Shown here piece by piece: positions 1-64,000 of a stretch of 64,000 nt of DNA (its first letter is position 1; each line of letters starts with the position of its first letter). The notes under the pieces are model-generated. The model was given only the letters and a program-made list of their open reading frames with translations. It ran no database searches and was not told the origin of the DNA. The translations under genes were made by a program, and so were the position numbers. The stretch is taken from NCBI GenBank assembly GCA_005239175.1, contig SOPS01000004.1, positions 62,001 through 126,000 of the forward strand. The letters are read 5' to 3'. The stretch comes from a halophilic archaeon SHRA6. GTDB lineage: Archaea; Halobacteriota; Halobacteria; Halobacteriales; Haloferacaceae.

Positions 1-335
1 TGTCCGGAATTGTCTTTTATTCGACCGAGGCGCTCGAACCCGTCATCGAGTTTTACACCGAAACGATCGGCGCGACCGTCTGGCGCGAGCAGCCAGACTG
101 TACCATTCTGCAGTACGACAACCTTCTGTTCGGCTTCTGTGCGCGCGATCGAACCGATCGCTGTGGGATCATCACCTTCGTCACCGAGGACGAAACGGGA
201 GTCGATGAACTCTATCAACGGCTTGCTGATCGAGCCACCGAGGAACCACACTACAACGAGAAGTACGGAATTTACCAGTTCTTTGCGACTGATCCTGACG
301 GTCGAACGGTTGAGTGTCAGGCGTTTCTGGACTGA
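1..335 (+). CDS. VOC-family (glyoxalase fold) protein, 5' end cut by the window
   Basis: An open frame runs from base 3 to a TGA at 333-335, encoding about 110 residues without a start codon inside the window. The text begins SGIVFYSTEALEPVIEFYTE and ends FFATDPDGRTVECQAFLD. The opening 'F Y ... L .. V I E F Y' and the closing 'DPDGRTVE' are hallmarks of the vicinal-oxygen-chelate fold (glyoxalase I, bleomycin resistance and dioxygenase relatives). The final Glu of 'RTVEC' is in the position of the usual metal ligand. The substrate cannot be told. It is convergent with the PH-domain gene that follows, 12 bp away. Confidence 0.75.
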   Translation, partial: SGIVFYSTEALEPVIEFYTETIGATVWREQPDCTILQYDNLLFGFCARDRTDRCGIITFVTEDETGVDELYQRLADRATEEPHYNEKYGIYQFFATDPDGRTVECQAFLD

Positions 336-347
336 TTCAGTAACGGA

Positions 348-2051
348 TTACTCCTCAGCACGATCCGGCTGATCGCTGTCGGTAGAGTCGGACGATCGAT
401 CAGCCTTGGGAGAGTCGGACGATCGATCAGCCTTGGGAGAGTCGGGCGATCGATCGGTCTTGGTAGAGTCGGGCGATCGATCAGCGTCCTCGCTCCCGGC
501 CGCTGTGATCGCGGGTGTGAGCGAGTCGAAGTCGACTGGATTCGGAAGCGCAGGATCTTCGACCGTGTCAATCCACGCAAATCCGCTCGCCGGCTTTCGA
601 TCGCGGCGGCGTTCCTCCAGCGAGGCCTGCAGCCGATCGGTAAGTTCCTCACGGATCCGTTCGACGTCAGCCCGATCGATATCGAGGGCGGCGGCATCAC
701 TCCCCAGCACTGACAGCGACCCGGCCGTATCTGCGACGACTGTCCCAACATTCCAGCGTCGCTGGAAGATCGTTCGGGTGTCAATCACTGTCTGAATTCG
801 GTAGTAGGGGACGACCTTGGCCTCTCGGTTCCAAAAGCCGCTGCGGGCAACGAAGTGGTCCTCGCCGAGCCAATAGCCGCGGTGGAGCCACTTGTAGTGG
901 GCGGCGATCGGTGTCAATACGGCTGCACCAATGGGGACGTACCACGGGAACGGGATGCTGTAAAACCGCGTGATTGCGAACGCGATCGCCGTCAGTGCAC
1001 CGATCGCCAACAAGTACCGAACGGCGTACCGGCGACGAATCCGTTTGGGCGGTCGGGTAAATTCGGGCTCACCGAACGCTTCCAGCTCGTGGGCGAGTCG
1101 GTGGACGCGATCGACGGATGCCAGCGGGACCGCTGCCTCGCTTCCCTTCCCGTTGGCCTGTCCTGGCGCGTAGCCGGCGGTCTCGACCCCCAGCGTCGCG
1201 TACCCGAACCGTCGTTTCAACGGGTTGTCCTCGATCGTCACCGTCTGCACCTTATCGAATGGAATTGTTCCACTGTATCGCTGTACCAGCCCGCGCTCGT
1301 ACTGCAGTTCGTCCTCGGTCTGGGTGAGTCGGAAGCCCCAGTAGTTGACGACTGCCGAGATCGCTCCGACAATCCACGACAGCCCAATGACAGCCACTCC
1401 GACCACGATAATGAGCACTGTTAGCCCAATACCACTCACGTCGCCAGGGAGGATCGGCGAGACGAACGGCACCGAGCCAGTGAGGAGTGCGAGAATCGCA
1501 CCAGGGACCCGCGGATCGAACGACAACACGCCGACGAGCGCGAGTTCGCTGGGTTCGATCGAGAACAGCGCTTCGGGTTCAGCCGCGGGTTCGTCAGCGC
1601 TCGCGCCTTCTCGGCGATCGCGGCCTCGTTTGCGATCGCGGACGTCCGTCTGCAACGTTTCGGCCGTCTCTGCGGAGACGTACCGAATCACCGCCTCCGT
1701 CGAGCCGCCGCCGGCGGTTTCAACGTTCACTGCGGCGATTCCGAGCGCGCGCTGGATGATATTCTGGCTCACGTCGACGTTTTGGATCCGCCCGTACGGG
1801 ATCTCTCGCTCGCGGCGGTTGAACACGCCAGAGCTGAGATCGAGTGTATCTGCCGTGAGTTCGTAGCTAAACCGCCGGTAGTACAGTAGTTCGTAGCCGA
1901 TCGAGACTGCGAGGACGGCGAACGCTGCAAGGGCTAACAAGGGCCCACCGAACCCAGACGAGCCAGTCGATCCGACGAAGACGAGAATGAACAGCAGGCT
2001 GCCGCTTTTTTGTACGGCCCGGTAGGGCACAGAGATCGGCGACAGCTTCAC
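348..2051 (-). CDS. Membrane protein with three bacterial-PH (bPH2/YdbT-type) domains
   Basis: The 567-residue protein has hydrophobic segments near residues 18-55, about 175-235 and 345-385. Each is followed by a PH-like unit with the typical 'G.. .R....PY.RIQ.V......Q...G...V..ETAG' pattern: GVFNRREREIPYGRIQNVDV, then GLVQRYSGTIPFDKVQTVTI, then GFWNREAKVVPYYRIQTVID. This is the layout of Bacillus YdbT. It starts inside the stop of the upstream YdbS-like gene (ATGA overlap, 2048-2051), so the two are one operon and probably form a complex. The last 50 residues are a hydrophilic Asp/Ser-rich tail built from a 27-bp tandem repeat. The molecular function of the family is not established. Confidence 0.85.
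   Translation of the reverse strand: MKLSPISVPYRAVQKSGSLLFILVFVGSTGSSGFGGPLLALAAFAVLAVSIGYELLYYRRFSYELTADTLDLSSGVFNRREREIPYGRIQNVDVSQNIIQRALGIAAVNVETAGGGSTEAVIRYVSAETAETLQTDVRDRKRGRDRREGASADEPAAEPEALFSIEPSELALVGVLSFDPRVPGAILALLTGSVPFVSPILPGDVSGIGLTVLIIVVGVAVIGLSWIVGAISAVVNYWGFRLTQTEDELQYERGLVQRYSGTIPFDKVQTVTIEDNPLKRRFGYATLGVETAGYAPGQANGKGSEAAVPLASVDRVHRLAHELEAFGEPEFTRPPKRIRRRYAVRYLLAIGALTAIAFAITRFYSIPFPWYVPIGAAVLTPIAAHYKWLHRGYWLGEDHFVARSGFWNREAKVVPYYRIQTVIDTRTIFQRRWNVGTVVADTAGSLSVLGSDAAALDIDRADVERIREELTDRLQASLEERRRDRKPASGFAWIDTVEDPALPNPVDFDSLTPAITAAGSEDADRSPDSTKTDRSPDSPKADRSSDSPKADRSSDSTDSDQPDRAEE
382..489. repeat. Four 27-bp tandem repeats in the 3' end of the YdbT-like gene
   Basis: Units at 382-408, 409-435, 436-462 and 463-489 share the core GAGTCGGACGATCGATCAGC with a few substitutions. 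Because the unit is 27 bp the reading frame is kept, and on the minus strand it encodes a nine-residue repeat of the form 'KADRSSDSP'. The repeat makes the cytoplasmic or surface tail of the PH-domain protein and is a likely site of length variation by slippage or recombination. Confidence 0.85.
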
Positions 2052-2515
2052 ACCGCATCCTCCCCGTCGGCTTCGATCGCGAGCCGCTTGAGCCGCTCGC
2101 GGAGTGCCGACGCATCATCAGGTGTCAATCCCGGGATCCGGACGTCCGCGCCGCGTGACCCGGCCGTGTAGACGACTGTGCTCGCAAGCCCGACAAGACG
2201 TTCGAGCGCGCTCCGACGCGAGTCGACGTGTTGGATCCGGACGAGTGGGACGGCCGTTCGCACCTCGGTAAGTACCCCTCGCTCGAGATACAACGAATCC
2301 TCTCGAATCTCGTAGCGCCAGTTGCGATAGCGCAACAGGGCGTGGAGCACGCCAACGACGAGCAGGAGGCCGGCGATCGCGATCGGCCACTCAACCGGGA
2401 CGTCTGCGTACATCGCGGCGGCGTATCCGACACCCCCGACAATGCCGGCGCTAATGATCGCTCTACCCACCCACAAAATGCGAATCCGCGGCTGGAGCGC
2501 GTTCATGCGGACCAC
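2048..2515 (-). CDS. Small membrane protein with one bacterial-PH (YdbS-type) domain
   Basis: The 155 residues hold two membrane segments (about 16-36 and 40-60) followed by a single bPH2 domain. Its core is 'YEIREDSLYLERGVLTEVRTAV', then 'PLVRIQHVDSRRSALERLVGL' and 'VVYTAG'. This is the usual small partner (YdbS) of the larger three-domain YdbT protein. The next gene starts within its stop codon. Upstream lies a 320-bp region dominated by a 24-bp minisatellite, so its promoter must sit in or close to that repeat. Confidence 0.85.
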   Translation of the reverse strand: MVRMNALQPRIRILWVGRAIISAGIVGGVGYAAAMYADVPVEWPIAIAGLLLVVGVLHALLRYRNWRYEIREDSLYLERGVLTEVRTAVPLVRIQHVDSRRSALERLVGLASTVVYTAGSRGADVRIPGLTPDDASALRERLKRLAIEADGEDAV

Positions 2516-2604
2516 TCCGCGACCCGGACCGACGTACTGATCATACCGTTGTTTGCCGCGGGCGAATCATAAACATCGGTTGTTTCGGTTTGTTGTGTCT
2601 CGGT

Positions 2605-2748
2605 GTGGTCGATCGGTTTCTGGTTGATGTGGTCGATCGGTTTCTGGTTGATGTGGTCGACCGGTTTCTGGTTGATGTGGTCGATCGGTTTCTGGTCGAT
2701 GTGGTCGATCGATTTCTGGTTGTTATGGCGGATCACTTTCTGGTTGGT
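2605..2748. repeat. 24-bp minisatellite (six units) between two genes
   Basis: Six units of 24 bp (2605, 2629, 2653, 2677, 2701, 2725) follow GTGGTCGATCGGTTTCTGGT plus TGAT. The first five differ at one to three positions and the sixth is more diverged. A seventh degenerate unit runs on to 2772. All six frames are open across parts of it because 24 is a multiple of three. The minus-strand reading (NQKPIDHI repeats) is basic and polar, unlike the acidic proteins around it, so I read this as non-coding. It fills most of the 322-bp gap (2516-2837) upstream of the YdbS-like gene. Confidence 0.9.
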
Positions 2749-2837
2749 TCGGTCGATCGCTTGCTGTTCGGCTGTTTGGATCGCCTGTCGCTTGATGTAG
2801 CCTATCGCCGACCGATCGAACCTCTGACCGGAGGGTG

Positions 2838-3242
2838 TCACGCTTTTTCTCCCATCCGATCGCGGATCGCCTCGGCGGCCCGCTTGGCGCAATCACTCAC
2901 GCCGCGGCCGCCATGAAGCGTATTTTCGTCGACCGGCGAGGACAACAGACTCGCCTCGTCGGTCTCAAACCCCCGCTGATGGATCTGAAGGTAGCTGATA
3001 ACGAGCCGATCGGTATACGTGACATCCGTGATCTCGCTCATCGCGATCTGTTTGTCCTCGAAGTTCGATGCCGATCGGCGAGAAATGGACACCATGGACT
3101 CGTACACCTCAAGTGTCCCATCTTGAAACGAACACGAGACGATCGGCTCGCCGTCGATCTGGCTGTCGGCCGGTTCCACCGCTGAGTCGGGTGTCGATTG
3201 CCGCCAGGGGAGCCGAACCATTGGTTGAACTTCGGGGGACAC
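2838..3242 (-). CDS. Small PH-like-domain protein, haloarchaeal, function unknown
   Basis: Up to 134 residues; a start at the second Met (MVRLPWRQST, base 3221) is equally possible. The core 'VSCSFQDGTLEVYESMVSISRR...FEDKQIAMSEITDVTYTDRLVISYLQIHQRGFE' has the strand-turn pattern of short bacterial-PH/GRAM-like domains ('dgtL.vyed.v.i.r' then 'i.l..I.dv'). It has no membrane segment. It lies on the same strand as the YdbS/YdbT pair but is separated from them by the minisatellite, so cotranscription is uncertain. The family assignment is by pattern only. Confidence 0.6.
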   Translation of the reverse strand: MSPEVQPMVRLPWRQSTPDSAVEPADSQIDGEPIVSCSFQDGTLEVYESMVSISRRSASNFEDKQIAMSEITDVTYTDRLVISYLQIHQRGFETDEASLLSSPVDENTLHGGRGVSDCAKRAAEAIRDRMGEKA

Positions 3243-3389
3243 GGTGAAAAAATCACCGCGGCGGTTCGCACCGATCCAACAACGGCAACTGGGGTAGCGA
3301 CGAGGATCGAACCAACGACGCTATCCGACCGAACCACGTAGCCGCACTATCCGATGGGACGGCACCGTGCCGTCCGCCACGCTCTCACC

Positions 3390-4838
3390 ATGCCGATCGA
3401 AATACAGGGCGAGTACACCACCGCCCACGTGATGACCGACGACGAGTCGTTGATTGAGCCGAATGTTCGCGAGCAAATCCAAACGCTCGTCGATCACCCC
3501 GCGTTCACCGAGCCGATACGGATGATGCCCGACACCCACCTTGGAGCGGGCGCACCCGTCGGGTTCACTATGTCGCTCGCCGATCGAATCGTCCCGAACA
3601 TCGTCGGCGTCGATGTCGGCTGCGGGATGGCTGCGGTGAATCTCGGCAAGACGCTGCCGCTGTCGGGCCCCGATCGTGAACGCGCGGTCCGGAAGGCGGT
3701 CCCAATGGGTCGGGATGTTCACGACTACGACGACGCGCCGCACCTGATCGACGAGTTTCCGTTCGATCGAGCAAACGAGGTCTTCGAGCGGTTCAACGCG
3801 GCGTTCGAGGATCGATTCGGCGAGCCGATCGATCCGATCGAGTTCGACTTCGACGGCTTTGACGGGGAATATTTCAAATCGCTCTGCGACCGAGTGCTCC
3901 GAGATCAGCGTCAAGGGATTGGACACATTATCAAGAGCGCGGGCACGCTCGGCGGTGGGAACCACTTCATCGAGTTCGCCCGCGCGGAGAACTCCGGAGA
4001 CTACTGGCTCGTCATCCACAGCGGCTCGCGGTATCTCGGTAAGTCCGTCGCAGAGTTCTGGCAGGGCAACGCCAACGACTACCGCTCGGCCGACGCAATC
4101 CGCGAGGCGATCCCCGACGGCTACGATCGGTACCTTCAGTTCGATCCCGACGCGGTCAGCGACGCGGAGCTGTATCGGTGGGTTACCGGCGGGATGGGCC
4201 AGTCGCATCTGGACGGCGATCGGATCCGCGCGGATTTCGAGGGGTCGGCGATCGAGGATACCTTCGACCGACTCGCGCGGCCGGCTGACCGAGCCGAAGA
4301 CCGAAACGACAGCCTCGATTGGCTTGAGGGCCGAGAAGCCCACGGCTACTACGTGGATATGCTGTTCGCCCAGCAGTACGCCCGCTGGAACCGAACGCTC
4401 ATGGCCGAGACGATCTGTGACGCCCTCGACGTGGAGCCGATCGACTCGTTTCAGTCGATCCACAACTACATCGACTTTCGAGACCTCACGATCCGCAAAG
4501 GCGCGACGCCTGCACGGGACGGCCAGCGGCTCGTCATCCCATTCAACATGGCCGATGGCTCGGTCATCGCTCGCGGCCTTGGCAATCCCGAATACAACCA
4601 CAGCGCTCCACATGGCGCGGGCCGAACGATGAGCCGAAGTGATGCCTTCGATCGAGTGTCGATCGATGCGTTCGAGGCGGCGATGGAGGGGATCTACTCA
4701 GAGTCGGTTGTCCCGTCTGTCCGCGACGAAGCGCCGATGGCGTACAAACCCACTGCGGCGATCGAACGAGCGCTCGCGCCGACCGCCGAACTGGTCGATC
4801 GGCTCTCGGTCGTTCACAACCTCAAAGCGCTGCACTGA
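3390..4838 (+). CDS. RtcB-family RNA ligase, bacterial-style paralogue
   Basis: Reads as 482 residues from MPIEIQGEYTTAHVMTDD; an in-frame ATG 36 bp earlier adds MGRHRAVRHALT, which looks untranslated. All RtcB signatures are visible: MPDTHLGAGAPVGFTM, the metal Cys in VGVDVGCGM (Cys78), GGGNHFIEF, HSGSRYLG, SIHNYID, and the guanylylated His in NHSAPHGAGRTMSRSDA. The family joins 2',3'-cyclic phosphate or 3'-phosphate RNA ends to 5'-OH ends using Mn2+ and GTP. The opening 'I.GEYTTAHV.TDD' and about 480-residue size are like the bacterial ligases. I would expect a separate canonical tRNA-splicing RtcB elsewhere in this genome, so this one may act in RNA repair. It stands alone between convergent or divergent neighbours. 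Confidence 0.88.
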   Translation: MPIEIQGEYTTAHVMTDDESLIEPNVREQIQTLVDHPAFTEPIRMMPDTHLGAGAPVGFTMSLADRIVPNIVGVDVGCGMAAVNLGKTLPLSGPDRERAVRKAVPMGRDVHDYDDAPHLIDEFPFDRANEVFERFNAAFEDRFGEPIDPIEFDFDGFDGEYFKSLCDRVLRDQRQGIGHIIKSAGTLGGGNHFIEFARAENSGDYWLVIHSGSRYLGKSVAEFWQGNANDYRSADAIREAIPDGYDRYLQFDPDAVSDAELYRWVTGGMGQSHLDGDRIRADFEGSAIEDTFDRLARPADRAEDRNDSLDWLEGREAHGYYVDMLFAQQYARWNRTLMAETICDALDVEPIDSFQSIHNYIDFRDLTIRKGATPARDGQRLVIPFNMADGSVIARGLGNPEYNHSAPHGAGRTMSRSDAFDRVSIDAFEAAMEGIYSESVVPSVRDEAPMAYKPTAAIERALAPTAELVDRLSVVHNLKALH

Positions 4839-4880
4839 CGGACGGCCGACAGCGATCAGTCGAATTTGTTTTGCTGGCGA

Positions 4881-6245
4881 TCACGCGTACGCTTCAAACT
4901 CCTTGCCAAACACGAAGAAGTAGCCAGTTCCGATGATGCCGATGATGGCGGCGATACTAAAAGCGACCTCTGGGCTGACGAAGTCCCAGAGATATCCACC
5001 GATCGCCGCACTCGGGATGACGATTGTGTTCCGGAGCAGGTAGTACGTCCCAGTGACCCGTCCGCCTGCCCCGCGCTTGGCTGGGCCGACAATGAGCGCT
5101 TTGTGTGACGGAAGTCCGGCAAACCGAATCCCAGAGAACGCGAAGACGGCGATCATGACCATCGACAGCGGTAGGACTTCTCCGGCGATCGTCGGCGCAA
5201 AAATCAACACGACCGGGAACACGGCGTAGACGGCAAATCCGGTGGCAACGACTGGCTTGAGGCCGACCCGTTCGGCGAACTTCGACGCTGGTGCCATGAT
5301 CAACAGCGCGACGAGCATCTCCACGCCAAGCAGGTACCCAAAGAACGCTGCCGGTGAGAGGCTCACCTCGTAGGAGAACCCACCCAGCGCCAGTGTCATG
5401 TCGAACCCAACCTCGAAAAACTGCGTCACAACCAACACAAAAAAGACGTACACCATGCCGTTGGCGAACCGAACGAGGGTGTCACCGACTAACAGCGGCC
5501 GCAGCGGCTCTGGCATCTCCTTGAGATCTTGGCGGATCTGATCGACGCCTGCGAACGAATCGCCGAACGAATCATCGCTTGCATCGTAAAGGAGGTGCTG
5601 GACGATCGTCCCGAGCACGCCGAAGACAACCGCAACCGCGAGGACGAGTTGGAAGCTCACGGTGAACTGTGGGTGTAAGCCAATGAGGACTGCTGCAAGA
5701 ACCGGCCCGATGAGAAACGCCGTTCGACGGAACGTCTCCGTGCTGGCGAACCCAGCGGCCAGCCGTGAGGGATCGGTCGCTTGTTTAACCACGGCGAACG
5801 TCGCCCCGAGGCCGAAGGACTTCCAGGCCTGTGCGAGGATCAGCCCGACGAAGATCCAGATCCACGGCTCGATCGGTACGCCAGCAAGGGTGAACGCGCC
5901 GAGCGTCGGTGCGACCAGCCAGACACCGAATCCGATCGTCGAAATGAGCCCAAATACCGTTAGTGCGTATCGCGACCCGATTCGATCGGAAACCGCACCG
6001 CCGGGATACGGGTACAGCGCAGAGATGATGTTGCCGAACGTCCCAAACAGCCCGACGACAAAGCCGGACGCGCCGAGTGCCACCATGTACTCGGGGAGAA
6101 ACCGGTTCGTCATCTGAAAGCCCAGACTGAACGCGAACATCGCGATCGACAACACGAGCACATCCCGCTGCAGCGCGAAGAACTGCCGGAAGGTGTCTAA
6201 CGGTCCGGTGTCGTCTGTCTTAACGGTGACTGTATCTTGACTCAT
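4881..6245 (-). CDS. Major facilitator superfamily transporter
   Basis: The 454-residue protein has about twelve hydrophobic helices in two blocks separated by a polar loop around residues 215-245 (LLYDASDDSFGDSFAGVDQIRQDLKEMPEPL). The loop 2-3 motif 'GAVSDRIGSRYALTV' is the MFS motif A (G...DR.GRR). The N-terminal 27 residues are polar and cytosolic. Nothing in the sequence fixes a substrate. It converges on RtcB, whose stop is 42 bp away. Confidence 0.85.
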   Translation of the reverse strand: MSQDTVTVKTDDTGPLDTFRQFFALQRDVLVLSIAMFAFSLGFQMTNRFLPEYMVALGASGFVVGLFGTFGNIISALYPYPGGAVSDRIGSRYALTVFGLISTIGFGVWLVAPTLGAFTLAGVPIEPWIWIFVGLILAQAWKSFGLGATFAVVKQATDPSRLAAGFASTETFRRTAFLIGPVLAAVLIGLHPQFTVSFQLVLAVAVVFGVLGTIVQHLLYDASDDSFGDSFAGVDQIRQDLKEMPEPLRPLLVGDTLVRFANGMVYVFFVLVVTQFFEVGFDMTLALGGFSYEVSLSPAAFFGYLLGVEMLVALLIMAPASKFAERVGLKPVVATGFAVYAVFPVVLIFAPTIAGEVLPLSMVMIAVFAFSGIRFAGLPSHKALIVGPAKRGAGGRVTGTYYLLRNTIVIPSAAIGGYLWDFVSPEVAFSIAAIIGIIGTGYFFVFGKEFEAYA

Positions 6246-6446
6246 GTTGGCTTGCGTATCCGTGATCAGCTATCTGGATTGATTGACTACGTTCGGCTGC
6301 CCACCCGCTTTGACCACGCTGCTGTTTCTGTGGGTCGATCGAAGCGGGTTGTCCTCCACTGACGGACTACGTCGTTATATTTGGATTCGATCGTGAGTAT
6401 ATTCATTTTCATATGAATGCACAAATAATACACTGAGGCCCCACTG

Positions 6447-6821
6447 TCAGCAGTCCTCATTCGATTTCCACTGAGACAGTTCCTGGTGTATCTCTGCCGC
6501 TGTTTGTTCATCAAACCGATCGACGTTCTCCTCCAATTTCTGTGCGGTGACCGCTCCCAAGTCGATTTCGAACACCGAAGCCATACTCAGTGCGTAAATG
6601 AGGATGTCTGCGAGTTCGTCCTCGACAGCGGTCTGTATCTCTGGATCGTCGTCGTACGCACTTGCTGGGAGGTTGTCGTGCCACTGAAACACCTCCATCA
6701 GTTCGCTCGCCTCGACAGAAATTGACATTGCAATGCTCTTTGGGGTGTGAAATTGCTCCCAGTCCCGTGATCGAATGAATGCTTCCTGTTGCCGCTGGAG
6801 AGAGTCCAGGTCTTCGGTCAT
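6447..6821 (-). CDS. MazG-like nucleotide pyrophosphohydrolase (RS21-C6/iMazG type)
   Basis: The 124-residue all-alpha protein carries the metal-binding pattern of the MazG superfamily: E37-A-S-E40 in 'ISVEASELMEVFQW' and E69-L-A-D72 in 'VEDELADILIYALSM'. These E..E and E..D motifs bind Mg2+ and hydrolyse a (d)NTP to (d)NMP and PPi. Single-domain members prefer dCTP or modified dNTPs and act as house-cleaning enzymes; some are carried by phages. It lies 93 bp downstream of the nuclease-DUF2075 gene on the same strand, probably cotranscribed. Confidence 0.85.
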   Translation of the reverse strand: MTEDLDSLQRQQEAFIRSRDWEQFHTPKSIAMSISVEASELMEVFQWHDNLPASAYDDDPEIQTAVEDELADILIYALSMASVFEIDLGAVTAQKLEENVDRFDEQTAAEIHQELSQWKSNEDC

Positions 6822-6914
6822 CGTTCCTACCCATGGGTTGACTGCTCGTAAAATATCATTACTCCGCTCGCCTCTAGAATACGATCAGCAACCACACTGC
6901 TGTGTGGCGCAGTC

Positions 6915-8807
6915 TCAGTAGTCGATCGTCCCATTGATGTTCGAGAGGCGTTTTCGCATGTACGCTCGAAGCTGATCGTCACAACAGTAGATGTAACAGC
7001 CCTTGAGCCCCCTGCTGAGCAGCGTCCGATACGTGTTTTTGATCACCTCGTCGATGATCTCGCGTGCCCGCTCGGGGTCTTCATCGAGCATTTTCTTGAT
7101 GCCAAACAGCGATCGATCGGTCGTCGCTCGTGCCTCGTGGTCGGTGATAATTTCGCCATCTCGGTATTTGAGATCCGGGCCGATAATCACGCCGACGTAA
7201 TCGAACTCCAGCCCCTGGCAGGTGTGGATACAGCCGACCTCGTCGATCGATCCCTCGTCGACAGCCCACGGATCGCCGCCGTCGAGGTTCCAACTCCGAC
7301 GATACTCGCCGATTTCGATGTCATGGTAGGCTGGATCGCTGCGACCGTCTTTGTCCCACTCCCAGCAGTACCCTGCGACGACTCTCGACAGTTGCCCTTC
7401 GGTGTTTTTGGCTTCGATCGTTTCGTGCAGCCGCTGTGGGTCGTCGTAGAGTCTGACATCGAACTGTAGATCAAAGCCGTCGGCGTTGGCAGTCTCACGG
7501 ATCGCTAAGACGTCATCGAGCCAGGCGACGTATCCGTCAGAGCCGCTACAGCGGAACTGCGCATCCAACTCCATCGTCTCGATGTCCGCATCCATCTCCG
7601 TAGCGAACTTGTGGATTTCCTGTTTTGTCCCAATGTCGTCGATGTGCACACGTTGGCTTTCATCGATAAAGAACACCGAAAATTTGGCGGCGTTGATGAT
7701 TTCCATGACCTGGTTTTCTCCCCGGCCAAAGAAGGTCGACTCTTCGTTGAGTCTGTGAGCCTCGTCAGCGACGAGGGCTGGATACTGGTTTGATGGCGTC
7801 GAAACGTAGCTTCCGGCGCCGGTAAACAGGTGATCGATCTCTTTGACGAGCATGTCGCCGCGGAGTTTCTCTTTGTAGACTGCCCGCGGCGCCCGGTTTT
7901 TCGAGACGTACTGGGCGGTATACTCCTCCTGAATCAATTCGGCCAGAATGTTGACCGCAACGACGGTTTTGCCGGTCCCAGGGCCGCCTTCGACAATAAG
8001 TACCTTCTTTTCGTCTTCTTCGTTGGCTTCCTTCGCCAGTTCAACGGCCCGTTCGAAGACGACTTTCTGTGAATCGATCAGGGTAAACTCGTCGTTGGCT
8101 TCCAACATTCCTTCGAGGGAATCCTGTAGTTTTTTGTTGGGTTTGAGGTCTGCATCCTCCACCTGCTGGAGCAGGTTGCCGGTATCTGGCGTTGTAATCT
8201 TCGATGCAAGGTACTCGCTGAGTTCATCAACATCCTGTTTGAGGAAGACGGGCGCGCGCTCCGTATAGGGTCGATAAATCTCGTTATCGATCCGATCGCG
8301 GTACTTCGCATCGAAGTTATGCAGGTACGCAAGCGGGTGTACCCGGATATTCTCGCGTTGGACTGCAACGTTGAAGTCCTCGATGAGTTGGGTATACGAC
8401 CACGCCTGGTAGCTCGGATGCGTCGTCTCACGGAGGCCGCCGCCCAACACGGTCGTCACGATCCCATCCTTGTGTGGAACCGGTTCGGTTCGCTCACCGC
8501 CCCACTGTTTCAGCTCAATAACGACGAGCGTGCGTTCGCCATCAGCGTCACGTCCGGCGATCATGAAATCAACGCGTCGAGAGGTGAGTGGGATCTGAAA
8601 CTCGATCGCCACCTCCGCGTCGTCCGGCAGCTCCTGATCAAAAAAGAGGTTCGCCATATACTGCAGCGAATGTCTCCACGCACGGATCTCATTCCGTGCG
8701 ACGCCGCCGATCCGCTGTGCTTCGAAGCCCGCTAGGATCTGGTCAACGATTCGATTTTGCACCACATCCTGGAGGAACCCCCGCGCCGTGTTTTTATAAA
8801 TGAGCAT
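6915..8807 (-). CDS. Nuclease-like domain fused to DUF2075 P-loop helicase-like ATPase
   Basis: The 630-residue protein has two parts. Residues about 60-105 show a PD-(D/E)XK-like signature: Glu69, then RRVD80FMIAG and VVIE98LK100QW. From about 240 comes a superfamily-1-like ATPase (DUF2075): Walker A GGPGTGKT at 274-281, DEAH at 348-351, 'FFIDESQRVHIDD', 'DAQFRCSGSD', and the late 'CQGLEFDYVGVIIGPDL' that corresponds to helicase motif V. DUF2075 proteins are related to Schlafen-type and UvrD-like ATPases and often occur in defence neighbourhoods. With the downstream MazG-like enzyme it may form a two-gene nucleic-acid/nucleotide module. That functional link is inference. Confidence 0.8.
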   Translation of the reverse strand: MLIYKNTARGFLQDVVQNRIVDQILAGFEAQRIGGVARNEIRAWRHSLQYMANLFFDQELPDDAEVAIEFQIPLTSRRVDFMIAGRDADGERTLVVIELKQWGGERTEPVPHKDGIVTTVLGGGLRETTHPSYQAWSYTQLIEDFNVAVQRENIRVHPLAYLHNFDAKYRDRIDNEIYRPYTERAPVFLKQDVDELSEYLASKITTPDTGNLLQQVEDADLKPNKKLQDSLEGMLEANDEFTLIDSQKVVFERAVELAKEANEEDEKKVLIVEGGPGTGKTVVAVNILAELIQEEYTAQYVSKNRAPRAVYKEKLRGDMLVKEIDHLFTGAGSYVSTPSNQYPALVADEAHRLNEESTFFGRGENQVMEIINAAKFSVFFIDESQRVHIDDIGTKQEIHKFATEMDADIETMELDAQFRCSGSDGYVAWLDDVLAIRETANADGFDLQFDVRLYDDPQRLHETIEAKNTEGQLSRVVAGYCWEWDKDGRSDPAYHDIEIGEYRRSWNLDGGDPWAVDEGSIDEVGCIHTCQGLEFDYVGVIIGPDLKYRDGEIITDHEARATTDRSLFGIKKMLDEDPERAREIIDEVIKNTYRTLLSRGLKGCYIYCCDDQLRAYMRKRLSNINGTIDY

Positions 8808-8891
8808 TACTCGGGATTGTTCGCAGAATGTGACTACACTGAATTAGGTGTTTGCCTCGGACCGCCTGCACACATCTATTCGAGTCGTCAG

Positions 8892-8964
8892 GTTGCGATG
8901 TCGCGACTCTCACTTCTGTTCGAGTTTTCACGTTGCGAGTTCACGACTCTCACTTCTGTTCGAG
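8892..8964. repeat. 33-bp direct repeat spanning the 3' end of the DUF4188 gene
   Basis: Bases 8892-8924 and 8932-8964 are near-identical, sharing CGACTCTCACTTCTGTTCGA, with a period of 40 bp. The second copy contains the last codons and stop of the DUF4188 gene (minus strand, ...RLEQK-stop). The first lies just beyond the stop, so the end of the gene has been duplicated in tandem. No other function is evident. Confidence 0.8.
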
Positions 8965-9426
8965 CCGTCTGGTTGCCGTCTTTCGATCGGCTGTCGCGGG
9001 ATAGACGCTTCCCGCTTTTCCCAATCCCTGGCGTGGCATGTTGTGGTAGATGGTTTCGTACTCCCCGTCTCCAATCAGATACGTTTCGTGCCAGATGCCG
9101 ACCGCGTTGCTCTCCTCGAGGATCCGGTTCGTCCACTTCATCGCGGGAGCGTGACGGGCCTCCGAATCGAGCGCGTACTCCCGGAGATCGTCGAACGATC
9201 GCCAGTATTGAACAAACTCGTGGTTTCGAATCCCGAGATTTGCATCGTACGCCAGCAACCCGCTGTCTGGGTCCGACTCCAGTTCGTCGAGCATCTTCGG
9301 CATCGCTCGAAAGATCGGGAGCCACCGGTGTACTTTCCAGAGTTTGTGTACGCGCATCCCGATACGGAAGACGACAAAATCGTCCTCCAGTTCGGCGGCC
9401 ACCCGTCGATCGTCGATTTTAGCCAT
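8950..9426 (-). CDS. DUF4188 (monooxygenase-like) protein
   Basis: The 158 residues match the DUF4188 pattern: 'DDFVVFRIGMRVHKLWKVHRWLPIF' near the start, 'SDPDSGLLAYDA', 'VQYWRSFDDLREYA' and 'RHAPAMKWTN' in the middle, then 'GIWHETYLIGDGEYETIYHNMPRQGLGKAG'. The family adopts a dimeric alpha/beta (ferredoxin-like) fold and is annotated as possible monooxygenase; no reaction is proven. It follows the acyl-CoA synthetase by 3 bp on the same strand. The same pair, with the same 3-bp gap, occurs again at 36.8-37.8 kb, so the two proteins probably act in one pathway. Confidence 0.85.
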   Translation of the reverse strand: MAKIDDRRVAAELEDDFVVFRIGMRVHKLWKVHRWLPIFRAMPKMLDELESDPDSGLLAYDANLGIRNHEFVQYWRSFDDLREYALDSEARHAPAMKWTNRILEESNAVGIWHETYLIGDGEYETIYHNMPRQGLGKAGSVYPATADRKTATRRLEQK

Positions 9427-9429
9427 TGA

Positions 9430-11007
9430 TTACAATGCGGCTGCGTCCTCGAGTTTGAACTTCTGGACTTTCCCTGTCGCCGATCGCGGCAGTGCGTCGA
9501 CGAACTCGATCGCTTTGGGCCGCTGGAAGTCCGCGAGATCGTCTCGATCTCGACACCACTCCAACAGGTCCGCTTCCGTCAGCGACGACTCAGGATCTCG
9601 AACGACAGACGCGACGACCTTTTGGCCCCACTTTTGATCTGGGACGCCGACCACCGCCACGTCGGCGACAGCGGGATGCTGTCCCAGGATCCGTTCGACG
9701 TTGACGTCGGAGACGTTGATGCCGCCGGAGATGATCATGTTTGTCTTTCGCCCTTCCGGCCAGAACCGTCCGTCCTCGTCAACCCGGCCGAGATCGCCCG
9801 TGTAGTACCAGCCGTCACGGAACACTTCGTTAGTCGCATCAGGCCTATTGAGGTAGCGATCCATGCCGTACGGCGAGTTCACGATGAGCTCTCCAGTTTC
9901 TCCGGGCGGACAGCGATCGGCGGGATCGCCAGCGTCACCCTCCTCGTCCAGTTTGACGACGCGCGTTTCGACGTTAATCGCGGCGGTTCCTGTCGAGGTT
10001 GCGCGGTCAAGATCCTCACGGACATCCTGGGTCAAGAACCACGCAATTTCGGTCGCACCCATGTGGTTCCCGAAGTACGTCAACTCGAAGGCGTCGTCGA
10101 CGCGACGGGCGAGATCCGCCGACAACGGCGAGCCGAACGAGACGACACGATCGAGCGAGTCTGTCTCGAACCGCGTCGGGCCTGCGTCCATCATCGCTTG
10201 CAACATCGCCGGGACGGCAAGTATGTAGGTAAGCGACTCCCGCTCGATCGCCTCTAAGGCGTGAATGGGGTGGAAGTCCGCGAGCGTGACGATCGTCCCG
10301 CCGAAGAACACGGGTGTCGTGCCGCCCCCGAAGCTGCCGGCCGCGTGGGGCTGTGGGACGATCGACAGTGCTCGTTCGTCATGCTGTCGGAACACCGATT
10401 TGACCTGGAGAAGTGTCTCGACCAATCGGTGGTTCGTGTACAGACACCCCTTCGGCGCGCCGGTGGTTCCAGAAGTGTACACGAGAAACGCCGGGTCAGA
10501 TGGGGATACCGTTGGCGACGGGGGGCGCTCGCCGCTGTGGGTGGCAACGGCGGCGTCGTAGTCGTTGGCCCACGACGGTGGTTCATCACCGACGTAGAGA
10601 AACGCCTCGACTGTCTCGAGGTCATCTCGTATCTTGGCGATCGTCTCGCGATTCGCCTCGTCGAAAACGACAACACGAGCAGCAGAATCAGCGATGATAT
10701 GGGTAATCGCGTTTGGTGATTGTCGGTAGTTCACTGTGTTGACCACCGCCCCCAGCGCGCTCGGGGCGAGGATCCCGCTAGTCTGCGCAAGGCCGTTTTT
10801 CAGGACTGTCGCGTACGTGTCCCCGTGACCGATTCCGCGATCGCGCAGTGCGCCGATGAATCCACAGACGTGCTCATGCAGCTCTCGATAGGTGAATCGC
10901 TCATTGCGTCGGATATCGACGACTGCCTCGCTTTCGGGTGCACTGATCGCCGTTCTTCGGAATAGTTCCCAGGGTGTATTTGCGGTTGGTTCAGTCTTTC
11001 GAGACAT
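9430..11007 (-). CDS. AMP-binding acyl-CoA synthetase/ligase
   Basis: I start the protein at MSRKTEPTANTPWELFRRTA (base 11007), giving 525 residues; an open frame upstream to 11586 runs antisense through the regulator and is not used. Adenylate-forming signatures are clear: FLVYTSGTTGAPKGC (P-loop), 'TYFGNHMGATE' (A5-like), 'YYTGDLGRVDEDGRFW' and the C-terminal 'PRSATGKVQKFK' with the catalytic Lys. The enzyme activates a carboxylate with ATP and transfers it to CoA; it resembles medium- or long-chain fatty acyl and aryl-CoA ligases, and the substrate is unknown. It leads an operon with DUF4188 and faces a divergent regulator. Confidence 0.88.
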   Translation of the reverse strand: MSRKTEPTANTPWELFRRTAISAPESEAVVDIRRNERFTYRELHEHVCGFIGALRDRGIGHGDTYATVLKNGLAQTSGILAPSALGAVVNTVNYRQSPNAITHIIADSAARVVVFDEANRETIAKIRDDLETVEAFLYVGDEPPSWANDYDAAVATHSGERPPSPTVSPSDPAFLVYTSGTTGAPKGCLYTNHRLVETLLQVKSVFRQHDERALSIVPQPHAAGSFGGGTTPVFFGGTIVTLADFHPIHALEAIERESLTYILAVPAMLQAMMDAGPTRFETDSLDRVVSFGSPLSADLARRVDDAFELTYFGNHMGATEIAWFLTQDVREDLDRATSTGTAAINVETRVVKLDEEGDAGDPADRCPPGETGELIVNSPYGMDRYLNRPDATNEVFRDGWYYTGDLGRVDEDGRFWPEGRKTNMIISGGINVSDVNVERILGQHPAVADVAVVGVPDQKWGQKVVASVVRDPESSLTEADLLEWCRDRDDLADFQRPKAIEFVDALPRSATGKVQKFKLEDAAAL

Positions 11008-11047
11008 ACCAATTATACAGAAGAGAACCATCAAGAGTGCAATTGTC

Positions 11048-11058
11048 GGGAAATTCCC
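11048..11058. promoter_or_regulatory. Palindrome GGGAAATTCCC, candidate operator between divergent genes
   Basis: The perfect 11-bp palindrome (GGGAA-A-TTCCC) lies midway in the 111-bp gap between the acyl-CoA synthetase start (11007, minus) and the regulator start (11119, plus). The decayed duplicate of the operon keeps the same spot as GGGAGATTCCC (37839-37849) and the following CCCAC..CGT.GGAGATG. Conservation in a decayed copy suggests it was functional. The regulator encoded next door is the obvious candidate binder; this is inference. Confidence 0.5.
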
Positions 11059-11089
11059 ACGGCGTAGGAGATGCTCGATCGGCGGGAAA

Positions 11090-11097
11090 TTTATATT
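11090..11097 (+). promoter_or_regulatory. TATA box of the regulator gene
   Basis: TTTATATT is centred about 25 bp before the ATG at 11119. This is the archaeal TATA-to-start distance and implies a leaderless or nearly leaderless transcript. It supports choosing 11119 over the upstream ATG at 11071, which would lie before the TATA box. Confidence 0.55.
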
Positions 11098-11118
11098 AGA
11101 GAACATGAATATCATGCC

Positions 11119-11910
11119 ATGAGTTCGCCGATCGACGACGTCGCCTTTGTAGCGCGATCGGAGACACGGGCGAGTATTTTGCGAACGCTCGAGGAACGCC
11201 CACACGAGCGACGAGACCTGGCGGCGGCAACCGACACACCCCGATCGACACTCGGCCGCACCCTTCGGGAACTCGAAGAACGTGGCTGGATCGAACAGAA
11301 CGGGCGCGTCTACGACATAACAACTGCAGGTTCGCTCCTCGTTGAGCGGTTCGTTCCACTCCTCGACACCATCACTGTCGTCCAATTGCTCGGGGACGCG
11401 ATCGAACTGCTTCCACGACAGGAGACGGACCTCAACGTCGAAGATTTCGCGGACGCACAGTTTGTGACCCCGACGAAAATGGATCCGACCGCGCCTTTCA
11501 ACCACGGAATCGAACAACTCCACAAGGCGACGCAATTTCGGTGTGTTGCGCGGACTGCCCCGCCACAGTACATTGCGGCCATTCATCAGGGGGTCGTGAC
11601 GGAGCGATTTACTGCGGAGTGCGTGCTGGATGATTCGTATCTTGAGGCGCTCGGAGATGATCAGGAGTCAACGGGACGCTGGCGAGAGATCGCCGAAGGC
11701 TCGTCGACGGTGCGAGAGTACGATGAGCCGATCGGGTTCGTCCTCCTGGTTCTTGACGAAATTGTTCACCTCTTTTTGTGCAACGAGAACGGAGAAACCC
11801 AAGGCTTGCTCGAAAGTAGGGCCCCAGCTGTCGTTTCGTGGGCGAACGACACTGTGGACCGGTATCTCGAACGATCGACAGGTATCGACTGGAACGAAGC
11901 CTCTAGTTAA
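11119..11910 (+). CDS. Winged-helix transcriptional regulator of the FilR1 type
   Basis: The 263-residue protein begins MSSPIDDVAFVARSETRASI. Residues 10-70 form a winged helix ('RASILRTLEERPHERRDLAAAT', 'PRSTLGRTLRELEERGWIEQNG'). The remaining 190 residues match the effector half of haloarchaeal FilR1-like regulators ('EQLHKATQFRCVARTAPPQYI', 'LDEIVHLFLCNENGETQGLLES'). It is divergent from the acyl-CoA synthetase operon and shares a 111-bp control region with a palindrome, so it most likely controls that operon. The ligand is unknown. Confidence 0.8.
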   Translation: MSSPIDDVAFVARSETRASILRTLEERPHERRDLAAATDTPRSTLGRTLRELEERGWIEQNGRVYDITTAGSLLVERFVPLLDTITVVQLLGDAIELLPRQETDLNVEDFADAQFVTPTKMDPTAPFNHGIEQLHKATQFRCVARTAPPQYIAAIHQGVVTERFTAECVLDDSYLEALGDDQESTGRWREIAEGSSTVREYDEPIGFVLLVLDEIVHLFLCNENGETQGLLESRAPAVVSWANDTVDRYLERSTGIDWNEASS

Positions 11911-11995
11911 CTTTTGTGGTCAATGGTGGTTCGATCGGTGTTCTATTCACGCCTACCACTCATACAGGCGGGTTCGTAGTACTCGACAGAAGCCG

Positions 11996-13114
11996 TTATT
12001 TTGTATCAGATCGGCGGGTCCTGAGCCACGGTGCCCCAGGCAAGTGGCTACCGCCGATCTCGATGAGTCCGATTCTGTGTGCAAGAACGTAAAGTGCGAG
12101 TGCGCCAGCGATCGTTGCGGGTGTTAAAAATAGATGCCAACCGATCAGAGAATCGATCGGATAGCCCATTGTCTCTACCACCTCCCGGATAGATTCGAGA
12201 GTCGCAAAAATCGTTGGATGTGTAACGTAGATGCCCACTGCATAGATGCCCCAGTTGGGGATTGGTGTTTCGGCGAAGAGTGTCGGCCGCGAGAGGAGAT
12301 ACAGGAACAATGCGGTGCTCAACAAGGCTGTCGACACTCCGTAGCTCGGGGCGTACACGTACGATCCAAATGCTTCACCACGGAGTGGGTATCCGAGGAA
12401 ATAAAACTCGATGAACTGAACGGCGGCGAACAAGCCAATAAGGCCGACGAGAGGACGGCTTGTTTTTTCTGTTGGCACCCAGTCGCGGACACGAATAGTG
12501 TAGCCCAGACTCGTATAAAAAAAACCAAAGAACAGGGCATCTCGGGTCTCGAATGGAATGTCAACGAACATGGTGTACGTCGATCCGAGGAGCCCGATGA
12601 GATGAAATCCCAGCGCAACTGGGAGGACGTAGCTTGGGGTTCCGACCTGATCGACGAGCGAAACAAACAGCAGTGAAAAGAATAACGCGGGGAGGAACCA
12701 GAGAATATCAGAGACCGAGGTGCCGTAGTAGAGGAGTTCGGCAGGGTTCAGGAATTCACGCGCACTACTGATGGCCGTCGTCCATGCCGACTCGTCGGTA
12801 AGCTCTGCTCTGGCCAATCGGCCAGCCAAGAAGATCGGTGCCGCGAGCAACAACCCAAAGAGATACAACGAGGTGAGTTTGCCGGCCCGCTGTTTGAGGT
12901 ACGTTGCTGAATTCCGATCGGCAGTTTTGATCGCGAAAAAATAGCCCGACGTGATGAAAAAGAAGGGAACTGCGAACCGTGAGATCGTCTTCGTTCCAAA
13001 ATTGATCATATTTCCGTACGCGCTAACACCCTGGAACGGATCGGTGTGGATCACAACGACAAAAACGATCGCGATGATTCGCATGGCATCGATACTATAA
13101 ATACGGCCCGTCAC
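11996..13114 (-). CDS. Acyltransferase 3 family membrane protein (OafA/YrhL type)
   Basis: The 372-residue protein has about ten membrane segments. It opens with the family signature 'RIYSIDAMRIIAIVFVVVIHTDPF', whose His is the conserved residue in the first transmembrane helix. 'NFGTKTISRFAVPFFFITSGYFF' follows, with the conserved Arg and 'P.FF..SG'. These enzymes move acetyl or other acyl groups across the membrane onto surface sugars or lipids. A surface-glycan role would suit the neighbouring surface-protein locus, but no direct link is visible; the DUF7344 gene upstream is on the same strand 138 bp away. Confidence 0.85.
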   Translation of the reverse strand: MTGRIYSIDAMRIIAIVFVVVIHTDPFQGVSAYGNMINFGTKTISRFAVPFFFITSGYFFAIKTADRNSATYLKQRAGKLTSLYLFGLLLAAPIFLAGRLARAELTDESAWTTAISSAREFLNPAELLYYGTSVSDILWFLPALFFSLLFVSLVDQVGTPSYVLPVALGFHLIGLLGSTYTMFVDIPFETRDALFFGFFYTSLGYTIRVRDWVPTEKTSRPLVGLIGLFAAVQFIEFYFLGYPLRGEAFGSYVYAPSYGVSTALLSTALFLYLLSRPTLFAETPIPNWGIYAVGIYVTHPTIFATLESIREVVETMGYPIDSLIGWHLFLTPATIAGALALYVLAHRIGLIEIGGSHLPGAPWLRTRRSDTK

Positions 13115-13252
13115 TGTCGGGGATACGGCCGAGTCAGTAATGACTATTACGTCATGCGTCTCAACTCAGTGTTCCAAATGGTGGTTCCCTCTCGTTTTGT
13201 CGCATCGACTCTCATCGGTCTGCACGTATTTTTTACCCTGAATCACCGCGTG

Positions 13253-13795
13253 TCAGCGTTTCCAGAGATCACGTACGTGGAGTTCCATCGGATGGCTCCA
13301 CAGCTGGTGCGCACTGGAGATCGCATAGATTCCTAAGACGAGACTACAGAGCAAAATTGGATCGAGAAGGCCAAAAAGTGGAAGTTCGAGCAGTGAGGCG
13401 AGCACACTGACCATTCCGATGACGCCGACTGCGCGGTAATATTCGCCCCACGTCAGTCCAAAGTACGTGACAACCTCCATGTAGCGAGAGACATCACGTG
13501 CGCGATCGAGTGGTTCGACGGTCCGGGCCTCACGATCGTAATGGATGATACCGAGTTCGTGGAGCTTTGGGAGGTGCGTCTGGTGGAGCGAAGAGTAGAC
13601 ACTGTCGCGTGCGGACTTCGACGGCGATTCGCCGTTGGCTTCTGCCTTGGCAATCATTTCACTGAGTTCGGCGACCGAGACACTCCCGCTGGCGTCTTCG
13701 AGGACGCGAATCGTCTCGAACCGCCGACGGTTTGCCAAGACCTCATATACCTTGAACTGGGGAAGACCAACTGTCTCTATTGTATCAAGCTCCAT
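13253..13795 (-). CDS. DUF7344 winged-helix protein with two membrane helices
   Basis: Residues 10-110 form a winged helix of the haloarchaeal DUF7344 kind ('VYEVLANRRRFETIRVLEDA', 'VYSSLHQTHLPKLHELGIIHYDREARTVEP'). The C-terminal 60 residues hold two hydrophobic helices (VIGMVSVLASLLELPLFGLL and ILLCSLVLGIYAISSAHQL). Such membrane-tethered one-component regulators are common in Halobacteria. It sits next to the surface-protein locus, reading away from it, and could respond to envelope state; that is inference. Confidence 0.8.
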   Translation of the reverse strand: MELDTIETVGLPQFKVYEVLANRRRFETIRVLEDASGSVSVAELSEMIAKAEANGESPSKSARDSVYSSLHQTHLPKLHELGIIHYDREARTVEPLDRARDVSRYMEVVTYFGLTWGEYYRAVGVIGMVSVLASLLELPLFGLLDPILLCSLVLGIYAISSAHQLWSHPMELHVRDLWKR

Positions 13796-14113
13796 ATCAG
13801 GGACACCCTATATCACGATCGAGAGGTACTCCTGATAGGCAGTTAATTATACAACTGCTGAAATATCTGTCGTGGCTATAGGTTGGACCTATTGAAAGTC
13901 AGCATTTTAGAAATGAGAGGCTACTGGTGAAATGACCTCTACAAGGGGCTCCTGAAATTTGAAAAAAGCCGCTGAGATCTCGTTATTTTCCACGCAGGCC
14001 CGTTTAGGCTGTTCAATAATCCGCTGACATCTGGTTACGATCGACTGTGATTCCGGCAGCGAAGTGTTTTCGATCTTATACTAATACGGGTGGGGGTACA
14101 GGGGGTGAAGTGT
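13796..14113. other. Intergenic region upstream of the TasA-like locus
   Basis: About 320 bp with no convincing gene. It is the shared upstream region of the divergent DUF7344 gene and the TasA-like operon and should contain both promoters; I could not single out a clear TATA box for the operon. A G-rich patch (GGGTGGGGGTACAGGGGGTG, about 14090-14107) precedes the leader hairpin. Confidence 0.5.
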
Positions 14114-14157
14114 GCTGCGACGGCCAGCAGGACCGGTTCCTGTTCGAGCCGTCGAGC
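14114..14157 (+). promoter_or_regulatory. Leader hairpin upstream of the first TasA-like gene
   Basis: The arms CGACGGC (14118-14124) and GCCGTCG (14148-14154) are perfectly complementary; GCT/AGC extends the stem past a one-base bulge, and an inner CAGGA/TCCTG stem fills the loop. The structure ends about 10 bases before the ATG at 14168. No Shine-Dalgarno is obvious for this gene, in contrast to the next two, so the RNA fold may itself set translation. Confidence 0.5.
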
Positions 14158-14167
14158 AAGTCAAACG

Positions 14168-15484
14168 ATGAAGGACGACAACAGATATGGGCTATCACGG
14201 CGCAAAGCACTGGGTGGAATCGGAATCATTGGCCTTGCCTCCGCGGGAGCGGGCATGGGTACCACGGCGTTTTTCAGCGACGAGGAGAGCTTCGAAGATA
14301 ATAGCCTGGAGGCCGGTGAGCTGGACTTGTACGTCCACTACGACTTTTATGCCGACCAAGGCGAGAAACTCGGCGAATACACTGACTCAGGAACGGTTCA
14401 AGGCAACGAGTCTGACGGCGCGTCTGTCAGCTACGGATTGGAAGACGTCAAACCGGGAGATTCCGGTGAGCTCGAGTTCTGCTTCTCGATCGTCGACAAC
14501 GACGCGTACATGTGGATGTGCGGGGAGCTGACCGAGAACGACGAGAACACCGTCACGGAGCCGGAGGCAGCCTCGGAATACGAGAACAACGATCAAACAG
14601 GCGACGAGATCGATGGTGACGGTGAACTCGCCGACGCTATTGAGGCGACGCTGTACTACTACGATCAGGATGGTGAGACGAAGGGTAGTAAAATATTTGA
14701 CGGGACGCTCCGGGGGGCACTTTTCGCACTCCGCAATGGCGTCCCACTCGACGGCGAGGGTTCCGAGAACCCTGTCGACGATCGCAACCCGTTCATTGGC
14801 GTCGAGAACGACGGCCATCAAAACGATACTTGCGTCCTCCTCGATTGGAAGGTGCCGACCGAAGTTGGGAACGAGATCCAGACGGATTCGGTTGGCTTCG
14901 ATCTCTCGTTCTACGCCGAGCAGTCGCGGCACAATGACGGCACCACCAATCCCTGCGTTACGGGCCGCGAAGGTGAAGGCTTTGCAAAACTTGAAGACGA
15001 ACTCGAGGACGCCAGCTGGCACGCGCGTGGGATCTACGCTGACAATGACACGAGTACTGTTGAGGCCGGCAATGCCGAACTCGACATCCGCGATCCAGGT
15101 GACAATGATCTTACCGAGGGCGGTTCCGAGTGGGGCTCCAGCGGCGACACCAACTCGTTCGAACTTACCATCGACGGCGGGGACGCGATCTGGAGCGTCA
15201 ACGGTGACGAGATCACAGTCGAGGATGCTCCGATCCCGATGGCAGATGGCGTCGGTGTGACGGTTAAATCGTCCAAGGAAGACGCGATCGTGACTGTTGA
15301 GAATATCCTGATCAACGGGAGCACTCCGTCGGGAGCGACGAGCATCAGCGCCGAGGAGGAGACGAATCACATCATCCTCGAAGGGGCGACGCTGCAGGAA
15401 GGTGACGTCATCTCAGGTGACGTGACGTTCGAGTGGGACGACGAACCGTCGGGTGAGGAACTCGGGTTCCGCGTGGACGTCTGA
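14168..15484 (+). CDS. TasA/camelysin-like surface protein with SipW-type signal and an extra C-terminal domain
   Basis: I start at MKDDNRYGLSRRKALGG (438 residues). The signal peptide has a twin-arginine motif (SRRKALGG), a hydrophobic stretch and the SipW-type boundary 'TTAFFSDEESFEDNSLEAGELDL'. The body keeps the family frame: 'LEDVKPGDSGELEFCFSIVDN..YMWMCGELTENDEN', 'GDGELADAIEATLYYYD', 'VPTEVGNEIQTDSVGFDLSFYAEQSRHN'. From about residue 280 a further beta-rich domain follows (AKLEDELEDASWHARGIYAD ... FEWDDEPSGEELGFRVDV), absent from the two paralogues; it resembles lectin-like 'choice-of-anchor' domains. Bacillus TasA and camelysin form biofilm fibres or surface proteins. Fibre formation here is inference. 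Confidence 0.8.
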   Translation: MKDDNRYGLSRRKALGGIGIIGLASAGAGMGTTAFFSDEESFEDNSLEAGELDLYVHYDFYADQGEKLGEYTDSGTVQGNESDGASVSYGLEDVKPGDSGELEFCFSIVDNDAYMWMCGELTENDENTVTEPEAASEYENNDQTGDEIDGDGELADAIEATLYYYDQDGETKGSKIFDGTLRGALFALRNGVPLDGEGSENPVDDRNPFIGVENDGHQNDTCVLLDWKVPTEVGNEIQTDSVGFDLSFYAEQSRHNDGTTNPCVTGREGEGFAKLEDELEDASWHARGIYADNDTSTVEAGNAELDIRDPGDNDLTEGGSEWGSSGDTNSFELTIDGGDAIWSVNGDEITVEDAPIPMADGVGVTVKSSKEDAIVTVENILINGSTPSGATSISAEEETNHIILEGATLQEGDVISGDVTFEWDDEPSGEELGFRVDV

Positions 15485-15527
15485 TCGGAATCGGTTCTTA
15501 ACAACAATCGACCCACGCTGGCACTTC

Positions 15528-15566
15528 GGTGGTTCGACTCCGCCGGTGGGCCTCCCCAGGAGGGGA
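15528..15566 (+). promoter_or_regulatory. Two-hairpin leader with Shine-Dalgarno in a stem-loop (second TasA-like gene)
   Basis: Hairpin 1: GGTGG (15528-15532) and CCGCC (15540-15544) around the loop TTCGACT. Hairpin 2: CCCC (15554-15557) and GGGG (15562-15565) around AGGA, closed by T-A. The ribosome site GGAGG (15559-15563) lies in the loop and 3' arm of hairpin 2, ten bases before the ATG. The next gene has the same leader with GGCGG instead of GGTGG, so pairing is kept as G-U or G-C. Confidence 0.6.
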
Positions 15567-15572
15567 ACACAC

Positions 15573-17078
15573 ATGGCACGCGACAAATACGGACTCTCAC
15601 GACGGAAACTACTCGGCGGCCTCGGAGCGATCGGTGTTGCTTCTGCAGGCACAGGGCTGGGTACGAGCGCGTACTTCAGCGACGAGGAATCGTTCGAGAA
15701 CAACTCCCTGAGCGCGGGGGAACTCGACCTGAAACTTGATTACCGGGCGACCTACGCGGGCGGCCCCGGTCGACTCAACGAGGTTGACAGTTGGTACAGC
15801 GAGGACGGACCCGGCGAACCGTTCGACGTCAAAGAAGAAGAAGAAGGCGTCTACCTAATTGGTGAGGTGCCCTCCCCAACAGAACAAGAAGACTGGCCCA
15901 GTGAGGTTCAACAACAGGACTTCTGTGCGCCTGACGCCGGATTAATAAACGGGGATCAAATCCCGGTTTTCACTCTGGAGGACGTCAAACCCGGCGACTC
16001 TGGCGAAGTCACCGTCAGTCTCCACGTTTGTGATAACCCTGCGTGGATATACATGAACGGTGAGCTGACGGCGAACGACGAGAACGGGCAGACCGAGCCA
16101 GAGGAAGATGTTGACGAGACGGGCGGTGACCCGGGTGAAGGCGACGGCGAGCTTGCTGATGCTATCCGGACGACGTTGTGGTACGACGAGAACTGTAACA
16201 ACGTCCTTGATCGGGGCGACGGAGAGACCGACAGCGACCCACTTTGCGTTCAGCTCGTGCTCGACACCTCTGGGTCGATCGGCGGTGATATCAGTACCGT
16301 TGAAACTGCAGCAAACGACCTCGCAAACGACATCCTCGGCGCGAACGACGACAATCGCACCGGGGCGACGTTGTTTGCCCGTAGCGCTGAGGTAGAAAAC
16401 AGCGTGGGATCGGACTGGGAGGACCTGTCAGGTCTCAGCTCCGGTGGGACCACGAACATGTCGGACGGAATCGACGAGGCAGGAGACGACCTCGACAACT
16501 GTCCCGACGACCACGACCGGATCATGGTCATCTTTACTGATGGCGAACCGAACAGTGAGTCCGATACGCTGGACGAAGCTGACGCTCTTGATGACGATAT
16601 CGAACTCTTCGCGATCGGAGTCTCTGGGGCTGACGAGGAATTCCTCAACGAACTCACGACTGGAGACGAAGACAACGGCGAGAACACCTTCGTTGTTACC
16701 GGTGATACGAACGAACAGGACGCGATCGAACAGGTGTTCGCGCAGGTCTCCGAGACGATCACCGGCGGCGAGGAGGTCATCCTTGAGGACACGCTCGCCA
16801 ACGTGATGAGTGACCTCGAGAAGGGGGTCGCCTTGGACGGGAACCGTTCGACTGAGGAGAGAGAACCATTCGCTGGCGCGATGACCCACTGTCTTGGCTT
16901 CGAGTGGGAAGTCCCTACAGACGTCGGAAACGAAATCCAGACCGATTCGGTTGCATTCGATCTCGGGTTCTACGCTCTTCAGAGCCGGCATAACGACGAT
17001 CCGCCAGCGGAGCCGTTCAACGGAACCTACCAGGACGACAACGGCCTTCCGAACGAGACTGCCAACGCATCCGACTGA
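15573..17078 (+). CDS. TasA-like surface protein with an inserted von Willebrand A domain
   Basis: Start MARDKYGLSRRKLLGG at 15573, placed by a clear Shine-Dalgarno (501 residues). Signal peptide and first strands are nearly identical to the next paralogue (SAYFSDEESFENNSLSAGEL). After 'GDGELADAIRTTLWYDENCN' comes a complete vWA domain of about 175 residues: 'VQLVLDTSGSIGGDI' is the metal-site DxSxS, 'SGGTTNMSDGI' supplies the Thr, 'IMVIFTDGEPNSES' the Asp, and it ends near 'IEQVFAQVSETI'. The TasA frame then resumes ('ILEDTLANVMSDLEKGVALDG', 'VPTDVGNEIQTDSVAFDLGFYALQSRHN'). vWA domains bind protein ligands through Mg2+/Mn2+. This looks like a surface protein displaying an adhesion head. Confidence 0.85.
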   Translation: MARDKYGLSRRKLLGGLGAIGVASAGTGLGTSAYFSDEESFENNSLSAGELDLKLDYRATYAGGPGRLNEVDSWYSEDGPGEPFDVKEEEEGVYLIGEVPSPTEQEDWPSEVQQQDFCAPDAGLINGDQIPVFTLEDVKPGDSGEVTVSLHVCDNPAWIYMNGELTANDENGQTEPEEDVDETGGDPGEGDGELADAIRTTLWYDENCNNVLDRGDGETDSDPLCVQLVLDTSGSIGGDISTVETAANDLANDILGANDDNRTGATLFARSAEVENSVGSDWEDLSGLSSGGTTNMSDGIDEAGDDLDNCPDDHDRIMVIFTDGEPNSESDTLDEADALDDDIELFAIGVSGADEEFLNELTTGDEDNGENTFVVTGDTNEQDAIEQVFAQVSETITGGEEVILEDTLANVMSDLEKGVALDGNRSTEEREPFAGAMTHCLGFEWEVPTDVGNEIQTDSVAFDLGFYALQSRHNDDPPAEPFNGTYQDDNGLPNETANASD

Positions 17079-17147
17079 ACAGCCCACGAGACTTTGGGTC
17101 TCTGGCTTCGCCGGAACACAACCCCGGCCTCGACCCACACGGTGTAC

Positions 17148-17185
17148 GGCGGTTCGACTCCGCCGGTGGGTTTCCCCAGGAGGGG
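17148..17185 (+). promoter_or_regulatory. Two-hairpin leader, copy upstream of the third TasA-like gene
   Basis: GGCGG (17148-17152) pairs with CCGCC (17160-17164) around TTCGACT. CCCC (17174-17177) pairs with GGGG (17182-17185) around AGGA, and here GTGG (17166-17169) can also pair with CCAC (17187-17190). The ribosome site GGAGG (17179-17183) again lies in the second hairpin. About 40 bases up to the ATG at 17193 match the leader of the previous gene, while the bases further upstream do not, which points to selection on the leader or to recent duplication of leader plus signal sequence. Confidence 0.6.
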
Positions 17186-17192
17186 ACCACAT

Positions 17193-18944
17193 ATGACACG
17201 CGGCAAATACGGACTATCACGGCGGAAACTACTCGGTGGAATCGGAGCGATCGGCGTCGCTTCAACAGGCGCTGGATTGGGAACGAGTGCGTACTTCAGC
17301 GACGAGGAGTCCTTCGAGGACAACTCACTCGAAGCCGGACAGCTTGATCTCAATGTCGACTGGGAAGAACACTACAACTACCCGCAGCTGTACGGGTTCG
17401 ATAATCCGACAGACGGACTCGACGTCCGTCGGTCGGAACCGGGAGGAAACGAGGACTACGTCGGTCTTCCGGATCCCAATGATCCGATGATGTGGATCCA
17501 CAAGGACGATCTCGGTGACTACATGGCCAACACCGCGATCGAGGCATTCCCTGATCCGAACGATGACGGACAACAGGAGATCGTGGGCGACGCGTATGAG
17601 CACGGCGTGTTCGATCCCTGCCGCGACGGTGCAGACTTGCCGAAGGATCTCGAACCGGACAGCAATGGGATCGGCCGAACCGACAACGCGGATACGAACA
17701 GCGACGGAGAGCGCCATCCCCTTGTCCACCTCGATGACGTGAACCCCGGCGACTTCGGCGAACTCACGCTGAGCTACCACCTCTGTGACAACCCTGGGTA
17801 CGTCTGGCTCATCGGCGAACTCGTCGAGGAGGACGGTGGCACCCTGACTGAACCCGAAGAGACTGTTGACTCGGACAACTCAGCCGACCTCGCTGATTAC
17901 GTCCAGACAGTCTGGTGGTACGACGACGGCGACAACGTGTTCAACCGCACGGACTCCGCGGGGGTTCTCTATATGACCAATCACAGCGAAAGCGATCCGT
18001 CGACGTTGTACAAGGTTGAACTCGAAGTCAACAACGGGACAGCAACAGCGACGACAGCGGAACTGGTCAACTTCGGTGACAACAACGAAGGCGACCTCGA
18101 CCTCTCGAGGACCCACATTGCGGCTTCAAATGACGGTTCGACAATTTACGTAGTTTCCCAGTTCGGTGAAGGGATCGCGCGGTACGACATCGAAAGCCAA
18201 ACTGTAGCGTACGCGCCGATCGACAGCGATTATGCCGACGATCTCAACAAGATCACCCAGGCTGCCGTCGACACCGACGGACGGCTCTGGATTGGGAGCC
18301 ATACCGACAATAAGCTGTTCGAAATCTCCGACCCGGACGCAGACATCGTAGACGTAACCAATCAGTTTGACCTGGATATCGATATCGAGGGCGCGGACAA
18401 CGTGTTCGCCTCAAGTGGGCAACTGTACCTCTACACAAACGCTGACAACGCGCTCTACACCGTGAACCTCCTGACCGGAGATGTGATGGAAGTCGCCGAA
18501 CTCGAAACTGGTGAGGATCTGACAGGGCTGGCGATCAGTGAGTCGGGCCGTGGTAACTTTGTCGCATCTGTGACAAAAAGTACCGAAATCATCGAGTTCG
18601 ATCTCGACGGGACGGTCCAGGAGCGCTACGAACTCGACGGCGATCTCACCGATCACACTTACGGCGATCTGACAACCGGAGCGCTCTGTGAGCAGGAATT
18701 CACTGTCGGCGATGGTGGAACGCTGCGTGATGATCTCGATGCGCTCGAAGATGGGGTTCAGCTTGATGATCTCGGTATCAAGGAGTGCTTCCAACCCGGG
18801 TTCACCCGGTACATTGGCTTCGCGTGGTGGGTCCCCAGAGACGTCGAAAACGATATTCAAGGCGACACACTGAGCTTTGACCTCGGGTTCTACACCGAGC
18901 AGTGTCGACACAACGGTGAACCGAGTGGACCCTCGAGTGACTGA
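17193..18944 (+). CDS. TasA-like surface protein with an inserted beta-propeller-like domain
   Basis: Start MTRGKYGLSRRKLLGG at 17193 (583 residues). It has the twin-arginine/SipW-type signal, then a longer variable loop (PQLYGFDNPTDGLDVRR ... HGVFDPCRDGADLPKD), then 'LDDVNPGDFGELTLSYHLCDNPGYVWLIGEL'. After 'DLADYVQTVWWYDDGDNVFN' about 235 residues of repeated four-strand units are inserted, e.g. 'GSTIYVVSQFGEGIARYDIE', 'DGRLWIGSHTDNKLFEISD', 'SGQLYLYTNADNALYTVNLL', 'GNFVASVTKSTEIIEFDLDG', as in YncE/SMP-30-type propellers. The frame resumes at 'GGTLRDDLDALEDGVQLDDL' and 'VENDIQGDTLSFDLGFYTEQCRHN'. The insertion point equals that of the vWA domain in the preceding paralogue. Role: surface display, partner unknown. 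Confidence 0.82.
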   Translation: MTRGKYGLSRRKLLGGIGAIGVASTGAGLGTSAYFSDEESFEDNSLEAGQLDLNVDWEEHYNYPQLYGFDNPTDGLDVRRSEPGGNEDYVGLPDPNDPMMWIHKDDLGDYMANTAIEAFPDPNDDGQQEIVGDAYEHGVFDPCRDGADLPKDLEPDSNGIGRTDNADTNSDGERHPLVHLDDVNPGDFGELTLSYHLCDNPGYVWLIGELVEEDGGTLTEPEETVDSDNSADLADYVQTVWWYDDGDNVFNRTDSAGVLYMTNHSESDPSTLYKVELEVNNGTATATTAELVNFGDNNEGDLDLSRTHIAASNDGSTIYVVSQFGEGIARYDIESQTVAYAPIDSDYADDLNKITQAAVDTDGRLWIGSHTDNKLFEISDPDADIVDVTNQFDLDIDIEGADNVFASSGQLYLYTNADNALYTVNLLTGDVMEVAELETGEDLTGLAISESGRGNFVASVTKSTEIIEFDLDGTVQERYELDGDLTDHTYGDLTTGALCEQEFTVGDGGTLRDDLDALEDGVQLDDLGIKECFQPGFTRYIGFAWWVPRDVENDIQGDTLSFDLGFYTEQCRHNGEPSGPSSD

Positions 18945-19289
18945 CCACTGGACTACTATCTTTGAGAACACTGACACACTCTCTGCAGCAAGTATCCGAA
19001 GCGGTCGATCAACTCAGAAGATGGGTATCCGAGCCGAATGTCCCCGGCTAAAGCAACCCAACCAATACACGATGTACCAGCACTATGTACACCACAATAC
19101 CAGCTGCAAATTCCGGGTTTCCACCGTCTTTAGCCCCCTACTAAACAGCTACAATGGGTTCCTGGGTCGTCGTGTCGAGCGCGAAGGCAGTCCATACCTA
19201 AACGATATCAAGACAGTTCAACGAATATATGAGACTCCGATCGCGAACTGCGGGGTGGCCGGCCCTCACTTTGACCTGGGGGGTGAGCG
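18945..19289. other. Intergenic region splitting the TasA-like cluster
   Basis: 345 bp without a convincing gene. It is less GC-rich than the flanks, so it probably holds a promoter for the second half of the cluster (19290-22787). Close to the start of the next gene, CTCAC (19265-19269) and GTGAG (19283-19287) form a weak inverted repeat whose 3' arm overlaps the G-rich ribosome site, echoing the stronger leaders upstream. Confidence 0.45.
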
Positions 19290-20054
19290 ATGACTGATTG
19301 GGAGCCACCACTCACCCGGCGTCGGTTGTTAGGGACCGCGACAGCCGGTGGGCTACTGTATGCAAGCGCGTCGCTGGTCACGCAGGTCTCAGCCACCGCG
19401 CCGACGCATACCCACTACACGTACGCCCAGACAGATGCTGACGGAACTGACTCCGGTGGCACTGACCCATCGCTGCAGATTGCGTGGCGGCAAGAGTATA
19501 ACGGCAAAATCGTGCATGAATCGCCCGGAAACGCTGCACCCAACGAAACCGACAACTGGTCCGGATCGCCGATCGAAGTGGCCGAGGGGACCAGCCCGAC
19601 GATCGACGAATCAAATCTCCTTCCCGGCGATGAGGGCTGGCTCCACGTCGGGCTCTCCCCAGAGATAGACGAGGCCGACGAGACCGACGAGGTCGCCGCG
19701 TGGTTCCGTCCACGGCTGACCAATGAGGGAAGACTTGCGGACGTCATCGAAGTCGAACTGTGGTATGACACCGGTATTTCGGGGATCGGTGGGTGTGATG
19801 GTGAGAATGGAATCGGTGACGAGTCGATCGGCTCAGGATCGCTTCGAGGGGTATTTACTGACAGAAAACTGCTCAATGGAGCGCGTCTCGCCTGTCTTGG
19901 GGCGGACGATCGGCTCTGTCTGGGATTCACCTGGCGCCTTCCAGAGACAGTCGGCAACGACTATCAGGGCGCTGGTGTCGGCTTTGCAGTTGATTTCGGT
20001 CTGACGTACTGTGCGGACGAAACCAGCCCTTTCATCGACGGAGACGATCCATGA
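19290..20054 (+). CDS. Divergent TasA-like secreted protein
   Basis: The 254-residue protein starts with a Tat-type signal (MTDWEPPLTRRRLLGTATAG ... VSATAPTHTHYTY). The mature part keeps the pattern of the cluster in weaker form: 'IDESNLLPGDEGWLHVGLSPE', 'LADVIEVELWYDTGISGIGG', 'SLRGVFTDRKLLNGARLACLG', 'LCLGFTWRLPETVGNDYQGAGVGFAVDFGLTY'. It lacks the 'FSDEE' SipW boundary. It overlaps the next gene by 4 bp (ATGA), so it is translationally coupled to it. Probably a minor component or cap of the same surface structure; this is inference. Confidence 0.7.
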   Translation: MTDWEPPLTRRRLLGTATAGGLLYASASLVTQVSATAPTHTHYTYAQTDADGTDSGGTDPSLQIAWRQEYNGKIVHESPGNAAPNETDNWSGSPIEVAEGTSPTIDESNLLPGDEGWLHVGLSPEIDEADETDEVAAWFRPRLTNEGRLADVIEVELWYDTGISGIGGCDGENGIGDESIGSGSLRGVFTDRKLLNGARLACLGADDRLCLGFTWRLPETVGNDYQGAGVGFAVDFGLTYCADETSPFIDGDDP

Positions 20055-21124
20055 GCCCGAAGGAATCGGATTCACTCGGATTGAGCCGGCGACAAATCCT
20101 CGGCTTGGTCGGGAGTGCTGGTACAGCAGGCGCATTGACCGGCGCGGCCACCGGTGCGGACCTTTCCGACCGCGAGCGGTTTGCCGATAATTCAGTCACG
20201 ACTGGCAGATTTAGCCTCTCACTTGCGTGTGAACGTGACAGTCAAAACTGCAGCGTAGACCAGCGGACAGTGACTTTGCGCGCTTTAGAGCTCAAACCTG
20301 GTGACTCGGGGGGTGAGACCGTTTCCATAACCGTTGAAGACAACGACGGCTGGGTCTGGCTCCGAACGGCTTGTCCAGAGCCCTCAGCGCTTGCGGACAA
20401 ACTGCAGATCCGGCTTTTGCTTGACGGACAGATCCTCAAGAATGCAGACGGCGAGGACGTTGCTGGGTCGCTCTCAGCCGTCCAAAAACAACTCGTCGAC
20501 GGGGTTCGGCTCACTCCCGATGGTGCAAACTGTTTCACTGCGGGAGAGAGTTCGGATCTGGAAATCGAGTACCAACTTCCCGACGATGTTGGTTCGAACC
20601 TCGAAGATACAGAGACGAACGCACGTTTCCAGTTCCACGCCGAACAGTGCCGGCACAACGCATCGCCCGTGAATCCCTTCAGTGAATATTCGTGCGAAGA
20701 ACGCTGTGTGCCATGTGAAGGCGATGACGGTGATAAAATCGCCCGTGCGACCTTTGAGTACGAGGGACCTGAGACGACTGTCGAATTAGCACAGGGGAGT
20801 ACGAGTTCAAACACTCAAGACGGTAAACGCGCCAGCGAAGGGGAGTCGGTACTCAGTGAACCGGTTTCGTCGGGTGACACAGTTACTGCTGAGTTCCATG
20901 GTGAGACGCACTATGGACCGAATATCGATTTCATCGCTGCTGAAGAGACGATCGCCTGTTTCCATATCAGTTGTTCTGAGCCATTCGGTCCGGGACTGCA
21001 GATCACGGGCGAACACGATGGGAATACCTACAGCCTGACTGTCGTCTCAGCAGAAGATACTGACGGAACTACACTCTGTTCTGTGGACGCATCGGCAAAA
21101 AACCGCTGTAACGGGGGATCATAA
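20051..21124 (+). CDS. TasA-like secreted protein with SipW-type signal and C-terminal extension
   Basis: The 357 residues open with MSPKESDSLGLSRRQILGLV and the SipW-like boundary 'GADLSDRERFADNSVTTGRFSL'. The family frame is visible: 'LRALELKPGDSGGETVSITVEDNDGWVWL', 'LADKLQIRLLLDG', 'SLSAVQKQLVDGVRLT', 'YQLPDDVGSNLEDTETNARFQFHAEQCRHN'. After residue 220 comes a separate domain rich in paired cysteines (YSCEERCVPCEGDDG; ACFHISCSEPF; LCSVDASAKNRC), with no family I recognise. It overlaps the previous gene and is 2 bp upstream of the signal peptidase gene, so it belongs to the same operon. Confidence 0.75.
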   Translation: MSPKESDSLGLSRRQILGLVGSAGTAGALTGAATGADLSDRERFADNSVTTGRFSLSLACERDSQNCSVDQRTVTLRALELKPGDSGGETVSITVEDNDGWVWLRTACPEPSALADKLQIRLLLDGQILKNADGEDVAGSLSAVQKQLVDGVRLTPDGANCFTAGESSDLEIEYQLPDDVGSNLEDTETNARFQFHAEQCRHNASPVNPFSEYSCEERCVPCEGDDGDKIARATFEYEGPETTVELAQGSTSSNTQDGKRASEGESVLSEPVSSGDTVTAEFHGETHYGPNIDFIAAEETIACFHISCSEPFGPGLQITGEHDGNTYSLTVVSAEDTDGTTLCSVDASAKNRCNGGS

Positions 21125-21126
21125 AA

Positions 21127-22290
21127 ATGGATCACGCGAAAGTCGGGAAAACTCTTGGAGTATTGTTGCTGATTGCACTGGTTGTTCCGTTCGTCATCTA
21201 CGCGGCCCCATGGGTGATCGGTGCGGATGCGAGCTACGTCGTGCTCACCGCAAGCATGACGCCAGCGATCTCTCCGGGGGACGTCGTCATTGTTGCCGAA
21301 CAGAATCCTGAGACGATCAGTGAGGGAGATATTATCACGTTCAATCGAGGTGACGAAAACGTGCCAACAACACACCGCGTTATTGGCGTTACGGAAACCG
21401 CAAACGGCCCCGAATTCGAGACAAAAGGTGATGCCAACGAGGATCCCGATGCGGGTACTGTTTCGCCTGACCAGTTCGTCGGCTCAGTAATACTCACGAT
21501 TCCGCTTATCGGGTATGTGACCCAGTTTGCCAGCTCAACGATGGGTTTTATTCTTCTCGTCGTGGTCCCGTTTGGGCTCTTGTTGGCCACTGAGGTCTGG
21601 TCGATCGTCCGAAGCAAAGCCGAGCCGGACGAATCGTCTGGGAGCGGCAGCCAATCGGAATCCGTCGAAAACGACGAACGCCCAGCAATGATCGAACCTA
21701 AGCAATCTTCGATGAGCGACACCGAAACTGACGCTAGTGGAGATTCGCTCACCGAGTCGACCACTCCCGAACAGATCGACGATAGCGAACAGTTAGGAGT
21801 ACCTGCACCTCAGTCGGCATCACATCAAGAGCAGTCTGAAGAATCAGCGGAGGAGCTGACGATCACTGCGACCGATCTCACAGTTTCGACACTCATACTC
21901 GCTGTCTTCGCCGGATACAGCGTGTATATCGCGTTCAATGTGACTACCGCTCAGACGATCGGTGTTGCGGTTGGTATTACGACGACGTTCCTCATCGGAT
22001 TGGGTATTCGTCTGTCGTCAATTCTCTACACAATGCGATTGCGGGGGGAATCCGACTCAGCCCCTGCCACTGGGTCGTCAAACGATACTCAACCGCAGGC
22101 CGATCGAACCGCCGGAGATCGGGGTCCACAGACGACTGATGGAGGTGTCGACGTTACGGAGGGTGAGAGCCTCGAGGAATCAAATGACGCTGTTGCCGTT
22201 GAACCGGCAGAAAGTGAGGCCGTTGAATCAGCGGATAGAGAGGCTGTTGAACCGGCAGACGATCGAGACAAAGGGGGTACGCCGAAATGA
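21127..22290 (+). CDS. SipW-like signal peptidase I with an acidic, membrane-spanning C-terminal extension
   Basis: Residues 1-165 are an archaeal/SipW-type signal peptidase: a first helix (residues 8-30), then 'SYVVLTASMTPAISPGDVVIV' with catalytic Ser43, 'VPTTHRVIGV' with His83 (archaeal SipW-type enzymes use Ser-His rather than Ser-Lys), 'FETKGDANEDPD' with conserved Asp, and a second helix (FILLVVVPFGLLLATEVW). The next 220 residues are unusual: an acidic Ser/Gln/Glu linker, two more helices near 255-300 and a second acidic tail. It lies in the operon of its presumed substrates, which carry SipW-type boundaries, as tasA and sipW do in Bacillus. Confidence 0.85.
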   Translation: MDHAKVGKTLGVLLLIALVVPFVIYAAPWVIGADASYVVLTASMTPAISPGDVVIVAEQNPETISEGDIITFNRGDENVPTTHRVIGVTETANGPEFETKGDANEDPDAGTVSPDQFVGSVILTIPLIGYVTQFASSTMGFILLVVVPFGLLLATEVWSIVRSKAEPDESSGSGSQSESVENDERPAMIEPKQSSMSDTETDASGDSLTESTTPEQIDDSEQLGVPAPQSASHQEQSEESAEELTITATDLTVSTLILAVFAGYSVYIAFNVTTAQTIGVAVGITTTFLIGLGIRLSSILYTMRLRGESDSAPATGSSNDTQPQADRTAGDRGPQTTDGGVDVTEGESLEESNDAVAVEPAESEAVESADREAVEPADDRDKGGTPK

Positions 22291-22787
22291 ACAAAAAAAC
22301 AATCAGTGTTGTTGCCGTTGCTGTGATCCTATTTTTGGCCGCATTCAGCGGGAGTGCAACTACCGTCTCGTATCTTACCGATGGCGGTCAGACCGATGTC
22401 AATTTTTCGACGAGCGATTCGTTTGAAACCAGCGGCGAAGAAGCCGGAGGGAGCGATAAGAAAGAAAGCGACGGAGTCAAAAACGAAACCGAAGGGACCG
22501 ACAAAGAAAAAAGAGAAAGCGATGACGAGGAGGGACGTGACGAATCAAGTGAGGATCAAAAAGAAAGCGCTGACGAAGATGAAAGCGATGAGGGCGACGA
22601 AGATGAAAGCGATGAGGGCGACGAAGATGAAAGCGATGAGGGCGACGAAGATGAAAGCGATGAGGGCGACGAAGAAACCACTAGCGATACTCAAGAAAGC
22701 GAAGGTGGAGAAAGTGACAGCGAGGATGATAAAAGCGATGGCGATGGGCAAGAAGATGACGACGACGAGGAACAAAAGGACGAATAA
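22287..22787 (+). CDS. Acidic repeat protein with SipW-type signal peptide
   Basis: The 166-residue protein starts inside the stop codon of the signal peptidase gene (ATGA overlap). Residues 1-40 form a signal peptide with the same style of boundary as the cluster (AAFSGSATTVSYLTDGGQTDVNF). Everything after about residue 45 is low-complexity Glu/Asp/Ser/Lys, including four perfect EDESDEGD repeats. A chain with this charge would be fully extended and hydrated in brine; it could be a surface brush, spacer or cation-binding tail. No folded domain is seen. Confidence 0.75.
   Translation: MNKKTISVVAVAVILFLAAFSGSATTVSYLTDGGQTDVNFSTSDSFETSGEEAGGSDKKESDGVKNETEGTDKEKRESDDEEGRDESSEDQKESADEDESDEGDEDESDEGDEDESDEGDEDESDEGDEETTSDTQESEGGESDSEDDKSDGDGQEDDDDEEQKDE
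22575..22670. repeat. Four 24-bp tandem repeats in the acidic protein gene
   Basis: Four identical units (22575, 22599, 22623, 22647) begin GAAGATGAAAGCGATGAGGG and end CGAC, encoding EDESDEGD. Identity at the DNA level, including synonymous positions, means recent expansion, so the copy number is likely to vary between strains. Confidence 0.92.
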
Positions 22788-22965
22788 GGATAGTGTCGCA
22801 TAACCCATTTCTCAGCCATCGTATCAACTACTGTTCGGTGATCATATTCCGATCGTACGACCAGCTGTAATCGGCTGTACTGCTCACTGATAGGACAGTC
22901 AGTGCCACACCGCTACGATCGAGTATAGCCGTCATCCTGAAGTCGTCCCCATCCCAAACTATCGC

Positions 22966-23682
22966 ATGTCGATACAGACGTGGGACGAGACGCAGGTTCG
23001 AGCCTTACACGATGATCTTGTATCGCTGTACGAGCCGGTCGATCGGGTAGCCGAACATGGCGCAGATCCGACCGCAGAACCGGGAGAGGGCGTCCGGCAG
23101 TTGGTGACAACAATCCTCTCACAGAACGTTGCAGATCAGAACACGACCCGCGCGGCCGAAGCGCTGTTCAACAGATATGACGACTTCGCGGCAATCGAGG
23201 CAGCCGACCACGAGGAGTTGAAAGAGACGATCCGCGTCGCCGGGCTCGCCAACCAGAAGGCACGCCGAATCCAGCGATCGCTGGCGGCGATCCGCGAAGA
23301 GACCGGCGGGGCATATTCGCTTGCGTTCCTTGACGCAATGCCGACAGCGGAAGCGAAAGACTGGCTGACTGATATCAAAGGCGTGGGCCCGAAGACAGCC
23401 AGCGTCGTGTTGAACTTTCATTTCGGCAAGCCGACGATGGCGGTCGATACCCACGTCGAGCGGGTCTCAAAGCGGTTCGGGCTCGTCTCTGAATCCGCCT
23501 CGAACGGGCGAGCACACGATCTACTTGACGATCTCGTCCCGGACGAATTGATCTATCCGCTTCACGTGCTGTTGATCCGCCACGGCCGGACGTACTGTTC
23601 AGCGCGGAGCCCAGACTGTGACAATCCCGTTTGTGAGCGATACTGCGAGTGTGAAGGCTGCGAACCGACAAGTGGAGACTGA
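22966..23682 (+). CDS. nth: Endonuclease III-type DNA glycosylase/AP lyase
   Basis: The 238-residue protein carries the helix-hairpin-helix-GPD core 'WLTDIKGVGPKTASVVLNFHFGKPTMAVDTHVERVSKRFGL', with catalytic Lys143 in GVGPKTA and Asp161 in AVDTHV. 'LVTTILSQNVADQNT' is the usual second-helix motif with the base-flipping Gln. At the C-terminus six cysteines (211, 218, 223, 227, 229, 232) can provide the [4Fe-4S] cluster; the spacing C-x6-C-x4-C differs slightly from E. coli Nth. It removes oxidised pyrimidines in base excision repair. It stands alone after the surface-protein locus. Confidence 0.88.
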   Translation: MSIQTWDETQVRALHDDLVSLYEPVDRVAEHGADPTAEPGEGVRQLVTTILSQNVADQNTTRAAEALFNRYDDFAAIEAADHEELKETIRVAGLANQKARRIQRSLAAIREETGGAYSLAFLDAMPTAEAKDWLTDIKGVGPKTASVVLNFHFGKPTMAVDTHVERVSKRFGLVSESASNGRAHDLLDDLVPDELIYPLHVLLIRHGRTYCSARSPDCDNPVCERYCECEGCEPTSGD

Positions 23683-23748
23683 TCGATCTGGCGATCGGAT
23701 CACACTTCGAGTCGCCAGATCGGACCCAAATCGATCGAGGAAAGCGTC

Positions 23749-24528
23749 TCACGCATGGTACGCTGCGACCAGTTCGTCAAGCGCGTCGTGGTGGCTGGCG
23801 GTGTGTGGTGCGGTGAGCGGTGAAACGCTAACCGTTCCGTTGTAGACGGCGCGCCGATCGGTCCCCTCTGGATCGGGCAGATTACCATTGCGCATGCGAG
23901 CCCAGATGTGGTCCTCGATCGAGACCACGTCACCGTCTCGTTCTGCGCCCATATCGTAGAACCCAGAGGGCTCAGTAACTGCGATCGGCGCGGATTCGCC
24001 GTCGTACAACGGTGCGTTGATGTTTAGATAGTCCACCTGCTCGAAGACGCCGCGGGAAACCGATTGTCGAACAAAATACGCCGCTGCGTCTGTCGCGTTC
24101 TGATACTCTTCTGGCTCTATTGCTCCCGATTGCCAATCTTGATCACTGGGAATATACAGCGACACGGCGATCGCCGGCACACCGAAGTACGCCGCCTCGA
24201 CGGCGGCACTAACCGTTCCTGACCGACCGAGCACGTACGAACCGAGATTCGCTCCCTTGTTGCAGCCTGAGACGACTATGTCGACGTCCGGTGTCAGGGT
24301 GCTAAGGCCTGCGACGACGCAGTCCGCTGGGGTGCCTTCGACTGCGTAGCCGAGGCGATGATCGTGCACACGTACTTCGTGAGACATCGATCGGCCGACG
24401 GCGCTTTGATCGTCAAGCGGTGCGACCGCAACGACGTCGCCGACCGCAGAGAGCGCATCGTAGGTGGCCGCAAACCCGACACTGTCGATGCCGTCATCGT
24501 TGGTCAGGAGGATCCGAGGATCGTTCAT
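23749..24528 (-). CDS. surE: 5'/3'-nucleotidase SurE
   Basis: Start at MNDPRILLTNDDGIDS (base 24528), giving 259 residues; the open frame continues upstream but without homology. The metal-binding 'LLTNDDGIDS' (Asp8-Asp9) and 'VSGCNKGANLGSYVLGRSGTVSAAVEAA' loop define SurE, which dephosphorylates nucleoside 5'- and 3'-monophosphates. 'DNLGYAVEGTPADCV'-type text (HRLGYAVEGTPADCVVAGL) and 'SLYIPSDQDW' are also family features. It is divergent from the DUF5798 gene with about 110 bp between the starts. Confidence 0.9.
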   Translation of the reverse strand: MNDPRILLTNDDGIDSVGFAATYDALSAVGDVVAVAPLDDQSAVGRSMSHEVRVHDHRLGYAVEGTPADCVVAGLSTLTPDVDIVVSGCNKGANLGSYVLGRSGTVSAAVEAAYFGVPAIAVSLYIPSDQDWQSGAIEPEEYQNATDAAAYFVRQSVSRGVFEQVDYLNINAPLYDGESAPIAVTEPSGFYDMGAERDGDVVSIEDHIWARMRNGNLPDPEGTDRRAVYNGTVSVSPLTAPHTASHHDALDELVAAYHA

Positions 24529-24640
24529 GTATATCGGTAGTGCGGTGGACGCAAAAACACACCGCCACACGAGAGACCTGCCGGTCGATCCGCGAAGCAA
24601 ACCCGCAAGGAACACAAAGGAGCACCGTGAGAATAGTAGT

Positions 24641-25003
24641 ATGGGACTTGGAAGCACGACAAAGAAAATTCAATCCATTGCAGACACCGCCGAACAGATG
24701 TACCAGCGACTCAACGACCTCCGTGTCCAGGTCGAAAGTACACAGGAGACAGTACAGACCACCGGCGAGAAGGTACAGACGCTTGAATCAGAGATCATCG
24801 AGCAGCGGGCGATCCTCACCGCGATCGCCGAAGAGATGGATATTGACCTCGATCGGGTCCAGGCTGACGCACACATCACTGAAGCTGAGGCGAAGTCCGA
24901 GGCTGACACCGAAGCCACCGACGAATCAGACACAGCTGGTCCCGAAAGTGAGACAAGTGCTGACACGGCTGAAGACGATACCGCAGGAGAGCCACCGAAC
25001 TGA
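24641..25003 (+). CDS. DUF5798-type small coiled-coil acidic protein
   Basis: Start at MGLGSTTKKIQSIADTAEQM gives 120 residues, as in the haloarchaeal DUF5798 family. Residues 5-75 are a predicted coiled coil (heptads in 'QMYQRLNDLRVQVESTQETVQ', 'KVQTLESEIIEQRAILTAIA'). The tail is a disordered run of Glu, Asp, Thr and Ala. A longer frame from 24464 lies inside the divergent surE gene and is not used. Function unknown. Confidence 0.8.
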   Translation: MGLGSTTKKIQSIADTAEQMYQRLNDLRVQVESTQETVQTTGEKVQTLESEIIEQRAILTAIAEEMDIDLDRVQADAHITEAEAKSEADTEATDESDTAGPESETSADTAEDDTAGEPPN

Positions 25004-25047
25004 GATAAACGCCCCCGATAACCCGAGATCGGCTTTGTGAGGACGGG

Positions 25048-25473
25048 TTATGCCGATCTGAGTCGGCCGTGTTCGACTTTCATGCACTTGTCTTCGACAA
25101 CGTCCAATCCCGCAGCTTCAGCCCGTGAGACCGCCTCGTCGTCATGGATCCCAAGCTGGAGCCAGATCGCGCTCACGTCGCCGCGATCGGCGTGTCGATC
25201 GAGCACCGCGTCGACGATCCCTGCGACTTCGTCGCTCGGTCGAAAGACGTCAACGATGTCGATCGCTTCTTCGACATCGCCGACGGTGTCGTAGGCCGAC
25301 TCGCCGAGGACCTCGTCGGCGAACGGATTGACCGGCACGACGGTGTACCCCTGTCGTTGCAGGTACGCGGGCACGTCGTGAGCGGCCTTTCCAGGTGTTG
25401 TCGAACAGCCCACGACGGCGATCGTCTCCATGTCAAATAACGCATCCAGTTCATCGTCGCTGGTGAGCGGCAT
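25048..25473 (-). CDS. CoA-binding (YccU-type) Rossmann protein
   Basis: Start at MPLTSDDELDALFDMETIAV (141 residues); a further in-frame start 27 bp upstream is less likely. The text 'IAVVGCSTTPGKAAHDVPAYLQRQGYTVVPVNPF' and 'VDVFRPSDEVAGIVDAVLD', then 'AIWLQLGIHDDEAVSRAEAAGLDVVEDKCMKVEHGRL' is the standard CoA-binding-domain-2 protein, with the Rossmann fold of succinyl-CoA synthetase alpha. Its physiological role is unknown. It converges with the DUF5798 gene. Confidence 0.88.
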   Translation of the reverse strand: MPLTSDDELDALFDMETIAVVGCSTTPGKAAHDVPAYLQRQGYTVVPVNPFADEVLGESAYDTVGDVEEAIDIVDVFRPSDEVAGIVDAVLDRHADRGDVSAIWLQLGIHDDEAVSRAEAAGLDVVEDKCMKVEHGRLRSA

Positions 25474-25500
25474 AGCTGAACGTCTGTGAGACGGAGTCAA

Positions 25501-25781
25501 AGCGCTTGTGGCCGAACCAGTCTTCCAAATCCGGGATCCTGACTCCTAAAAGCGGAAACAAATTCTTACTTCCCCGCGATAAGACTCCGTGATCTGGAGA
25601 CCAGTCTCTGACCCCCAATAGGCACTCACGCATAAAATCGCCATTGAAGCACAGTTGAAGCGCAATTGATGATGTCGGGTGACGAGTATCGACGAGTAAT
25701 GACGAATACGGGGAATCACGACGGATATCGATGAATGTGGTTACTCACGAGGGCTACGATCAATATGGTCACTGACGAGGG
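25501..25781. other. Intergenic region with short degenerate repeats
   Basis: About 280 bp with no gene. It includes a repetitive patch (25677-25790) in which CACGAGGGCTACGA recurs once with changes (CTGACGAGGGCTACGAG) and CGACGAGTA/CGACGGATAT-like words alternate. No promoter or RNA could be singled out. Confidence 0.4.
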
Positions 25782-26393
25782 CTACGAGCTTCCGAAGCGG
25801 GCCGTCGGTTCAGCATCTTCGCTCGTCGTGATGATCCCGTCGAACAACTGTGTCAAGGTGTTTAGCGTCTGATCGTCGTGAGCACTCGAGTCGATACAGA
25901 ACAGACCCAGCGCGTCGACGCTCTGGATGCGCCCGGTAAAGACGTGCAGGAACCGAAACACCGTCTGAAGGTCTGAGTACATCAAAAGCGTGGACAACGA
26001 GTTGACCATGATTCGATTCTGCTCAATTCCACGATCCTGATAAAATGCCTGCAGGAACTCCGAGAGTTTGATCCCGATCCCGGTCATGTCGACGGGCGAG
26101 GAGGCGTATTTGATCCGCTCGTCATCTCTGACATCGCTGACGCCCTGCTGTCTGGTCACACAGTCGACAACCGCGACCGGTCGAGCCTCGTAGGCGACTC
26201 GCTTTTCATAATCCGCGAGGACTCGATCGGCGTTGTCTTTGGTCGTTACGACGATTGCGCCATTGCCCTGGGTTGTCCCGTCGGCGAGAATGTCTAACGC
26301 TAATGCCCGTTTGCCTGTGAGCGGTGGCCCACGTATGAGAAGATTAGTTCCTGGATCGACAGTTACGTCCAGGTTCGGTGTTAGATCATACAT
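25782..26393 (-). CDS. RecA/RAD55-like ATPase-fold protein (DUF7504 type)
   Basis: The 203 residues resemble haloarchaeal HTR-like/RAD55 proteins: 'TNLLIRGPPLTGKRALALDIL' in the P-loop place, 'GAIVVTTKDNADRVLADYEK', 'VAVVDCVTRQQG', 'GIGIKLSEFLQAFYQDRGIEQNRIMVNSLSTLLMYSDLQTVFRFLHVFTGRI', 'GLFCIDSSAHDDQTLNTLTQLFDGII'. The P-loop is GPPLTGKR, with Arg replacing the usual Ser/Thr after Lys, so Mg-ATP binding may be altered. These proteins are thought to work with signal transduction systems. It stands alone. Confidence 0.75.
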   Translation of the reverse strand: MYDLTPNLDVTVDPGTNLLIRGPPLTGKRALALDILADGTTQGNGAIVVTTKDNADRVLADYEKRVAYEARPVAVVDCVTRQQGVSDVRDDERIKYASSPVDMTGIGIKLSEFLQAFYQDRGIEQNRIMVNSLSTLLMYSDLQTVFRFLHVFTGRIQSVDALGLFCIDSSAHDDQTLNTLTQLFDGIITTSEDAEPTARFGSS

Positions 26394-26534
26394 TAAAGTC
26401 TCCCCCGCCGTTGTCCTCCACTTGCGGACGATCGAACGACACGCTTCTCGCCGGGAGTCATCAAGTACTAGGAAGATACCACGTAGCGGTAATATTCTTT
26501 TTGATTATGCGGGCAAGGCCATTGGTCATTACGA

Positions 26535-27377
26535 TCAGACAATGACCGCGACACGACCCAGAAAGAACGCCCCAGCGGCCACAAACATCCCCCGCTTGAG
26601 ATACCGTTGTCCGATCGAGGGATCCTCGAACGATCGCCACATCGCCCACACCATGAGCCCGTTCGCCGGGAGAATTCCGACGGCGTACACCCAGCCAAAT
26701 GTCCCATCGATCGCTGGCACAACACTTGCGGCGACACCAATCAACAGCGATCCTGTCCCGAGACGCAGTGACGTGCGCTCGCCCACGACGATCGGTAGCG
26801 TCTGCAGGCCTTCGGCGCGATCGCCATCGAGATCCTCGACATCTTTGACAATCTCACGAGCGAAGGTGGCAACAGTGGCGAGCCCAAATAGCACGGCCGC
26901 GCCCGCGGCGTCACCCACGGCTGCGCCCCCGAACAGAAACGTGCTCCCGGTCAAATATCCGACGAGTGCGTTCCCCACGCCAGGCAGCCCTTTGAAGAAC
27001 TCCGTATACGCCACGAGCGCTCCGAGGTTGACAACGGCGATCGCGATCGCAAGTAGCGGGAGCTGCAACGCTGCCACGGTCGCGCCTACGAATAACGCGA
27101 CGCTGAAGACGGCCGCGCCGCGCGGGGAGACCGCACCACTCGGGATTGGCCGATCCGGCCGGTTGATCGCATCAATATCCCGATCGAAGTAGTCGTTAAT
27201 CGCGTTGCCCGCACCTGTTGCGCAGGCAGTCGCTATGACGGCGAACGCCACCGTCGGTGGATCCGCCTGCAGGCCCGCCGCAACGAACGCACCAACGAAC
27301 GTGAGAAACGCCGCGGCGATCGCGTTCCCCGGACGCGTCAAACGAAGATACCCGTGGGCGGTCTCAGCGCTGGACAT
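26535..27377 (-). CDS. Digeranylgeranylglyceryl phosphate synthase (UbiA family)
   Basis: The 280-residue membrane protein has about eight helices and the two Asp-rich UbiA motifs: 'NAINDYFDRDIDAINRPDRPIPSG' near 60-83 and 'REIVKDVEDLDGDRAEGLQTLP' near 185-205. Archaeal members with 'NRPDRPIPSG' transfer the second geranylgeranyl chain to geranylgeranylglyceryl phosphate in ether-lipid synthesis. Being a single gene of this type near housekeeping genes fits that role. A different aromatic prenyltransferase function cannot be excluded from sequence alone. Confidence 0.85.
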   Translation of the reverse strand: MSSAETAHGYLRLTRPGNAIAAAFLTFVGAFVAAGLQADPPTVAFAVIATACATGAGNAINDYFDRDIDAINRPDRPIPSGAVSPRGAAVFSVALFVGATVAALQLPLLAIAIAVVNLGALVAYTEFFKGLPGVGNALVGYLTGSTFLFGGAAVGDAAGAAVLFGLATVATFAREIVKDVEDLDGDRAEGLQTLPIVVGERTSLRLGTGSLLIGVAASVVPAIDGTFGWVYAVGILPANGLMVWAMWRSFEDPSIGQRYLKRGMFVAAGAFFLGRVAVIV

Positions 27378-27534
27378 ACTCTGTCTGTTTCGGGCGATCG
27401 TGTTCAGCCATACGATACGATGGTCCGATCGTCCTTGTAAATCCCGCGTATTTTGCGGGCGACCGTGGGAGGCGATCGCAACCAGTGACCAGACCGACGG
27501 TCTTATAACCGATCCTACCGCTATGAGATGATAC

Positions 27535-27609
27535 GGGCGCTTAGCTCAGTTTGGACAGAGTGCTTGGCTTCGGACCAAGTTGTCGCGGGTTCAAATCCTG
27601 CAGCGCCCA
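27535..27609 (+). tRNA. tRNA-Arg (anticodon TCG)
   Basis: A complete cloverleaf: acceptor GGGCGCT/AGCGCCC, D arm GCTC...GAGT, anticodon stem CTTGG/CCAAG around the loop CTTCGGA (anticodon TCG, reads CGA codons), and T arm GCGGG-TTCAAAT-CCTGC. The discriminator is A; CCA is not encoded. There is no intron. It is followed at once by a 17-bp direct repeat and a broken gene, and the accessory region of this window begins here. Confidence 0.95.
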
Positions 27610-27704
27610 TTCGTTTTCCGAACGATCTAGATTCAACAGACGGCAGCGGGTCGTTTATAAAGAGACGCTGCTGAGCGCGAAAGAGTTCATTCGTTTTCCG
27701 AACG
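27608..27704 (+). repeat. 17-bp direct repeat starting at the tRNA-Arg 3' end
   Basis: CATTCGTTTTCCGAACG occurs at 27608-27624, overlapping the last two bases of the tRNA, and again at 27688-27704, 80 bp further on. Each copy contains a small inverted repeat (TTCG...CGAA). This could mark an old attachment-site duplication or a duplicated tRNA terminator. The overlap with the tRNA itself is only two bases, which speaks against a classical att core. Confidence 0.6.
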
Positions 27705-27722
27705 GCGGTCGATACGGCCGAA

Positions 27723-28078
27723 ATGGATCTTGTATCCGAGTTAGAAGCACTGCGAGAAGCACAGCAGGTGCTCGACTACGCCCAGAGTGTGGGCCAGCAC
27801 CTCCCGGACGTGGACAGCGCGAGACTTGCTGAGCTTGGAGACGAGATACAATCGCGGTATTCACGACAGAGGAGCAACCGCGACGGCTTTCGACGGCGAG
27901 TTACAACCGGACTCGGCAGAGTCTCTTGAAGTCACATCTCGATGCGCTCGCCAATGCGGATGTCGTCGAAATTGATGGGAACCGGATCGCACGAGGCCAG
28001 GCGTTTACTCGGTACTGCTCGCTGGTGCTAACGGAGTATCTCACGGGGCGGATGCGGTTCGACGACGCTGACTCGTGA
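27723..28078 (+). pseudogene. Frameshifted small haloarchaeal gene
   Basis: The frame starting at ATG 27723 reads MDLVSELEALREAQQVLDYA and on to 'ARLAELGDEIQSRYSRQRSN', then stops at 27929. The frame two positions over continues in the same style from about 27842: 'DTIAVFTTEEQPRRLSTASY', 'SLLKSHLDALANADVVEIDG', 'RIARGQAFTRYCSLVLTEYLTGRMRFDDADS'. A single frameshift around 27842-27850 would join them into a protein of about 118 residues that looks like a small helical or DNA-binding protein. I do not recognise the family. Confidence 0.55.
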
Positions 28079-28294
28079 AGAACGCGTGGACCAGTATTCT
28101 CGTCGATTGCGCCGAAATTCTTGACGACGGATATACTAACGAAGAGCTCGTTTGTACACTATTCCTTCCGAAGAGAGACTTGGGGGGTCTACAACAGGGA
28201 TGAGTTCGCCCTCTCTGAGATATATATCTCATCAGTAATTTCTGAGCCTCTATCTATTGGAATACAGATCAATCGTCTCAAATTACGAAAAGGA

Positions 28295-28302
28295 TTTATA
28301 TA
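28295..28302 (+). promoter_or_regulatory. TATA box for the winged-helix/DUF6036 operon
   Basis: TTTATATA, preceded by the purine-rich CGAAAAGGA (BRE-like), is centred about 27 bp before the ATG at 28326. That places the transcription start at or next to the start codon, so the message is probably leaderless. The surrounding 200 bp are AT-rich compared with the housekeeping part of the window. Confidence 0.6.
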
Positions 28303-28325
28303 TCGTTTGCCTCTTTTGAGATGAT

Positions 28326-29276
28326 ATGGTCGAAAAGAGTCACTTCCGGGTTATGTCACACCTCATAGAAGAGGGTGCGTCGGAAGTAAGTATCAGCACG
28401 CTCGCTGATCAACTCGAATGGAGTCCTGGCCACGTCTCACGTATCGTCTCCGAACTAGAAGCGTACGGCTACGTCCAAACCAAACAGAGCGGTCGGAAAA
28501 AGCTGGTCTCGCTTACGGATATCGAGCCGATCGAGCAACTTGAGGGGCTTCTCACCGAATACAGCCATATGGATCTCTCCGGCCACATCGCCGGTTCTGG
28601 GTTACAAATTCTCTATTATCTCGATCAAGGATGGACTGCGACCGAGTTGGCCGAACGGAGTGGTGTTAGCCAGGCAACAGTGTACCGTCGCTTAGCTGAT
28701 CTCCAGCGCGTTGGTGTCATCGGGAAATCGAAGTCTCGATATCGTCTCAACGATCCGTTTACAGTATTGGTCTCCATCGCCAGAGGGCTGTTCCATCAGA
28801 AACACCGGCGTGAAGCAGAAAAATATGCGACTGGACTCAACTTTATCTGGGAAACACACGACGAGTATCTCTTCGCGTGTGACTCTGATGTTAGCGCTGA
28901 TGGGTTTTTCTTGACCGGGCCAGCGCTGTTCGGTGAATTCGGCGTCCCGCTTCTCACCCGTGATCGGCGGCATTACTTCCGGACGGATCGACTCTCGGAA
29001 ATCACTCCCGCGGAGTTAGTCTGCCACACGCTGCTCATTGATGATGGCTCTCGATACCGAACGTACTGTCTGTTGCTGATACAGAAACAAGGAATCGATC
29101 GAACTGTGCTCCAAGAGCACGCTGAACACTACGTATCCGAGTTGACGATCGATCTACGCGCTACCATTGACGAGCTCATCGAATTCCTGGAGTCGAAAGG
29201 CACCGTCACGGCTGAGCAACTGCCCGAATGGGAAGATTTCAAACAAACAGCGAGAGAGTACGAGGTCACTGTATGA
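28326..29276 (+). CDS. Double winged-helix protein, antitoxin-like partner of a DUF6036 nucleotidyltransferase
   Basis: The 316-residue protein has two winged helices: residues 5-65 ('VSISTLADQLEWSPGHVSRIVSELEAYGYVQTKQSGRKKLVSLT') and 90-145 ('LQILYYLDQGWTATELAERSGVSQATVYRRLADLQRVGVIGKSKSRYRLND'). A C-terminal alpha/beta domain follows (ETHDEYLFACDSDVSADGFFLTGPALFGEFGVPLLT...). Its stop overlaps the start of the nucleotidyltransferase gene (ATGA). The order, regulator then nucleotidyltransferase, is that of AbiE-type toxin-antitoxin systems, in which the HTH protein represses the operon and counters the toxin. That role is inferred from arrangement only. Confidence 0.7.
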   Translation: MVEKSHFRVMSHLIEEGASEVSISTLADQLEWSPGHVSRIVSELEAYGYVQTKQSGRKKLVSLTDIEPIEQLEGLLTEYSHMDLSGHIAGSGLQILYYLDQGWTATELAERSGVSQATVYRRLADLQRVGVIGKSKSRYRLNDPFTVLVSIARGLFHQKHRREAEKYATGLNFIWETHDEYLFACDSDVSADGFFLTGPALFGEFGVPLLTRDRRHYFRTDRLSEITPAELVCHTLLIDDGSRYRTYCLLLIQKQGIDRTVLQEHAEHYVSELTIDLRATIDELIEFLESKGTVTAEQLPEWEDFKQTAREYEVTV

Positions 29277-30118
29277 GTTCTCGTGAACGATTCGGCCGTG
29301 ACTATATCGAGGTCGAACTCCGGCGGATCGCAGATCATCTCCAGACTGACGTCGAGGTGTATCTCATCGGCGGTGGCGCGATGTCACTCCACGAGCCGTC
29401 TCTCAAGGACACGACCAAAGACATCGATCTCGTTGTTGTGGATGAGACGGCCCTCAGCCGCCTGATGGGGGTGCTTGACGACCTCGGGTACGAGGAAGTC
29501 ACCGATCTCGGTGACGAGTACGACCGATTGGGAGCACGCCACTGCGTACGAAACGACGCCGGCTGTCAGTTCGACGTCTTTTATCGACAGATCGCCGATA
29601 AGCTGTTCTTCAGCGATGGAATGCAAGCGCGAAGCGAACCGTTTCTCTCGAAGGAGTATTTCTCGGTCGGCCTCGTCTCGTTTGAGGACATCTTTCTCTT
29701 CAAAGCCGTCGCAGAACGCCCGGACGATATCGCTGATATGGCCACGCTCGTTCAGACGGATCTCGACTTCGAAGTCATCGAATCTGAACTCGAACGTCAG
29801 GTGGAACTCCTGGGCGGGGAATTCTTCGTCACGGTGGTTTCCGAATCTTTGGAGCGACTTGACGAAAATGAGGGAATCCAAACGCCACTCGATGACATCG
29901 TTCAAGAGTACTATCTACGGTATATGGAAGGATACGAACTCCGAATGCAGTTAGACGAGCACACCCCAAAGTCCGTGAGCGAACTGGCCACGGAGTTGAG
30001 CGTTTCAGACGAAGAGATCGAGCGCCGTTTTGAGTATCTAGAACAGTACGGATTTGCTAACCGAACTTCTGAGGGAATTCGGGATACGGGAAAGCACGAC
30101 GAATTCACAAGATCGTGA
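29273..30118 (+). CDS. DUF6036-type nucleotidyltransferase, possible toxin
   Basis: Start at MSSRERFGRDYIEVEL (281 residues). The nucleotidyltransferase core reads 'VEVYLIGGGAMSLHEPSLKDTTKDIDLVVVDE': Gly-Gly before a Ser/Leu helix, then D50-I-D52 as metal ligands, with D101 in 'CQFDVFYRQ' as a likely third acid. This matches DUF6036/AbiEii-like enzymes. Residues 240-275 form an extra winged helix ('PKSVSELATELSVSDEEIERRFEYLEQYGFANR'). AbiEii-type toxins add nucleotides to tRNA; the substrate here is unknown. It is translationally coupled to the double winged-helix gene. Confidence 0.75.
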   Translation: MSSRERFGRDYIEVELRRIADHLQTDVEVYLIGGGAMSLHEPSLKDTTKDIDLVVVDETALSRLMGVLDDLGYEEVTDLGDEYDRLGARHCVRNDAGCQFDVFYRQIADKLFFSDGMQARSEPFLSKEYFSVGLVSFEDIFLFKAVAERPDDIADMATLVQTDLDFEVIESELERQVELLGGEFFVTVVSESLERLDENEGIQTPLDDIVQEYYLRYMEGYELRMQLDEHTPKSVSELATELSVSDEEIERRFEYLEQYGFANRTSEGIRDTGKHDEFTRS

Positions 30119-30180
30119 CTCGGTGATTTCGGAGCCTTAGAGGATTCTTTGGTTTCCAAATGCCAAACATAGAACTCAGG

Positions 30181-30211
30181 GGCTCGTTGAAATCCTCATC
30201 GAGTGATAGGT
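30181..30211 (+). mobile_element. Solo IS-like end (variant copy)
   Basis: GGCTCGTTGAAATCCTCATC followed by GAGTGATAGG matches the terminal sequence repeated at 31026, 32757, 38328, 39551 and 43481 (consensus GGCTCTGTTGAAATCCTCA), lacking one T. No transposase frame adjoins it. It bounds one side of the broken DUF7509 gene. Confidence 0.5.
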
Positions 30212-30293
30212 TTGAATCGCTGTGCGAGTCTTAGAGGCTATATTCGGCACGCAGCCTTATTGTCATTATCCTACCACTTGGTTCGGGGCAGTA

Positions 30294-31025
30294 TTATTCG
30301 CTAGTTTCATAGGAATAGGTTTGACCGGGAACAAATACAGGAAGATTCGTATCTCTGGTTTCGCGTGAGAGATTATCGAACCAGCGGCGAACAGACGTGT
30401 GTAGGTCGGCTTTCGATTCAAATTGGTTGTATTGAATATCGTATCCCTTTGGGAGCTCGTCGATCGTCGCAGTTCCAAAGTTCTCGTCTACGTAGACTGC
30501 AACTCGTTGTCCGGGTTTGTGAGTAGTAGCGGGGTTTCCCCGTCGAAGATGGAATTCACCGAGGATCCCGCCGGTTTCGGCCCCCACTCCGGTCGTCAAC
30601 CCACCACTTGTGAACAAGAAGAGCACAGCATCACTGTGGGCCGCGAACGCGACCGATTGGGCAAGCGGATCCATCCCCTTGATTGCCGGTTCGTCTTCAC
30701 TTCGGTCCTCGTTCTGCTCTTTGGCTTGCTGATGCGTGGGGATGTCGATGTCGGTAGCGATGAAGGCACGACAATTGTGCCTGTGCCTGAGCTCTTTGCA
30801 GAAATCACGGAGCGCTTCTTCCATATTGCTGTTTCCGGCGGCGTCGATATGCTCGTCCGGATCGAAGAGGGATCATCTTGGAAGGGCGTCCGGAGTTTGT
30901 CAGCGTCGTCGTAGGCTTTCGCCGCGTTGAACGCAGTATACGGTCCCATCACGTAGACTGTGAAGTAGTATGTGGGCCTAGGTTCGGTGCCGTCGGTGCT
31001 TGTTCTGCGAGTATATCGAAAATTC
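30294..31025 (-). pseudogene. Broken DUF7509 gene
   Basis: The downstream frame (30294-30824) gives 'MEEALRDFCKELRHRHNCRAFIATDIDIPTHQQ', 'GMDPLAQSVAFAAHSDAVLFLFTSGGLTTGVGAETGGILGEF', as in haloarchaeal DUF7509 proteins. The N-terminal part lies in another frame upstream (YYFTVYVMGPYTAFNAAKAYDDADKLRTPFQDDP). The two join if one base is gained or lost near 30861-30875, giving 'DP-LFDPDEHIDAAGNSNMEEALRDFC'. The 5' end runs into an IS-like end at 31026, so the original start is probably lost as well. DUF7509 proteins look nucleotide-binding; function unknown. Confidence 0.7.
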
Positions 31026-31090
31026 GGCTCTGTTGAAATACTCAATTAGTGACATGTTCTTGGAGCCGTGCTGAATACACAGCGCATGAC
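31026..31090 (+). mobile_element. Solo IS-like end
   Basis: GGCTCTGTTGAAATACTCAA, followed after 15 bp by GTTCTTGGAGCCGTGCTGAA and TACACAGCGC. About 60 bp of this match the reverse complement of 39490-39551, including the inner block GTTCTTGGAGCC-TGCTGAATACA. There is no transposase between the copies, so these are remnants or non-autonomous ends of one element family. Confidence 0.65.
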
Positions 31091-31182
31091 TCGCAAGACA
31101 GTCGCTAAGACCGCCGTTACAGAGACGGCGTTTCGTAACTGAGCTGTGTCGAGTCGAGTACTGTCCGCGAACTCCGAAGCCA

Positions 31183-32055
31183 CTACCTGTTCGATTTCTG
31201 CTCCTGATCGGGGTGGTCAGAAATGAACACGCTCGTGTCGTCCGGGACGTCGTCAGTCACCCAGGCGTTCGCACCGATGCTCACGTGGTCGCCGATTTCT
31301 ATCGTCCCGAGTATGTTGCTTCCGGCACCGATGACGACGTGATCGCCGATATCGGGATGACGCTTATAATCTTTCGCCAGCATGTGGTCCTCACCCTCTT
31401 CCTCCTCGAAGTGGAGTGCGCCGAGAGTGACGTTCTGGTAGATCCGGACCCAGTCGCCGACTGTCGCCGTCTCGCCGATGACGACCCCGGTCCCGTGATC
31501 GATGAAGAAATACTCACCAATCTCCGCACCTGGATGGATGTCGATGCCCGTCTCGACCTTCGAGTACTCGGCGAGTTCGCGGGCGTACTCGAAGCTGTCC
31601 TCCTCGTAGAGGATGTGCGCCACCCTGTGGGTCATGATCGCGTGAAAACCGGGATACGACCGGATGATCTCACAGTTGCTCTTCGCTGCGGGATCACCCT
31701 TATACGCGGCCTCGACGTCCTTTTCGAGGGTCCGTCGAATCGCGGGCAGCCGGTTGAGTGTCCTGTCGACGATCGGGGTCAATTTGTCTGCGTCACGACC
31801 CGAATAGGCCGTGATACCTGTGTGTATGCAGCTGCCGAGTTCGCTCAGGCGGGCACAAGTTTCGTCGGGGTCGTCCAGCAGTTCCGTCGCGTTCCAGCAT
31901 CTGGGAAACAGGAGCTGTTTGAGGAGAGGTGGTTCATCACGCAGAGAATCGCGGGGAGGATAGACCCGCGAGGTGTCCTTCGGGAGAGACGATTCGTCTG
32001 CTCGATAGGACTCGACGAGTTCTTGATGGACGTCGCCGGTGTACTCGTACCCCAT
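31183..32055 (-). CDS. cysE: Serine O-acetyltransferase (CysE/EpsC type)
   Basis: Start at MGYEYTGDVHQELVESYRAD (base 32055), giving 290 residues; the open frame beyond it runs into a dispersed repeat and is not used. The N-terminal helical domain contains 'FHAIMTHRVAHILYEEDSFEYARELAEYSK', and the C-terminal left-handed beta-helix reads 'TGIDIHPGAEIGEYFFIDHGTGVVIGETATVGDWVRIYQNVTLGA' with the catalytic His of the hexapeptide core. It makes O-acetylserine for cysteine synthesis. The long N-terminus is like the EpsC group. It sits alone among mobile-element debris. Confidence 0.88.
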   Translation of the reverse strand: MGYEYTGDVHQELVESYRADESSLPKDTSRVYPPRDSLRDEPPLLKQLLFPRCWNATELLDDPDETCARLSELGSCIHTGITAYSGRDADKLTPIVDRTLNRLPAIRRTLEKDVEAAYKGDPAAKSNCEIIRSYPGFHAIMTHRVAHILYEEDSFEYARELAEYSKVETGIDIHPGAEIGEYFFIDHGTGVVIGETATVGDWVRIYQNVTLGALHFEEEEGEDHMLAKDYKRHPDIGDHVVIGAGSNILGTIEIGDHVSIGANAWVTDDVPDDTSVFISDHPDQEQKSNR

Positions 32056-32197
32056 TTGCTGGTGTTGACGCTGTCGAGTAAAGTTACTTTTTCCACTTCG
32101 CACCCAGACGCCCCCTTTGGTAGGCCGTCTGTTCCCTAATCTGCGTTTCGTTTCGGTACCGCCTCGGTCTCCCGGTACCGCTTTGATGCGTCTACCC

Positions 32198-32278
32198 TCT
32201 GTATCGGTCACGCCACTCCTGACAACGGTCGGGTAGTTCGATGCATCTGTGCTGCATACAGTGCGCATATGGTTTATT
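32198..32278 (+). repeat. Dispersed repeat, copy 1 (upstream of cysE)
   Basis: Bases from CTCTGTATCGGTCACG to TGCTGCATACAGTGCGCATA recur with about 80% identity at 32625-32705 (same direction) and, more diverged, reversed at 33850-33945. Shared landmarks are CTGTAYCGGTCACG, CGGGTAGTTCGATG and GCTGCATACA. The two direct copies flank the 51-residue membrane protein gene. The inner word GCTG(A/C)ATACA also occurs within the IS-like ends, so this may be the opposite end of the same element family. Confidence 0.6.
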
Positions 32279-32378
32279 CTCTGATTGTTTCCCGGGGTAC
32301 TCTGTTCCAGGAGCGACAATTAACCATGCTTGCAACAGCAACCAGCTATCCTTTTTGTGAGGGGCGGCTATCGCTGAT

Positions 32379-32534
32379 ATGGCGTATCAGACCACAGTCG
32401 GCTGGTCACTTCTTACATCCGGGCTAGTGACGCTACTACTCTTTGTGCTGCCTGGTGATTCGCTCTGGTGGGGGATTGGCCTGCTCATAGCCGGATTCAT
32501 TGTTCTCTATATCCGGCGGGAAGACATCTTCTGA
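32379..32534 (+). CDS. 51-residue membrane microprotein
   Basis: The frame MAYQTTVGWSLLTSGLVTLL ends IRREDIF-stop and encodes two hydrophobic helices joined by 'PGDSLWWG'. The basic 'YIRREDIF' end would sit in the cytosol. The composition is that of a real small membrane protein rather than a random frame. It lies between two direct copies of a dispersed repeat. No function can be given. Confidence 0.6.
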   Translation: MAYQTTVGWSLLTSGLVTLLLFVLPGDSLWWGIGLLIAGFIVLYIRREDIF

Positions 32535-32913
32535 CGCAATCAGAGGAGTCCTGATACAAACGGTCGGTCGGTTCCTAACAGCGAAGACAAACTTGCCAAA
32601 ATCAGATGGCCATAGTAAATATATCCTCTGTACCGGTCACGCTACTCCTGACAGCTGTCGGGTAGTTCGATGAATCTAAGCTGCATACAGGGCGCGTATG
32701 TAGTACGGCAAGGTGACGAGATCACGGGGCAATCGAATTGGTCGATACAGGAGATCGGCTCTGTTGAAATCCTATTTGTCAGACAGATTTTCACCTGAAA
32801 CAGCCGGTCGATGGGAGCTGCATATTGACCAACAGTGAACTTGCTGGTTTCCAAAGTTGTGCTCATCACGGTGAAATATACCCTGCCCGTATTATGAAAG
32901 AATGAATCGCCCG
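32535..32913. other. Intergenic region with a dispersed repeat and a solo IS-like end
   Basis: The region holds copy 2 of the dispersed repeat (32625-32705) and the IS-like end GGCTCTGTTGAAATCCTATT (from 32757). No gene is visible. The layout repeat / small gene / repeat / IS end suggests an element with its transposase lost. Confidence 0.55.
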
Positions 32914-33753
32914 TTACTGGTTTTTATCTGCGGTGACGACATACGATTCCATTGGTGAGATGACTCCCTCGTCGTCAATGTACGCGTGCAACGAATCTTC
33001 GACCTCTAGAACCAGTTCATCCCGAACCTCTCGCCCGACGGCTGCGATTGCTTCGGCTAGCGGTGAGCTTGCCGACTCACGGCGAACGAACTCTTCGACT
33101 GACGGATAGCGCACAGAACCAATCTCAATGGTGATCGATACGTCAACGATCCCTGCAGCCTGGACGAGTGTTCGTAGATCCTCCCCTTCCCATGCGGGGA
33201 ACGGAGAGCGCATCATTTCCCCGGCTTCGTCACCAATGTGCCGCTCTAAGGCGTCGGCCAGCACCACGTACCCGGGATGGTAGTCGAGCGATCGCCAAAC
33301 ACTCAATGACATGCGCCCACCTGGTGCGAGAACTCGCTGCATCTCCTCAACTGCAACGGCGGGATCGTCGAAGAACTGGAGAGATTGTTGACAGCAGACG
33401 ACGTCGAACTGTTTCTCAGAGAACGGAAGGTCGGTCGCGTCGGCCTGTCGCCACTCGATTGAAGGCTGGATGTCGGCAGCGGTTTTCTCCGCCACTACAA
33501 GCATCCCTTCGTTGATGTCAAGCCCCACAACGGACCCACCCGTACCGACCCGGGATGCAGCGCGCCGCGCTACGATACCGGTTCCGCAGGCAACGTCCAA
33601 AACTCGATCTCCCTCATTGACATCAATAGTCTCGAAGAGTCGGTCAGCCCATGGCGCAAAAATCGGCGGTACCAGATACTTTTCATAGGCCTCGGAGGCA
33701 TTCTGTTCGACCTGCCAGCCGGTCGATTCATCTGGTGGTGATGGTTTAGGCAT
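32914..33753 (-). CDS. SAM-dependent methyltransferase, class I (UbiE/MenG-like)
   Basis: Start at MPKPSPPDESTGWQVEQNAS gives 279 residues. 'VNEGDRVLDVACGTGIVARRAA' is motif I, with 'VVGLDINEGMLVVAEKTA' (Asp binding the ribose), 'IEWRQADATDLPFSEKQFDVVCCQQSLQFF' and 'MQRVLAPGGRMSLSVWR' as motifs II-III. 'YEKYLVPPIFAPWADRLFE' in front is typical of the Methyltransf_11 group acting on small molecules. The substrate is unknown. It is isolated in a repeat-rich stretch. Confidence 0.85.
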   Translation of the reverse strand: MPKPSPPDESTGWQVEQNASEAYEKYLVPPIFAPWADRLFETIDVNEGDRVLDVACGTGIVARRAASRVGTGGSVVGLDINEGMLVVAEKTAADIQPSIEWRQADATDLPFSEKQFDVVCCQQSLQFFDDPAVAVEEMQRVLAPGGRMSLSVWRSLDYHPGYVVLADALERHIGDEAGEMMRSPFPAWEGEDLRTLVQAAGIVDVSITIEIGSVRYPSVEEFVRRESASSPLAEAIAAVGREVRDELVLEVEDSLHAYIDDEGVISPMESYVVTADKNQ

Positions 33754-34070
33754 GCCAGAGTTCACCTGTAGTCCTTTTAAGCGGCAGTCACATAACGGCA
33801 ACTACTGAGAGATCTGCAGACGTTGAAAGAGACGCGACGATTGACGTGTCAGGCGTGACCGATATGCGCGTTGTATGCAGCAGCGTCTTCACCAACTACT
33901 CGGGATCTGTCAGTTAAGACGTGACCGATACAGAGGGTGAATACAGCACGTCCTAACCTGAAAATTGGATTCGTCTGATTTGGTTAATGCTGTGGGTATC
34001 AGCAAGGCAAGACAGGTACAAAGCGGCACGTGCAGAGTCGGCACCGATCAGTCCCAAACGATGGAACCTG
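33754..34070. other. Intergenic region with reversed dispersed repeat
   Basis: About 320 bp without a gene. Bases 33850-33945, read on the minus strand, match the dispersed repeat near 32200 and 32630 (CTGTATCGGTCACG, GAGTAGTT, GCTGCATACA, GCGCATAT). The rest shows nothing recognisable. Confidence 0.45.
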
Positions 34071-34763
34071 TCAGGGTTCAGTTGCCTGCCCGGTGGGAGT
34101 CTCCTCAAGCCAGCGCTCAAGCTCTTCTTCGTGTGCTTGCCACTCGGCGAGCAGCCGCTGGTACTCGTCACGGGCAGCCTCTGCGCCCCGGTAGGTGGCG
34201 ATGGATTTTAATCGATTTTTCAGCGCTTTCTGGCACATCGCTGTCTCATCGTACCAGTCGTATCCACATTGCACTAATATATCGTGGATGGCTGCCCAGA
34301 ATCCAATTTGCTTCGGATTCTCATCGTGGCCATCGCCAACTATCGGGAGTGGCTCCTCGAATTCGCAGTAGTAGGCGAGCGAAAACTGCGTGATGAGCTG
34401 TTTCAGCCGATACTCCCATTCGCCACCGATTTCCCCCTTCGCGTCGATTTGCTGGTCCAAGAGGCTGTCATACCCTTCGTCTTCGTACCGCTGGAGGCAC
34501 CACGAGGTGAGGCCACTGAACTCGTCCCATCGTTCGGATTCAGACTCGACGAGCTCATCCGGAGCGCCCTCGAACACCAGCCGCACTAATCCTCCATCCG
34601 GTCCGGTATCGTACTGAGCGAACTGTCTATAGGACCAAAACCAGCCAGTTGTCCAGTACTCGCTTGTCTCGAAGCGGTCCCACGCGTCTGTGAGGTACGT
34701 CCGAACGAATCGTTCTTCGTCTATGGGTGAATTGAAATGGAATTCGACAGTTCCGCCAGCCAT
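34071..34763 (-). CDS. Hypothetical haloarchaeal protein, about 230 residues
   Basis: The protein MAGGTVEFHFNSPIDEERFV... is acidic, rich in Trp and Tyr (SEYWTTGWFWSYRQFAQYDT) and lacks membrane segments or a signal. The C-terminal 50 residues are a charged helix (AARDEYQRLLAEWQAHEEELERWLEE). The pattern, composition and start look like a real gene. I do not recognise a family. It stands alone in the accessory region. Confidence 0.6.
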   Translation of the reverse strand: MAGGTVEFHFNSPIDEERFVRTYLTDAWDRFETSEYWTTGWFWSYRQFAQYDTGPDGGLVRLVFEGAPDELVESESERWDEFSGLTSWCLQRYEDEGYDSLLDQQIDAKGEIGGEWEYRLKQLITQFSLAYYCEFEEPLPIVGDGHDENPKQIGFWAAIHDILVQCGYDWYDETAMCQKALKNRLKSIATYRGAEAARDEYQRLLAEWQAHEEELERWLEETPTGQATEP

Positions 34764-35388
34764 GAGTGGGGTCTCGTGCGAGATTCTGATATACTTTCTG
34801 ACTGTCGATGTAGAACTGCGTTCAAGAAAGTCAGAGCCGGTAGATACGCATGCACGTTCTAACGGTTGGTCCAGGATTCAAACCGAGGACCCGACAGATA
34901 TCGGTGAGTTACTTATAAAGAACACCCGATGGGTGGATTTGATTTCGTTCGGTTATCGAACGATTCTGAAATGGGACGACGCAGTCTCTCGGTTCGCTAC
35001 ATCCACACGGTGTCTATATAACAATAAATTACCCAGAAATCTCATACGATCGGTCTCGACCCCGACCAGCAAACCCTAAGCTGACCCACACGGCGATCGA
35101 AACGTATCTGGTGCATGATTAGCTCCCGAAAATAACCTAACAAAAACAGCAGTGGGTGCGCTGAATCGCCACCCATCAAAGAACGGAGATTCGTGTCTGG
35201 TCTCTCGTATGCCTCGATCGGTGCTGGTTGTGTTTGGTGGCGATACTACGATGCTGATGAGAAACTGTGGGTGCTCAGAGTAAACCGGTACCGAGACGCC
35301 CAGAATTACCACCACCGAGCGCGGACCACTTCTTTTCGGACTGAAAATGTCCAATAGCGTTTTTCTATCTTGGCTCCGAGGATCACAC
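34764..35388. other. Long intergenic region, no gene seen
   Basis: 625 bp with only short overlapping frames in all directions. The sequence is AT-richer than its flanks in places (CTATATAACAATAAATTACC near 35012). A small-sequence remnant of mobile DNA is possible, but nothing can be identified. Confidence 0.4.
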
Positions 35389-35820
35389 ATGCGATATCTT
35401 GTTGCAACAGACGGATCAGAGGAGTCCGACGAAGCCGTCCGATTTGCGACGACACAAGCGGCCGCCCTTGATGCGTCGCTTGTGATCGTACATGTCCTCC
35501 AACCCGAGGCAACATTGAGTGGTGGAGAACTCATCCTCCCCGGTGGGGACAAAGCAACCGAAATCGGCAATCAGCTTCTTGAACAGGCAAAACAACTCGC
35601 AGTCCAATCTGTTGATGAGAGCGTTGAGGACCTCTCGATTGAGACACAACTGCTGGCTGGACGACCGGCAGACGCAATCACCGAACACGCTCAGGAGACG
35701 GACGCGGATGCGATTTATGTGGGCCACCGTGGCCTCTCTGAAGAACGCGAGCAGGTGGTCGGAAGCGTCGCCAAGAATGTCATCGACAAAGCGACGGTCC
35801 CCGTAACAGTCACCAGATAA
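35389..35820 (+). CDS. Universal stress protein (single UspA domain)
   Basis: Start at MRYLVATDGSEESDEAVRFA gives 143 residues. The ATP-binding UspA signature is present: 'VATDGSEES' at the start, 'ADAIYVGHRGLSEEREQVVGSVAKNVIDKATVPVTVTR' at the end (G-x2-G-x9-G-S). Many haloarchaea carry numerous Usp paralogues; this one is a stand-alone gene with a strong terminator 15 bp after its stop. Confidence 0.88.
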   Translation: MRYLVATDGSEESDEAVRFATTQAAALDASLVIVHVLQPEATLSGGELILPGGDKATEIGNQLLEQAKQLAVQSVDESVEDLSIETQLLAGRPADAITEHAQETDADAIYVGHRGLSEEREQVVGSVAKNVIDKATVPVTVTR

Positions 35821-35834
35821 GCGGGTGCTACCAC

Positions 35835-35859
35835 CCCACCCTCATAGTGGGTGGGTTTT
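35835..35859 (+). terminator. Stem-loop terminator after the Usp gene
   Basis: CCCACCC (35835-35841), the loop TCATAGT, then GGGTGGG (35849-35855) and TTTT. The perfect 7-bp GC stem with a T run looks like a factor-independent terminator. Confidence 0.6.
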
Positions 35860-36449
35860 CAGTCAGCTACTGGATCAATCACTGCTGGTCATCATAAATC
35901 AAGCTTACGCCAGACTCTACTCAATAAGCAACGGTTGTAAACCGCTATTCCGCGGGAGCCACTCTCTGAAAAGAAGGATTCAACAGACGAACATATTTTC
36001 CCTCTGAGTAACTGCGATCGCTCCTGCGTCGAACACCGTTGATGTGAGCTGTCTTGTGATTTTGTCACAGAGTAAGTCAACTCAAAAGTATCAATGAGGC
36101 AGAATTCACATCGAATATAGATTTCAGGCCCTCGAAGTTGACATGCTCACACCGAAGGTATTGAGTCGTTCGACAGTCAAACCGGATCCTGTAGCGCCCA
36201 TATTTTAGGGCGTCATTGCCCGACAGCGGGAGTTTGATAACCCTATCAGCTGCAGCGCCATCACCTTCGTTCGACGGGGAATAAAACGAGTGATTTCCAC
36301 AGAAACTCTTGGACAGCTAAATGCTTCTGAGTCAGAAAATATATTGTCAATTGATACATCAACCTGCTCTTTTGTCTGGATGCGCATTGTGCATACAGAG
36401 AGCTGTTTTACAGATTCAAGAATTCGAGTGAAATCAATCTAAAACGAAT
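35860..36449. other. Long intergenic region, no gene seen
   Basis: About 590 bp of mixed, relatively AT-rich sequence with no supported reading frame. Short minus-strand frames (35892-36080, 36205-36387) have unlikely composition. It may be decayed mobile DNA; I cannot assign it. Confidence 0.4.
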
Positions 36450-36794
36450 TCACAACTTCATTGATCCGTCGAGATCCGGATCGATACACAGGATCGCAGA
36501 AAGATACGGCTGTAGCTGGTTGAACTGTTCTGTCGGTTCCACGAGTTTCCGTTCTGGATCATATTCGATGACGCCTGCGGATTCTAACTTTGGAATGTGG
36601 CTGTGGTGTAGCGAAAGCTGTGTTTCCGTTCGTATCTCTTCAGAAGTGTCGACAACTTTCAACTGATTATTGTACTCAAAAATTGTTTTGCTAAGATCAT
36701 TTACCGTCAACGAGCGCTGTTCTGCTGCGAGTGCAGCGAGGATGATGCGACGGTATCTATCTCTACACAGCTCAAGCGTTGTGTCGAACGTCAT
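36450..36794 (-). CDS. DUF7344-type winged-helix protein
   Basis: The 114-residue protein has the layout of haloarchaeal DUF7344: 'LCRDRYRRIILAALAAEQRSLTVNDLSKTI', 'TETQLSLHHSHIPKLESAGVIEYDPERKLVEPTEQF'. It starts within the stop of the duplicated DUF4188 gene (ATGA, 36791-36794), so it is translationally coupled to it. The main copy of the operon at 9-11 kb has no such gene. A DNA-binding regulatory role is probable. Confidence 0.75.
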   Translation of the reverse strand: MTFDTTLELCRDRYRRIILAALAAEQRSLTVNDLSKTIFEYNNQLKVVDTSEEIRTETQLSLHHSHIPKLESAGVIEYDPERKLVEPTEQFNQLQPYLSAILCIDPDLDGSMKL

Positions 36795-37300
36795 TGGACC
36801 ACGCTCGCTATACCGCCTTGATTGCCGGTCTGTTCGAGTCGACCGGTAGCATTCCTACAAAGTCCTGTCGCAGAATGGAGTGTTCCAGCCTTTTGCAAGC
36901 CGGTGGCTGGCATGTTATGATAGACAGTTTCGGATCTATCGCCGCACAACACGGATATCTCGTGCCAGCTCCAGACTGCGTTGCGCTCTTTTGTGATTGG
37001 ATTTGTCCACTTCATTGCCGGAGCGTGACGCGCACCGGGATCAAGCGCATATTCTCGGAGGCTCTCGAACGATTGCCAGTATTGGACGAACTCGTGGGTC
37101 CAAATCTCGATCTTTGAATCGTATGCTACTAACCCACTATTCAGCTCGGATTCTAGTTTGTTGAGCATCTTCGGGCTCCCCCGGAAGACAAGAAACGACT
37201 TGTAGCCTTTCCAGAGCCGGTGCACTTGCATTTCGATGCGGAAGACAACGAAATCACCCACCAATTCGGTAGTAACTCGCTTGGAAATTCTCTCAGTCAT
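36791..37300 (-). CDS. DUF4188 protein, second copy
   Basis: The 169-residue protein is a clear paralogue of the one at 8950-9426: 'GDFVVFRIEMQVHRLWKGYKSFLVF', 'SELNSGLVAYDS', 'HEFVQYWQSFESLREYALDPGARHAPAMKWTN', 'ETVYHNMPATGLQKAGT'. Several conserved positions are changed (WLPIFRAMPK to FLVFRGSPK) and the C-terminus is extended. It lies 3 bp after the truncated synthetase, the same spacing as in the intact operon. The frame is open, so it may still be made, but its partner enzyme is broken. Confidence 0.75.
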   Translation of the reverse strand: MTERISKRVTTELVGDFVVFRIEMQVHRLWKGYKSFLVFRGSPKMLNKLESELNSGLVAYDSKIEIWTHEFVQYWQSFESLREYALDPGARHAPAMKWTNPITKERNAVWSWHEISVLCGDRSETVYHNMPATGLQKAGTLHSATGLCRNATGRLEQTGNQGGIASVVQ

Positions 37301-37303
37301 AGA

Positions 37304-37798
37304 TTAGGAATTGATCGTTTCCTCGATTTTGAATTTCTGAGCTTTCTCAGTTGCAGACCGTGGGAGTTTCTCGACCAACTCGACTGACTTGGGTTGCTGG
37401 CAGTTAGCGAGGTTGTCCCGTACTGTGGCGCCGGTGTCGCGATCTACCTCGTCGAAGATGATGGTCTGGGCTTTTGAGTCTGAGAGGATGTGAGTGACTG
37501 TGTCTGGAGACTGCCGGTAGTTTACTCTGTTTGCTACCGGGCCCAGCACGCTCGGGGTAAGAATTGCGCTGGTTTGCTTAATGCCGTTTCTTACGACGGG
37601 CACATACGTCTCCTGTCTGCCGACACCGCATTCGCACAGAGCGTCGACCAGTCCACACACGTAGTCCTGTAGTTCTCGGTAGGTGAACCGCTTGTTGCGT
37701 CGTGTATCGAGTACCGCTTCTTGATCGGGGACACTGAGTGACGTTCGTCGGAATAACTCCACAGGCGTATTTATGCTCGTTTCCGTATACTGTGTCAT
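37304..37798 (-). pseudogene. Acyl-CoA synthetase copy with a large in-frame internal deletion
   Basis: The 164-residue frame starts MTQYTETSINTPVELFRRTS. It aligns with the first about 125 residues of the intact synthetase (RRNKRFTYRELQDYVCGLVDAL; LGPVANRVNYRQSPDTVTHI; 'DRDTGATVRDNL'), then jumps straight to the last about 35 ('ANCQQPKSVELVEKLPRSATEKAQKFKIEE'). About 360 residues are missing, including the whole ATP-binding core, and the catalytic Lys motif ATGKVQK is ATEKAQK. It cannot be an active ligase. The frame is intact across the junction. Confidence 0.88.
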
Positions 37799-37838
37799 AG
37801 CGATATTGTGAGAGCGAGATGTCAAGAACGTATTCGCT

Positions 37839-37849
37839 GGGAGATTCCC
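37839..37849. promoter_or_regulatory. Candidate operator in the duplicated operon
   Basis: GGGAGATTCCC with the neighbouring CCCACTCCGTGGGAGATG corresponds to GGGAAATTCCC and CCCACGGCGTAGGAGATG upstream of the intact synthetase, at a similar distance from the start. Here CCCAC-TCC-GTGGG is itself a palindrome. No divergent regulator follows in this copy. Confidence 0.45.
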
Positions 37850-38571
37850 ACTCCGTGGGAGATGTGCGACCCGCGAATCATTCATCACACAAAATAAGTT
37901 GCGCCTGTACCGTACGTTCTCCATTTCTCAGTTTGGTTAATTCAGGAATGGCCATCTCCTGAAGAATCAGTCTCTCTTCTTGAACGTACGATATTCGAAT
38001 TGGGTGACAGTCATGCCGACTTGTACCCACTGATACAACCGTCTCACGCCTGAGTGGTTGATTCGATCGAGAGGCAGACTCCGAGTTCCTCGGTCTAATT
38101 TAATGACTTTGAGCACTAATCGTAGATTCCGTTCCTCCTTTCAGCAGTACACAGCAGTCTTCTGTACAAACGATCGATATTGTCACTAACCATATCCACA
38201 CAGATACGATATCAAAGCTAGCCACGAACTCAAGGATATCGAATACACTAAAACGAATACTGTTTCGACCCTATTCTCATGCTTTGATATTTACCAGCAT
38301 ACTATATATGTGTGCTCAGAATGGAACGGCTCTGTTGAAACCCTCAGACCGTGACAGGAAATGCGTGCGAGATACAGAGAGTGGATACAGCCTGCGGATA
38401 GTTCAGGACCTGTCTGCGGCAACGAGAGGAAAATAACTAGAAACGCACTGTTGACTGGTATTGGCATGAATACCGTGACTGCTCCTCCAAAGTGTGAGTT
38501 GGACGACTCGCGGTATCGCCTAGAAAAAGTAATTACAACTGCGACCGGTTCTATCGGTGTGGGCCACCGTG
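37850..38571. other. Intergenic region with IS-like end
   Basis: About 720 bp without a gene. The part next to the synthetase copy is residual operon promoter. At 38328 the IS-like end GGCTCTGTTGAAACCCTCAG begins, followed by GATACAGAGAGTGGATACAG. Just before it is an AT-rich run (ATACTATATATGTG, about 38298-38312). Confidence 0.5.
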
Positions 38572-39426
38572 ATGAAAGACGCTCAAATCACGCTCGAAGA
38601 CGGGAGAACCCTCGCGTACAAGGAGATAGGCGATGCCGATGGAACGCCCGTGATGCACTTTCACGGTGCGCCATCGTGTAGAACCTTTCTCGATTACCTT
38701 CACGACGAGTTCGCCGATCGGAATCTTCGAGTTATCTCTCCGGACAGACCGGGCTACGGCGGAACATCACCCCAGCCAAGCAGATCACTCGATGATTGGT
38801 CACACGACGTTATAGCGCTCGCCGATACGATCGACGTAGATCAGTTCGGAGTCATCGGATTCTCAAGTGGGGGCCCCTACGCCGCCGCCACCTGTGCCCT
38901 GGTACCTGCTCGTGTATTCGGCGGAGTCGTCGTCGCAGGGCCATCCGACCCGTCGCAGTCTGGTACGCTAGATGGGCTTCCCGAGGTAGAACAGGAACTC
39001 ATGGCTCAGCCGGACGAGGAGGCTGCTGTGGAGTGGTGCACAAGTCGATTTGGGAGTGATGGGAGCCGATTTGGAGAGTCTGATCCCTTCGATTGGTCAC
39101 AACCGGATGAAGCGTTCCTTGCAGACGATACGATAAGCACTCACTTCGAAGAAGTGTCCGCAGAGGCGCTTCGACAAGGTATCAGCGGGTACGCACAGGA
39201 CATATTCGTACAGGGTCGTCCCTGGCCATTCGATCCAAGCCGGATTGACGTGCCCGTCCATGTCGTACACGGTGAAGAAGACGAGATCGTCTCTGTCGCA
39301 CACAGTCGGCGCATCGCCGACGCAATCCCAACGGCAATGCTAAAACAGCTGCCTGAACACGGCCACCTGAGTATTATCAACAAGTTCCCCGAGCTAGTCG
39401 CTGACCTCGTGGCATCGACAAATTGA
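38572..39426 (+). CDS. Alpha/beta-hydrolase
   Basis: Starting at MKDAQITLEDGRTLAYKEIG gives 284 residues (a GTG 15 bp earlier is possible). 'VMHFHGAPSCRTF' is the oxyanion HG motif, 'VISPDRPGYGGTSPQ' a family loop, 'FGVIGFSSGGPYAAATCA' the nucleophile elbow (GFSSG), 'VHVVHGEEDEIVSV' holds the acid Asp and 'LPEHGHLSI' the catalytic His. The class includes esterases, lipases and haloperoxidase-like enzymes; the substrate is unknown. It sits between two IS-like ends in opposite orientation (38328 and 39551), so it may have been moved with them. Confidence 0.85.
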   Translation: MKDAQITLEDGRTLAYKEIGDADGTPVMHFHGAPSCRTFLDYLHDEFADRNLRVISPDRPGYGGTSPQPSRSLDDWSHDVIALADTIDVDQFGVIGFSSGGPYAAATCALVPARVFGGVVVAGPSDPSQSGTLDGLPEVEQELMAQPDEEAAVEWCTSRFGSDGSRFGESDPFDWSQPDEAFLADDTISTHFEEVSAEALRQGISGYAQDIFVQGRPWPFDPSRIDVPVHVVHGEEDEIVSVAHSRRIADAIPTAMLKQLPEHGHLSIINKFPELVADLVASTN

Positions 39427-39489
39427 ACGAATACTCACGAACTCTCGTGATCGACAACTGCTGAAGCGTAAAGTTGTCCGCTGTTACAT

Positions 39490-39551
39490 TCGCGCGCTGT
39501 ATTCAGCATGGCTCCAAGAACGTATCACCTGCTGAGGATTTCAACAGAGCC
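39490..39551 (-). mobile_element. Solo IS-like end, inverted
   Basis: Read on the minus strand: GGCTCTGTTGAAATCCTCAG, then GTTCTTGGAGCCATGCTGAA and TACAGCGCGCG, about 60 bp highly similar to the copy at 31026. It is the only copy in this orientation. With 38328 it forms an inverted pair around the hydrolase gene. Confidence 0.65.
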
Positions 39552-39563
39552 AATGGAACATAT

Positions 39564-40247
39564 ATGGAACCCACACAATCACAGCGACTTTTATTTGTTG
39601 ATGACGATCGGGAGGCGATCGACATGTTCACTACCTATTTTGATCAGTATGACGAGTTCGACCCCGTCTCTGCACACTCGGCTGCTGACGCGCTTACGAT
39701 CATTGAGGGGGAAGACCTCGATTGCGTAATCACTGACAGCGTCAAGACAAGCGACGGTGACCCGTTGGTTTCAGTCGCCAAACAAACCCGGCCAACGCTT
39801 CCTGTCTTGTTACACTCGGCGCATGAAGCATCCAAGCTACCAACAGAAGATGCTGATGCGTTCCTCCAAAAATCCGACACACCAAAGACGTCGCCGCTGC
39901 AGGCACTGGAGGAGTCAATTCGTACTCTGCTTACCGAGCAGACACCAGAGTCAACAGAGGATACGCCAACAGAACAGGCGTGGGAGACGCTAGGCACGTT
40001 TGATTGGAGTGAAACGTCCGCCTCTACAGCCCTGTTTGAGGCATTAGAAGAGCAAACGGCAGTCGGTCTTATGGATGCTCAGCCGCTGTACCAAACGATC
40101 GATCCGGATGCATTAGATGCATTGTTCCAACCCGTCGGAACGTCCGACACAGACACCCGAATTCGATTCGAGTTTGCGGGGCTGGAACTGGCTATTTCTG
40201 CGAACGGAACGATACGGTATCGACAATTGTCGGACACTGGACAGTGA
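39564..40247 (+). CDS. Response-regulator receiver with HalOD1 output domain
   Basis: Start at MEPTQSQRLLFVDDDREAID gives 227 residues. Residues 8-120 are a receiver domain ('LLFVDDDRE' acidic pocket, 'DLDCVITDSVKTSDGDPLV' with the likely phospho-acceptor Asp, 'VLLHSAHEA', 'DAFLQKSD' with the conserved Lys). The last 75 residues are the haloarchaeal output domain HalOD1 ('LYQTIDPDALDALFQPVGTSDTDTRIRFEFAGLELAISANGTIRY'). HalOD1 carries phosphorelay output by an unknown mechanism. No histidine kinase is adjacent. Confidence 0.85.
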   Translation: MEPTQSQRLLFVDDDREAIDMFTTYFDQYDEFDPVSAHSAADALTIIEGEDLDCVITDSVKTSDGDPLVSVAKQTRPTLPVLLHSAHEASKLPTEDADAFLQKSDTPKTSPLQALEESIRTLLTEQTPESTEDTPTEQAWETLGTFDWSETSASTALFEALEEQTAVGLMDAQPLYQTIDPDALDALFQPVGTSDTDTRIRFEFAGLELAISANGTIRYRQLSDTGQ

Positions 40248-40482
40248 TTGGTGAAGGCAACCGTGTTGAAACCCAGTAGTAACTTACTGGTGTGGTTCCA
40301 ACCGTATTTTCACGTTCGTTGACCCGCGTGGGCTCGGACATGTGCTGATTCGATTATCGACTGAAACGGAATTCCTTGAGCGAGTCGCGTCCAGCCAAAT
40401 CGGACCGTACCGAGAAAATGGACCGTTGGTTGAGACGCCCGGGAAAACTATTATGATACTACTCATGCTAATTACTCTCATT

Positions 40483-40839
40483 ATGCAAACTGCCTGTTAC
40501 CCAGACAAAGCCCCGAAAACGAACCAATTGCTGAATACGTTGTCTCACAACCTCCGTCGAGAAGTAATCCACTACTTCGAAAACTTCGAGTCAAAGAATA
40601 CGGCTACTGTGGAGGACTTGTCTACACATATTGCCCGACGTGTCCCCGGGGTAGATCAAGAACAAGTCTCTCTTGAACTAACCCACAATCACCTTCCGAT
40701 GCTCGAATCGAACGGCTGGGCCGAGTACGATTCCCGTATGCGCCGTGTCCGATACCGTGGCCATAATTCAGCCGACGATCTACTGGCCGAACTCGCTGAG
40801 ATGCTCTCTGAGGAACCCTATTCAGCGTACTCTGATTGA
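40483..40839 (+). CDS. DUF7344-type winged-helix protein
   Basis: I start at MQTACYPDKAPKTNQLLNTL (118 residues); upstream frame residues are hydrophobic and unlike the family. 'LLNTLSHNLRREVIHYFENFE' and 'LELTHNHLPMLESNGWAEYDSRMRRVRYRG' are the typical helix and wing. It follows the receiver-HalOD1 gene on the same strand 235 bp away. A role in local gene control is likely but unproven. Confidence 0.75.
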   Translation: MQTACYPDKAPKTNQLLNTLSHNLRREVIHYFENFESKNTATVEDLSTHIARRVPGVDQEQVSLELTHNHLPMLESNGWAEYDSRMRRVRYRGHNSADDLLAELAEMLSEEPYSAYSD

Positions 40840-40962
40840 CGCACGTTCGATCGCTAAGACAACAGGCAGAATAATTCTCGAGAATCAACGTGGATTGGCT
40901 CATTTTGATGTCATGGTACACCACCCACATCGGTTATTTGGCTACTCGCCGAAGGTATCCAT

Positions 40963-41607
40963 ATGGCGACTGTAATGGAATTTACGAGTCCGGCGGCGGA
41001 GTTTCCCCTGGGGAGCGTGTTCGAGTCCCTGCCGGGAGCGACAGTCGAACTGGAGCGACTGATCCCAGCAGAGACGCTGATTATTCCGTACTTTTGGGTC
41101 CGCGGAGTGGATGTCGAAGACGTCGAAGCGTCGTTCGAGACACATTCCGGAGTGAGCAACATTCGGCTGGTCGATAGCGTCGAGGACGAATATCTGATGC
41201 GTGCCGAGTGGGATTCGGAGTACTTTGGCATCCTGAGTGCGCTGGCCAAGGCCAACGTCGTCGTGCTGTCTGGGATCGGCACAAAAAACGAGTGGCGATT
41301 TGAGGTTCGCGGCGAGAGTTCGGAGGCAATGGCCGAGTTCCGGGAGTACTGTCAGAAAAACGATATTGAGATAGCGATCACCGCTGTCCACGCCATGTTG
41401 CCGATCCAAGGGGAGGGCTACGAGTTAACCGAGACGCAGCGCGAGGCGTTGGTGTTAGCCTACGAGCGCGGGTATTTCAACTCGCCGCGCGAGGCGTCCC
41501 TCGAAGAGATCGCCCAAGAGCTTGGGATCACCCAGCAGTCGCTTTCCTCACGCCTTCGACGCGGGCACCGACGTCTCATTGCAGCGACCCTCAGCAGTTC
41601 CTCGTGA
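40963..41607 (+). CDS. Bat-type (bacterio-opsin activator-like) HTH regulator
   Basis: The 214-residue protein has an N-terminal sensor half typical of Bat-family HTH_10 regulators (MEFTSPAAEFPLGSVFESLP; VELERLIPAETLIIPYFWVRG). The C-terminal HTH reads 'YELTETQREALVLAYERGYFNSPREASLEEIAQELGITQQSLSSRLRRGHRRLI'. These one-component regulators are abundant in Halobacteria. A paralogue with the same architecture lies at 43647-44288. The signal and target are unknown. Confidence 0.85.
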   Translation: MATVMEFTSPAAEFPLGSVFESLPGATVELERLIPAETLIIPYFWVRGVDVEDVEASFETHSGVSNIRLVDSVEDEYLMRAEWDSEYFGILSALAKANVVVLSGIGTKNEWRFEVRGESSEAMAEFREYCQKNDIEIAITAVHAMLPIQGEGYELTETQREALVLAYERGYFNSPREASLEEIAQELGITQQSLSSRLRRGHRRLIAATLSSSS

Positions 41608-41690
41608 TCGTTCGCGCGGACAGTGTATTTAAACCCTGTGTATAATCAGTACCCCTATTCAACTGACACAGACGGCTACTACCAGCCAAG

Positions 41691-42047
41691 ATGGACGCCA
41701 CCGTATCTGGGATTAGCGTTGAAGCGGTTGAGCACCCGCCGGGATCTGGGAGTGTTCGCACCCAGTTCGATCAAGAAAAAACACCTGCGAGCATGGCGAT
41801 TATTGCAACGCTGGCGAACCTACTGGACACTGATCCGATTGCAATGGATCCGCTCTATTCAGCTGTCGATCCGGACGCGCTGGACGCACTCTTCGGTGTT
41901 CGGAACGGGACAACTGGGGAATTCCACGTTACATTCACCCACGAAGGCCACGCGATAACGGTATACAGCTCTGGTATGATCACCATTAGATCAAAACGGG
42001 TACCCACGGCGAATAACTGCGAAACTGACGTGGGGACTGACTTCTGA
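41691..42047 (+). CDS. Stand-alone HalOD1-domain protein
   Basis: The 118 residues contain a single HalOD1 domain: 'LANLLDTDPIAMDPLYSAVDPDALDALFGVRNGTTGEFHVTFTHEGHAITVYSSGMITIR'. The landmark 'IDPDALDALF' appears as 'VDPDALDALF', as in the receiver fusion 1.5 kb upstream. It is followed 13 bp later by a 56-residue gene on the same strand, so the two are probably cotranscribed. Stand-alone HalOD1 proteins are thought to take part in signalling as outputs. Confidence 0.8.
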   Translation: MDATVSGISVEAVEHPPGSGSVRTQFDQEKTPASMAIIATLANLLDTDPIAMDPLYSAVDPDALDALFGVRNGTTGEFHVTFTHEGHAITVYSSGMITIRSKRVPTANNCETDVGTDF

Positions 42048-42060
42048 AGATCTCTCGATT

Positions 42061-42231
42061 ATGTCAAAAGCGCAGTTGAACGCCGAGCTGAAAGCGCTCC
42101 TTTCGAGAATCTACGAGCGTGGAGGTACTGTCAAGGGCCGATTCAACTGTCGGAATGGGGCCGAACATCCTGACTGGAACGAGATTGTCACGGAAGTGAA
42201 AAAAGCGATCGCACAGCGAGACCGACAATGA
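42061..42231 (+). CDS. 56-residue basic microprotein
   Basis: MSKAQLNAELKALLSRIYERGGTVKGRFNCRNGAEHPDWNEIVTEVKKAIAQRDRQ is unbroken and 13 bp downstream of the HalOD1 gene. It reads as two helices around 'GGTVKGRFNCRNGAEHPDW', which resembles haloarchaeal small proteins of this length. It is net basic, so nucleic acid binding is possible. Too short for confident family naming. Confidence 0.6.
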   Translation: MSKAQLNAELKALLSRIYERGGTVKGRFNCRNGAEHPDWNEIVTEVKKAIAQRDRQ

Positions 42232-42256
42232 GAGTCGGTCGATCGGAAATAAATTC

Positions 42257-42562
42257 GTGAAAGAAACACACTCTACGGACGATCGCATTGAACCGGTGCT
42301 CGAAGCCCAACAGCGGCGAGTATTAGATGCGTTACTGGACGAGCGTGCAATGGCTGCAGATCCGATTCTTTACGAGGGAGAGACGCTTGACTCAGCGGAG
42401 TACCTCACGATCTGCTATGAACTCCATCACATTCTACTCCCCGAGTTAGCCGATATGAGGCTTGTCGAGTTCGACAGAGACGAAGACGAGGTGCGCCGAG
42501 GACAAAGATTTGACGAGGTGCGCCAATCTTTCGAACAGATCGCTGATGATCTTGACAAGTGA
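42257..42562 (+). CDS. DUF7344-like small protein
   Basis: The 101-residue protein keeps the helix-wing pattern of the DUF7344 group in a short form: 'VLEAQQRRVLDALLDERAMAADPILYEG', 'YLTICYELHHILLPELADMRLVEFDRDEDEVRRG'. 'LHHILLPEL.D..LVEFD' corresponds to the recognition helix and wing of its neighbours. It begins 25 bp after the 56-residue gene, so three small genes (41691-42562) may form one operon. Confidence 0.65.
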   Translation: MKETHSTDDRIEPVLEAQQRRVLDALLDERAMAADPILYEGETLDSAEYLTICYELHHILLPELADMRLVEFDRDEDEVRRGQRFDEVRQSFEQIADDLDK

Positions 42563-42745
42563 CGTGGGCTCGCAACCGCTTCGGCACACAACCCGCCAGA
42601 TGGTTGGTGGGTGGAACAGTTCAGTAGACGGTTGCTGCATGGAAAAGAGCTGAAACACTGCGTTCGACAGCCTGCGGTAGGTGTGATATCGGTTACCCAT
42701 CCAGGAAAGAGTTCCTGCAGGCTGGACGGCTATCTGAGAGTACGG

Positions 42746-42898
42746 CTACCATTGATGACCGCCAATCGAGACAATCGCGCCACAGCGAGCACATTCACAT
42801 ACCTGCAACGGATCCGATCGAGAGTGTCGTACGACAACGTCGTCACCCCCGGCGGGGCCGTTGCACCGCTTACAGACATCTGGCCAATATTCTATCAT
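42746..42898 (-). CDS. 50-residue zinc-finger microprotein
   Basis: On the minus strand MIEYWPDVCKRCNGPAGGDD...PLQVCECARCGAIVSIGGHQW-stop is open with an ATG start. It has four paired cysteines: CKRC (9, 12) and C-A-R-C (36, 39), plus Cys34, which fit a zinc knuckle of the CPxCG-related kind common among haloarchaeal microproteins. It lies in a stretch with no other supported gene. Function unknown. Confidence 0.5.
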   Translation of the reverse strand: MIEYWPDVCKRCNGPAGGDDVVVRHSRSDPLQVCECARCGAIVSIGGHQW

Positions 42899-43063
42899 TA
42901 GTTGTACTATTCCTCAGATGCTATGAGTTACCAACAGTCATAGCCCTACCGGCGTATATTATGAATCTATGACAAATCAGCAGGTAGGCACCTACAACAT
43001 GCATACGGTCCCCGGCGACGCCCCGCTTGCGACGTCACCACATCAGCAAAGCGGACTACAGTT

Positions 43064-43417
43064 TCAGTCTACTATCGCTCCTCTATTGCCACCGTTTGTT
43101 GATGGTACTAAGATTGGACTGATGAACTCAGCAGGCAGCTGTGAGCCAAGGGTGGTCAGCGTAATCTGATTTTGCTGTGAGTCCCAGGTGAGAAGTCCGG
43201 CTTCGGCCAGTTTTGGGAGATGCATGTGGTACAGTCCGAGCCTGATCGCCGAGAAGCTCTCTTCAGTAGAACCATGCGCCCACTCGAGGAGCTGTCGTGC
43301 CACATCCTCGAGTTGCGCCGTTTGCACGTGTTGGAGATACCGAAGTAACTCACGTCTCTCCTCACGGGCCAAGGCAGCAAAGATCTGGTTCCAATTCGCA
43401 TGGTCTACGGCTGGCAT
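43064..43417 (-). CDS. DUF7344-type winged-helix protein
   Basis: The 117 residues read 'IFAALAREERRELLRYLQHVQTAQLEDVARQLLEWAHG', 'IRLGLYHMHLPKLAEAGLLTWDSQQNQITLT', the usual DUF7344 winged helix with 'L.H.HLPKL..AGL'. It carries no membrane part. It is on the minus strand like the following Bat-type gene, but an IS-like end (43481) lies between them. Confidence 0.8.
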   Translation of the reverse strand: MPAVDHANWNQIFAALAREERRELLRYLQHVQTAQLEDVARQLLEWAHGSTEESFSAIRLGLYHMHLPKLAEAGLLTWDSQQNQITLTTLGSQLPAEFISPILVPSTNGGNRGAIVD

Positions 43418-43480
43418 TATCTATGAGTTCGATGCCGCCTATAGTGAGTCTTCACCTGTTATGTAAGCCAGTATAAAACA

Positions 43481-43513
43481 GTCTGTTGAAATACTTCAGC
43501 AGTGATAGAACAG
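43481..43513 (+). mobile_element. Solo IS-like end (weak copy)
   Basis: AGTCTGTTGAAATACTTCAG followed by CAGTGATAGAACA resembles the consensus GGCTCTGTTGAAATCCTCAGCAGGTGATA with a changed first base. It lies in a 229-bp intergenic region with no transposase. It marks the far side of the remnant-rich zone that starts at 30181. Confidence 0.45.
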
Positions 43514-43646
43514 CAAGACCGTCTTTCGATCCGTTACTTGTAGGGCCGCTGGCACCAGTTACAATTGGTGGCTCAGCCGATCGCACGACTCTAAGCGGTT
43601 TTGTCGACAGAAGCATACGTGGGTCGATCCGGCTAAACTGAGATTA

Positions 43647-44288
43647 TCACCGCTCCAGTAAGACGTTCTTTAACACTTTGTTGGCCCCTCTTCGCAGGTT
43701 CTCCGAGGCAGTCTGTTCGGTGATTCCGATTTTATCCCCGACCTCGCCGAGTGTCGTTCGACGAGGCACTTCGAAATACCCATCTCTCACCGCCTGGAAT
43801 AGCGTCTCTCGTTGTGAATCGGTCAACTCGAACTTCGGAGGCGTTCCACTGTCTGTCAACGAATACAAGTTGTGCAGTTTGACAGAGATACTATGTCGTC
43901 GACAAAAGGTATTGAACGCAGTAAGTTGTCTGTGAGAATCAAAACGGATTCGAAAGAACCACTTCTCTTTTCGACGGGCCTCTAGAATCGTTGCGTTAGT
44001 CTCGATTATCCCATCAATGAGTCCTTCCTGTTCGTCCCCCCACTCGATGCGATACAACGCACTGTCGTCTGTTTGATCTAATTTTGTGAGGGTTTCGACT
44101 TGCTCGCTGTCGCGGATGGATGACTCTGTTTGATCAAGTCCGTTCCCATATATCCAGACATATGGCATTATCTGACGACTTGCCGGGACAACGCACTCCA
44201 ATTCGAGGTGGGCAACTGAGTCCTGCGAAAAGATTTGTCCGAGGAGGAATTCATCGGCATCGATGGTGAACTCTGCAACGACACTCAT
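43647..44288 (-). CDS. Bat-type (bacterio-opsin activator-like) HTH regulator, second copy
   Basis: The 213-residue paralogue of the regulator at 40963 has the same layout: sensor half 'VVAEFTIDADEFLLGQIFSQDSVAHLELECVVPASRQIMPYVWIYG', and HTH 'FELTDSQRETLFQAVRDGYFEVPRRTTLGEVGDKIGITEQTASENLRRGANKVLKNVL'. Sequence identity to the first is moderate, so it is not a recent duplicate. Ligand and targets are unknown. Confidence 0.85.
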   Translation of the reverse strand: MSVVAEFTIDADEFLLGQIFSQDSVAHLELECVVPASRQIMPYVWIYGNGLDQTESSIRDSEQVETLTKLDQTDDSALYRIEWGDEQEGLIDGIIETNATILEARRKEKWFFRIRFDSHRQLTAFNTFCRRHSISVKLHNLYSLTDSGTPPKFELTDSQRETLFQAVRDGYFEVPRRTTLGEVGDKIGITEQTASENLRRGANKVLKNVLLER

Positions 44289-44614
44289 ACCTGATCAAAT
44301 GGTGTTATATGATATGAATACGCGCTAGTCAAGATGGTATATGAATATGCGATAGTCACCCCTGCCTGTCAGGCGTTAAAAATGTTTGTACGGGTTCTTT
44401 CGCGTCTTGCCCCGTCGCAATACGAAGGCCAATCTGCTCTATCATCGGGTTCGCTCCCGCCCGCTCTCTCCCGTTCGAATCCGTCCGCCCTCTCCGGTCC
44501 GGTAGAGTGTCCTCGCCGGTGGCGTACTTCAACGCCGTACCGCTGTTTGCAGTCAATTTGAGGGGTAACCGGATCGACGACACCAGTTTATCCTTTGGCA
44601 ACCTACAATAACTC
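44289..44614. other. Intergenic region with a stem-loop
   Basis: About 325 bp with no gene I can support. A perfect palindrome GCCTG-T-CAGGC (44364-44374) lies just before TTAAAAATG and may be a terminator stem. A minus-strand frame continues through most of the region (TGEDTLPDRRGRTDSNGRER...), reminiscent of the tail of an IS-borne gene, but I cannot identify it. Confidence 0.4.
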
Positions 44615-44992
44615 ATGACACAACGATCCCTCCTCGTACGCGCGCTGTGGTTCGTGTTTGTCGGCTGGTGGGCAACGCCGGTCGTCGTCAACACCGCATG
44701 GGCGCTCAATGTCACGGTCGTCCTGATCCCGATCGGAATCAAGCTGATCAACCTCGTCCCGACAGTGCTCACCCTCGCGGAGCCGCGGTCGCTTTCGGAA
44801 CCTGAATCCGAGCGTGGCCAACGCTCGCTCGTCGTTCGGGCGATCTACTTCGTCTTCATCGGATGGTGGCTGAGCCTCCTTTGGGCGAACGTTGCGTCGA
44901 TTCTAGCGATCACAATCGTGGGCCTCCCGATCGCGATCTGGATGCTCAACCGGCTCCCATACGTCACGTCGCTGTACCGATTCCACGGGTGA
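44615..44992 (+). CDS. YccF-family inner membrane protein
   Basis: The 125 residues consist of two copies of the YccF unit: 'SLLVRALWFVFVGWWATPVVVNTAWALNVTVVLIPIGIKLINLVP' and 'SLVVRAIYFVFIGWWLSLLWANVASILAITIVGLPIAIWMLNRLP'. Each gives two membrane helices with the conserved 'R..F..IGWW' and 'P.....LN..P'. The family is widespread and uncharacterised. A linker 'PRSLSEPESERGQR' joins the halves. Confidence 0.88.
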   Translation: MTQRSLLVRALWFVFVGWWATPVVVNTAWALNVTVVLIPIGIKLINLVPTVLTLAEPRSLSEPESERGQRSLVVRAIYFVFIGWWLSLLWANVASILAITIVGLPIAIWMLNRLPYVTSLYRFHG

Positions 44993-45137
44993 TCGTGGCG
45001 GTCACGGCTTGATCATTGCTGTCGGCCGTTATTCCTCGATCACTCTAGCATCACTAGACAGCTTGCACCTCGCGTTTTATGTAGGAGACTGCGTGTCGAC
45101 CACAGAACTATGCCGTTCGATCCCGATATAGAACGGG

Positions 45138-45524
45138 ATGGCAGACACAAAAGAGGGGCGCGAAAACCAAGCCGATCGTGAAGAAAAACGCCAGCGAGAG
45201 CGCGAGATGGCGGAGGCGCGCACCCGTGCGGACGAAGTCGAACCACCTGTGGAGATAGTGGGTGAGACCGAAGGAACGCAACGTGAGGACGACAGTCCAG
45301 ACACGCCTCGTCAGTGTCACCGCCGCGGTTGCGACGAACCGGCGACGTTTGAGGTTCTTGAACGATATCAGGAAGAAACAGGCCACGGTGCAGTTGAGGC
45401 AACGGCCGCTTTATGTCAAGATCACGCCGATGAAGAAAGCCCGACGAATCTTGATAACGCCTACGAAGACTACGTGTTCCAAGTCAAACCGCTTGTACCG
45501 ACGATCGAATCGGCCACCAAATAA
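45138..45524 (+). CDS. Haloarchaeal zinc-ribbon-like hypothetical protein
   Basis: The 128-residue protein begins with about 55 residues of charged, disordered helix (ADREEKRQREREMAEARTRA). Then comes 'PRQCHRRGCDEPATFEVLERYQEETGHGAVEATAALCQDHADEESPTNLDNAYEDYVFQVKPL'. The C-x4-C and C-x2-H pair is a likely zinc site. Haloarchaeal proteins with this C-terminal block are common and uncharacterised. The start could be later, but no in-frame ATG sits closer to the block. Confidence 0.7.
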   Translation: MADTKEGRENQADREEKRQREREMAEARTRADEVEPPVEIVGETEGTQREDDSPDTPRQCHRRGCDEPATFEVLERYQEETGHGAVEATAALCQDHADEESPTNLDNAYEDYVFQVKPLVPTIESATK

Positions 45525-45688
45525 GGAGGATCAAGTCGGACACAGTATAATACAAACGTATCCGTTACAATACATTCATAAAATCCAGAGAATTCGGCAG
45601 ACACAGCGGCGTGCAAGCCTCCATCCGTAGACCTAAAACCGGAAAATACCCTGAAGTATCTTGATCCATGGGGTCGTACCACTAGAAT

Positions 45689-46561
45689 ATGTACGATACC
45701 ATTCTTGTTCCGACAGATGGGAGTCAGGCAGCAGAAACGGCAGCCAACGCAGCCCTCACACTCGCACAACGGTTCGATGCCTCGATCCACGCAATCACTG
45801 TCACCGAACGTGATAACGCTCCGCCTGGAGTCGAACTAGATGCGACCGAGAAACTCACCCAACGTGGAGAGGAGACACTGGCGAGGTTCGTCGATCGGGC
45901 AACGGAAGCTGGAGTCGCGATGACGACTGACCTCATAGAAACAAGTGAGCCGATACACGAAGCGATCAACGACTACGCTGCAGACCACGACGCAGATCTG
46001 ATCGTGATGGGGACCCACGGAAGAACAGGGTTAAACCGGTTCGTCCTCGGGAGCGTTACCGAACGGACGTTACGCGTCTCGCCAGTACCGGTCCTCACTA
46101 TTCACGAAGACTCCAGTCTTGACCCCGGCTTCGAGACGATTCTTGTGCCGACAGACGGGAGCGACACAGCAAGTTTTGCTGCAGCGCACGGGATATCGCT
46201 CGCAGCGGCGATCGATGCGTCGATGCACGTCGTTCATGTCACTGACCTCACCGCATTTTATGCAGAGTTCGGGAGTGCTGAGGTTCTCGATGCGTTAGAG
46301 AAAGCGGGGAAAGAAGCGGTCAATAATATTATCGACAGTGCTGACGAGGCGAATGTACGATCCGTTGAAGCGTCAGTCCTCAGCGGAGCGCCAGCGAAAG
46401 CCCTCCTCGATTACGTTGAGGAACGCGATATCGATCTCATCGTGATGGGGACGCACGGCCGAACTGGTCTCAACAGATACTTACTCGGTAGTGTGACCGA
46501 GAAGATTGTCCGTCTCGCAGATGTACCCGTCTTGACTGTGGCGCCGTCTGAAGACGACTGA
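45689..46561 (+). CDS. Tandem universal stress protein (two UspA domains)
   Basis: The 290 residues are two UspA domains of about 145. Each opens 'ILVPTDGS' and ends with the ATP-binding loop: 'IVMGTHGRTGLNRFVLGSVTERTLRVSPVPVLTI' and 'IVMGTHGRTGLNRYLLGSVTEKIVRLADVPVLTV'. Both loops are complete. It is followed by the Ca2+-type P-ATPase gene on the same strand 140 bp downstream, a pairing that suggests stress-linked ion control (inference). Confidence 0.9.
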   Translation: MYDTILVPTDGSQAAETAANAALTLAQRFDASIHAITVTERDNAPPGVELDATEKLTQRGEETLARFVDRATEAGVAMTTDLIETSEPIHEAINDYAADHDADLIVMGTHGRTGLNRFVLGSVTERTLRVSPVPVLTIHEDSSLDPGFETILVPTDGSDTASFAAAHGISLAAAIDASMHVVHVTDLTAFYAEFGSAEVLDALEKAGKEAVNNIIDSADEANVRSVEASVLSGAPAKALLDYVEERDIDLIVMGTHGRTGLNRYLLGSVTEKIVRLADVPVLTVAPSEDD

Positions 46562-46701
46562 ACGCACAGCGGAAGCGATCGGCTGTCAAAATCCGATACG
46601 ATCGGACCGATACTACAGGAGAGGAGCGAAACCCACCGATAATCCATAGTCGCTGCCGGTAAACATCGAGATAAGGCCGTCGTCGAGGAGAACAACTAGA
46701 A

Positions 46702-49308
46702 ATGGACTGGCACGCACGTTCCGTCGAGGATGTCTACGAGGAACTAGGCACAACTTCGTCCGGCCTACAGACCGGGATGGCGCAGGAACGTCGAGCGGAA
46801 ACCGGGGCAAACGAAATAACTGGTGAGAGCGCACGGGGACCCCTTCGGATCCTGCTCGCGCAGTTCTCCAGTGTGCTGATTTTGGTGTTAGTAATTGCTG
46901 CTGCACTTTCGTTCTTTGTCGGGCACGTCGTCGATGCAGTCCTCATTGGTATTATCCTGCTTGCAAACGGCGTTTTCGGGTTTGTTCAAGAGTATCGGGC
47001 GGAACGCAGTCTCGAATCCCTTCGTGCAATGGCCAGCCCGATAGTAACCGTTCGTCGGGAGGGGACCGAACAGGACATTGCGGCAACTGAAGTCGTCCCT
47101 GGCGACGTCATTATCCTCGGCCAAGGCGACGTCGTTCCGGCCGACGCGCGACTCATCGATGAACAAAACCTGGAGGTAGATGAAGCCGCGCTCACGGGTG
47201 AGAGCGTCCCCGTTTCAAAGAACACCGGCCAGTTGGCATCGGACACGCCGCTGGCCGAGCGCGAAAACATAGTATACAAGGGGACGAACGTGAGTCGCGG
47301 GACTGCCGAAGCGATCGTCGTGGAGACAGGGATGGGCACGGAAGTCGGTGCGATCGCCACAGAGTTAGCAGCGGCTGAGGATCCACGGACGCCGCTCCAG
47401 CAGGATCTCGATCAACTCGGTCGTCGATTGGGAATCGGCGTCGTGATTCTATCGGCGATCATTGTCCCGTTGCTACTGTTCGGGGGACGAGGGCTCATTC
47501 AGGCTGGTTTGACTGCCGTCTCGCTGGCCGTCGCCGCGGTTCCCGAAGGCCTCCCGGCAGTGGTTACCTTGACGCTCGCACTCGGTGTCCGACAGATGGC
47601 AGGGGAGAACGCCCTCGTTCGGACCCTCCCGGCGGTCGAAGGGCTCGGTGCTGTCGATGTCGTCTGTACGGACAAAACAGGAACGCTGACCGAAGGGGAA
47701 ATGCGTGTTCAGCAGGCCTGGGTATACGATCACGTGGTGGATGTTGCGTCGCCCGGTTCTGACGAACAGTTCGATCGTCTGCTGGAGATCGGTGCACTTT
47801 GTAACAACGCAACGGTCGATGAGGGTGACCCCACTGAGCGGGCCCTCGTCACGGCGGCCGAACAACGACACGACATTGAAACGCTTCGGGAACGGCGGCC
47901 GAGGCGAGACGAGGTTCCGTTCTCTTCTGAGCGCAAGCGAATGGCGACGATGCACGACGACGTGATCTACGTCAAGGGCGCACCCGATGAGATCTTGAGC
48001 CGATCAACACGAGTGCTTTCGGCGGACGGTGCAGTAGCGCTCCCTGAAAAGATTCGAGACCAGATACGCCAACAGGTAGCAGCGTTCGCCGAAGATGCAC
48101 TCCGGGTGCTCGCGTTCGCCTACAAGGATCGGTCAGCTACTGGTGGTCCGGAGGAAAATCTCGTCTTCGTCGGTCTGCAGGGGCTTCTCGACCCACCACG
48201 AAAAGAGGTGAGAGATGCCATCGCAGATACGAAGCGGGCCGGGATCGACGTGAAAGTCATAACTGGTGACAACCCGACGACAGCGCGCGCCGTCGCCGGC
48301 CAGGTCGGCGTCGAATCAGCGGTGATGAGCGGCACAGACCTCGATGCAATAGACGACACAGAACTCAGCACGCGTGTCGAAGAGATCGACGTGTATGCAC
48401 GGGCAGAACCGACCCACAAGGTCCGTATTCTAAACGCGTTGCAAGCCAACGGTCACACGGTAGCGATGACCGGCGACGGGGTTAACGACGCCCCCGCGCT
48501 GAAGAACGCGGACGTCGGGATCGCGATGGGTGTCCGTGGAACTGACGTCGCCAAGCAAGCCAGTGATATCGTCCTCTTGGATGATAACTACGCGACGATC
48601 CGCACTGCAATCAAGCGTGGGCGGACCATCTTCGACAACATCTGGAAGTTTGTCGCGTACCTGCTCAGCGCCAACATCGCAGAAGTCCTCGTCGTGTTCA
48701 TCGCGTCGTTGTTTGGCTATCTCATTCTACCGGCAGTCCAACTCCTGTGGATCAACCTGCTTACCGACGGCTTACCGGCACTGGCACTCGGGGCAGATCC
48801 CACCGGCGATGTGATGGATCGCCAGCCCCGCGAACGCGTTACGGGGATAATCGATCGGCCGATGCGGACCCTCATAGCCGGAGCCGGCCTCACAGCGACG
48901 ATCGTAATGCTGGGATTGATGTTCTACCTACTCGATGGGGCACCGGCAGTAACACCATATGTGATGACCATGGTGTTCACGGGCTTCGTTATCTTCGAGT
49001 TCGTCAAACTGTACGTCGTCCGCTGGGCCAGAGAGACCCCGACTGTGTCGAACCCGTGGCTTGCGGCTGCGGTTGGTGCCTCGTTGCTGCTTCATCTGTC
49101 TATCCTCTATACGCCACTGCAGACGTACTTCGGGACCGTCCCGCTCACGGTCGCTGACTGGGGACTACTGGGATCGGTAGTTCTCGTTGGCATACCAGGG
49201 CTCCTCTTCGCTGGGTGGTTGGTCAGGGGACAAACAGGCGATCAGCGGAGGCCCGCGAACTCGGGCGATGAGTGTTCATTTCCTGATTCCGAGACAAACG
49301 TTGAGTAA
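46702..49308 (+). CDS. P-type ATPase of the Ca2+ (P2A) type
   Basis: The 868-residue enzyme has the cation-ATPase N-terminal domain ('RSVEDVYEELGTTSSGLQTG'), 'LTGESVPVSK' (actuator), 'AAVPEGLPAVVTL' in the fourth membrane helix, the phosphorylated Asp324 in 'CTDKTGTLTEGEM', the nucleotide site 'YVKGAPDEIL', the hinge 'MTGDGVNDAPALKNADVGIAMG', and 'WINLLTDGLPALALG' in the sixth helix. PEGLP and NLLTDGLP supply calcium ligands in SERCA-type pumps, so Ca2+ (or Mn2+) export is likely. There is no heavy-metal-binding N-terminus. It has ten predicted helices. Confidence 0.9.
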   Translation: MDWHARSVEDVYEELGTTSSGLQTGMAQERRAETGANEITGESARGPLRILLAQFSSVLILVLVIAAALSFFVGHVVDAVLIGIILLANGVFGFVQEYRAERSLESLRAMASPIVTVRREGTEQDIAATEVVPGDVIILGQGDVVPADARLIDEQNLEVDEAALTGESVPVSKNTGQLASDTPLAERENIVYKGTNVSRGTAEAIVVETGMGTEVGAIATELAAAEDPRTPLQQDLDQLGRRLGIGVVILSAIIVPLLLFGGRGLIQAGLTAVSLAVAAVPEGLPAVVTLTLALGVRQMAGENALVRTLPAVEGLGAVDVVCTDKTGTLTEGEMRVQQAWVYDHVVDVASPGSDEQFDRLLEIGALCNNATVDEGDPTERALVTAAEQRHDIETLRERRPRRDEVPFSSERKRMATMHDDVIYVKGAPDEILSRSTRVLSADGAVALPEKIRDQIRQQVAAFAEDALRVLAFAYKDRSATGGPEENLVFVGLQGLLDPPRKEVRDAIADTKRAGIDVKVITGDNPTTARAVAGQVGVESAVMSGTDLDAIDDTELSTRVEEIDVYARAEPTHKVRILNALQANGHTVAMTGDGVNDAPALKNADVGIAMGVRGTDVAKQASDIVLLDDNYATIRTAIKRGRTIFDNIWKFVAYLLSANIAEVLVVFIASLFGYLILPAVQLLWINLLTDGLPALALGADPTGDVMDRQPRERVTGIIDRPMRTLIAGAGLTATIVMLGLMFYLLDGAPAVTPYVMTMVFTGFVIFEFVKLYVVRWARETPTVSNPWLAAAVGASLLLHLSILYTPLQTYFGTVPLTVADWGLLGSVVLVGIPGLLFAGWLVRGQTGDQRRPANSGDECSFPDSETNVE

Positions 49309-49344
49309 TTATAGCGGGCAAAACGGTTCTGTCTCTACAGCGAT

Positions 49345-49926
49345 CTACCCCGGCAAGAAGATGTTGATCACCGCAACGACGAGTCCAGCGAGGGCCATCC
49401 GGACTGCAGCGACGTACCACCGTTGCTCGGAAACCGATGCCATGAACGCGCCGAACACAGCGAGCACAGCGATGCCGAGAGCGACACCGAGAAAGCCGGC
49501 TTCCACCATTGAGAGAACGGTCCCTTCGAACGCGAACGGGACGAGCGGAACGATAACCCCGATCAGCGGTCCGAGTCCACTCGCAGTCGCGTGGACCACT
49601 CTGGCACCTTGCTGGGCCCGTTCGACTCGCGTATCGTCGAGGTCACTCAGCATCGCACGTTCGAGCCGCTTGATCTCTGCTCTCGTTTCAGCCCGCTCGA
49701 TTTCCCAGACGCTCCAGACCGCAGACGTTCCGAGGCCGACAGCCGCACCTAGGCCGATCTGGATGACTGTATCTCCGTTCGGAATCCCAGAGAGAACGGC
49801 CCCGACAATGACCCCGACGCTTGTCAACGTTCCGTCGAACCCATTGGAGATGAAGTAGCGTCGAGCGATCGAGAGTATCTCCTCGTCACGAAGGAGCCTT
49901 CCCAAGAGACGGCGCTTCGATGGCAC
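49345..49926 (-). CDS. VIT1/CCC1-like membrane protein
   Basis: The 193-residue protein has five or so membrane helices. 'ISNGFDGTLTSVGVIVGAVLSGIPNGDTVIQIGLGAAVGLGTSAVWSVWEIERAETRAEIKRLERAML' has the start of the VIT1/CCC1 fold: the 'FDG' motif and a long charged cytoplasmic helix after helix two. VIT1/CCC1 proteins move Fe2+/Mn2+ across membranes. It is convergent with the P-ATPase and 5 bp upstream on the minus strand lies the DUF211 gene, so the set may serve metal handling. Confidence 0.75.
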   Translation of the reverse strand: MPSKRRLLGRLLRDEEILSIARRYFISNGFDGTLTSVGVIVGAVLSGIPNGDTVIQIGLGAAVGLGTSAVWSVWEIERAETRAEIKRLERAMLSDLDDTRVERAQQGARVVHATASGLGPLIGVIVPLVPFAFEGTVLSMVEAGFLGVALGIAVLAVFGAFMASVSEQRWYVAAVRMALAGLVVAVINIFLPG

Positions 49927-49931
49927 GCGAA

Positions 49932-50222
49932 TTACCGATCCTGAAGCGTTCGTTTATCCTCGACGACGTACGTGCCACACGCAACTTGGTCGATCGAATG
50001 GACGGTCCCGCCGAGATCATTGATAACATCTTCGATGGCGCCGTAGTCTAAGTCCTCACCTTCGACGGTGATCTTGACGTTTCGGACCTCGGTATCGAGT
50101 TCGATGAGTGAAGCACTCGCTGCCTCCACGCGTTCGGTCTCTGTAACACGCCGAGTTAACTCGATGAGTGACGGATCGTGTGGCTGTAACACGTCTAGGA
50201 CAATACGGCGCAGGTCGCTCAT
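49932..50222 (-). CDS. DUF211 protein
   Basis: The 96 residues 'LRRIVLDVLQPHDPSLIELTRRVTETERVEAASASLIELDTEVRNVKITVEGEDLDYGAIEDVINDLGGTVHSIDQVACG' match the archaeal DUF211 family, a ferredoxin-like alpha/beta fold of about 95 residues. Structures of the family form rings; no reaction is known. It is transcribed first in a pair with the VIT1/CCC1-like gene (5 bp apart). Confidence 0.85.
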   Translation of the reverse strand: MSDLRRIVLDVLQPHDPSLIELTRRVTETERVEAASASLIELDTEVRNVKITVEGEDLDYGAIEDVINDLGGTVHSIDQVACGTYVVEDKRTLQDR

Positions 50223-50295
50223 TACCAGAGAACGTGGGCGTCTGTGTTCTTAATACCGTGGATCACACCAGCATTCGACGCCTCAAAAGGCACTC

Positions 50296-50745
50296 TCAGA
50301 CACTGGTGCTTGATTCGGTTCGACTCGTTAACTCGTCTGGGACGAGACGATAGAACTCGAATGGCACGTCTTTCGGAGGACGGCCAAAGATGTCGACGAA
50401 CGGGATATGCACGTGCTCGAAGCCCTGCAGTGTTTCAGTAGCGATCGATTCTTCCATCGTCGACTCCAGTTGACCCTTCGCTACGACGCTCCACCAATTG
50501 TCATCTGTCTGGCCGTAGACGACGAACGTGACATCGTGATCTGAAATCGCAGCTTTTGCGCTGTCGGGATCGACAGCGAGTCGAAAGTAGAAGGCTGTTT
50601 CAGTAGCGTCGTACCCGTACGAGACTGGTATTGAATGCGGCGAGTCAGCAGCTGACCCACAAAAAGAGATTACTCCGGTGCCACCGGTACCAAGGCACGC
50701 GTTACGCTCATCTTCGTCCATCTCTGTGGACAGGGGGTCACTCAT
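50296..50745 (-). CDS. Pyridoxamine 5'-phosphate oxidase-fold flavin protein
   Basis: Start at MSDPLSTEMDEDERNACLGT gives 149 residues; the frame upstream to 51036 crosses a region with no coding character. 'LGTGGTGVISFCGSAADSPHSIPVSYGYDATETAFYFRLA' and 'ATFVVYGQTDDNWWSVVAKGQLE'-type strands (VTFVVYGQTDDNWWSVVAKG) are the split-barrel fold that binds FMN or F420. A paralogue lies at 56026-56457. The substrate is unknown. Confidence 0.85.
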   Translation of the reverse strand: MSDPLSTEMDEDERNACLGTGGTGVISFCGSAADSPHSIPVSYGYDATETAFYFRLAVDPDSAKAAISDHDVTFVVYGQTDDNWWSVVAKGQLESTMEESIATETLQGFEHVHIPFVDIFGRPPKDVPFEFYRLVPDELTSRTESSTSV

Positions 50746-51093
50746 GGGGTATACTACGAGCGCCCTGGCAAAAAGTGCGAGCCTAACTGAAGGGAAGGCT
50801 CCGAACAAGCGAGCGGCGAAGCCGCGAACAGCGAACCTGCCCGACACAAAAATACGTTCGAAAATAGGAGTAGTAGAACAGCAGCATGGATTGCCATGGC
50901 TGTGCCTCAAACGGTCTGAAACGACGGCTTGTGCTTTTTTTGACTTCGCCCGTGTCGATGGCCCACAGTCGATCGGCTGTCTCGAAATCGAGTGTCTCAC
51001 CGGGAACTGATCGACTGCAGTCATCACATTCCACACCCAGTGCTTCGATGCCGTACTTTTTTGAGATTATTCTTATCGGGGTAGGGCTCGAGA
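50746..51093. other. Intergenic region upstream of the MITE-like element
   Basis: About 350 bp with no supported gene. A short inverted patch, GAGCGGCGAAGCCGCGAAC (about 50811-50829), lies in it. A plus-strand frame (50886-51176) runs across it with unlikely composition. Nothing else is recognisable. Confidence 0.4.
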
Positions 51094-51208
51094 ACTATAG
51101 TAGCGTTTGCAACTCTTTTCAGCAGCCATCACGATATCTGATTCGAGAGAGGCTGTTCCAACAGATTCTGAATTGAAGTGGGAAGATAATTGCAAACGTT
51201 ACTATAGT
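51094..51208. mobile_element. 115-bp MITE-like element with 21-bp terminal inverted repeats
   Basis: The left end ACTATAGTAGCGTTTGCAAC and one more T (51094-51114) matches the reverse complement of the right end (51188-51208, AATTGCAAACGTTACTATAG and T) with two mismatches. The 73 bp between hold no gene. No transposase is near, and no clear target duplication is visible. The size and shape fit a miniature inverted-repeat element mobilised by a transposase elsewhere. Confidence 0.75.
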
Positions 51209-51238
51209 GCGCTGTCCGTCTCCACGCACCGCTCGACA

Positions 51239-52639
51239 TTACGGTGGGGGCGATCGCTGGGCGCGAAGCAAAAGATAGGCAACAAGAATGAGACAACCGA
51301 GGATCGCAGCCGAGAGTGCCGCTTGGTCCAGTATACTCCGAGGGAGTGTATGCCAGCCCGGGAAATCGAATCCGAGGAGTAGCTGAGAGAGGATAATCAC
51401 GACCAGAACCGGCGGAAGGAGGTATTTTGTAGATACGATAGTCAGTCGCTCAATACGCGGCACACGTACCCCTTCCGCTCGTGCAAAATATCCGAACGTG
51501 ATCGAGATAATGAGGGCAGTTATTGGGAGACCGAGTGTGCCAACGGAGTTGTCCAAGATGTCGAGGAACGGTGTCCCCCCAATAGAGAGTTCGAGGGGCG
51601 TATAACTCAGCAGTGACGGCATCCCGAGGACAAAGACAAGAACAGAGACGAGTACAGTCGCTTGTCTTCGGGAGTATCGTGTTGCACCACGAACTGTCGA
51701 AACTCCCACTTCCATCATAGAGACTGCTGACGTGATGGCGGCTGCGAACAGGAGTCCGAAGAATGCCCCCGCAACGATCCGCCCTCCGGGGAGGAATGAG
51801 AACGCTGCTGGAAGCGTAGAGAAGGCAAGTTCAGTGCCGAGTGATGGTTCGAGGTCGAAGGTGAAGACGATCGGAAAGATGACGATGCCGGCCAGCACTG
51901 CGACAATCACGTCCGCCACCGCGATGATTGCCGCGGCTTCGGGAACGTCCATCTCCTCGCCTACGTAGCTTCCATACGTTAGGAGAATCCCCATTCCAGC
52001 AGATAGCGAAAAGAAGGCCTGCCCGAACGCTGCACTCCAGATAAGCGGGTCTGCGAGGACAGACAGATCGGGCGTTAAAAAGAACGCCACACCCTCTGCA
52101 AACCCAGATAACGTCACCGAGAAGGTAGCCATCCCCAAGAGGATCGCGAACACGAGTGGCATAAGCACGGTCGTCAGTCGCTCGATTCCCTCCCGCACCC
52201 CGAGCGAAAGGACACCTGCAACGAGACCGAGCGAGATGGTAAACGAAAGCACCGGTGCGTACGTCGAAGTGAAGCTAGCCAGCGTGATGTCGCTTCCAGT
52301 AATCGCCGACATCAAGAACGCAAGAATCCACCCCGTGATGACGAGATAGTAGCTGAGAATAACCACGACGATTGCGACGATGAACCAGCCAAATATCGCG
52401 AAGCGTGGTCGGACGCTGCGGAACGTGGCGACGATATCGGTGCGTGTCCGTCGGCCGCTGTTGATTTCGAGAATCATCAGTGGCACTGCGAAGACGAACA
52501 CGGCGACGAGAAATGGGATTAGATACGCGCCCCCGCCGTTTCGACCGACGACCGACGGGAAGCGCCAGATGTTCCCGATCCCGACAGCTGCGCCGGTCGC
52601 CGCGAGAATAAATCCCGTCCGTGACGACCACAAATCCAT
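51239..52639 (-). CDS. Sodium-dependent NSS-family transporter (LeuT fold)
   Basis: Start at MDLWSSRTGFILAATGAAVG gives 466 residues. A TATA-like AATTATAAC (minus strand, about 52667-52675) lies 25-30 bp before this start, so the earlier in-frame ATG at 52687 is less likely. 'TGAAVGIGNIWRFPSVVGRNGGGAYLIPF' is the Na+-binding first helix of the neurotransmitter:sodium symporter family. Eleven helices follow, as in bacterial members such as MhsT. It should import an amino acid or similar compound with Na+. The exact solute is unknown. Confidence 0.88.
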   Translation of the reverse strand: MDLWSSRTGFILAATGAAVGIGNIWRFPSVVGRNGGGAYLIPFLVAVFVFAVPLMILEINSGRRTRTDIVATFRSVRPRFAIFGWFIVAIVVVILSYYLVITGWILAFLMSAITGSDITLASFTSTYAPVLSFTISLGLVAGVLSLGVREGIERLTTVLMPLVFAILLGMATFSVTLSGFAEGVAFFLTPDLSVLADPLIWSAAFGQAFFSLSAGMGILLTYGSYVGEEMDVPEAAAIIAVADVIVAVLAGIVIFPIVFTFDLEPSLGTELAFSTLPAAFSFLPGGRIVAGAFFGLLFAAAITSAVSMMEVGVSTVRGATRYSRRQATVLVSVLVFVLGMPSLLSYTPLELSIGGTPFLDILDNSVGTLGLPITALIISITFGYFARAEGVRVPRIERLTIVSTKYLLPPVLVVIILSQLLLGFDFPGWHTLPRSILDQAALSAAILGCLILVAYLLLRAQRSPPP

Positions 52640-52832
52640 TGTACCGTTCTCTTCAGTGCCAAGGTTGTTATAATTCGGTATTGCCAAGCATGCGAGGTGT
52701 TACCGTCGATTTCTTCCAGTGATGAGAACTGGCGAACGAAATTTGCTGTTTCTGTGATGCTGCGGAGTGACTACCTGATAATCCATCCCAACCACAATCA
52801 GTAATTACAACTAGATTGATACTTTCTTGCGA

Positions 52833-53696
52833 TTATCCACTCACCAGTTCGGTGTCTGGACCCGGCATCATACCGTAGCACAGCGCCGCCGAGCACGAAA
52901 AAATATGTATGACTCGAATCCCTCGTGGCGCGAGATATCGGCCAATATACTCCTCTTCTGGCCAGTAGGAGAGCGAGTCGTTCATCATGCCCAGACCGCT
53001 GTGGAAAACCAGTGTCGGAAGCGTCTCGTCGGCAGCGACGGGTTCGTACACGCGAGCGTACGCCGTCTCGTCCACGTGCTCGGATGGGGACTGGAACCGA
53101 ACGATGTATTCTCTGGTTCCTGGACCGGCCATCATGGCCGAACTCTCAACGGCGGCCGGTTGAGGGGCACCGTACAGTGAGGATGGCTCTTCGAGTTCGC
53201 TGGCCCACTCGTCAAAGACATCCTCCGGAGAAGGTACATCGAACTGGACGGGAGCGACGTTCCGGGCGAGCCGTCCGAACGCGAGCGTCGGCTTGCGATA
53301 TGACTCCGATCGCTCTCGCCGCTGGTTTTCAAGCGTTACCCGTCGATCCATTGGCGGCGGCGATTCTGTCCAAAACGCCGCGTCCCATGCCTCTTGCGTG
53401 CGTTCGTATGCGATGCGCCGTTGTGCGTGAGCGTCGAGCTTCCGTCGTAGATGCCGTCGACGCCAGCCGTTCGGCGTCGGGAGATCGAGCTGTCGGCAAA
53501 ATTCTGGTACGTCGTCCGTTCGATCGGCAGTTGCACGGGCCCGTGCCACCGCGAATTCCGTGGGCAGCGATCGTAACTTTGCCTTCCGAAACAGTCGGTT
53601 GTCGAAGACCGTGGCGAACGGAGAACGGAGAAACCGGTGTATTCGCGGGGTTTGCAGGTGAGTCATTGTTGTCTTATAGGACGTCCAAATAAGCAA
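52833..53696 (-). pseudogene. Truncated alpha/beta-hydrolase (ABHD18-like)
   Basis: The 287-residue frame has an acidic to basic N-terminal region and then, from about 215, the start of a hydrolase fold: 'TAYARVYEPVAADETLPTLVFHSGLGMMNDSLSYWPEEEYIGRYLAPRGIRVI'. In related haloarchaeal proteins, about 450-500 residues long, this continues 'LPD.P.HGRR' and a nucleophile elbow. Here it switches to unrelated 'HIFSCSAALCYGMMPGPDTELVSG' and stops. The nucleophile, acid and catalytic His are absent. I read it as truncated at about 52905. Confidence 0.6.
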
Positions 53697-54033
53697 TATA
53701 GATACGGTCTGTTTGTTCTCAGGGCTGATTCGAGGGCGCGTATAGAGTGAATTTCGTCGATCTTCGACTGGAGGCAGGCGAACTTCATCGTCGTCTTCAG
53801 GCGCTTGTGTCGACCCGGCTAATAGTGGCTTTTCGATCAGGCTCTACTGCCAGAAAGCCCCTAGCCGTGTCTCAAACGAGACCACGCCACCGATCGCCCA
53901 CCGCGATCGATGCATGCATGATCGCAGAGTCACCTAATCAGTCAACTCACCGGCCGTCGAGGAACTCAGTTCATGGAGAATATGATTGTTAAATTACAAT
54001 AATACTATGTATTTGTAATTAATCGGGCAGTAT
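53697..54033. other. Intergenic region upstream of the subtilase
   Basis: About 340 bp, AT-rich in the last 50 bases (TTAAATTACAATAATACTAT), which should hold the protease promoter. No gene seen. A plus-strand frame at 53747-53992 has no convincing composition. Confidence 0.45.
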
Positions 54034-55863
54034 ATGAGTCATAAAACCCAGATTTCCAGACGAAACATTCTACGAACTGCCGGTTCGATCGGTGCAATCG
54101 GTGTATTGGGCACACAGACCGCAGGTGCCAGCGGCAATGGCCCGTCGGATCGGTACATTGTTGGAATGGAGCCCGGCCGTGCCGAGGAGGCCCGCGATGC
54201 GGCCAGTGAGGTCCACCGTGAGTTCGACTTCGGCGATATTGGGCAGGCTGTCTCGGGGTATTTCACCGAAGCGGCGCTTCAAGGGCTGGAAAACAATCCA
54301 AATGTCCGCTACATCGAGGAAAACGGCGAGATGCAGGCGCTCGAACAGACGGTCCCGTGGGGCATCGATCGCGTCGGCGCGACCGTGCTCCACGAGGAGG
54401 GTGAGACGGGCAACGGCGCCGACATCGCGATCCTCGACACGGGGATCGACAGCGACCATTACGATCTGGCGGATCTCATCGGCGGCGGGAAGTGCTTCAC
54501 CGATGATTGCTGTGGCGAGGCCACAGGTGGGATCTTTGGATGTGACGACAACGACAACGAGTGTCTCGAGGCGTGGGACGACGACAACGACCACGGCACA
54601 CACTGCGCCGGCACGGTAGGTGCCATCGACAACAGCGAGGGCGTTGTCGGGGTCTCGACGGAGGCGACGCTGTGGGCGGGCAAAGTCCTCACCGGCTGTG
54701 GATCGGGATCGTACGACGCGATCGCAGCCGGCATTGAGTGGACCGCCGATCAGGGCTTCGACGTGGCCTCGATGAGCCTCGGTGGCGACGAATCCTCCGT
54801 CGTTAAAGATGCCTGCCAGTACGCCTACGACAAGGGCGTCTTGCTGGTCGCTGCAGCGGGCAACGATGGCGAGTGTACAGACTGCGTGGGCTCTCCTGCG
54901 GCCTACGATGAGGTCATTGCCGTCTCCGCGACAAGCGAGGACGACTCACTGGCTTCCTTCTCCTCGACCGGCCCGGAGGTCGAACTCGCCGCACCCGGTG
55001 AGGGTGTCCTCTCGACGGTCCCGACGGAGACCTCCTCGGACGGGCTGGAGACCTTTTCAGGTACGTCGATGGCCTGCCCGCACGTCTCTGGCGCGGGCGC
55101 TCAGTTGATGGCCAACGGCTACGCCAACACGGAGGCCCGCCAGCAGCTTCGGGATACTGCCGAGGACATCGGCCTCGGCGACAACGAACAGGGATACGGT
55201 CTACTCGATGCAGAGGCAGCGGTGCTTGACGGCGACAGCGACGACGGTGGCGACGACACCGACAAGGCTCCGAGCGTCTCCTGGGTTACCCCAAGCGACG
55301 GTGACACCGTCAGCGACACCGTGACCGTCCAGATCGACGCCAGCGACGCCGAGGACAGCGATGACTCGCTTGATGTCACCTACACCGTCGCCGCCGGCTC
55401 CGATCGCTCGACGAGCTACAATAGCGACTCAGGCTACTACGAGGACGACTGGGACACGACGACTGCGGACGACGGCGACTCCACCCTGGAGGCGACGGCG
55501 ACGGATTCTGCCGGCAACAGCAGTTCGTCGTCGATCGCCGTTACCGTAGACAACAGCAGCGATGATGACGGCGGCGACACCGCACCCACCGTCGACGACG
55601 TCTCGGTGACCGAGAACAGCAATCCGTCCTGGAGCCGGTACGACGTTGACTGGGCGGTCAGCGACGACGACGGCGACCTCGCAGAGGTCACGTCCGAGAT
55701 GATAGACTCTTCTGGATCAGTACTGGACACCCAGTCAAGTTCAGTCAGCGGGTCCAGCGCCTCCGGAACGCACGATCTGCGGAGCAAGAGCAGCCCCAGC
55801 GAGATCGTTGTGACGGTCACCGACGAGGCGGGCAACAGCGACTCCGACTCGCAGTCGATCTGA
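54034..55863 (+). CDS. Secreted subtilisin-like (halolysin-type) serine protease, cysteine-rich
   Basis: The 609-residue preproprotein has a Tat signal (MSHKTQISRRNILRTAGSIG), an inhibitor-type propeptide (residues 38-103, 'DRYIVGMEPGRAEEARDAAS' to 'VRYIEENGEM'), and a peptidase S8 domain with Asp135 (ILDTGID), His187 (DHGTHCAG), Asn277 (AAAGNDGE) and Ser345 (FSGTSMACPH). Between Asp and His is a cysteine-rich insert (KCFTDDCCGEATGGIFGCDD and NDNECLEAW), and further Cys follow (LTGCGSGS, GECTDCVG), unusual for halolysins. The C-terminal 200 residues are two acidic Ig-like beta domains ('APSVSWVTPSDGDTVSDTV', 'APTVDDVSVTEN'). It should digest extracellular protein. Confidence 0.9.
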   Translation: MSHKTQISRRNILRTAGSIGAIGVLGTQTAGASGNGPSDRYIVGMEPGRAEEARDAASEVHREFDFGDIGQAVSGYFTEAALQGLENNPNVRYIEENGEMQALEQTVPWGIDRVGATVLHEEGETGNGADIAILDTGIDSDHYDLADLIGGGKCFTDDCCGEATGGIFGCDDNDNECLEAWDDDNDHGTHCAGTVGAIDNSEGVVGVSTEATLWAGKVLTGCGSGSYDAIAAGIEWTADQGFDVASMSLGGDESSVVKDACQYAYDKGVLLVAAAGNDGECTDCVGSPAAYDEVIAVSATSEDDSLASFSSTGPEVELAAPGEGVLSTVPTETSSDGLETFSGTSMACPHVSGAGAQLMANGYANTEARQQLRDTAEDIGLGDNEQGYGLLDAEAAVLDGDSDDGGDDTDKAPSVSWVTPSDGDTVSDTVTVQIDASDAEDSDDSLDVTYTVAAGSDRSTSYNSDSGYYEDDWDTTTADDGDSTLEATATDSAGNSSSSSIAVTVDNSSDDDGGDTAPTVDDVSVTENSNPSWSRYDVDWAVSDDDGDLAEVTSEMIDSSGSVLDTQSSSVSGSSASGTHDLRSKSSPSEIVVTVTDEAGNSDSDSQSI

Positions 55864-56025
55864 CACCGCGTTCGATCGTTTCCTGCACGGTTTGCTTTTA
55901 CACTACGGCCAAGCAGAGACTCCCTCTAATCCAATGGCATCGACTGATACTACGTCTCTGGATTGGAATTTTGGGTCTACTGGCTGAGAATAGCAACACG
56001 GTTGTCACCGACGGCTGGGCGCTGG

Positions 56026-56457
56026 CTACTCTGCTGTTTCTCGACCGATAACCGTCTCCATCACCAACTCATACAGGGAAAATTCGACGTTCTCGACTGC
56101 TTCGTCGAACAGCCGAAACGGCTGAAACCACTCGTTGAGTGTCGTCTCGTCCACATCGCCTTCCCATCTCTGGATCGGTCCGCGAACGTGAATACTCCAC
56201 GACTCCTTTGTTGATGCTTCGTAGCACACGAACGTGGCAGTCTCGGTCGTCTCGAGGAACTTGCTCTTCTCACTATCGTCGTCGTGTTCGCTTACCCGAA
56301 GGAGAAACCGGTCACCATCGTAGTGATAGCTCAGTGGAATCGCGTACGCGTCGTTATCCCCTGCCAATCCGAGGACACCGTGTTCGCCTGCTCTGAGGTG
56401 TTCGTCTACATCGGACTCGGTCATTCCGGTGGTGTATACGTATTCGAGGTGCTCCAT
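56026..56457 (-). CDS. Pyridoxamine 5'-phosphate oxidase-fold flavin protein
   Basis: Start at MEHLEYVYTTGMTESDVDEH gives 143 residues. 'VLGLAGDNDAYAIPLSYHYDGDRFLLRVSEHDDDSEKSKFLETTETATFVCYEA' and 'SWSIHVRGPIQRWEGD' are the split-barrel pattern, close in layout to the protein at 50296-50745. FMN, F420 or heme binding is possible. No operon partner is visible. Confidence 0.8.
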   Translation of the reverse strand: MEHLEYVYTTGMTESDVDEHLRAGEHGVLGLAGDNDAYAIPLSYHYDGDRFLLRVSEHDDDSEKSKFLETTETATFVCYEASTKESWSIHVRGPIQRWEGDVDETTLNEWFQPFRLFDEAVENVEFSLYELVMETVIGRETAE

Positions 56458-56535
56458 AGGGCATGGTACGTGACGGATACCCAAATAGGCACCTCGACTA
56501 CGAGTTCGACTAGTGAATTGGTCTTCTTTAACTGA

Positions 56536-57240
56536 TTAGGATCTCATCGAACTACCGAATCCAACCAGTAGAGCCATCAAAACAGAGCCACCAAGGACGA
56601 TCCAGCCACTTCCAACCAACACGTCTGCAGTCACGTCTGGGAACTGTTCCATGAGAGGGACGAATATACGCAGGTCAGCACCGATTACGATGAGTGCTCC
56701 CACGACATCGAAAACGAGATCAAGGATCGTGTCACGCCAGCCGTAATGGACCAGCACCGGTTCGATGTCAAACCGCTCGCTGACCTCGCGTGCAACCAGC
56801 TCGATAAGCTCCCAGAAGACCCCGACTACAAAAGTGCATACGACAGTCACGGTCACGATGATCCCAGATGAGGCACCGACCCCAGCAATATCCGGGAGAG
56901 TGACAATAAAACCAGCATAGAGCAGTGCTGCGACGAGTGCAGCCGAAAGGGTGTGAGTGAGGTGATCCCACCACCATATGGATTCGTATAGCCCAAGCAT
57001 CCCAAGCGAGTGAAGGAATCCAGCGGCTGCAAGGCATAAGGGCAACACCTGGCCAAATATATCACTTTGCGTGAGCGTTACCGGGAGAACGATTGGGATG
57101 ATAACTGGCAGCAGGGCCAGAACAAACGCTACGGCTGTGTTAACGGCTGCGGCAATGTTCCGGCGTCGAACGGCAATAATAAACAGCCCGAAAATGGCAC
57201 TCTGTAGCAAGAAAACAGCAAGTGCTGTGACAGTAGACAT
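56536..57240 (-). CDS. DUF2238/YjdF-like membrane protein
   Basis: The 234-residue protein has about seven helices. The diagnostic stretch is 'YESIWWWDHLTHTLSAALVAALLY' with 'VGVFWELIELVAREVSERF' and 'VHYGWRDTILDLVFDVVGALIVIGAD', where DH..H, WE..E and D...D...D..G are conserved. This is the pattern of the YjdF/DUF2238 family, of unknown function. The acidic and His residues inside the membrane could bind metal. Confidence 0.75.
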   Translation of the reverse strand: MSTVTALAVFLLQSAIFGLFIIAVRRRNIAAAVNTAVAFVLALLPVIIPIVLPVTLTQSDIFGQVLPLCLAAAGFLHSLGMLGLYESIWWWDHLTHTLSAALVAALLYAGFIVTLPDIAGVGASSGIIVTVTVVCTFVVGVFWELIELVAREVSERFDIEPVLVHYGWRDTILDLVFDVVGALIVIGADLRIFVPLMEQFPDVTADVLVGSGWIVLGGSVLMALLVGFGSSMRS

Positions 57241-57372
57241 CAGCTATTCAAACTTGAGGTTGATCCGGAGTAGTCAAAATCCTTTGGTGGTTGCGCATTT
57301 GTACTCCGATCGAGGGCATGAAAGCAAGTGCCCACGACAGTATTCGAAGCCGGTTGAAATACGACCACTATG

Positions 57373-58002
57373 TTATCTGGGGCTCGTTTCGCGGTAGCGA
57401 GCGGGCACATACGTCAGTAGGTGCTCGGGGAGACGGGGCGTGAGCACATCGTTGACGATTGCTGCGGCGAGTGTTGGCAAGACACGCCGGACTGCGGTAT
57501 ACGCGAACGCTATGGCCAAGGTCACGATCACGATCTGATGCAGTAGCCCATTGAGTGTTAGCAGAAGGGGCACAGCGAATGCGATCGAGAGTAAGAGATC
57601 ACCGGGCGAGCCATCGTAACGAATCCAGTGCCGAGGTGCAATCCACCGGTTTCGGTAGTGGTCGTACACGGCGCGGCTGGAAGTCGCTTCCCATGGACGG
57701 AGCTCCAGTCCACCGCCGAGGATATCAGCAACGCTGTGGACGGCGGCCCCGATGAGGAGAAACGCAATAAAGATAGTCGTCATCGACGGGGAGAGACCTG
57801 CAATTACTAGTGCCGGGAGTACGAGAACGGAGTAGTATACGGGATAATGAAGTGACTTTCGGTGTCCACTATACAGGTCTAAGTCCGGGAGAATCCCTCC
57901 CAGAAACCCTGCAATGAGGGCAATGCCAGTGAACTCCGGCGCAACGAAGGCTACTGACAACGCGAGCGTCATTCCTCCGAGAGCGTGAGTTGGGAGCATC
58001 AT
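57373..58002 (-). CDS. YdjM-type membrane-bound metal-dependent hydrolase
   Basis: Start at MMLPTHALGGMTLALSVAFV (209 residues). The 'THALGG' His, 'GGILPDLDLYSGHRKSLHYPVYYSVL' (PDxD and H..LHYP) and 'VHSVADILGGGLELRPW' (HS..D) form the metal-binding pattern of the YdjM/LexA-binding inner membrane hydrolase family. Four or five helices are predicted. The substrate is unknown; a role in lipid metabolism has been suggested for the family. Confidence 0.8.
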   Translation of the reverse strand: MMLPTHALGGMTLALSVAFVAPEFTGIALIAGFLGGILPDLDLYSGHRKSLHYPVYYSVLVLPALVIAGLSPSMTTIFIAFLLIGAAVHSVADILGGGLELRPWEATSSRAVYDHYRNRWIAPRHWIRYDGSPGDLLLSIAFAVPLLLTLNGLLHQIVIVTLAIAFAYTAVRRVLPTLAAAIVNDVLTPRLPEHLLTYVPARYRETSPR

Positions 58003-58377
58003 TATGTCGTATTTGAGGGGACACAACTTAATCAGTGTGTCGGTTACAGCTCTCAGTACCCACAACCTCTCTTGATTCGAGCGATGCGAACTCATCCATC
58101 TTGGCTGTGCTACTCTTTGATACGATCGAAATCTTCCTGCTGGAGGTTTTTGTCCTCCGTCTATCAGTCGTCAATCATTAAATAGATCAAATCCGTAATA
58201 GACCTTAATTTTCGGATGTAATGATCTGCGATAAAATGGAGTTTGATACCTGTTGACACACATAGTGTACACGGGAGAGCTGCTTCGTCAGTAGCTGACC
58301 CATTGACAGTCGGTACACAAGCTCTCCCCCACGCCGCGAGTGTAGATGATATCACGAAAAGACGAGAGTCACACATC
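58003..58377. other. Intergenic region upstream of the UPF0058 gene
   Basis: About 375 bp with no supported gene. An AT-rich run (TTAAATAGATCAAATCCGTA) near 58176-58200 may be part of a promoter on either strand. The frame that continues 5' of the UPF0058 start has no family resemblance. Confidence 0.45.
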
Positions 58378-58605
58378 ATGCGAAAGAAGGAACTCGTCTA
58401 TACGCACGCTCTATTCCGGGAGGTTGTTAAGGATTTTATTGAGGTAGAGGACATGCCACCCGAGGAGATCTCCACGTACGAGGCACTCAAGATCCATCCC
58501 GGAAGTATTCACAAGCAGAAGGAAGACCACGCTGAAGCGATCGCTGTTCTCGGCGATTCGATTGAATGGTGGATAGAAGAGCCACTCCCAACCCACTCTC
58601 ATTGA
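58378..58605 (+). CDS. UPF0058 family small protein
   Basis: Start at MRKKELVYTHALFREVVKDF gives 75 residues. 'MRKKELVYTHALFREVVKDFIEVEDMPPEEISTYEALKIHPGSIHKQKEDHAEAIAVLGDSIEWWI' is the archaeal UPF0058 pattern, a short helical protein of unknown role. The upstream extension of the frame is discarded because the family starts at this Met. Confidence 0.85.
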   Translation: MRKKELVYTHALFREVVKDFIEVEDMPPEEISTYEALKIHPGSIHKQKEDHAEAIAVLGDSIEWWIEEPLPTHSH

Positions 58606-58888
58606 ATGCAACCACAGGCGTCTGAACTTGTAACGCTCATTCACCGTGAGATGGGCCTCTGCTATTCACACATTCCTGGCAAAAACCACGGTTTTTACCG
58701 ACAGTAGAGGCATTATAACCGAATTTGGTGACATGTCTGGATAGAGGGCTATCAGGAACCACAAAAGCCGGAGAGGACTCCAGTATGGCGGGGAAATATC
58801 ATCAGCACTGACTATGAGTCGTCCCTGTCGTTATTTATTTGTTGAAAACGTTATTTTCCAACTATACCAATAGTAGAGAAGTCCAATT
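58606..58888. other. Intergenic region downstream of the integrase remnant
   Basis: About 280 bp, AT-rich (GTCGTTATTTATTTGTTGAA, near 58828), with no gene. If the integrase once had its catalytic half, it should have lain here; I see no trace of an R...HxxR...Y pattern. Confidence 0.45.
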
Positions 58889-59524
58889 TCAACAATAAAA
58901 TAACTCACCGCTCAAGGAGCTGCGCCACGTAGCCATCCCACTGGTGCCGCTCTTGCTTGGTCGTATTACTTCGGCTCGGTATCGATCCGGTATTAAGAGC
59001 TTCTTGCCGCACCGCTCTTCTTTTGTCGACAGTGAGGAAGTCCTGTGGATGCGCCGAGCTCTGTCCACTTCCGTCAAACGAGTATTTGAACTCCCACTCA
59101 TCTTGACCGTATTTGTGATGAAGCCATTTCGAGTAGCGGTGGAGCGTCTCCTGTGCTTTTCCTTTCGCGGTCTGAGACTTGTTGCTGTACGCAATATGGT
59201 CCATGTACGCGTTGGCTCATGGCGCGTAGGTGGTACGTTGTATTCTCCGTCACGCTCCCAGAGCCACAAATCAAATGCCGATTGGCGATAGGAATCGGCG
59301 TAAACGGTGTACGGTGAGTACCCTTGGGCCTTTTCAGGATTCTTACCTATCTGTAGCAGGTATGATAAAAGATTCTTTCTATATTTGTGATAATCGAGTA
59401 AGTGCTTGTCGGTCAGGAAGCCTTCTTGCCATTGTGGGACGATCCTGATACGCCTATCATTTGCTAACTGACTATTACTAATTACGGAACAGTCCTTCAT
59501 CGTGGTTTCGAGCTCATCATTCAT
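58889..59524 (-). pseudogene. Truncated, frameshifted site-specific integrase (tyrosine recombinase)
   Basis: The N-terminal frame reads 'QEGFLTDKHLLDYHKYRKNLLSYLLQIGKNPEKAQGYSPYTVYADSYRQSAFDLWLWERDGEYNVPPTRHE'. A one-base shift near 59215-59225 moves it to 'ANAYMDHIAYSNKSQTAKGKAQETLHRYSKWLHHKYGQDEWEFKYSF' and 'DFLTVDKRRAVRQEALNTGSIPS', ending in a stop at 58905. This is the SAM-like core-binding half of haloarchaeal phage integrases. The catalytic half (R-HxxR-Y) is missing. It sits 49 bp from the 3' end of tRNA-Leu, the usual target of such integrases, so it marks an old integrated element. Confidence 0.8.
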
Positions 59525-59572
59525 TCTTTTGTCGTTAGCTCGAAAAAAGCAAGACGGAACCGGGTTTTCTCA

Positions 59573-59656
59573 TGCGTGGGACCGGATTTGAACCGGCGGA
59601 CTCCTACGAGACAGCGTCCTAAGCGCTGCGCCGTTTCCTGGCTTGGCTACCCACGC
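59573..59656 (-). tRNA. tRNA-Leu (anticodon TAG)
   Basis: Read on the minus strand: acceptor GCGTGGG/CCCACGC with discriminator A, D-arm GCCAAGCC...GGAAACGGC, anticodon stem CAGCG/CGCTG around the loop CTTAGGA (anticodon TAG), a long variable arm (CTCGTAGGAG) as expected for type II tRNA, and T arm GCCGG-TTCAAAT-CCGGT. CCA is not encoded. The integrase remnant lies immediately beyond its 3' end. Confidence 0.95.
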
Positions 59657-59726
59657 GCACCTACACGTACGATCGAACGATCGTAAGTACCTTCCGTTCT
59701 CTTCGACCCACAAGGCCCACAAGAGC

Positions 59727-61490
59727 TCACAGCGACGACACGGAGTCGATCGTCGCCTCCTGAAGTTGATCGCGGATCCGGTGGCTCGATTCGGCATCCG
59801 TCTTTACGTCGATCACGTCAGATCCGTCTGTTTGTACCGATTCACGGTACGCCGCCGCGAACGCCTCGATCGATTCGACCCGCTCGAACGAGCACCCGTA
59901 TAGCTCAGTAGACGGCTCGAAATCAAGTCCGTGCGGCGTCTTGAACTGGGCTGTAAACGGCGGGTCGAATTCCTCGATCGGCAACATATGGAAGATTCCG
60001 CCGCCGTCGTTGTTGATGAGCACGATCGTCGCGTCCACCGCACACCGCTGCAGGGCGAGCAAGCCATTCATGTCGTGATAGTACGCGAGATCGCCGATTA
60101 CGAGCGTGAGCCGATCGGTGGTCGCGCTGGCCGCTCCCAATGCGGTCGAGACGATCCCGTCGATCCCCGACGCCCCGCGGTTGCCAAGCGCCGTGATCGA
60201 CGTCGTCGTCGGCTCGCCGAATCGATCGAGATCCCGAACGGGCATGCTGTTGGAGACGACGATCGTCGCCGGATCAGGTGACTCCTTGACGACTGTCGAG
60301 AGGACAGCCCCCTCGTACGCCGTGTCCGGATCCTCGGTAGCGATCGCCGCCCAGTGTGCCTTGTCAGCCTCCGCCCAGCGCGATCGCCACTCGCTTGATC
60401 CGCCGTGACGCACGAGCCGCGAAAGGTCTCCACAGAACGAGGAGGGATCGGCAACGACGAGATCGGTGGCTGTGAACTCCGCCTCGCGCCACTCGCCAGC
60501 CGCGTCGACAACGAGCTGACGCGCATCGACTCCGGCGAGATACTTCCGGAGGGGTTTCGATGTTGGTGACGCGCCGAGTCTGACGACAACCTCCGGATCT
60601 GGCCACTCTGCGACGGCTTCGGTGTTGAGGTACGCGTCGTAGCCGCCGATCACCGGCGCGACGCGGGTATGTCCGCCGAAGCGAAGTCCTGACAGCGGGT
60701 CCGCGAGAATCGGGAAGCCGGTCGCGTGCGAGAGCGCAACGACGGCCTCCGTATCAAGCCCGGGCGGATCGGCAGGCCCAGCAACGAGCAGGCCGCGATC
60801 GACCGCAAGTATCTCCGCGAACCGCTGGAGGTCGCGATCGCCCAGCCGCATGGAGCCTGTCGTTGCTCGGACGTAGGGCGTCTCGTTGTCTCCCCTGCCG
60901 TCGACTGCAGCTGTCGGGAGGTCGTCTGGAACGTCTCCGGGAACTGGAGTTGGTTCGAGGGGTTTGCGAAACGGGACGTTCAGATGGACTGGCCCCGACA
61001 GCGTCCCGGTTGCCGCGGCAAGCCCACGGGCGACGTCTGTCCGAAGCGATCGCAGCTTCCGATCGGTCGACTCAGGCTCAGGGAGGTCTTTGTACCATCG
61101 AACGGCGTCTCCGTAGAGCTTCTCTTGATCGACGGTCTGGTTCGCCCCTGAATCGCGAAGCGCTGGCGGACGATCGGCGGTTAAAAGCACCATCGGAACC
61201 CGCCCGTTGGACGCCTCTACCACCGCGGGATGGTAGTTTGCCGCTGCGGTCCCGGAGGTACAAATTAACGGTGTGACCTCGCCGGTGCGGCGCGCGCGCC
61301 CGAGCGCGAAGTACGCCGCCGATCGCTCATCAAGTGCGGAAAAGACGTGAAGATCCTCAGTAGCGGCACACGCGACCGTCAGCGGTGTCGATCGGCTACC
61401 CGGCGACACGCAGACGGCGGAGACACCCGAGCGAACGAGCTCGTCGACGATCGCCCGCGCCCAGAGCGTGTTCCGGTTTGGTTCGGCCAT
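59727..61490 (-). CDS. menD: 2-succinyl-5-enolpyruvyl-6-hydroxy-3-cyclohexene-1-carboxylate synthase
   Basis: Start at MAEPNRNTLWARAIVDELVR gives 587 residues. The ThDP enzyme shows 'VSPGSRSTPLTVA', catalytic Glu in 'FSALDERSAAYFALG', 'TSGTAAANYHPAVVEAS', 'LTADRPPALRDSGANQTVDQ', 'LGNRGASGIDG', and the ThDP motif 'LVIGDLAYYHDMNGLL ... ILINNDGGGIFHML'. It joins isochorismate and 2-oxoglutarate, the second step of menaquinone synthesis. It lies 80 bp downstream of menF on the same strand, so the two form a menaquinone operon. Confidence 0.93.
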   Translation of the reverse strand: MAEPNRNTLWARAIVDELVRSGVSAVCVSPGSRSTPLTVACAATEDLHVFSALDERSAAYFALGRARRTGEVTPLICTSGTAAANYHPAVVEASNGRVPMVLLTADRPPALRDSGANQTVDQEKLYGDAVRWYKDLPEPESTDRKLRSLRTDVARGLAAATGTLSGPVHLNVPFRKPLEPTPVPGDVPDDLPTAAVDGRGDNETPYVRATTGSMRLGDRDLQRFAEILAVDRGLLVAGPADPPGLDTEAVVALSHATGFPILADPLSGLRFGGHTRVAPVIGGYDAYLNTEAVAEWPDPEVVVRLGASPTSKPLRKYLAGVDARQLVVDAAGEWREAEFTATDLVVADPSSFCGDLSRLVRHGGSSEWRSRWAEADKAHWAAIATEDPDTAYEGAVLSTVVKESPDPATIVVSNSMPVRDLDRFGEPTTTSITALGNRGASGIDGIVSTALGAASATTDRLTLVIGDLAYYHDMNGLLALQRCAVDATIVLINNDGGGIFHMLPIEEFDPPFTAQFKTPHGLDFEPSTELYGCSFERVESIEAFAAAYRESVQTDGSDVIDVKTDAESSHRIRDQLQEATIDSVSSL

Positions 61491-61570
61491 ACCCAGACTA
61501 TACACTACGGATACAATATACCGATGAAAACGTTTGGTGCCAATCACACCACACCGCTGTGCTCAGTGGC

Positions 61571-62941
61571 TTACTGGTCAGCCTCAAGCTCGTCGAGAAT
61601 CGGACGGTACTTGAGCTCGATTTCGTCCCACTCCTCGTCTGGATCGCTGTCTTCGACAATCCCAACTCCCGCGAAGAGCGTTGCCGTTCGACTGGCGACG
61701 ACGGCTGACCGGAGCGCAACCGCAAACGTCCCGTTGCCCGCGGCGTCAATCCACCCGACAGGGGCGGCGTACCAGCCGCGATCGAACGGCTCGGTCCGAC
61801 GGATCGTCTTGAGTGCGACCTCGGGAGGGAGGCCACCGACTGCAGGGGTCGGATGCAACGCCTCAACCAACGAGAGGACGTGCTCGTCGCCAGCCAGCTC
61901 GGCTGTGATCGGCGTGTGAAGGTGTTGAACGGTTGCGAGCCGCTTGACGGCACGTTCGCCAACTGACACCGACGCGGCGAACGGCTCGAGCTGTTCGCGG
62001 ATCGTTTCGGCGACGAGTTCGTGTTCGTGGACGTTCTTCGGATCACTCATCAGCTCGTCGGCCAACCACTCGTCCTCTGCTGGGGTTTCTCCGCGCCCTG
62101 TGGTTCCCGCGAGCGCTGCGGTCCGCACTGTGCGTCCGTGGACTGAAACGAGTCGTTCCGGCGTCGCCCCAAAGAAACTCACCCGTTCGGAAGCGTCGGG
62201 TTCGACGAGGAATCGATAACAAGAGGGGTACGACTCGGCGAGCCGCGAAAGGGTGTCTCCGATCGACGGCGCACGCGTTAGTGTGGCCGCCAGCGCCTGC
62301 GCGAGCACGACTTTTCGGAGCTCACCGCTTGCAATCCGATCGGTCGCCTCGATAACGCTTTTCCGCCACGCCTCGCGCGTCGTCGTCCGATGAGTTTCGA
62401 GAATTCCAGGCCGCGGGTCGTATCCAAGTGTTGATGGAAGTGCCGAAAGCCGATCACGCTCTGCGTCGAGCAGTGTCTCAACCGCGTCTGGAGAAACGTC
62501 AGGACCTACTGCGTTGATAGTGAGCCACGCGCCCGTGTCGGTATAGGTGACCTGCTTTCTGGGAAACACGAAACGTGCATCGGGAAACGCACTCCAGGGT
62601 TGCTCATCGACAGCCGCGTGTGGCGCCGAGTCTGTGGATGCAGCTCCGTCGTGAAACGAGAATCCACCGAAGAGTCTCGGCCGTGCAGCCTCAGTTCCGG
62701 CATGAACGTTTCCTGACGAAAACAGCGTCTCCGCGGCCTCACGAATCGCGGTAAACCGATCGGGCCCGTCGGCGGTGAGTGCTGCGGCAGCTCCCCAGCC
62801 GACGACGGTCGATTCGGTTGGCGCACTCCAGACAAGCCGCGGTTCAGACACACTCTGGAGCACGGCCCGGAGGTCCGGGGCGTCGATCGGCGCTGCGCGG
62901 CTCACGAGCGCCGATTGATCAGTGCTCCGGGGAGAACTCAT
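61571..62941 (-). CDS. menF: Isochorismate synthase
   Basis: The 456 residues end with the chorismate-binding domain: 'RKVVLAQALAATLTRAPSIGDTLSRLAESYPSCYRFLVEPDASERVSFFGATPERLVSVHGRTVRTAALAGTTGRGETPAEDEWLADELMSDPKNVHEHELV' (acid and Mg2+ site), 'LVEALHPTPAVGGLPPEVAL', 'FAGVGIVEDSDPDEEWDEIELKYRPIL'. It converts chorismate to isochorismate at the start of menaquinone synthesis. Together with the downstream menD this assigns it to menaquinone rather than siderophore synthesis. Confidence 0.92.
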   Translation of the reverse strand: MSSPRSTDQSALVSRAAPIDAPDLRAVLQSVSEPRLVWSAPTESTVVGWGAAAALTADGPDRFTAIREAAETLFSSGNVHAGTEAARPRLFGGFSFHDGAASTDSAPHAAVDEQPWSAFPDARFVFPRKQVTYTDTGAWLTINAVGPDVSPDAVETLLDAERDRLSALPSTLGYDPRPGILETHRTTTREAWRKSVIEATDRIASGELRKVVLAQALAATLTRAPSIGDTLSRLAESYPSCYRFLVEPDASERVSFFGATPERLVSVHGRTVRTAALAGTTGRGETPAEDEWLADELMSDPKNVHEHELVAETIREQLEPFAASVSVGERAVKRLATVQHLHTPITAELAGDEHVLSLVEALHPTPAVGGLPPEVALKTIRRTEPFDRGWYAAPVGWIDAAGNGTFAVALRSAVVASRTATLFAGVGIVEDSDPDEEWDEIELKYRPILDELEADQ

Positions 62942-63048
62942 ACCTCTACACGTAGCGCATCCGTACTCTTTAGGGTGACTATCATTCCGACAAGAGCCAC
63001 GACGGATACCGGCAAACTCCAGTCCGATCTGCCTCGTTGGTTTCCCGC

Positions 63049-63639
63049 TTAGCTGTAGCGCTCTTCAGCCCAGGGGTTCGCCGAGTCTGAGTAGCCGCGA
63101 AGCTCCCAGTAGCCGCGTTCGGGTTCGGTCAAAAACTCGACACCAGTCACCCACTTTGCACCCTTGTACGCGTACTTTTGCGGCGTAACGACGCGGAGTG
63201 GGCCGCCGTGATCGCTCGGGAGGTCTTCGCCGTCGTAGCCGTAGACGAACAGAACCCCATCTTCGAGACACTCCGACAGCGAGAGGTCTGTCGTGTAGCC
63301 GTCCAGCGAGTGGAACATGACGTGCTCGGCCTCCGCTGTTACTCCGGCCCGATCGACAATCTCTGCGAACGGAACGCCGGTAAACTGACAGTCGAACTTG
63401 CTCCAGCCCGTGACGCAATGAAAATCCTGCAGGTGAGTTTCTGCGGGTAGCTCTCGAAACTCCTCATAGGAGTACGCAAACGGCTCTGAAACGGCGCCCC
63501 ACACCTCGAATGTCCACTCTTCGGGCGTCCATGACGGCGTGCCGCTTTTCGACAGCACCGGAAACCGATCGGTTTCGCGCTGTCCCGGCGGCAGTCGATC
63601 GTCGCCGTAGGCACGGTAGAGGTCGGTGAGATCCTTCAT
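63049..63639 (-). CDS. Sulfite oxidase/MsrP-fold molybdopterin-dependent oxidoreductase
   Basis: Start at MKDLTDLYRAYGDDRLPPGQ gives 196 residues; an upstream in-frame ATG adds 30 residues without homology. 'LQDFHCVTGWSKFDCQFTGVPFAEIVDRAG' contains Cys75, the cysteine ligand of Mo, and the conserved 'GV.F..I'. 'HSLDGYTTDLSLSECLEDGVLFVYGYDGEDLPSDHGGPLRVVTPQKYAYKGAKWVTGVEF' is the domain's second half with the 'DHGGP.R...P..Y.YK..KW' motif. The substrate is unknown; it lacks heme or dimerisation domains and an export signal, so it is likely cytosolic. Confidence 0.88.
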   Translation of the reverse strand: MKDLTDLYRAYGDDRLPPGQRETDRFPVLSKSGTPSWTPEEWTFEVWGAVSEPFAYSYEEFRELPAETHLQDFHCVTGWSKFDCQFTGVPFAEIVDRAGVTAEAEHVMFHSLDGYTTDLSLSECLEDGVLFVYGYDGEDLPSDHGGPLRVVTPQKYAYKGAKWVTGVEFLTEPERGYWELRGYSDSANPWAEERYS

Positions 63640-63751
63640 ACCTTGTGTAGGGGGATCGCGACGTGTATGCGTACCGTTTTGAGTCTGTGAATGTATGTTT
63701 TCGTACGCCGGTAGTTTTAAATCAACCACCCGTTAAGCCCCGGATGATCAG

Positions 63752-63964
63752 ATGCCACAAGTCGAGATCAACATCCCTGAGCACCTCGAAATGCAAGTGA
63801 CCCAACTCGTCGAACAGGGCGAATTTCTCAACAGAGAAGAGGCGATCGAAGACCTGCTGTCGACTGGACTGAAAGCGTACAAAACGAGCGGCCCCCTCGA
63901 CGACGAAGCGCCGGACTTCGAAGATGATGGTATGATGGGCCACGAAGACGAATACGTCTTCTGA
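63752..63964 (+). CDS. Ribbon-helix-helix (DUF7120-like) DNA-binding protein
   Basis: The 70-residue protein 'MPQVEINIPEHLEMQVTQLVEQGEFLNREEAIEDLLSTGLKAYK' is a ribbon-helix-helix (CopG/MetJ fold) with a strand (VEINIPEHL) and two helices, and an acidic tail. This is the layout of haloarchaeal DUF7120-like proteins. It is divergent from the molybdoenzyme, with 112 bp between starts, and may regulate it; that is inference. Confidence 0.8.
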   Translation: MPQVEINIPEHLEMQVTQLVEQGEFLNREEAIEDLLSTGLKAYKTSGPLDDEAPDFEDDGMMGHEDEYVF

Positions 63965-64000
63965 CCAGACCGATCGCACTGCCGGAGCGTCCTGCGCTTA

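Follow-up and report, generated by a model that had tools for sequence, protein, structure and literature searches.

TasA-like frame proteins that carry single, exchangeable heads at a conserved haloarchaeal locus

The archaeal bundling pili AbpA/AbpX of Pyrobaculum (reported by Wang et al. 2022) are archaeal TasA-like fibres. In TasA of Bacillus subtilis, residues F29, P62 and Q232 of the protomer make up the 'proline box', the most conserved part of the interface (PMC10151520), and loop 174-177 is the part that protrudes furthest from the fibre (PMC9674648). The insertion of a vWA domain into a beta-sandwich is already known from bacterial pilus-tip adhesins, namely Mfa5, RrgA and GBS104, in which the vWA is folded within the stalk beta-sandwich (PMC7835359). 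The open literature that we searched described neither a TasA-like frame with several ports for inserted domains nor such an arrangement in haloarchaea.

The window (the whole stretch of 64,000 nucleotides analysed here) holds three adjacent genes whose products have in common with TasA and camelysin-like fibre proteins a SipW-type signal peptide, a KPGD strand, a closing strand that ends in a conserved Gln, the proline-box residues, a SipW-like peptidase encoded nearby and a profile match over most of TasA (Table 1). The haloarchaeal frames differ from TasA in their twin-arginine signal and in the large heads found in loops or at the C-terminus, and their loci contain several paralogous subunits together with extra frame-like genes. 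SipW-type loci of other euryarchaea (e.g. L115, L116) likewise hold SipW-like peptidases beside several TasA-like genes, but the proteins in the loci read were about 150-320 residues long without recognised heads, and the N-termini read lacked the twin arginine.

Table 1. Coordinates of the frame genes, their heads and neighbouring genes in the window.
Feature	Position	Strand	Evidence and remarks
Divergent DUF7344 gene	13253..13795	-	PF24035 E 2.5e-24; homologue in 52/53 loci
Gene 1	14168-15484	+	Frame 14168..14938 plus C-terminal head 14939..15484
Gene 1 frame	14168..14938	+	SipW-type/twin-arginine signal peptide and TasA-like sandwich without internal head; TIGR04088 28.4 bits; profile kin to TasA
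Gene 1 C-terminal head, choice-of-anchor W-like	14939..15484	+	NF041928 E 2e-11, 43.8 bits, slightly below cut-off 45
Gene 2, TasA-like frame with vWA in port 1	15573..17078	+	Pfam and TIGR04088 matches; model
vWA head of gene 2, residues about 220-400	16230..16772	+	PF00092 50.7 bits; complete MIDAS
Gene 3, TasA-like frame with beta-propeller in port 1	17193..18944	+	TIGR04088, model, fold search
Propeller head of gene 3, residues about 250-498	17940..18686	+	Propellers, Z 14-17
Divergent frame-like subunit, twin arginine, without SipW-type N-terminus	19290..20054	+	No TIGR04088 match; homologue in 46/53 full loci
Second frame-like gene with own C-terminal region	20051..21124	+	Homologue in 53/53 full loci (matches to other frame genes are possible)
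SipW-like archaeal signal peptidase I	21127..22290	+	TIGR02228 97.7 bits (cut-off 51.85); present in 49/53 related loci
Small acidic repeat protein, N-terminal hydrophobic stretch	22287..22787	+	Overlaps peptidase gene

The SipW-type signal-peptide model TIGR04088 was passed by all three proteins (28.4, 27.4 and 25.6 bits for genes 1, 2 and 3; cut-off 19), and the closing strands were common to all three, with the variant ENDIQGDTLSFDLGFYTEQCRHN in gene 3. The loop that receives the heads of genes 2 and 3, termed port 1, was short in gene 1, the extra domain of which lay at the C-terminus and matched choice-of-anchor W. A first-pass annotation of this DNA had read the trio as one fold with a nearly common signal peptide and common closing strands, had described gene 1 in this way, and had called the trio TasA/camelysin-like; these readings were borne out, the kinship to TasA by profile comparison. 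The haloarchaeal frame profile alone matched TasA only weakly among solved structures (E 0.005, KPGD strand only), and a match over most of its length required a wider profile that included other euryarchaeal relatives, to which the frame aligned with an hhalign value of 99.9%. This wider profile (A7) matched TasA structures 5OF1 and 8AUR at E 2.2e-6 and 2.9e-6, with query residues 67-233 aligned to residues 12-206 of the TasA chain, while the non-haloarchaeal profile alone matched TasA at E 3.6e-7. AbpX (9sj2) reached only E 0.18 in the A7 search, and archaeal bundling pili are not known to carry inserted heads. Foldseek and VIA returned lists filled by the vWA and propeller heads, leaving the frame part without a three-dimensional match to the TasA jelly-roll; because the heads filled these lists, the absence of TasA from them is uninformative. 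Among 200 frame proteins, the equivalents of the proline-box F, P and Q were found in 186, 196 and 198, respectively (all three in 183), and were near-invariant in every single-head class. The F29 equivalent adjoins the presumed signal-peptidase site, to which its conservation could be owed instead.

The loop of gene 2 had been described as filled by a vWA domain with a complete metal site, and that of gene 3 by a propeller. Gene 2 matched PF00092 at 50.7 bits (cut-off 23.8) over residues 228-376, its model superimposed on ANTXR2 (1t6b_Y) with Z 20.5 and an rmsd of 2.0 over 159 residues, and all five MIDAS residues (DxSxS, Thr, Asp: D231, S233, S235, T294 and D323) were present, at positions conserved in 50-53 of 53 relatives. 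For gene 3, sequence matches to DUF6923, DUF4394 and SGL were weak and all under cut-off, and the propeller assignment rests on the fold search with a model of moderate confidence (pLDDT 71, pTM 0.56). The propeller-in-frame insert was present in seven of the nine genomes of the class that have the propeller, including the present genome. It had been proposed at the outset that models placing either block as a separate terminal domain would refute insertion. This was not the outcome, because the AlphaFold models put frame strands on either side of each insert: E143-153, E157-169 and E199-204 before the vWA and E402-407, E437-446 and E459-470 after it in gene 2, and E188-198, E202-214 and E238-244 before the propeller and E538-546 and E559-570 after it in gene 3.

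In relatives with all three frame segments recognised, the port-1 loop was shorter than 60 residues in 94 proteins and longer than 180 in 98, with none in between, and this bimodal distribution argues that insertion into the shared loop is not a chance event. A head in port 1, nearly always a vWA, was the commonest architecture (95 of 200 sampled near relatives); the vWA insertion is thus no local oddity. The claim that one loop had been exactly reused held for the vWA and propeller but not for the family at large, as heads in relatives also occupied the loop before the KPGD strand, the loop after the PLDG segment and the C-terminus. Heads at ports 0 and 2 had no family match in Pfam or NCBIfam. 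Port 2 aligned in the profile alignment immediately after the protruding TasA loop 174-177, from which the position of heads on a fibre can only be inferred. Wherever the head was placed, exactly one was carried by 176 of the 177 head-bearing proteins; multi-head clusters numbered 1 against 9.5 expected among 50 clusters (0/5000 shuffles).

The locus was conserved, including the SipW-like peptidase and the DUF7344 gene. Of the 292 genomes sampled from the class, 143 contained the scaffold. In the related-loci survey the twin arginine was present in 231 of 231 cases, and the SipW-like gene was co-oriented with every frame gene in 48 of the 49 related loci that hold the peptidase. The commonest set, found in 19 of 52 loci, was one gene with a C-terminal head and two with port-1 heads. 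The peptidase of the window scored 94.9 bits against the SipW model NF046067, under its cut-off of 190. The locus is wider than the trio, as both further frame-like genes of Table 1 and the peptidase gene belong to it. The product of the divergent frame-like gene is a candidate cap or anchor, and the DUF7344 gene is a candidate regulator.

Fibre formation and adhesion by the trio are inferences, and we consider it an evenly balanced proposition that the trio consists of TasA-like fibre subunits, trimmed by a SipW-like peptidase and strand-donating, which bear one head each and form a mixed fibre. The subunits would be exported by the Tat route, as inferred from the twin arginine, and processed by the SipW-like peptidase that the locus encodes; the freed N-terminal strand of each would then be donated to its neighbour's sandwich, a mode of polymerisation that is itself inferred. 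Each subunit would carry one ready-made head, either within a loop or C-terminally, leaving the joint undisturbed, and the mixed fibre might display the propeller, the anchor-W-type domain and the vWA, the last as a metal-dependent adhesin, the adhesive roles of vWA and propeller being likewise inferred. No report of a fibre of this kind was found in the literature searched. A broader proposal, which is conceivable but which we hold only tentatively, is that this represents a general haloarchaeal fibre display, in which the TasA-like frame offers a C-terminal port and no fewer than three internal ones, and each subunit takes a single exchangeable head, be it a vWA, a propeller, a beta-helix, a PKD-rich insert or even a whole multicopper oxidase, so building mixed fibres with the donor-strand joint untouched.

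The head-bearing proteins could instead be rare tip or minor subunits on a fibre whose body consists of another protein, an arrangement known from bacterial pili with vWA tip adhesins. This is unlikely, though it deserves serious consideration, as Mfa5 is built with its vWA folded between two D2 stalk-domain segments and RrgA and GBS104 fold similarly (PMC7835359), and the vWA of gene 2 also resembled Mfa5 in fold (6to1, Z 19.1). Gene 2 indeed has in common with these adhesins a complete-MIDAS vWA between two beta-sandwich segments of a fibre-type subunit; they differ in their CnaA/Ig-like stalk and assembly routes, and haloarchaeal port 1, unlike them, takes other head types too. The likeness is therefore one of working in a similar manner and not of membership, because the frame is kin to TasA. 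Headless frames that might supply a fibre body are known (23 of 200 relatives, and the second cluster of this genome), but head-bearing frames predominate in most loci, with a headless one in only 16 of 52. Against the reading of the trio as fibre subunits, the window cluster showed no plain headless SipW-type subunit that would evidently be the main fibre protein.

A more doubtful alternative is that proteins with the TasA fold and SipW route do not polymerise at all, and act as a monomeric stalk or an S-layer accessory that presents the head. Evidence for a fibre is absent, the frames have long variable N-terminal regions upstream of the KPGD strand, and TasA itself occurs as a stable self-complemented monomer (PMC9674648). 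This is countered by the near-invariance of all three residues of the proline box, which is known to act between protomers, and by the grouping of several frame genes with a SipW-like peptidase, as in tasA operons. Secreted camelysin-family metalloproteases, suggested by Peptidase_M73 as the best Pfam match of the frame, can hardly be entertained and were rejected, as this match (PF12389) covered only the signal-peptide region of the window proteins, at 14.7, 18.8 and 18.4 bits against a gathering score of 22.5.

For the history of the heads, trees were built on the frame only. Frames with a vWA and frames with a propeller shared a clade (support 99/98 for 6 rows and 100/97 for 11 rows), and the 11-row clade comprised 8 propeller and 3 vWA frames intermixed, from which we conclude that heads were exchanged. 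The suggestion of the first-pass annotation that the frame is a modular scaffold with swappable heads was thereby upheld, with a single loop of the homologous frame occupied by two unrelated domains and the joint clade well supported. A competing account of evolution, and not of function, holds that no swapping took place, that the vWA entered once and was followed by vertical descent and loss, and that the propeller is a lone oddity. The vWA frames did cluster strongly on the first tree, in which long branches were joined, and counts of change cannot separate gain from loss. We nevertheless regard this account as very improbable, as the careful tree required at least 6 changes of vWA label, the intermixed clade was well supported, free-standing relatives of the propeller exist and other ports are filled by unrelated heads. 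The propeller frames formed one group in 0 of 200 bootstrap trees, although the starred branches alone would permit one.

If the frames polymerise, haloarchaea own a fibre-display platform on which binding and enzyme domains were exchanged in evolution while the assembly joint remained untouched, a function is gained for a large and poorly named protein family, haloarchaeal surface fibres are linked to those that TasA forms in Bacillus, and a further vWA insertion in a fibre-type subunit is added, on a different frame. The ports also suggest natural insertion points for protein display on an archaeal fibre. The small acidic repeat gene is probably co-transcribed with the peptidase gene; an analogous gene comes after the peptidase gene in the genome's second cluster.

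The products of three consecutive genes (genes 1–3) were found to have one frame in common. Each began with a twin-arginine signal peptide, the end of which scored above the cut-off for the SipW-type model TIGR04088, followed in order by a conserved DVKPGDSGE strand, an ELADAI..WYD segment, a GTL..L..G.PLDG segment and closing strands (VGNEIQTDS.FDL.FYAEQ.RHN). In gene 2 the WYD strand and the GTL segment were separated by a vWA domain, and in gene 3 a propeller occupied this position (port 1); in gene 1 the loop was short and an anchor-W-like domain lay at the C-terminus. The first-pass annotation had read the vWA and propeller blocks as loop insertions, to be refuted if models showed separate terminal domains. 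In AlphaFold models of genes 2 (pLDDT 79.7, pTM 0.76) and 3 (pLDDT 71.3, pTM 0.56), for which window and locus proteins supplied the alignments, frame strands flanked each head on both sides; thus, the refuting outcome was not obtained. Structural matches to the gene 2 vWA domain (best Z 20.5) included ANTXR2, integrin I domains and the pilus-tip protein Mfa5 (19.1), while the propeller matched glutaminyl cyclase, NHL, YWTD, kelch and designed propellers (Z 14–17). A 207-nt repeat with 82% identity (15527-15733 versus 17147-17353), spanning upstream DNA and signal-peptide codons, suggests that genes 2 and 3 arose by duplication or exchange sequence, the event at their 5' ends being recent.

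Coordinates of frame genes and associated features (L-numbers denote stretches from relatives' genome records; other positions refer to the window)
Feature	Position	Strand
Gene 1, frame protein	14168-15484	
Gene 2, frame protein	15573-17078	
Gene 3, frame protein	17193-18944	
19290 protein	19290-20054	
Acidic-repeat protein	22287-22787	
HVO_2833-like and DUF6036 genes	28326-30118	
Frame + multicopper oxidase C-terminal head	L121:1557-6704	-
Frame + multicopper oxidase C-terminal head	L122:4915-10110	+
Frame + PKD-rich insert	L120:15077-17995	-
Propeller relative without frame	L128:1210-2622	+
Propeller relative without frame	L132:1126-2397	-
Nanohaloarchaeal frame protein	L064:9989-11878	+

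The haloarchaeal frame profile alone matched TasA only in the KPGD strand (E 0.005). Adjoining SipW-like peptidases, other euryarchaea carried TasA-like proteins without recognised heads; alignment of these proteins to the haloarchaeal frame reached a probability of 99.9%. A profile joining both sets matched TasA, in crystal as well as fibre entries, at E 2e-6 (query 67-233, TasA chain 12-206), and the non-haloarchaeal profile alone did so at E 4e-7. On these profile comparisons the frame proteins are classed as TasA-like; the window proteins were not filed with the camelysin protease. In TasA fibres, a proline box made up of F29, P62 and Q232 lies between protomers and is the most conserved part of the interface (PMC10151520). 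P62 aligned with the P of KPGD and Q232 with the closing-strand Gln, and by position the F29 equivalent was the F directly after the signal peptide; among 200 frame proteins, covering all single-head classes, the F was kept in 186, the P in 196 and the Q in 198. The loop after PLDG (port 2) aligned directly after the TasA DGKT loop (174-177), which extends furthest from the fibre and has a role in bundling (PMC9674648), although the reported accuracy of this joint-profile alignment was modest (0.62).

With a frame-only alignment, the frame could be traced to 143 of the 292 class genomes sampled, representing 51 of 77 genera, and 69 loci were retrieved from records of haloarchaeal genomes, a nanohaloarchaeon contributing one. 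Because these loci were those closest in sequence to the window's frame, the shares reported hold for near relatives. The port-1 gap was bimodal (<60 residues in 94 proteins, >180 in 98, none between), and 108 distinct port-1 inserts clustered into a group of 105 that included the vWA domains and a group of 3 propellers. PF00092 was reached at E 0.001 by 49/53 proteins of the gene 2 alignment, in which the MIDAS positions were kept (D 53/53, S or T 53/53, S 53/53, T 51/53, D 50/53). The gene 3-type propeller occurred in 9/292 class genomes, within the frame at port 1 in 7 and in proteins lacking the frame in 2; the latter are a possible source of the head. Halobacterium bonnevillei carried an additional frame copy (stretch L029).

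Heads also lay in a loop preceding the KPGD strand in 8 proteins (N-segment >300 residues; none with 180–300), in the loop that follows PLDG in 13 and at the C-terminus in 60. A PKD-rich insert of ~450 residues occupied yet another loop, after a TEPE segment, in one protein. C-terminal heads included VWA_4 and beta-helix domains and, in two genomes, ~1400 residues with multicopper oxidase domains (Cu-oxidase_2 and _3), in which an enzyme serves as the head. The frame of nanohaloarchaeon SG9, whose group lives on haloarchaeal hosts, had ~400 additional C-terminal residues. Of the 200 frame proteins, 23 had no head, 176 exactly one and only one (L062) had two. Across 50 clusters at 50% identity, which removed relatedness only in part, 1 multi-head cluster was observed versus 9.5 expected, a result reached in 0/5000 shuffles.

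Trees were computed on the frame alone, with heads cut out. The mixture-model tree of 69 rows united 3 propeller and 3 vWA frames in one clade (99/98), and its well-supported branches forced at least 6 changes of the vWA label; when 5 further propeller frames were included, a single clade (100/97) held 8 propeller frames together with 3 vWA frames. Propeller frames formed a single group in 0/200 bootstrap trees, but this grouping was not excluded by well-supported branches alone. One added row (L127) was badly trimmed at the N-terminus, and 5'-end exchange between paralogues could disturb the topology. As judged from these frame phylogenies, heads have been exchanged between frames.

Full-length loci contained the SipW-like gene (49/53), the DUF7344 gene (52/53), a 19290-type subunit (46/53) and at least one vWA-group insert gene (48/53), with frame and SipW-like genes on the same strand in 48/49. 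The commonest set was one C-terminal-head gene with two port-1-head genes (19/52). A second SHRA6 cluster followed the same plan (a headless frame, 2 vWA frames, 1 anchor-W-like frame, 2 frame-like genes, a peptidase and an acidic protein). The twin arginine was present throughout (231/231), whereas the N-termini read from other euryarchaea showed none. The 19290 protein was frame-like but lacked the SipW-type N-terminus and, it appears, the closing Gln; it is a candidate cap or anchor, which could initiate, terminate or tether a fibre.

The comparisons establish the architecture, TasA kinship, conserved joint residues, one-head rule and head exchange; assembly is inferred. Frame proteins would be exported folded via Tat, the SipW-like enzyme would cleave them to free an N-terminal strand, subunits would be joined by strand donation, and the head, kept away from the joint, would be displayed. 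The intact MIDAS suggests metal-dependent binding by the vWA domain, and the propeller suggests a second binding surface; heads may line the fibre or sit at its tip. Bacterial pilus vWA tip adhesins offer a working likeness, as there too the vWA domain is folded between two segments of one stalk domain (PMC7835359), but the haloarchaeal frame differs in being TasA-like. No description of the haloarchaeal arrangement was found in the openly accessible literature, and since this leaves out many journals, its novelty is provisional.

Two further observations concern neighbouring genes. One directly overlaps the peptidase gene, and its product has a hydrophobic stretch in the N-terminal part and acidic DESDEGDE repeats arranged in tandem. 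Further along, an HVO_2833-like winged-helix gene is followed by an overlapping DUF6036 nucleotidyltransferase, an arrangement resembling a regulatory or toxin-antitoxin-type gene pair.
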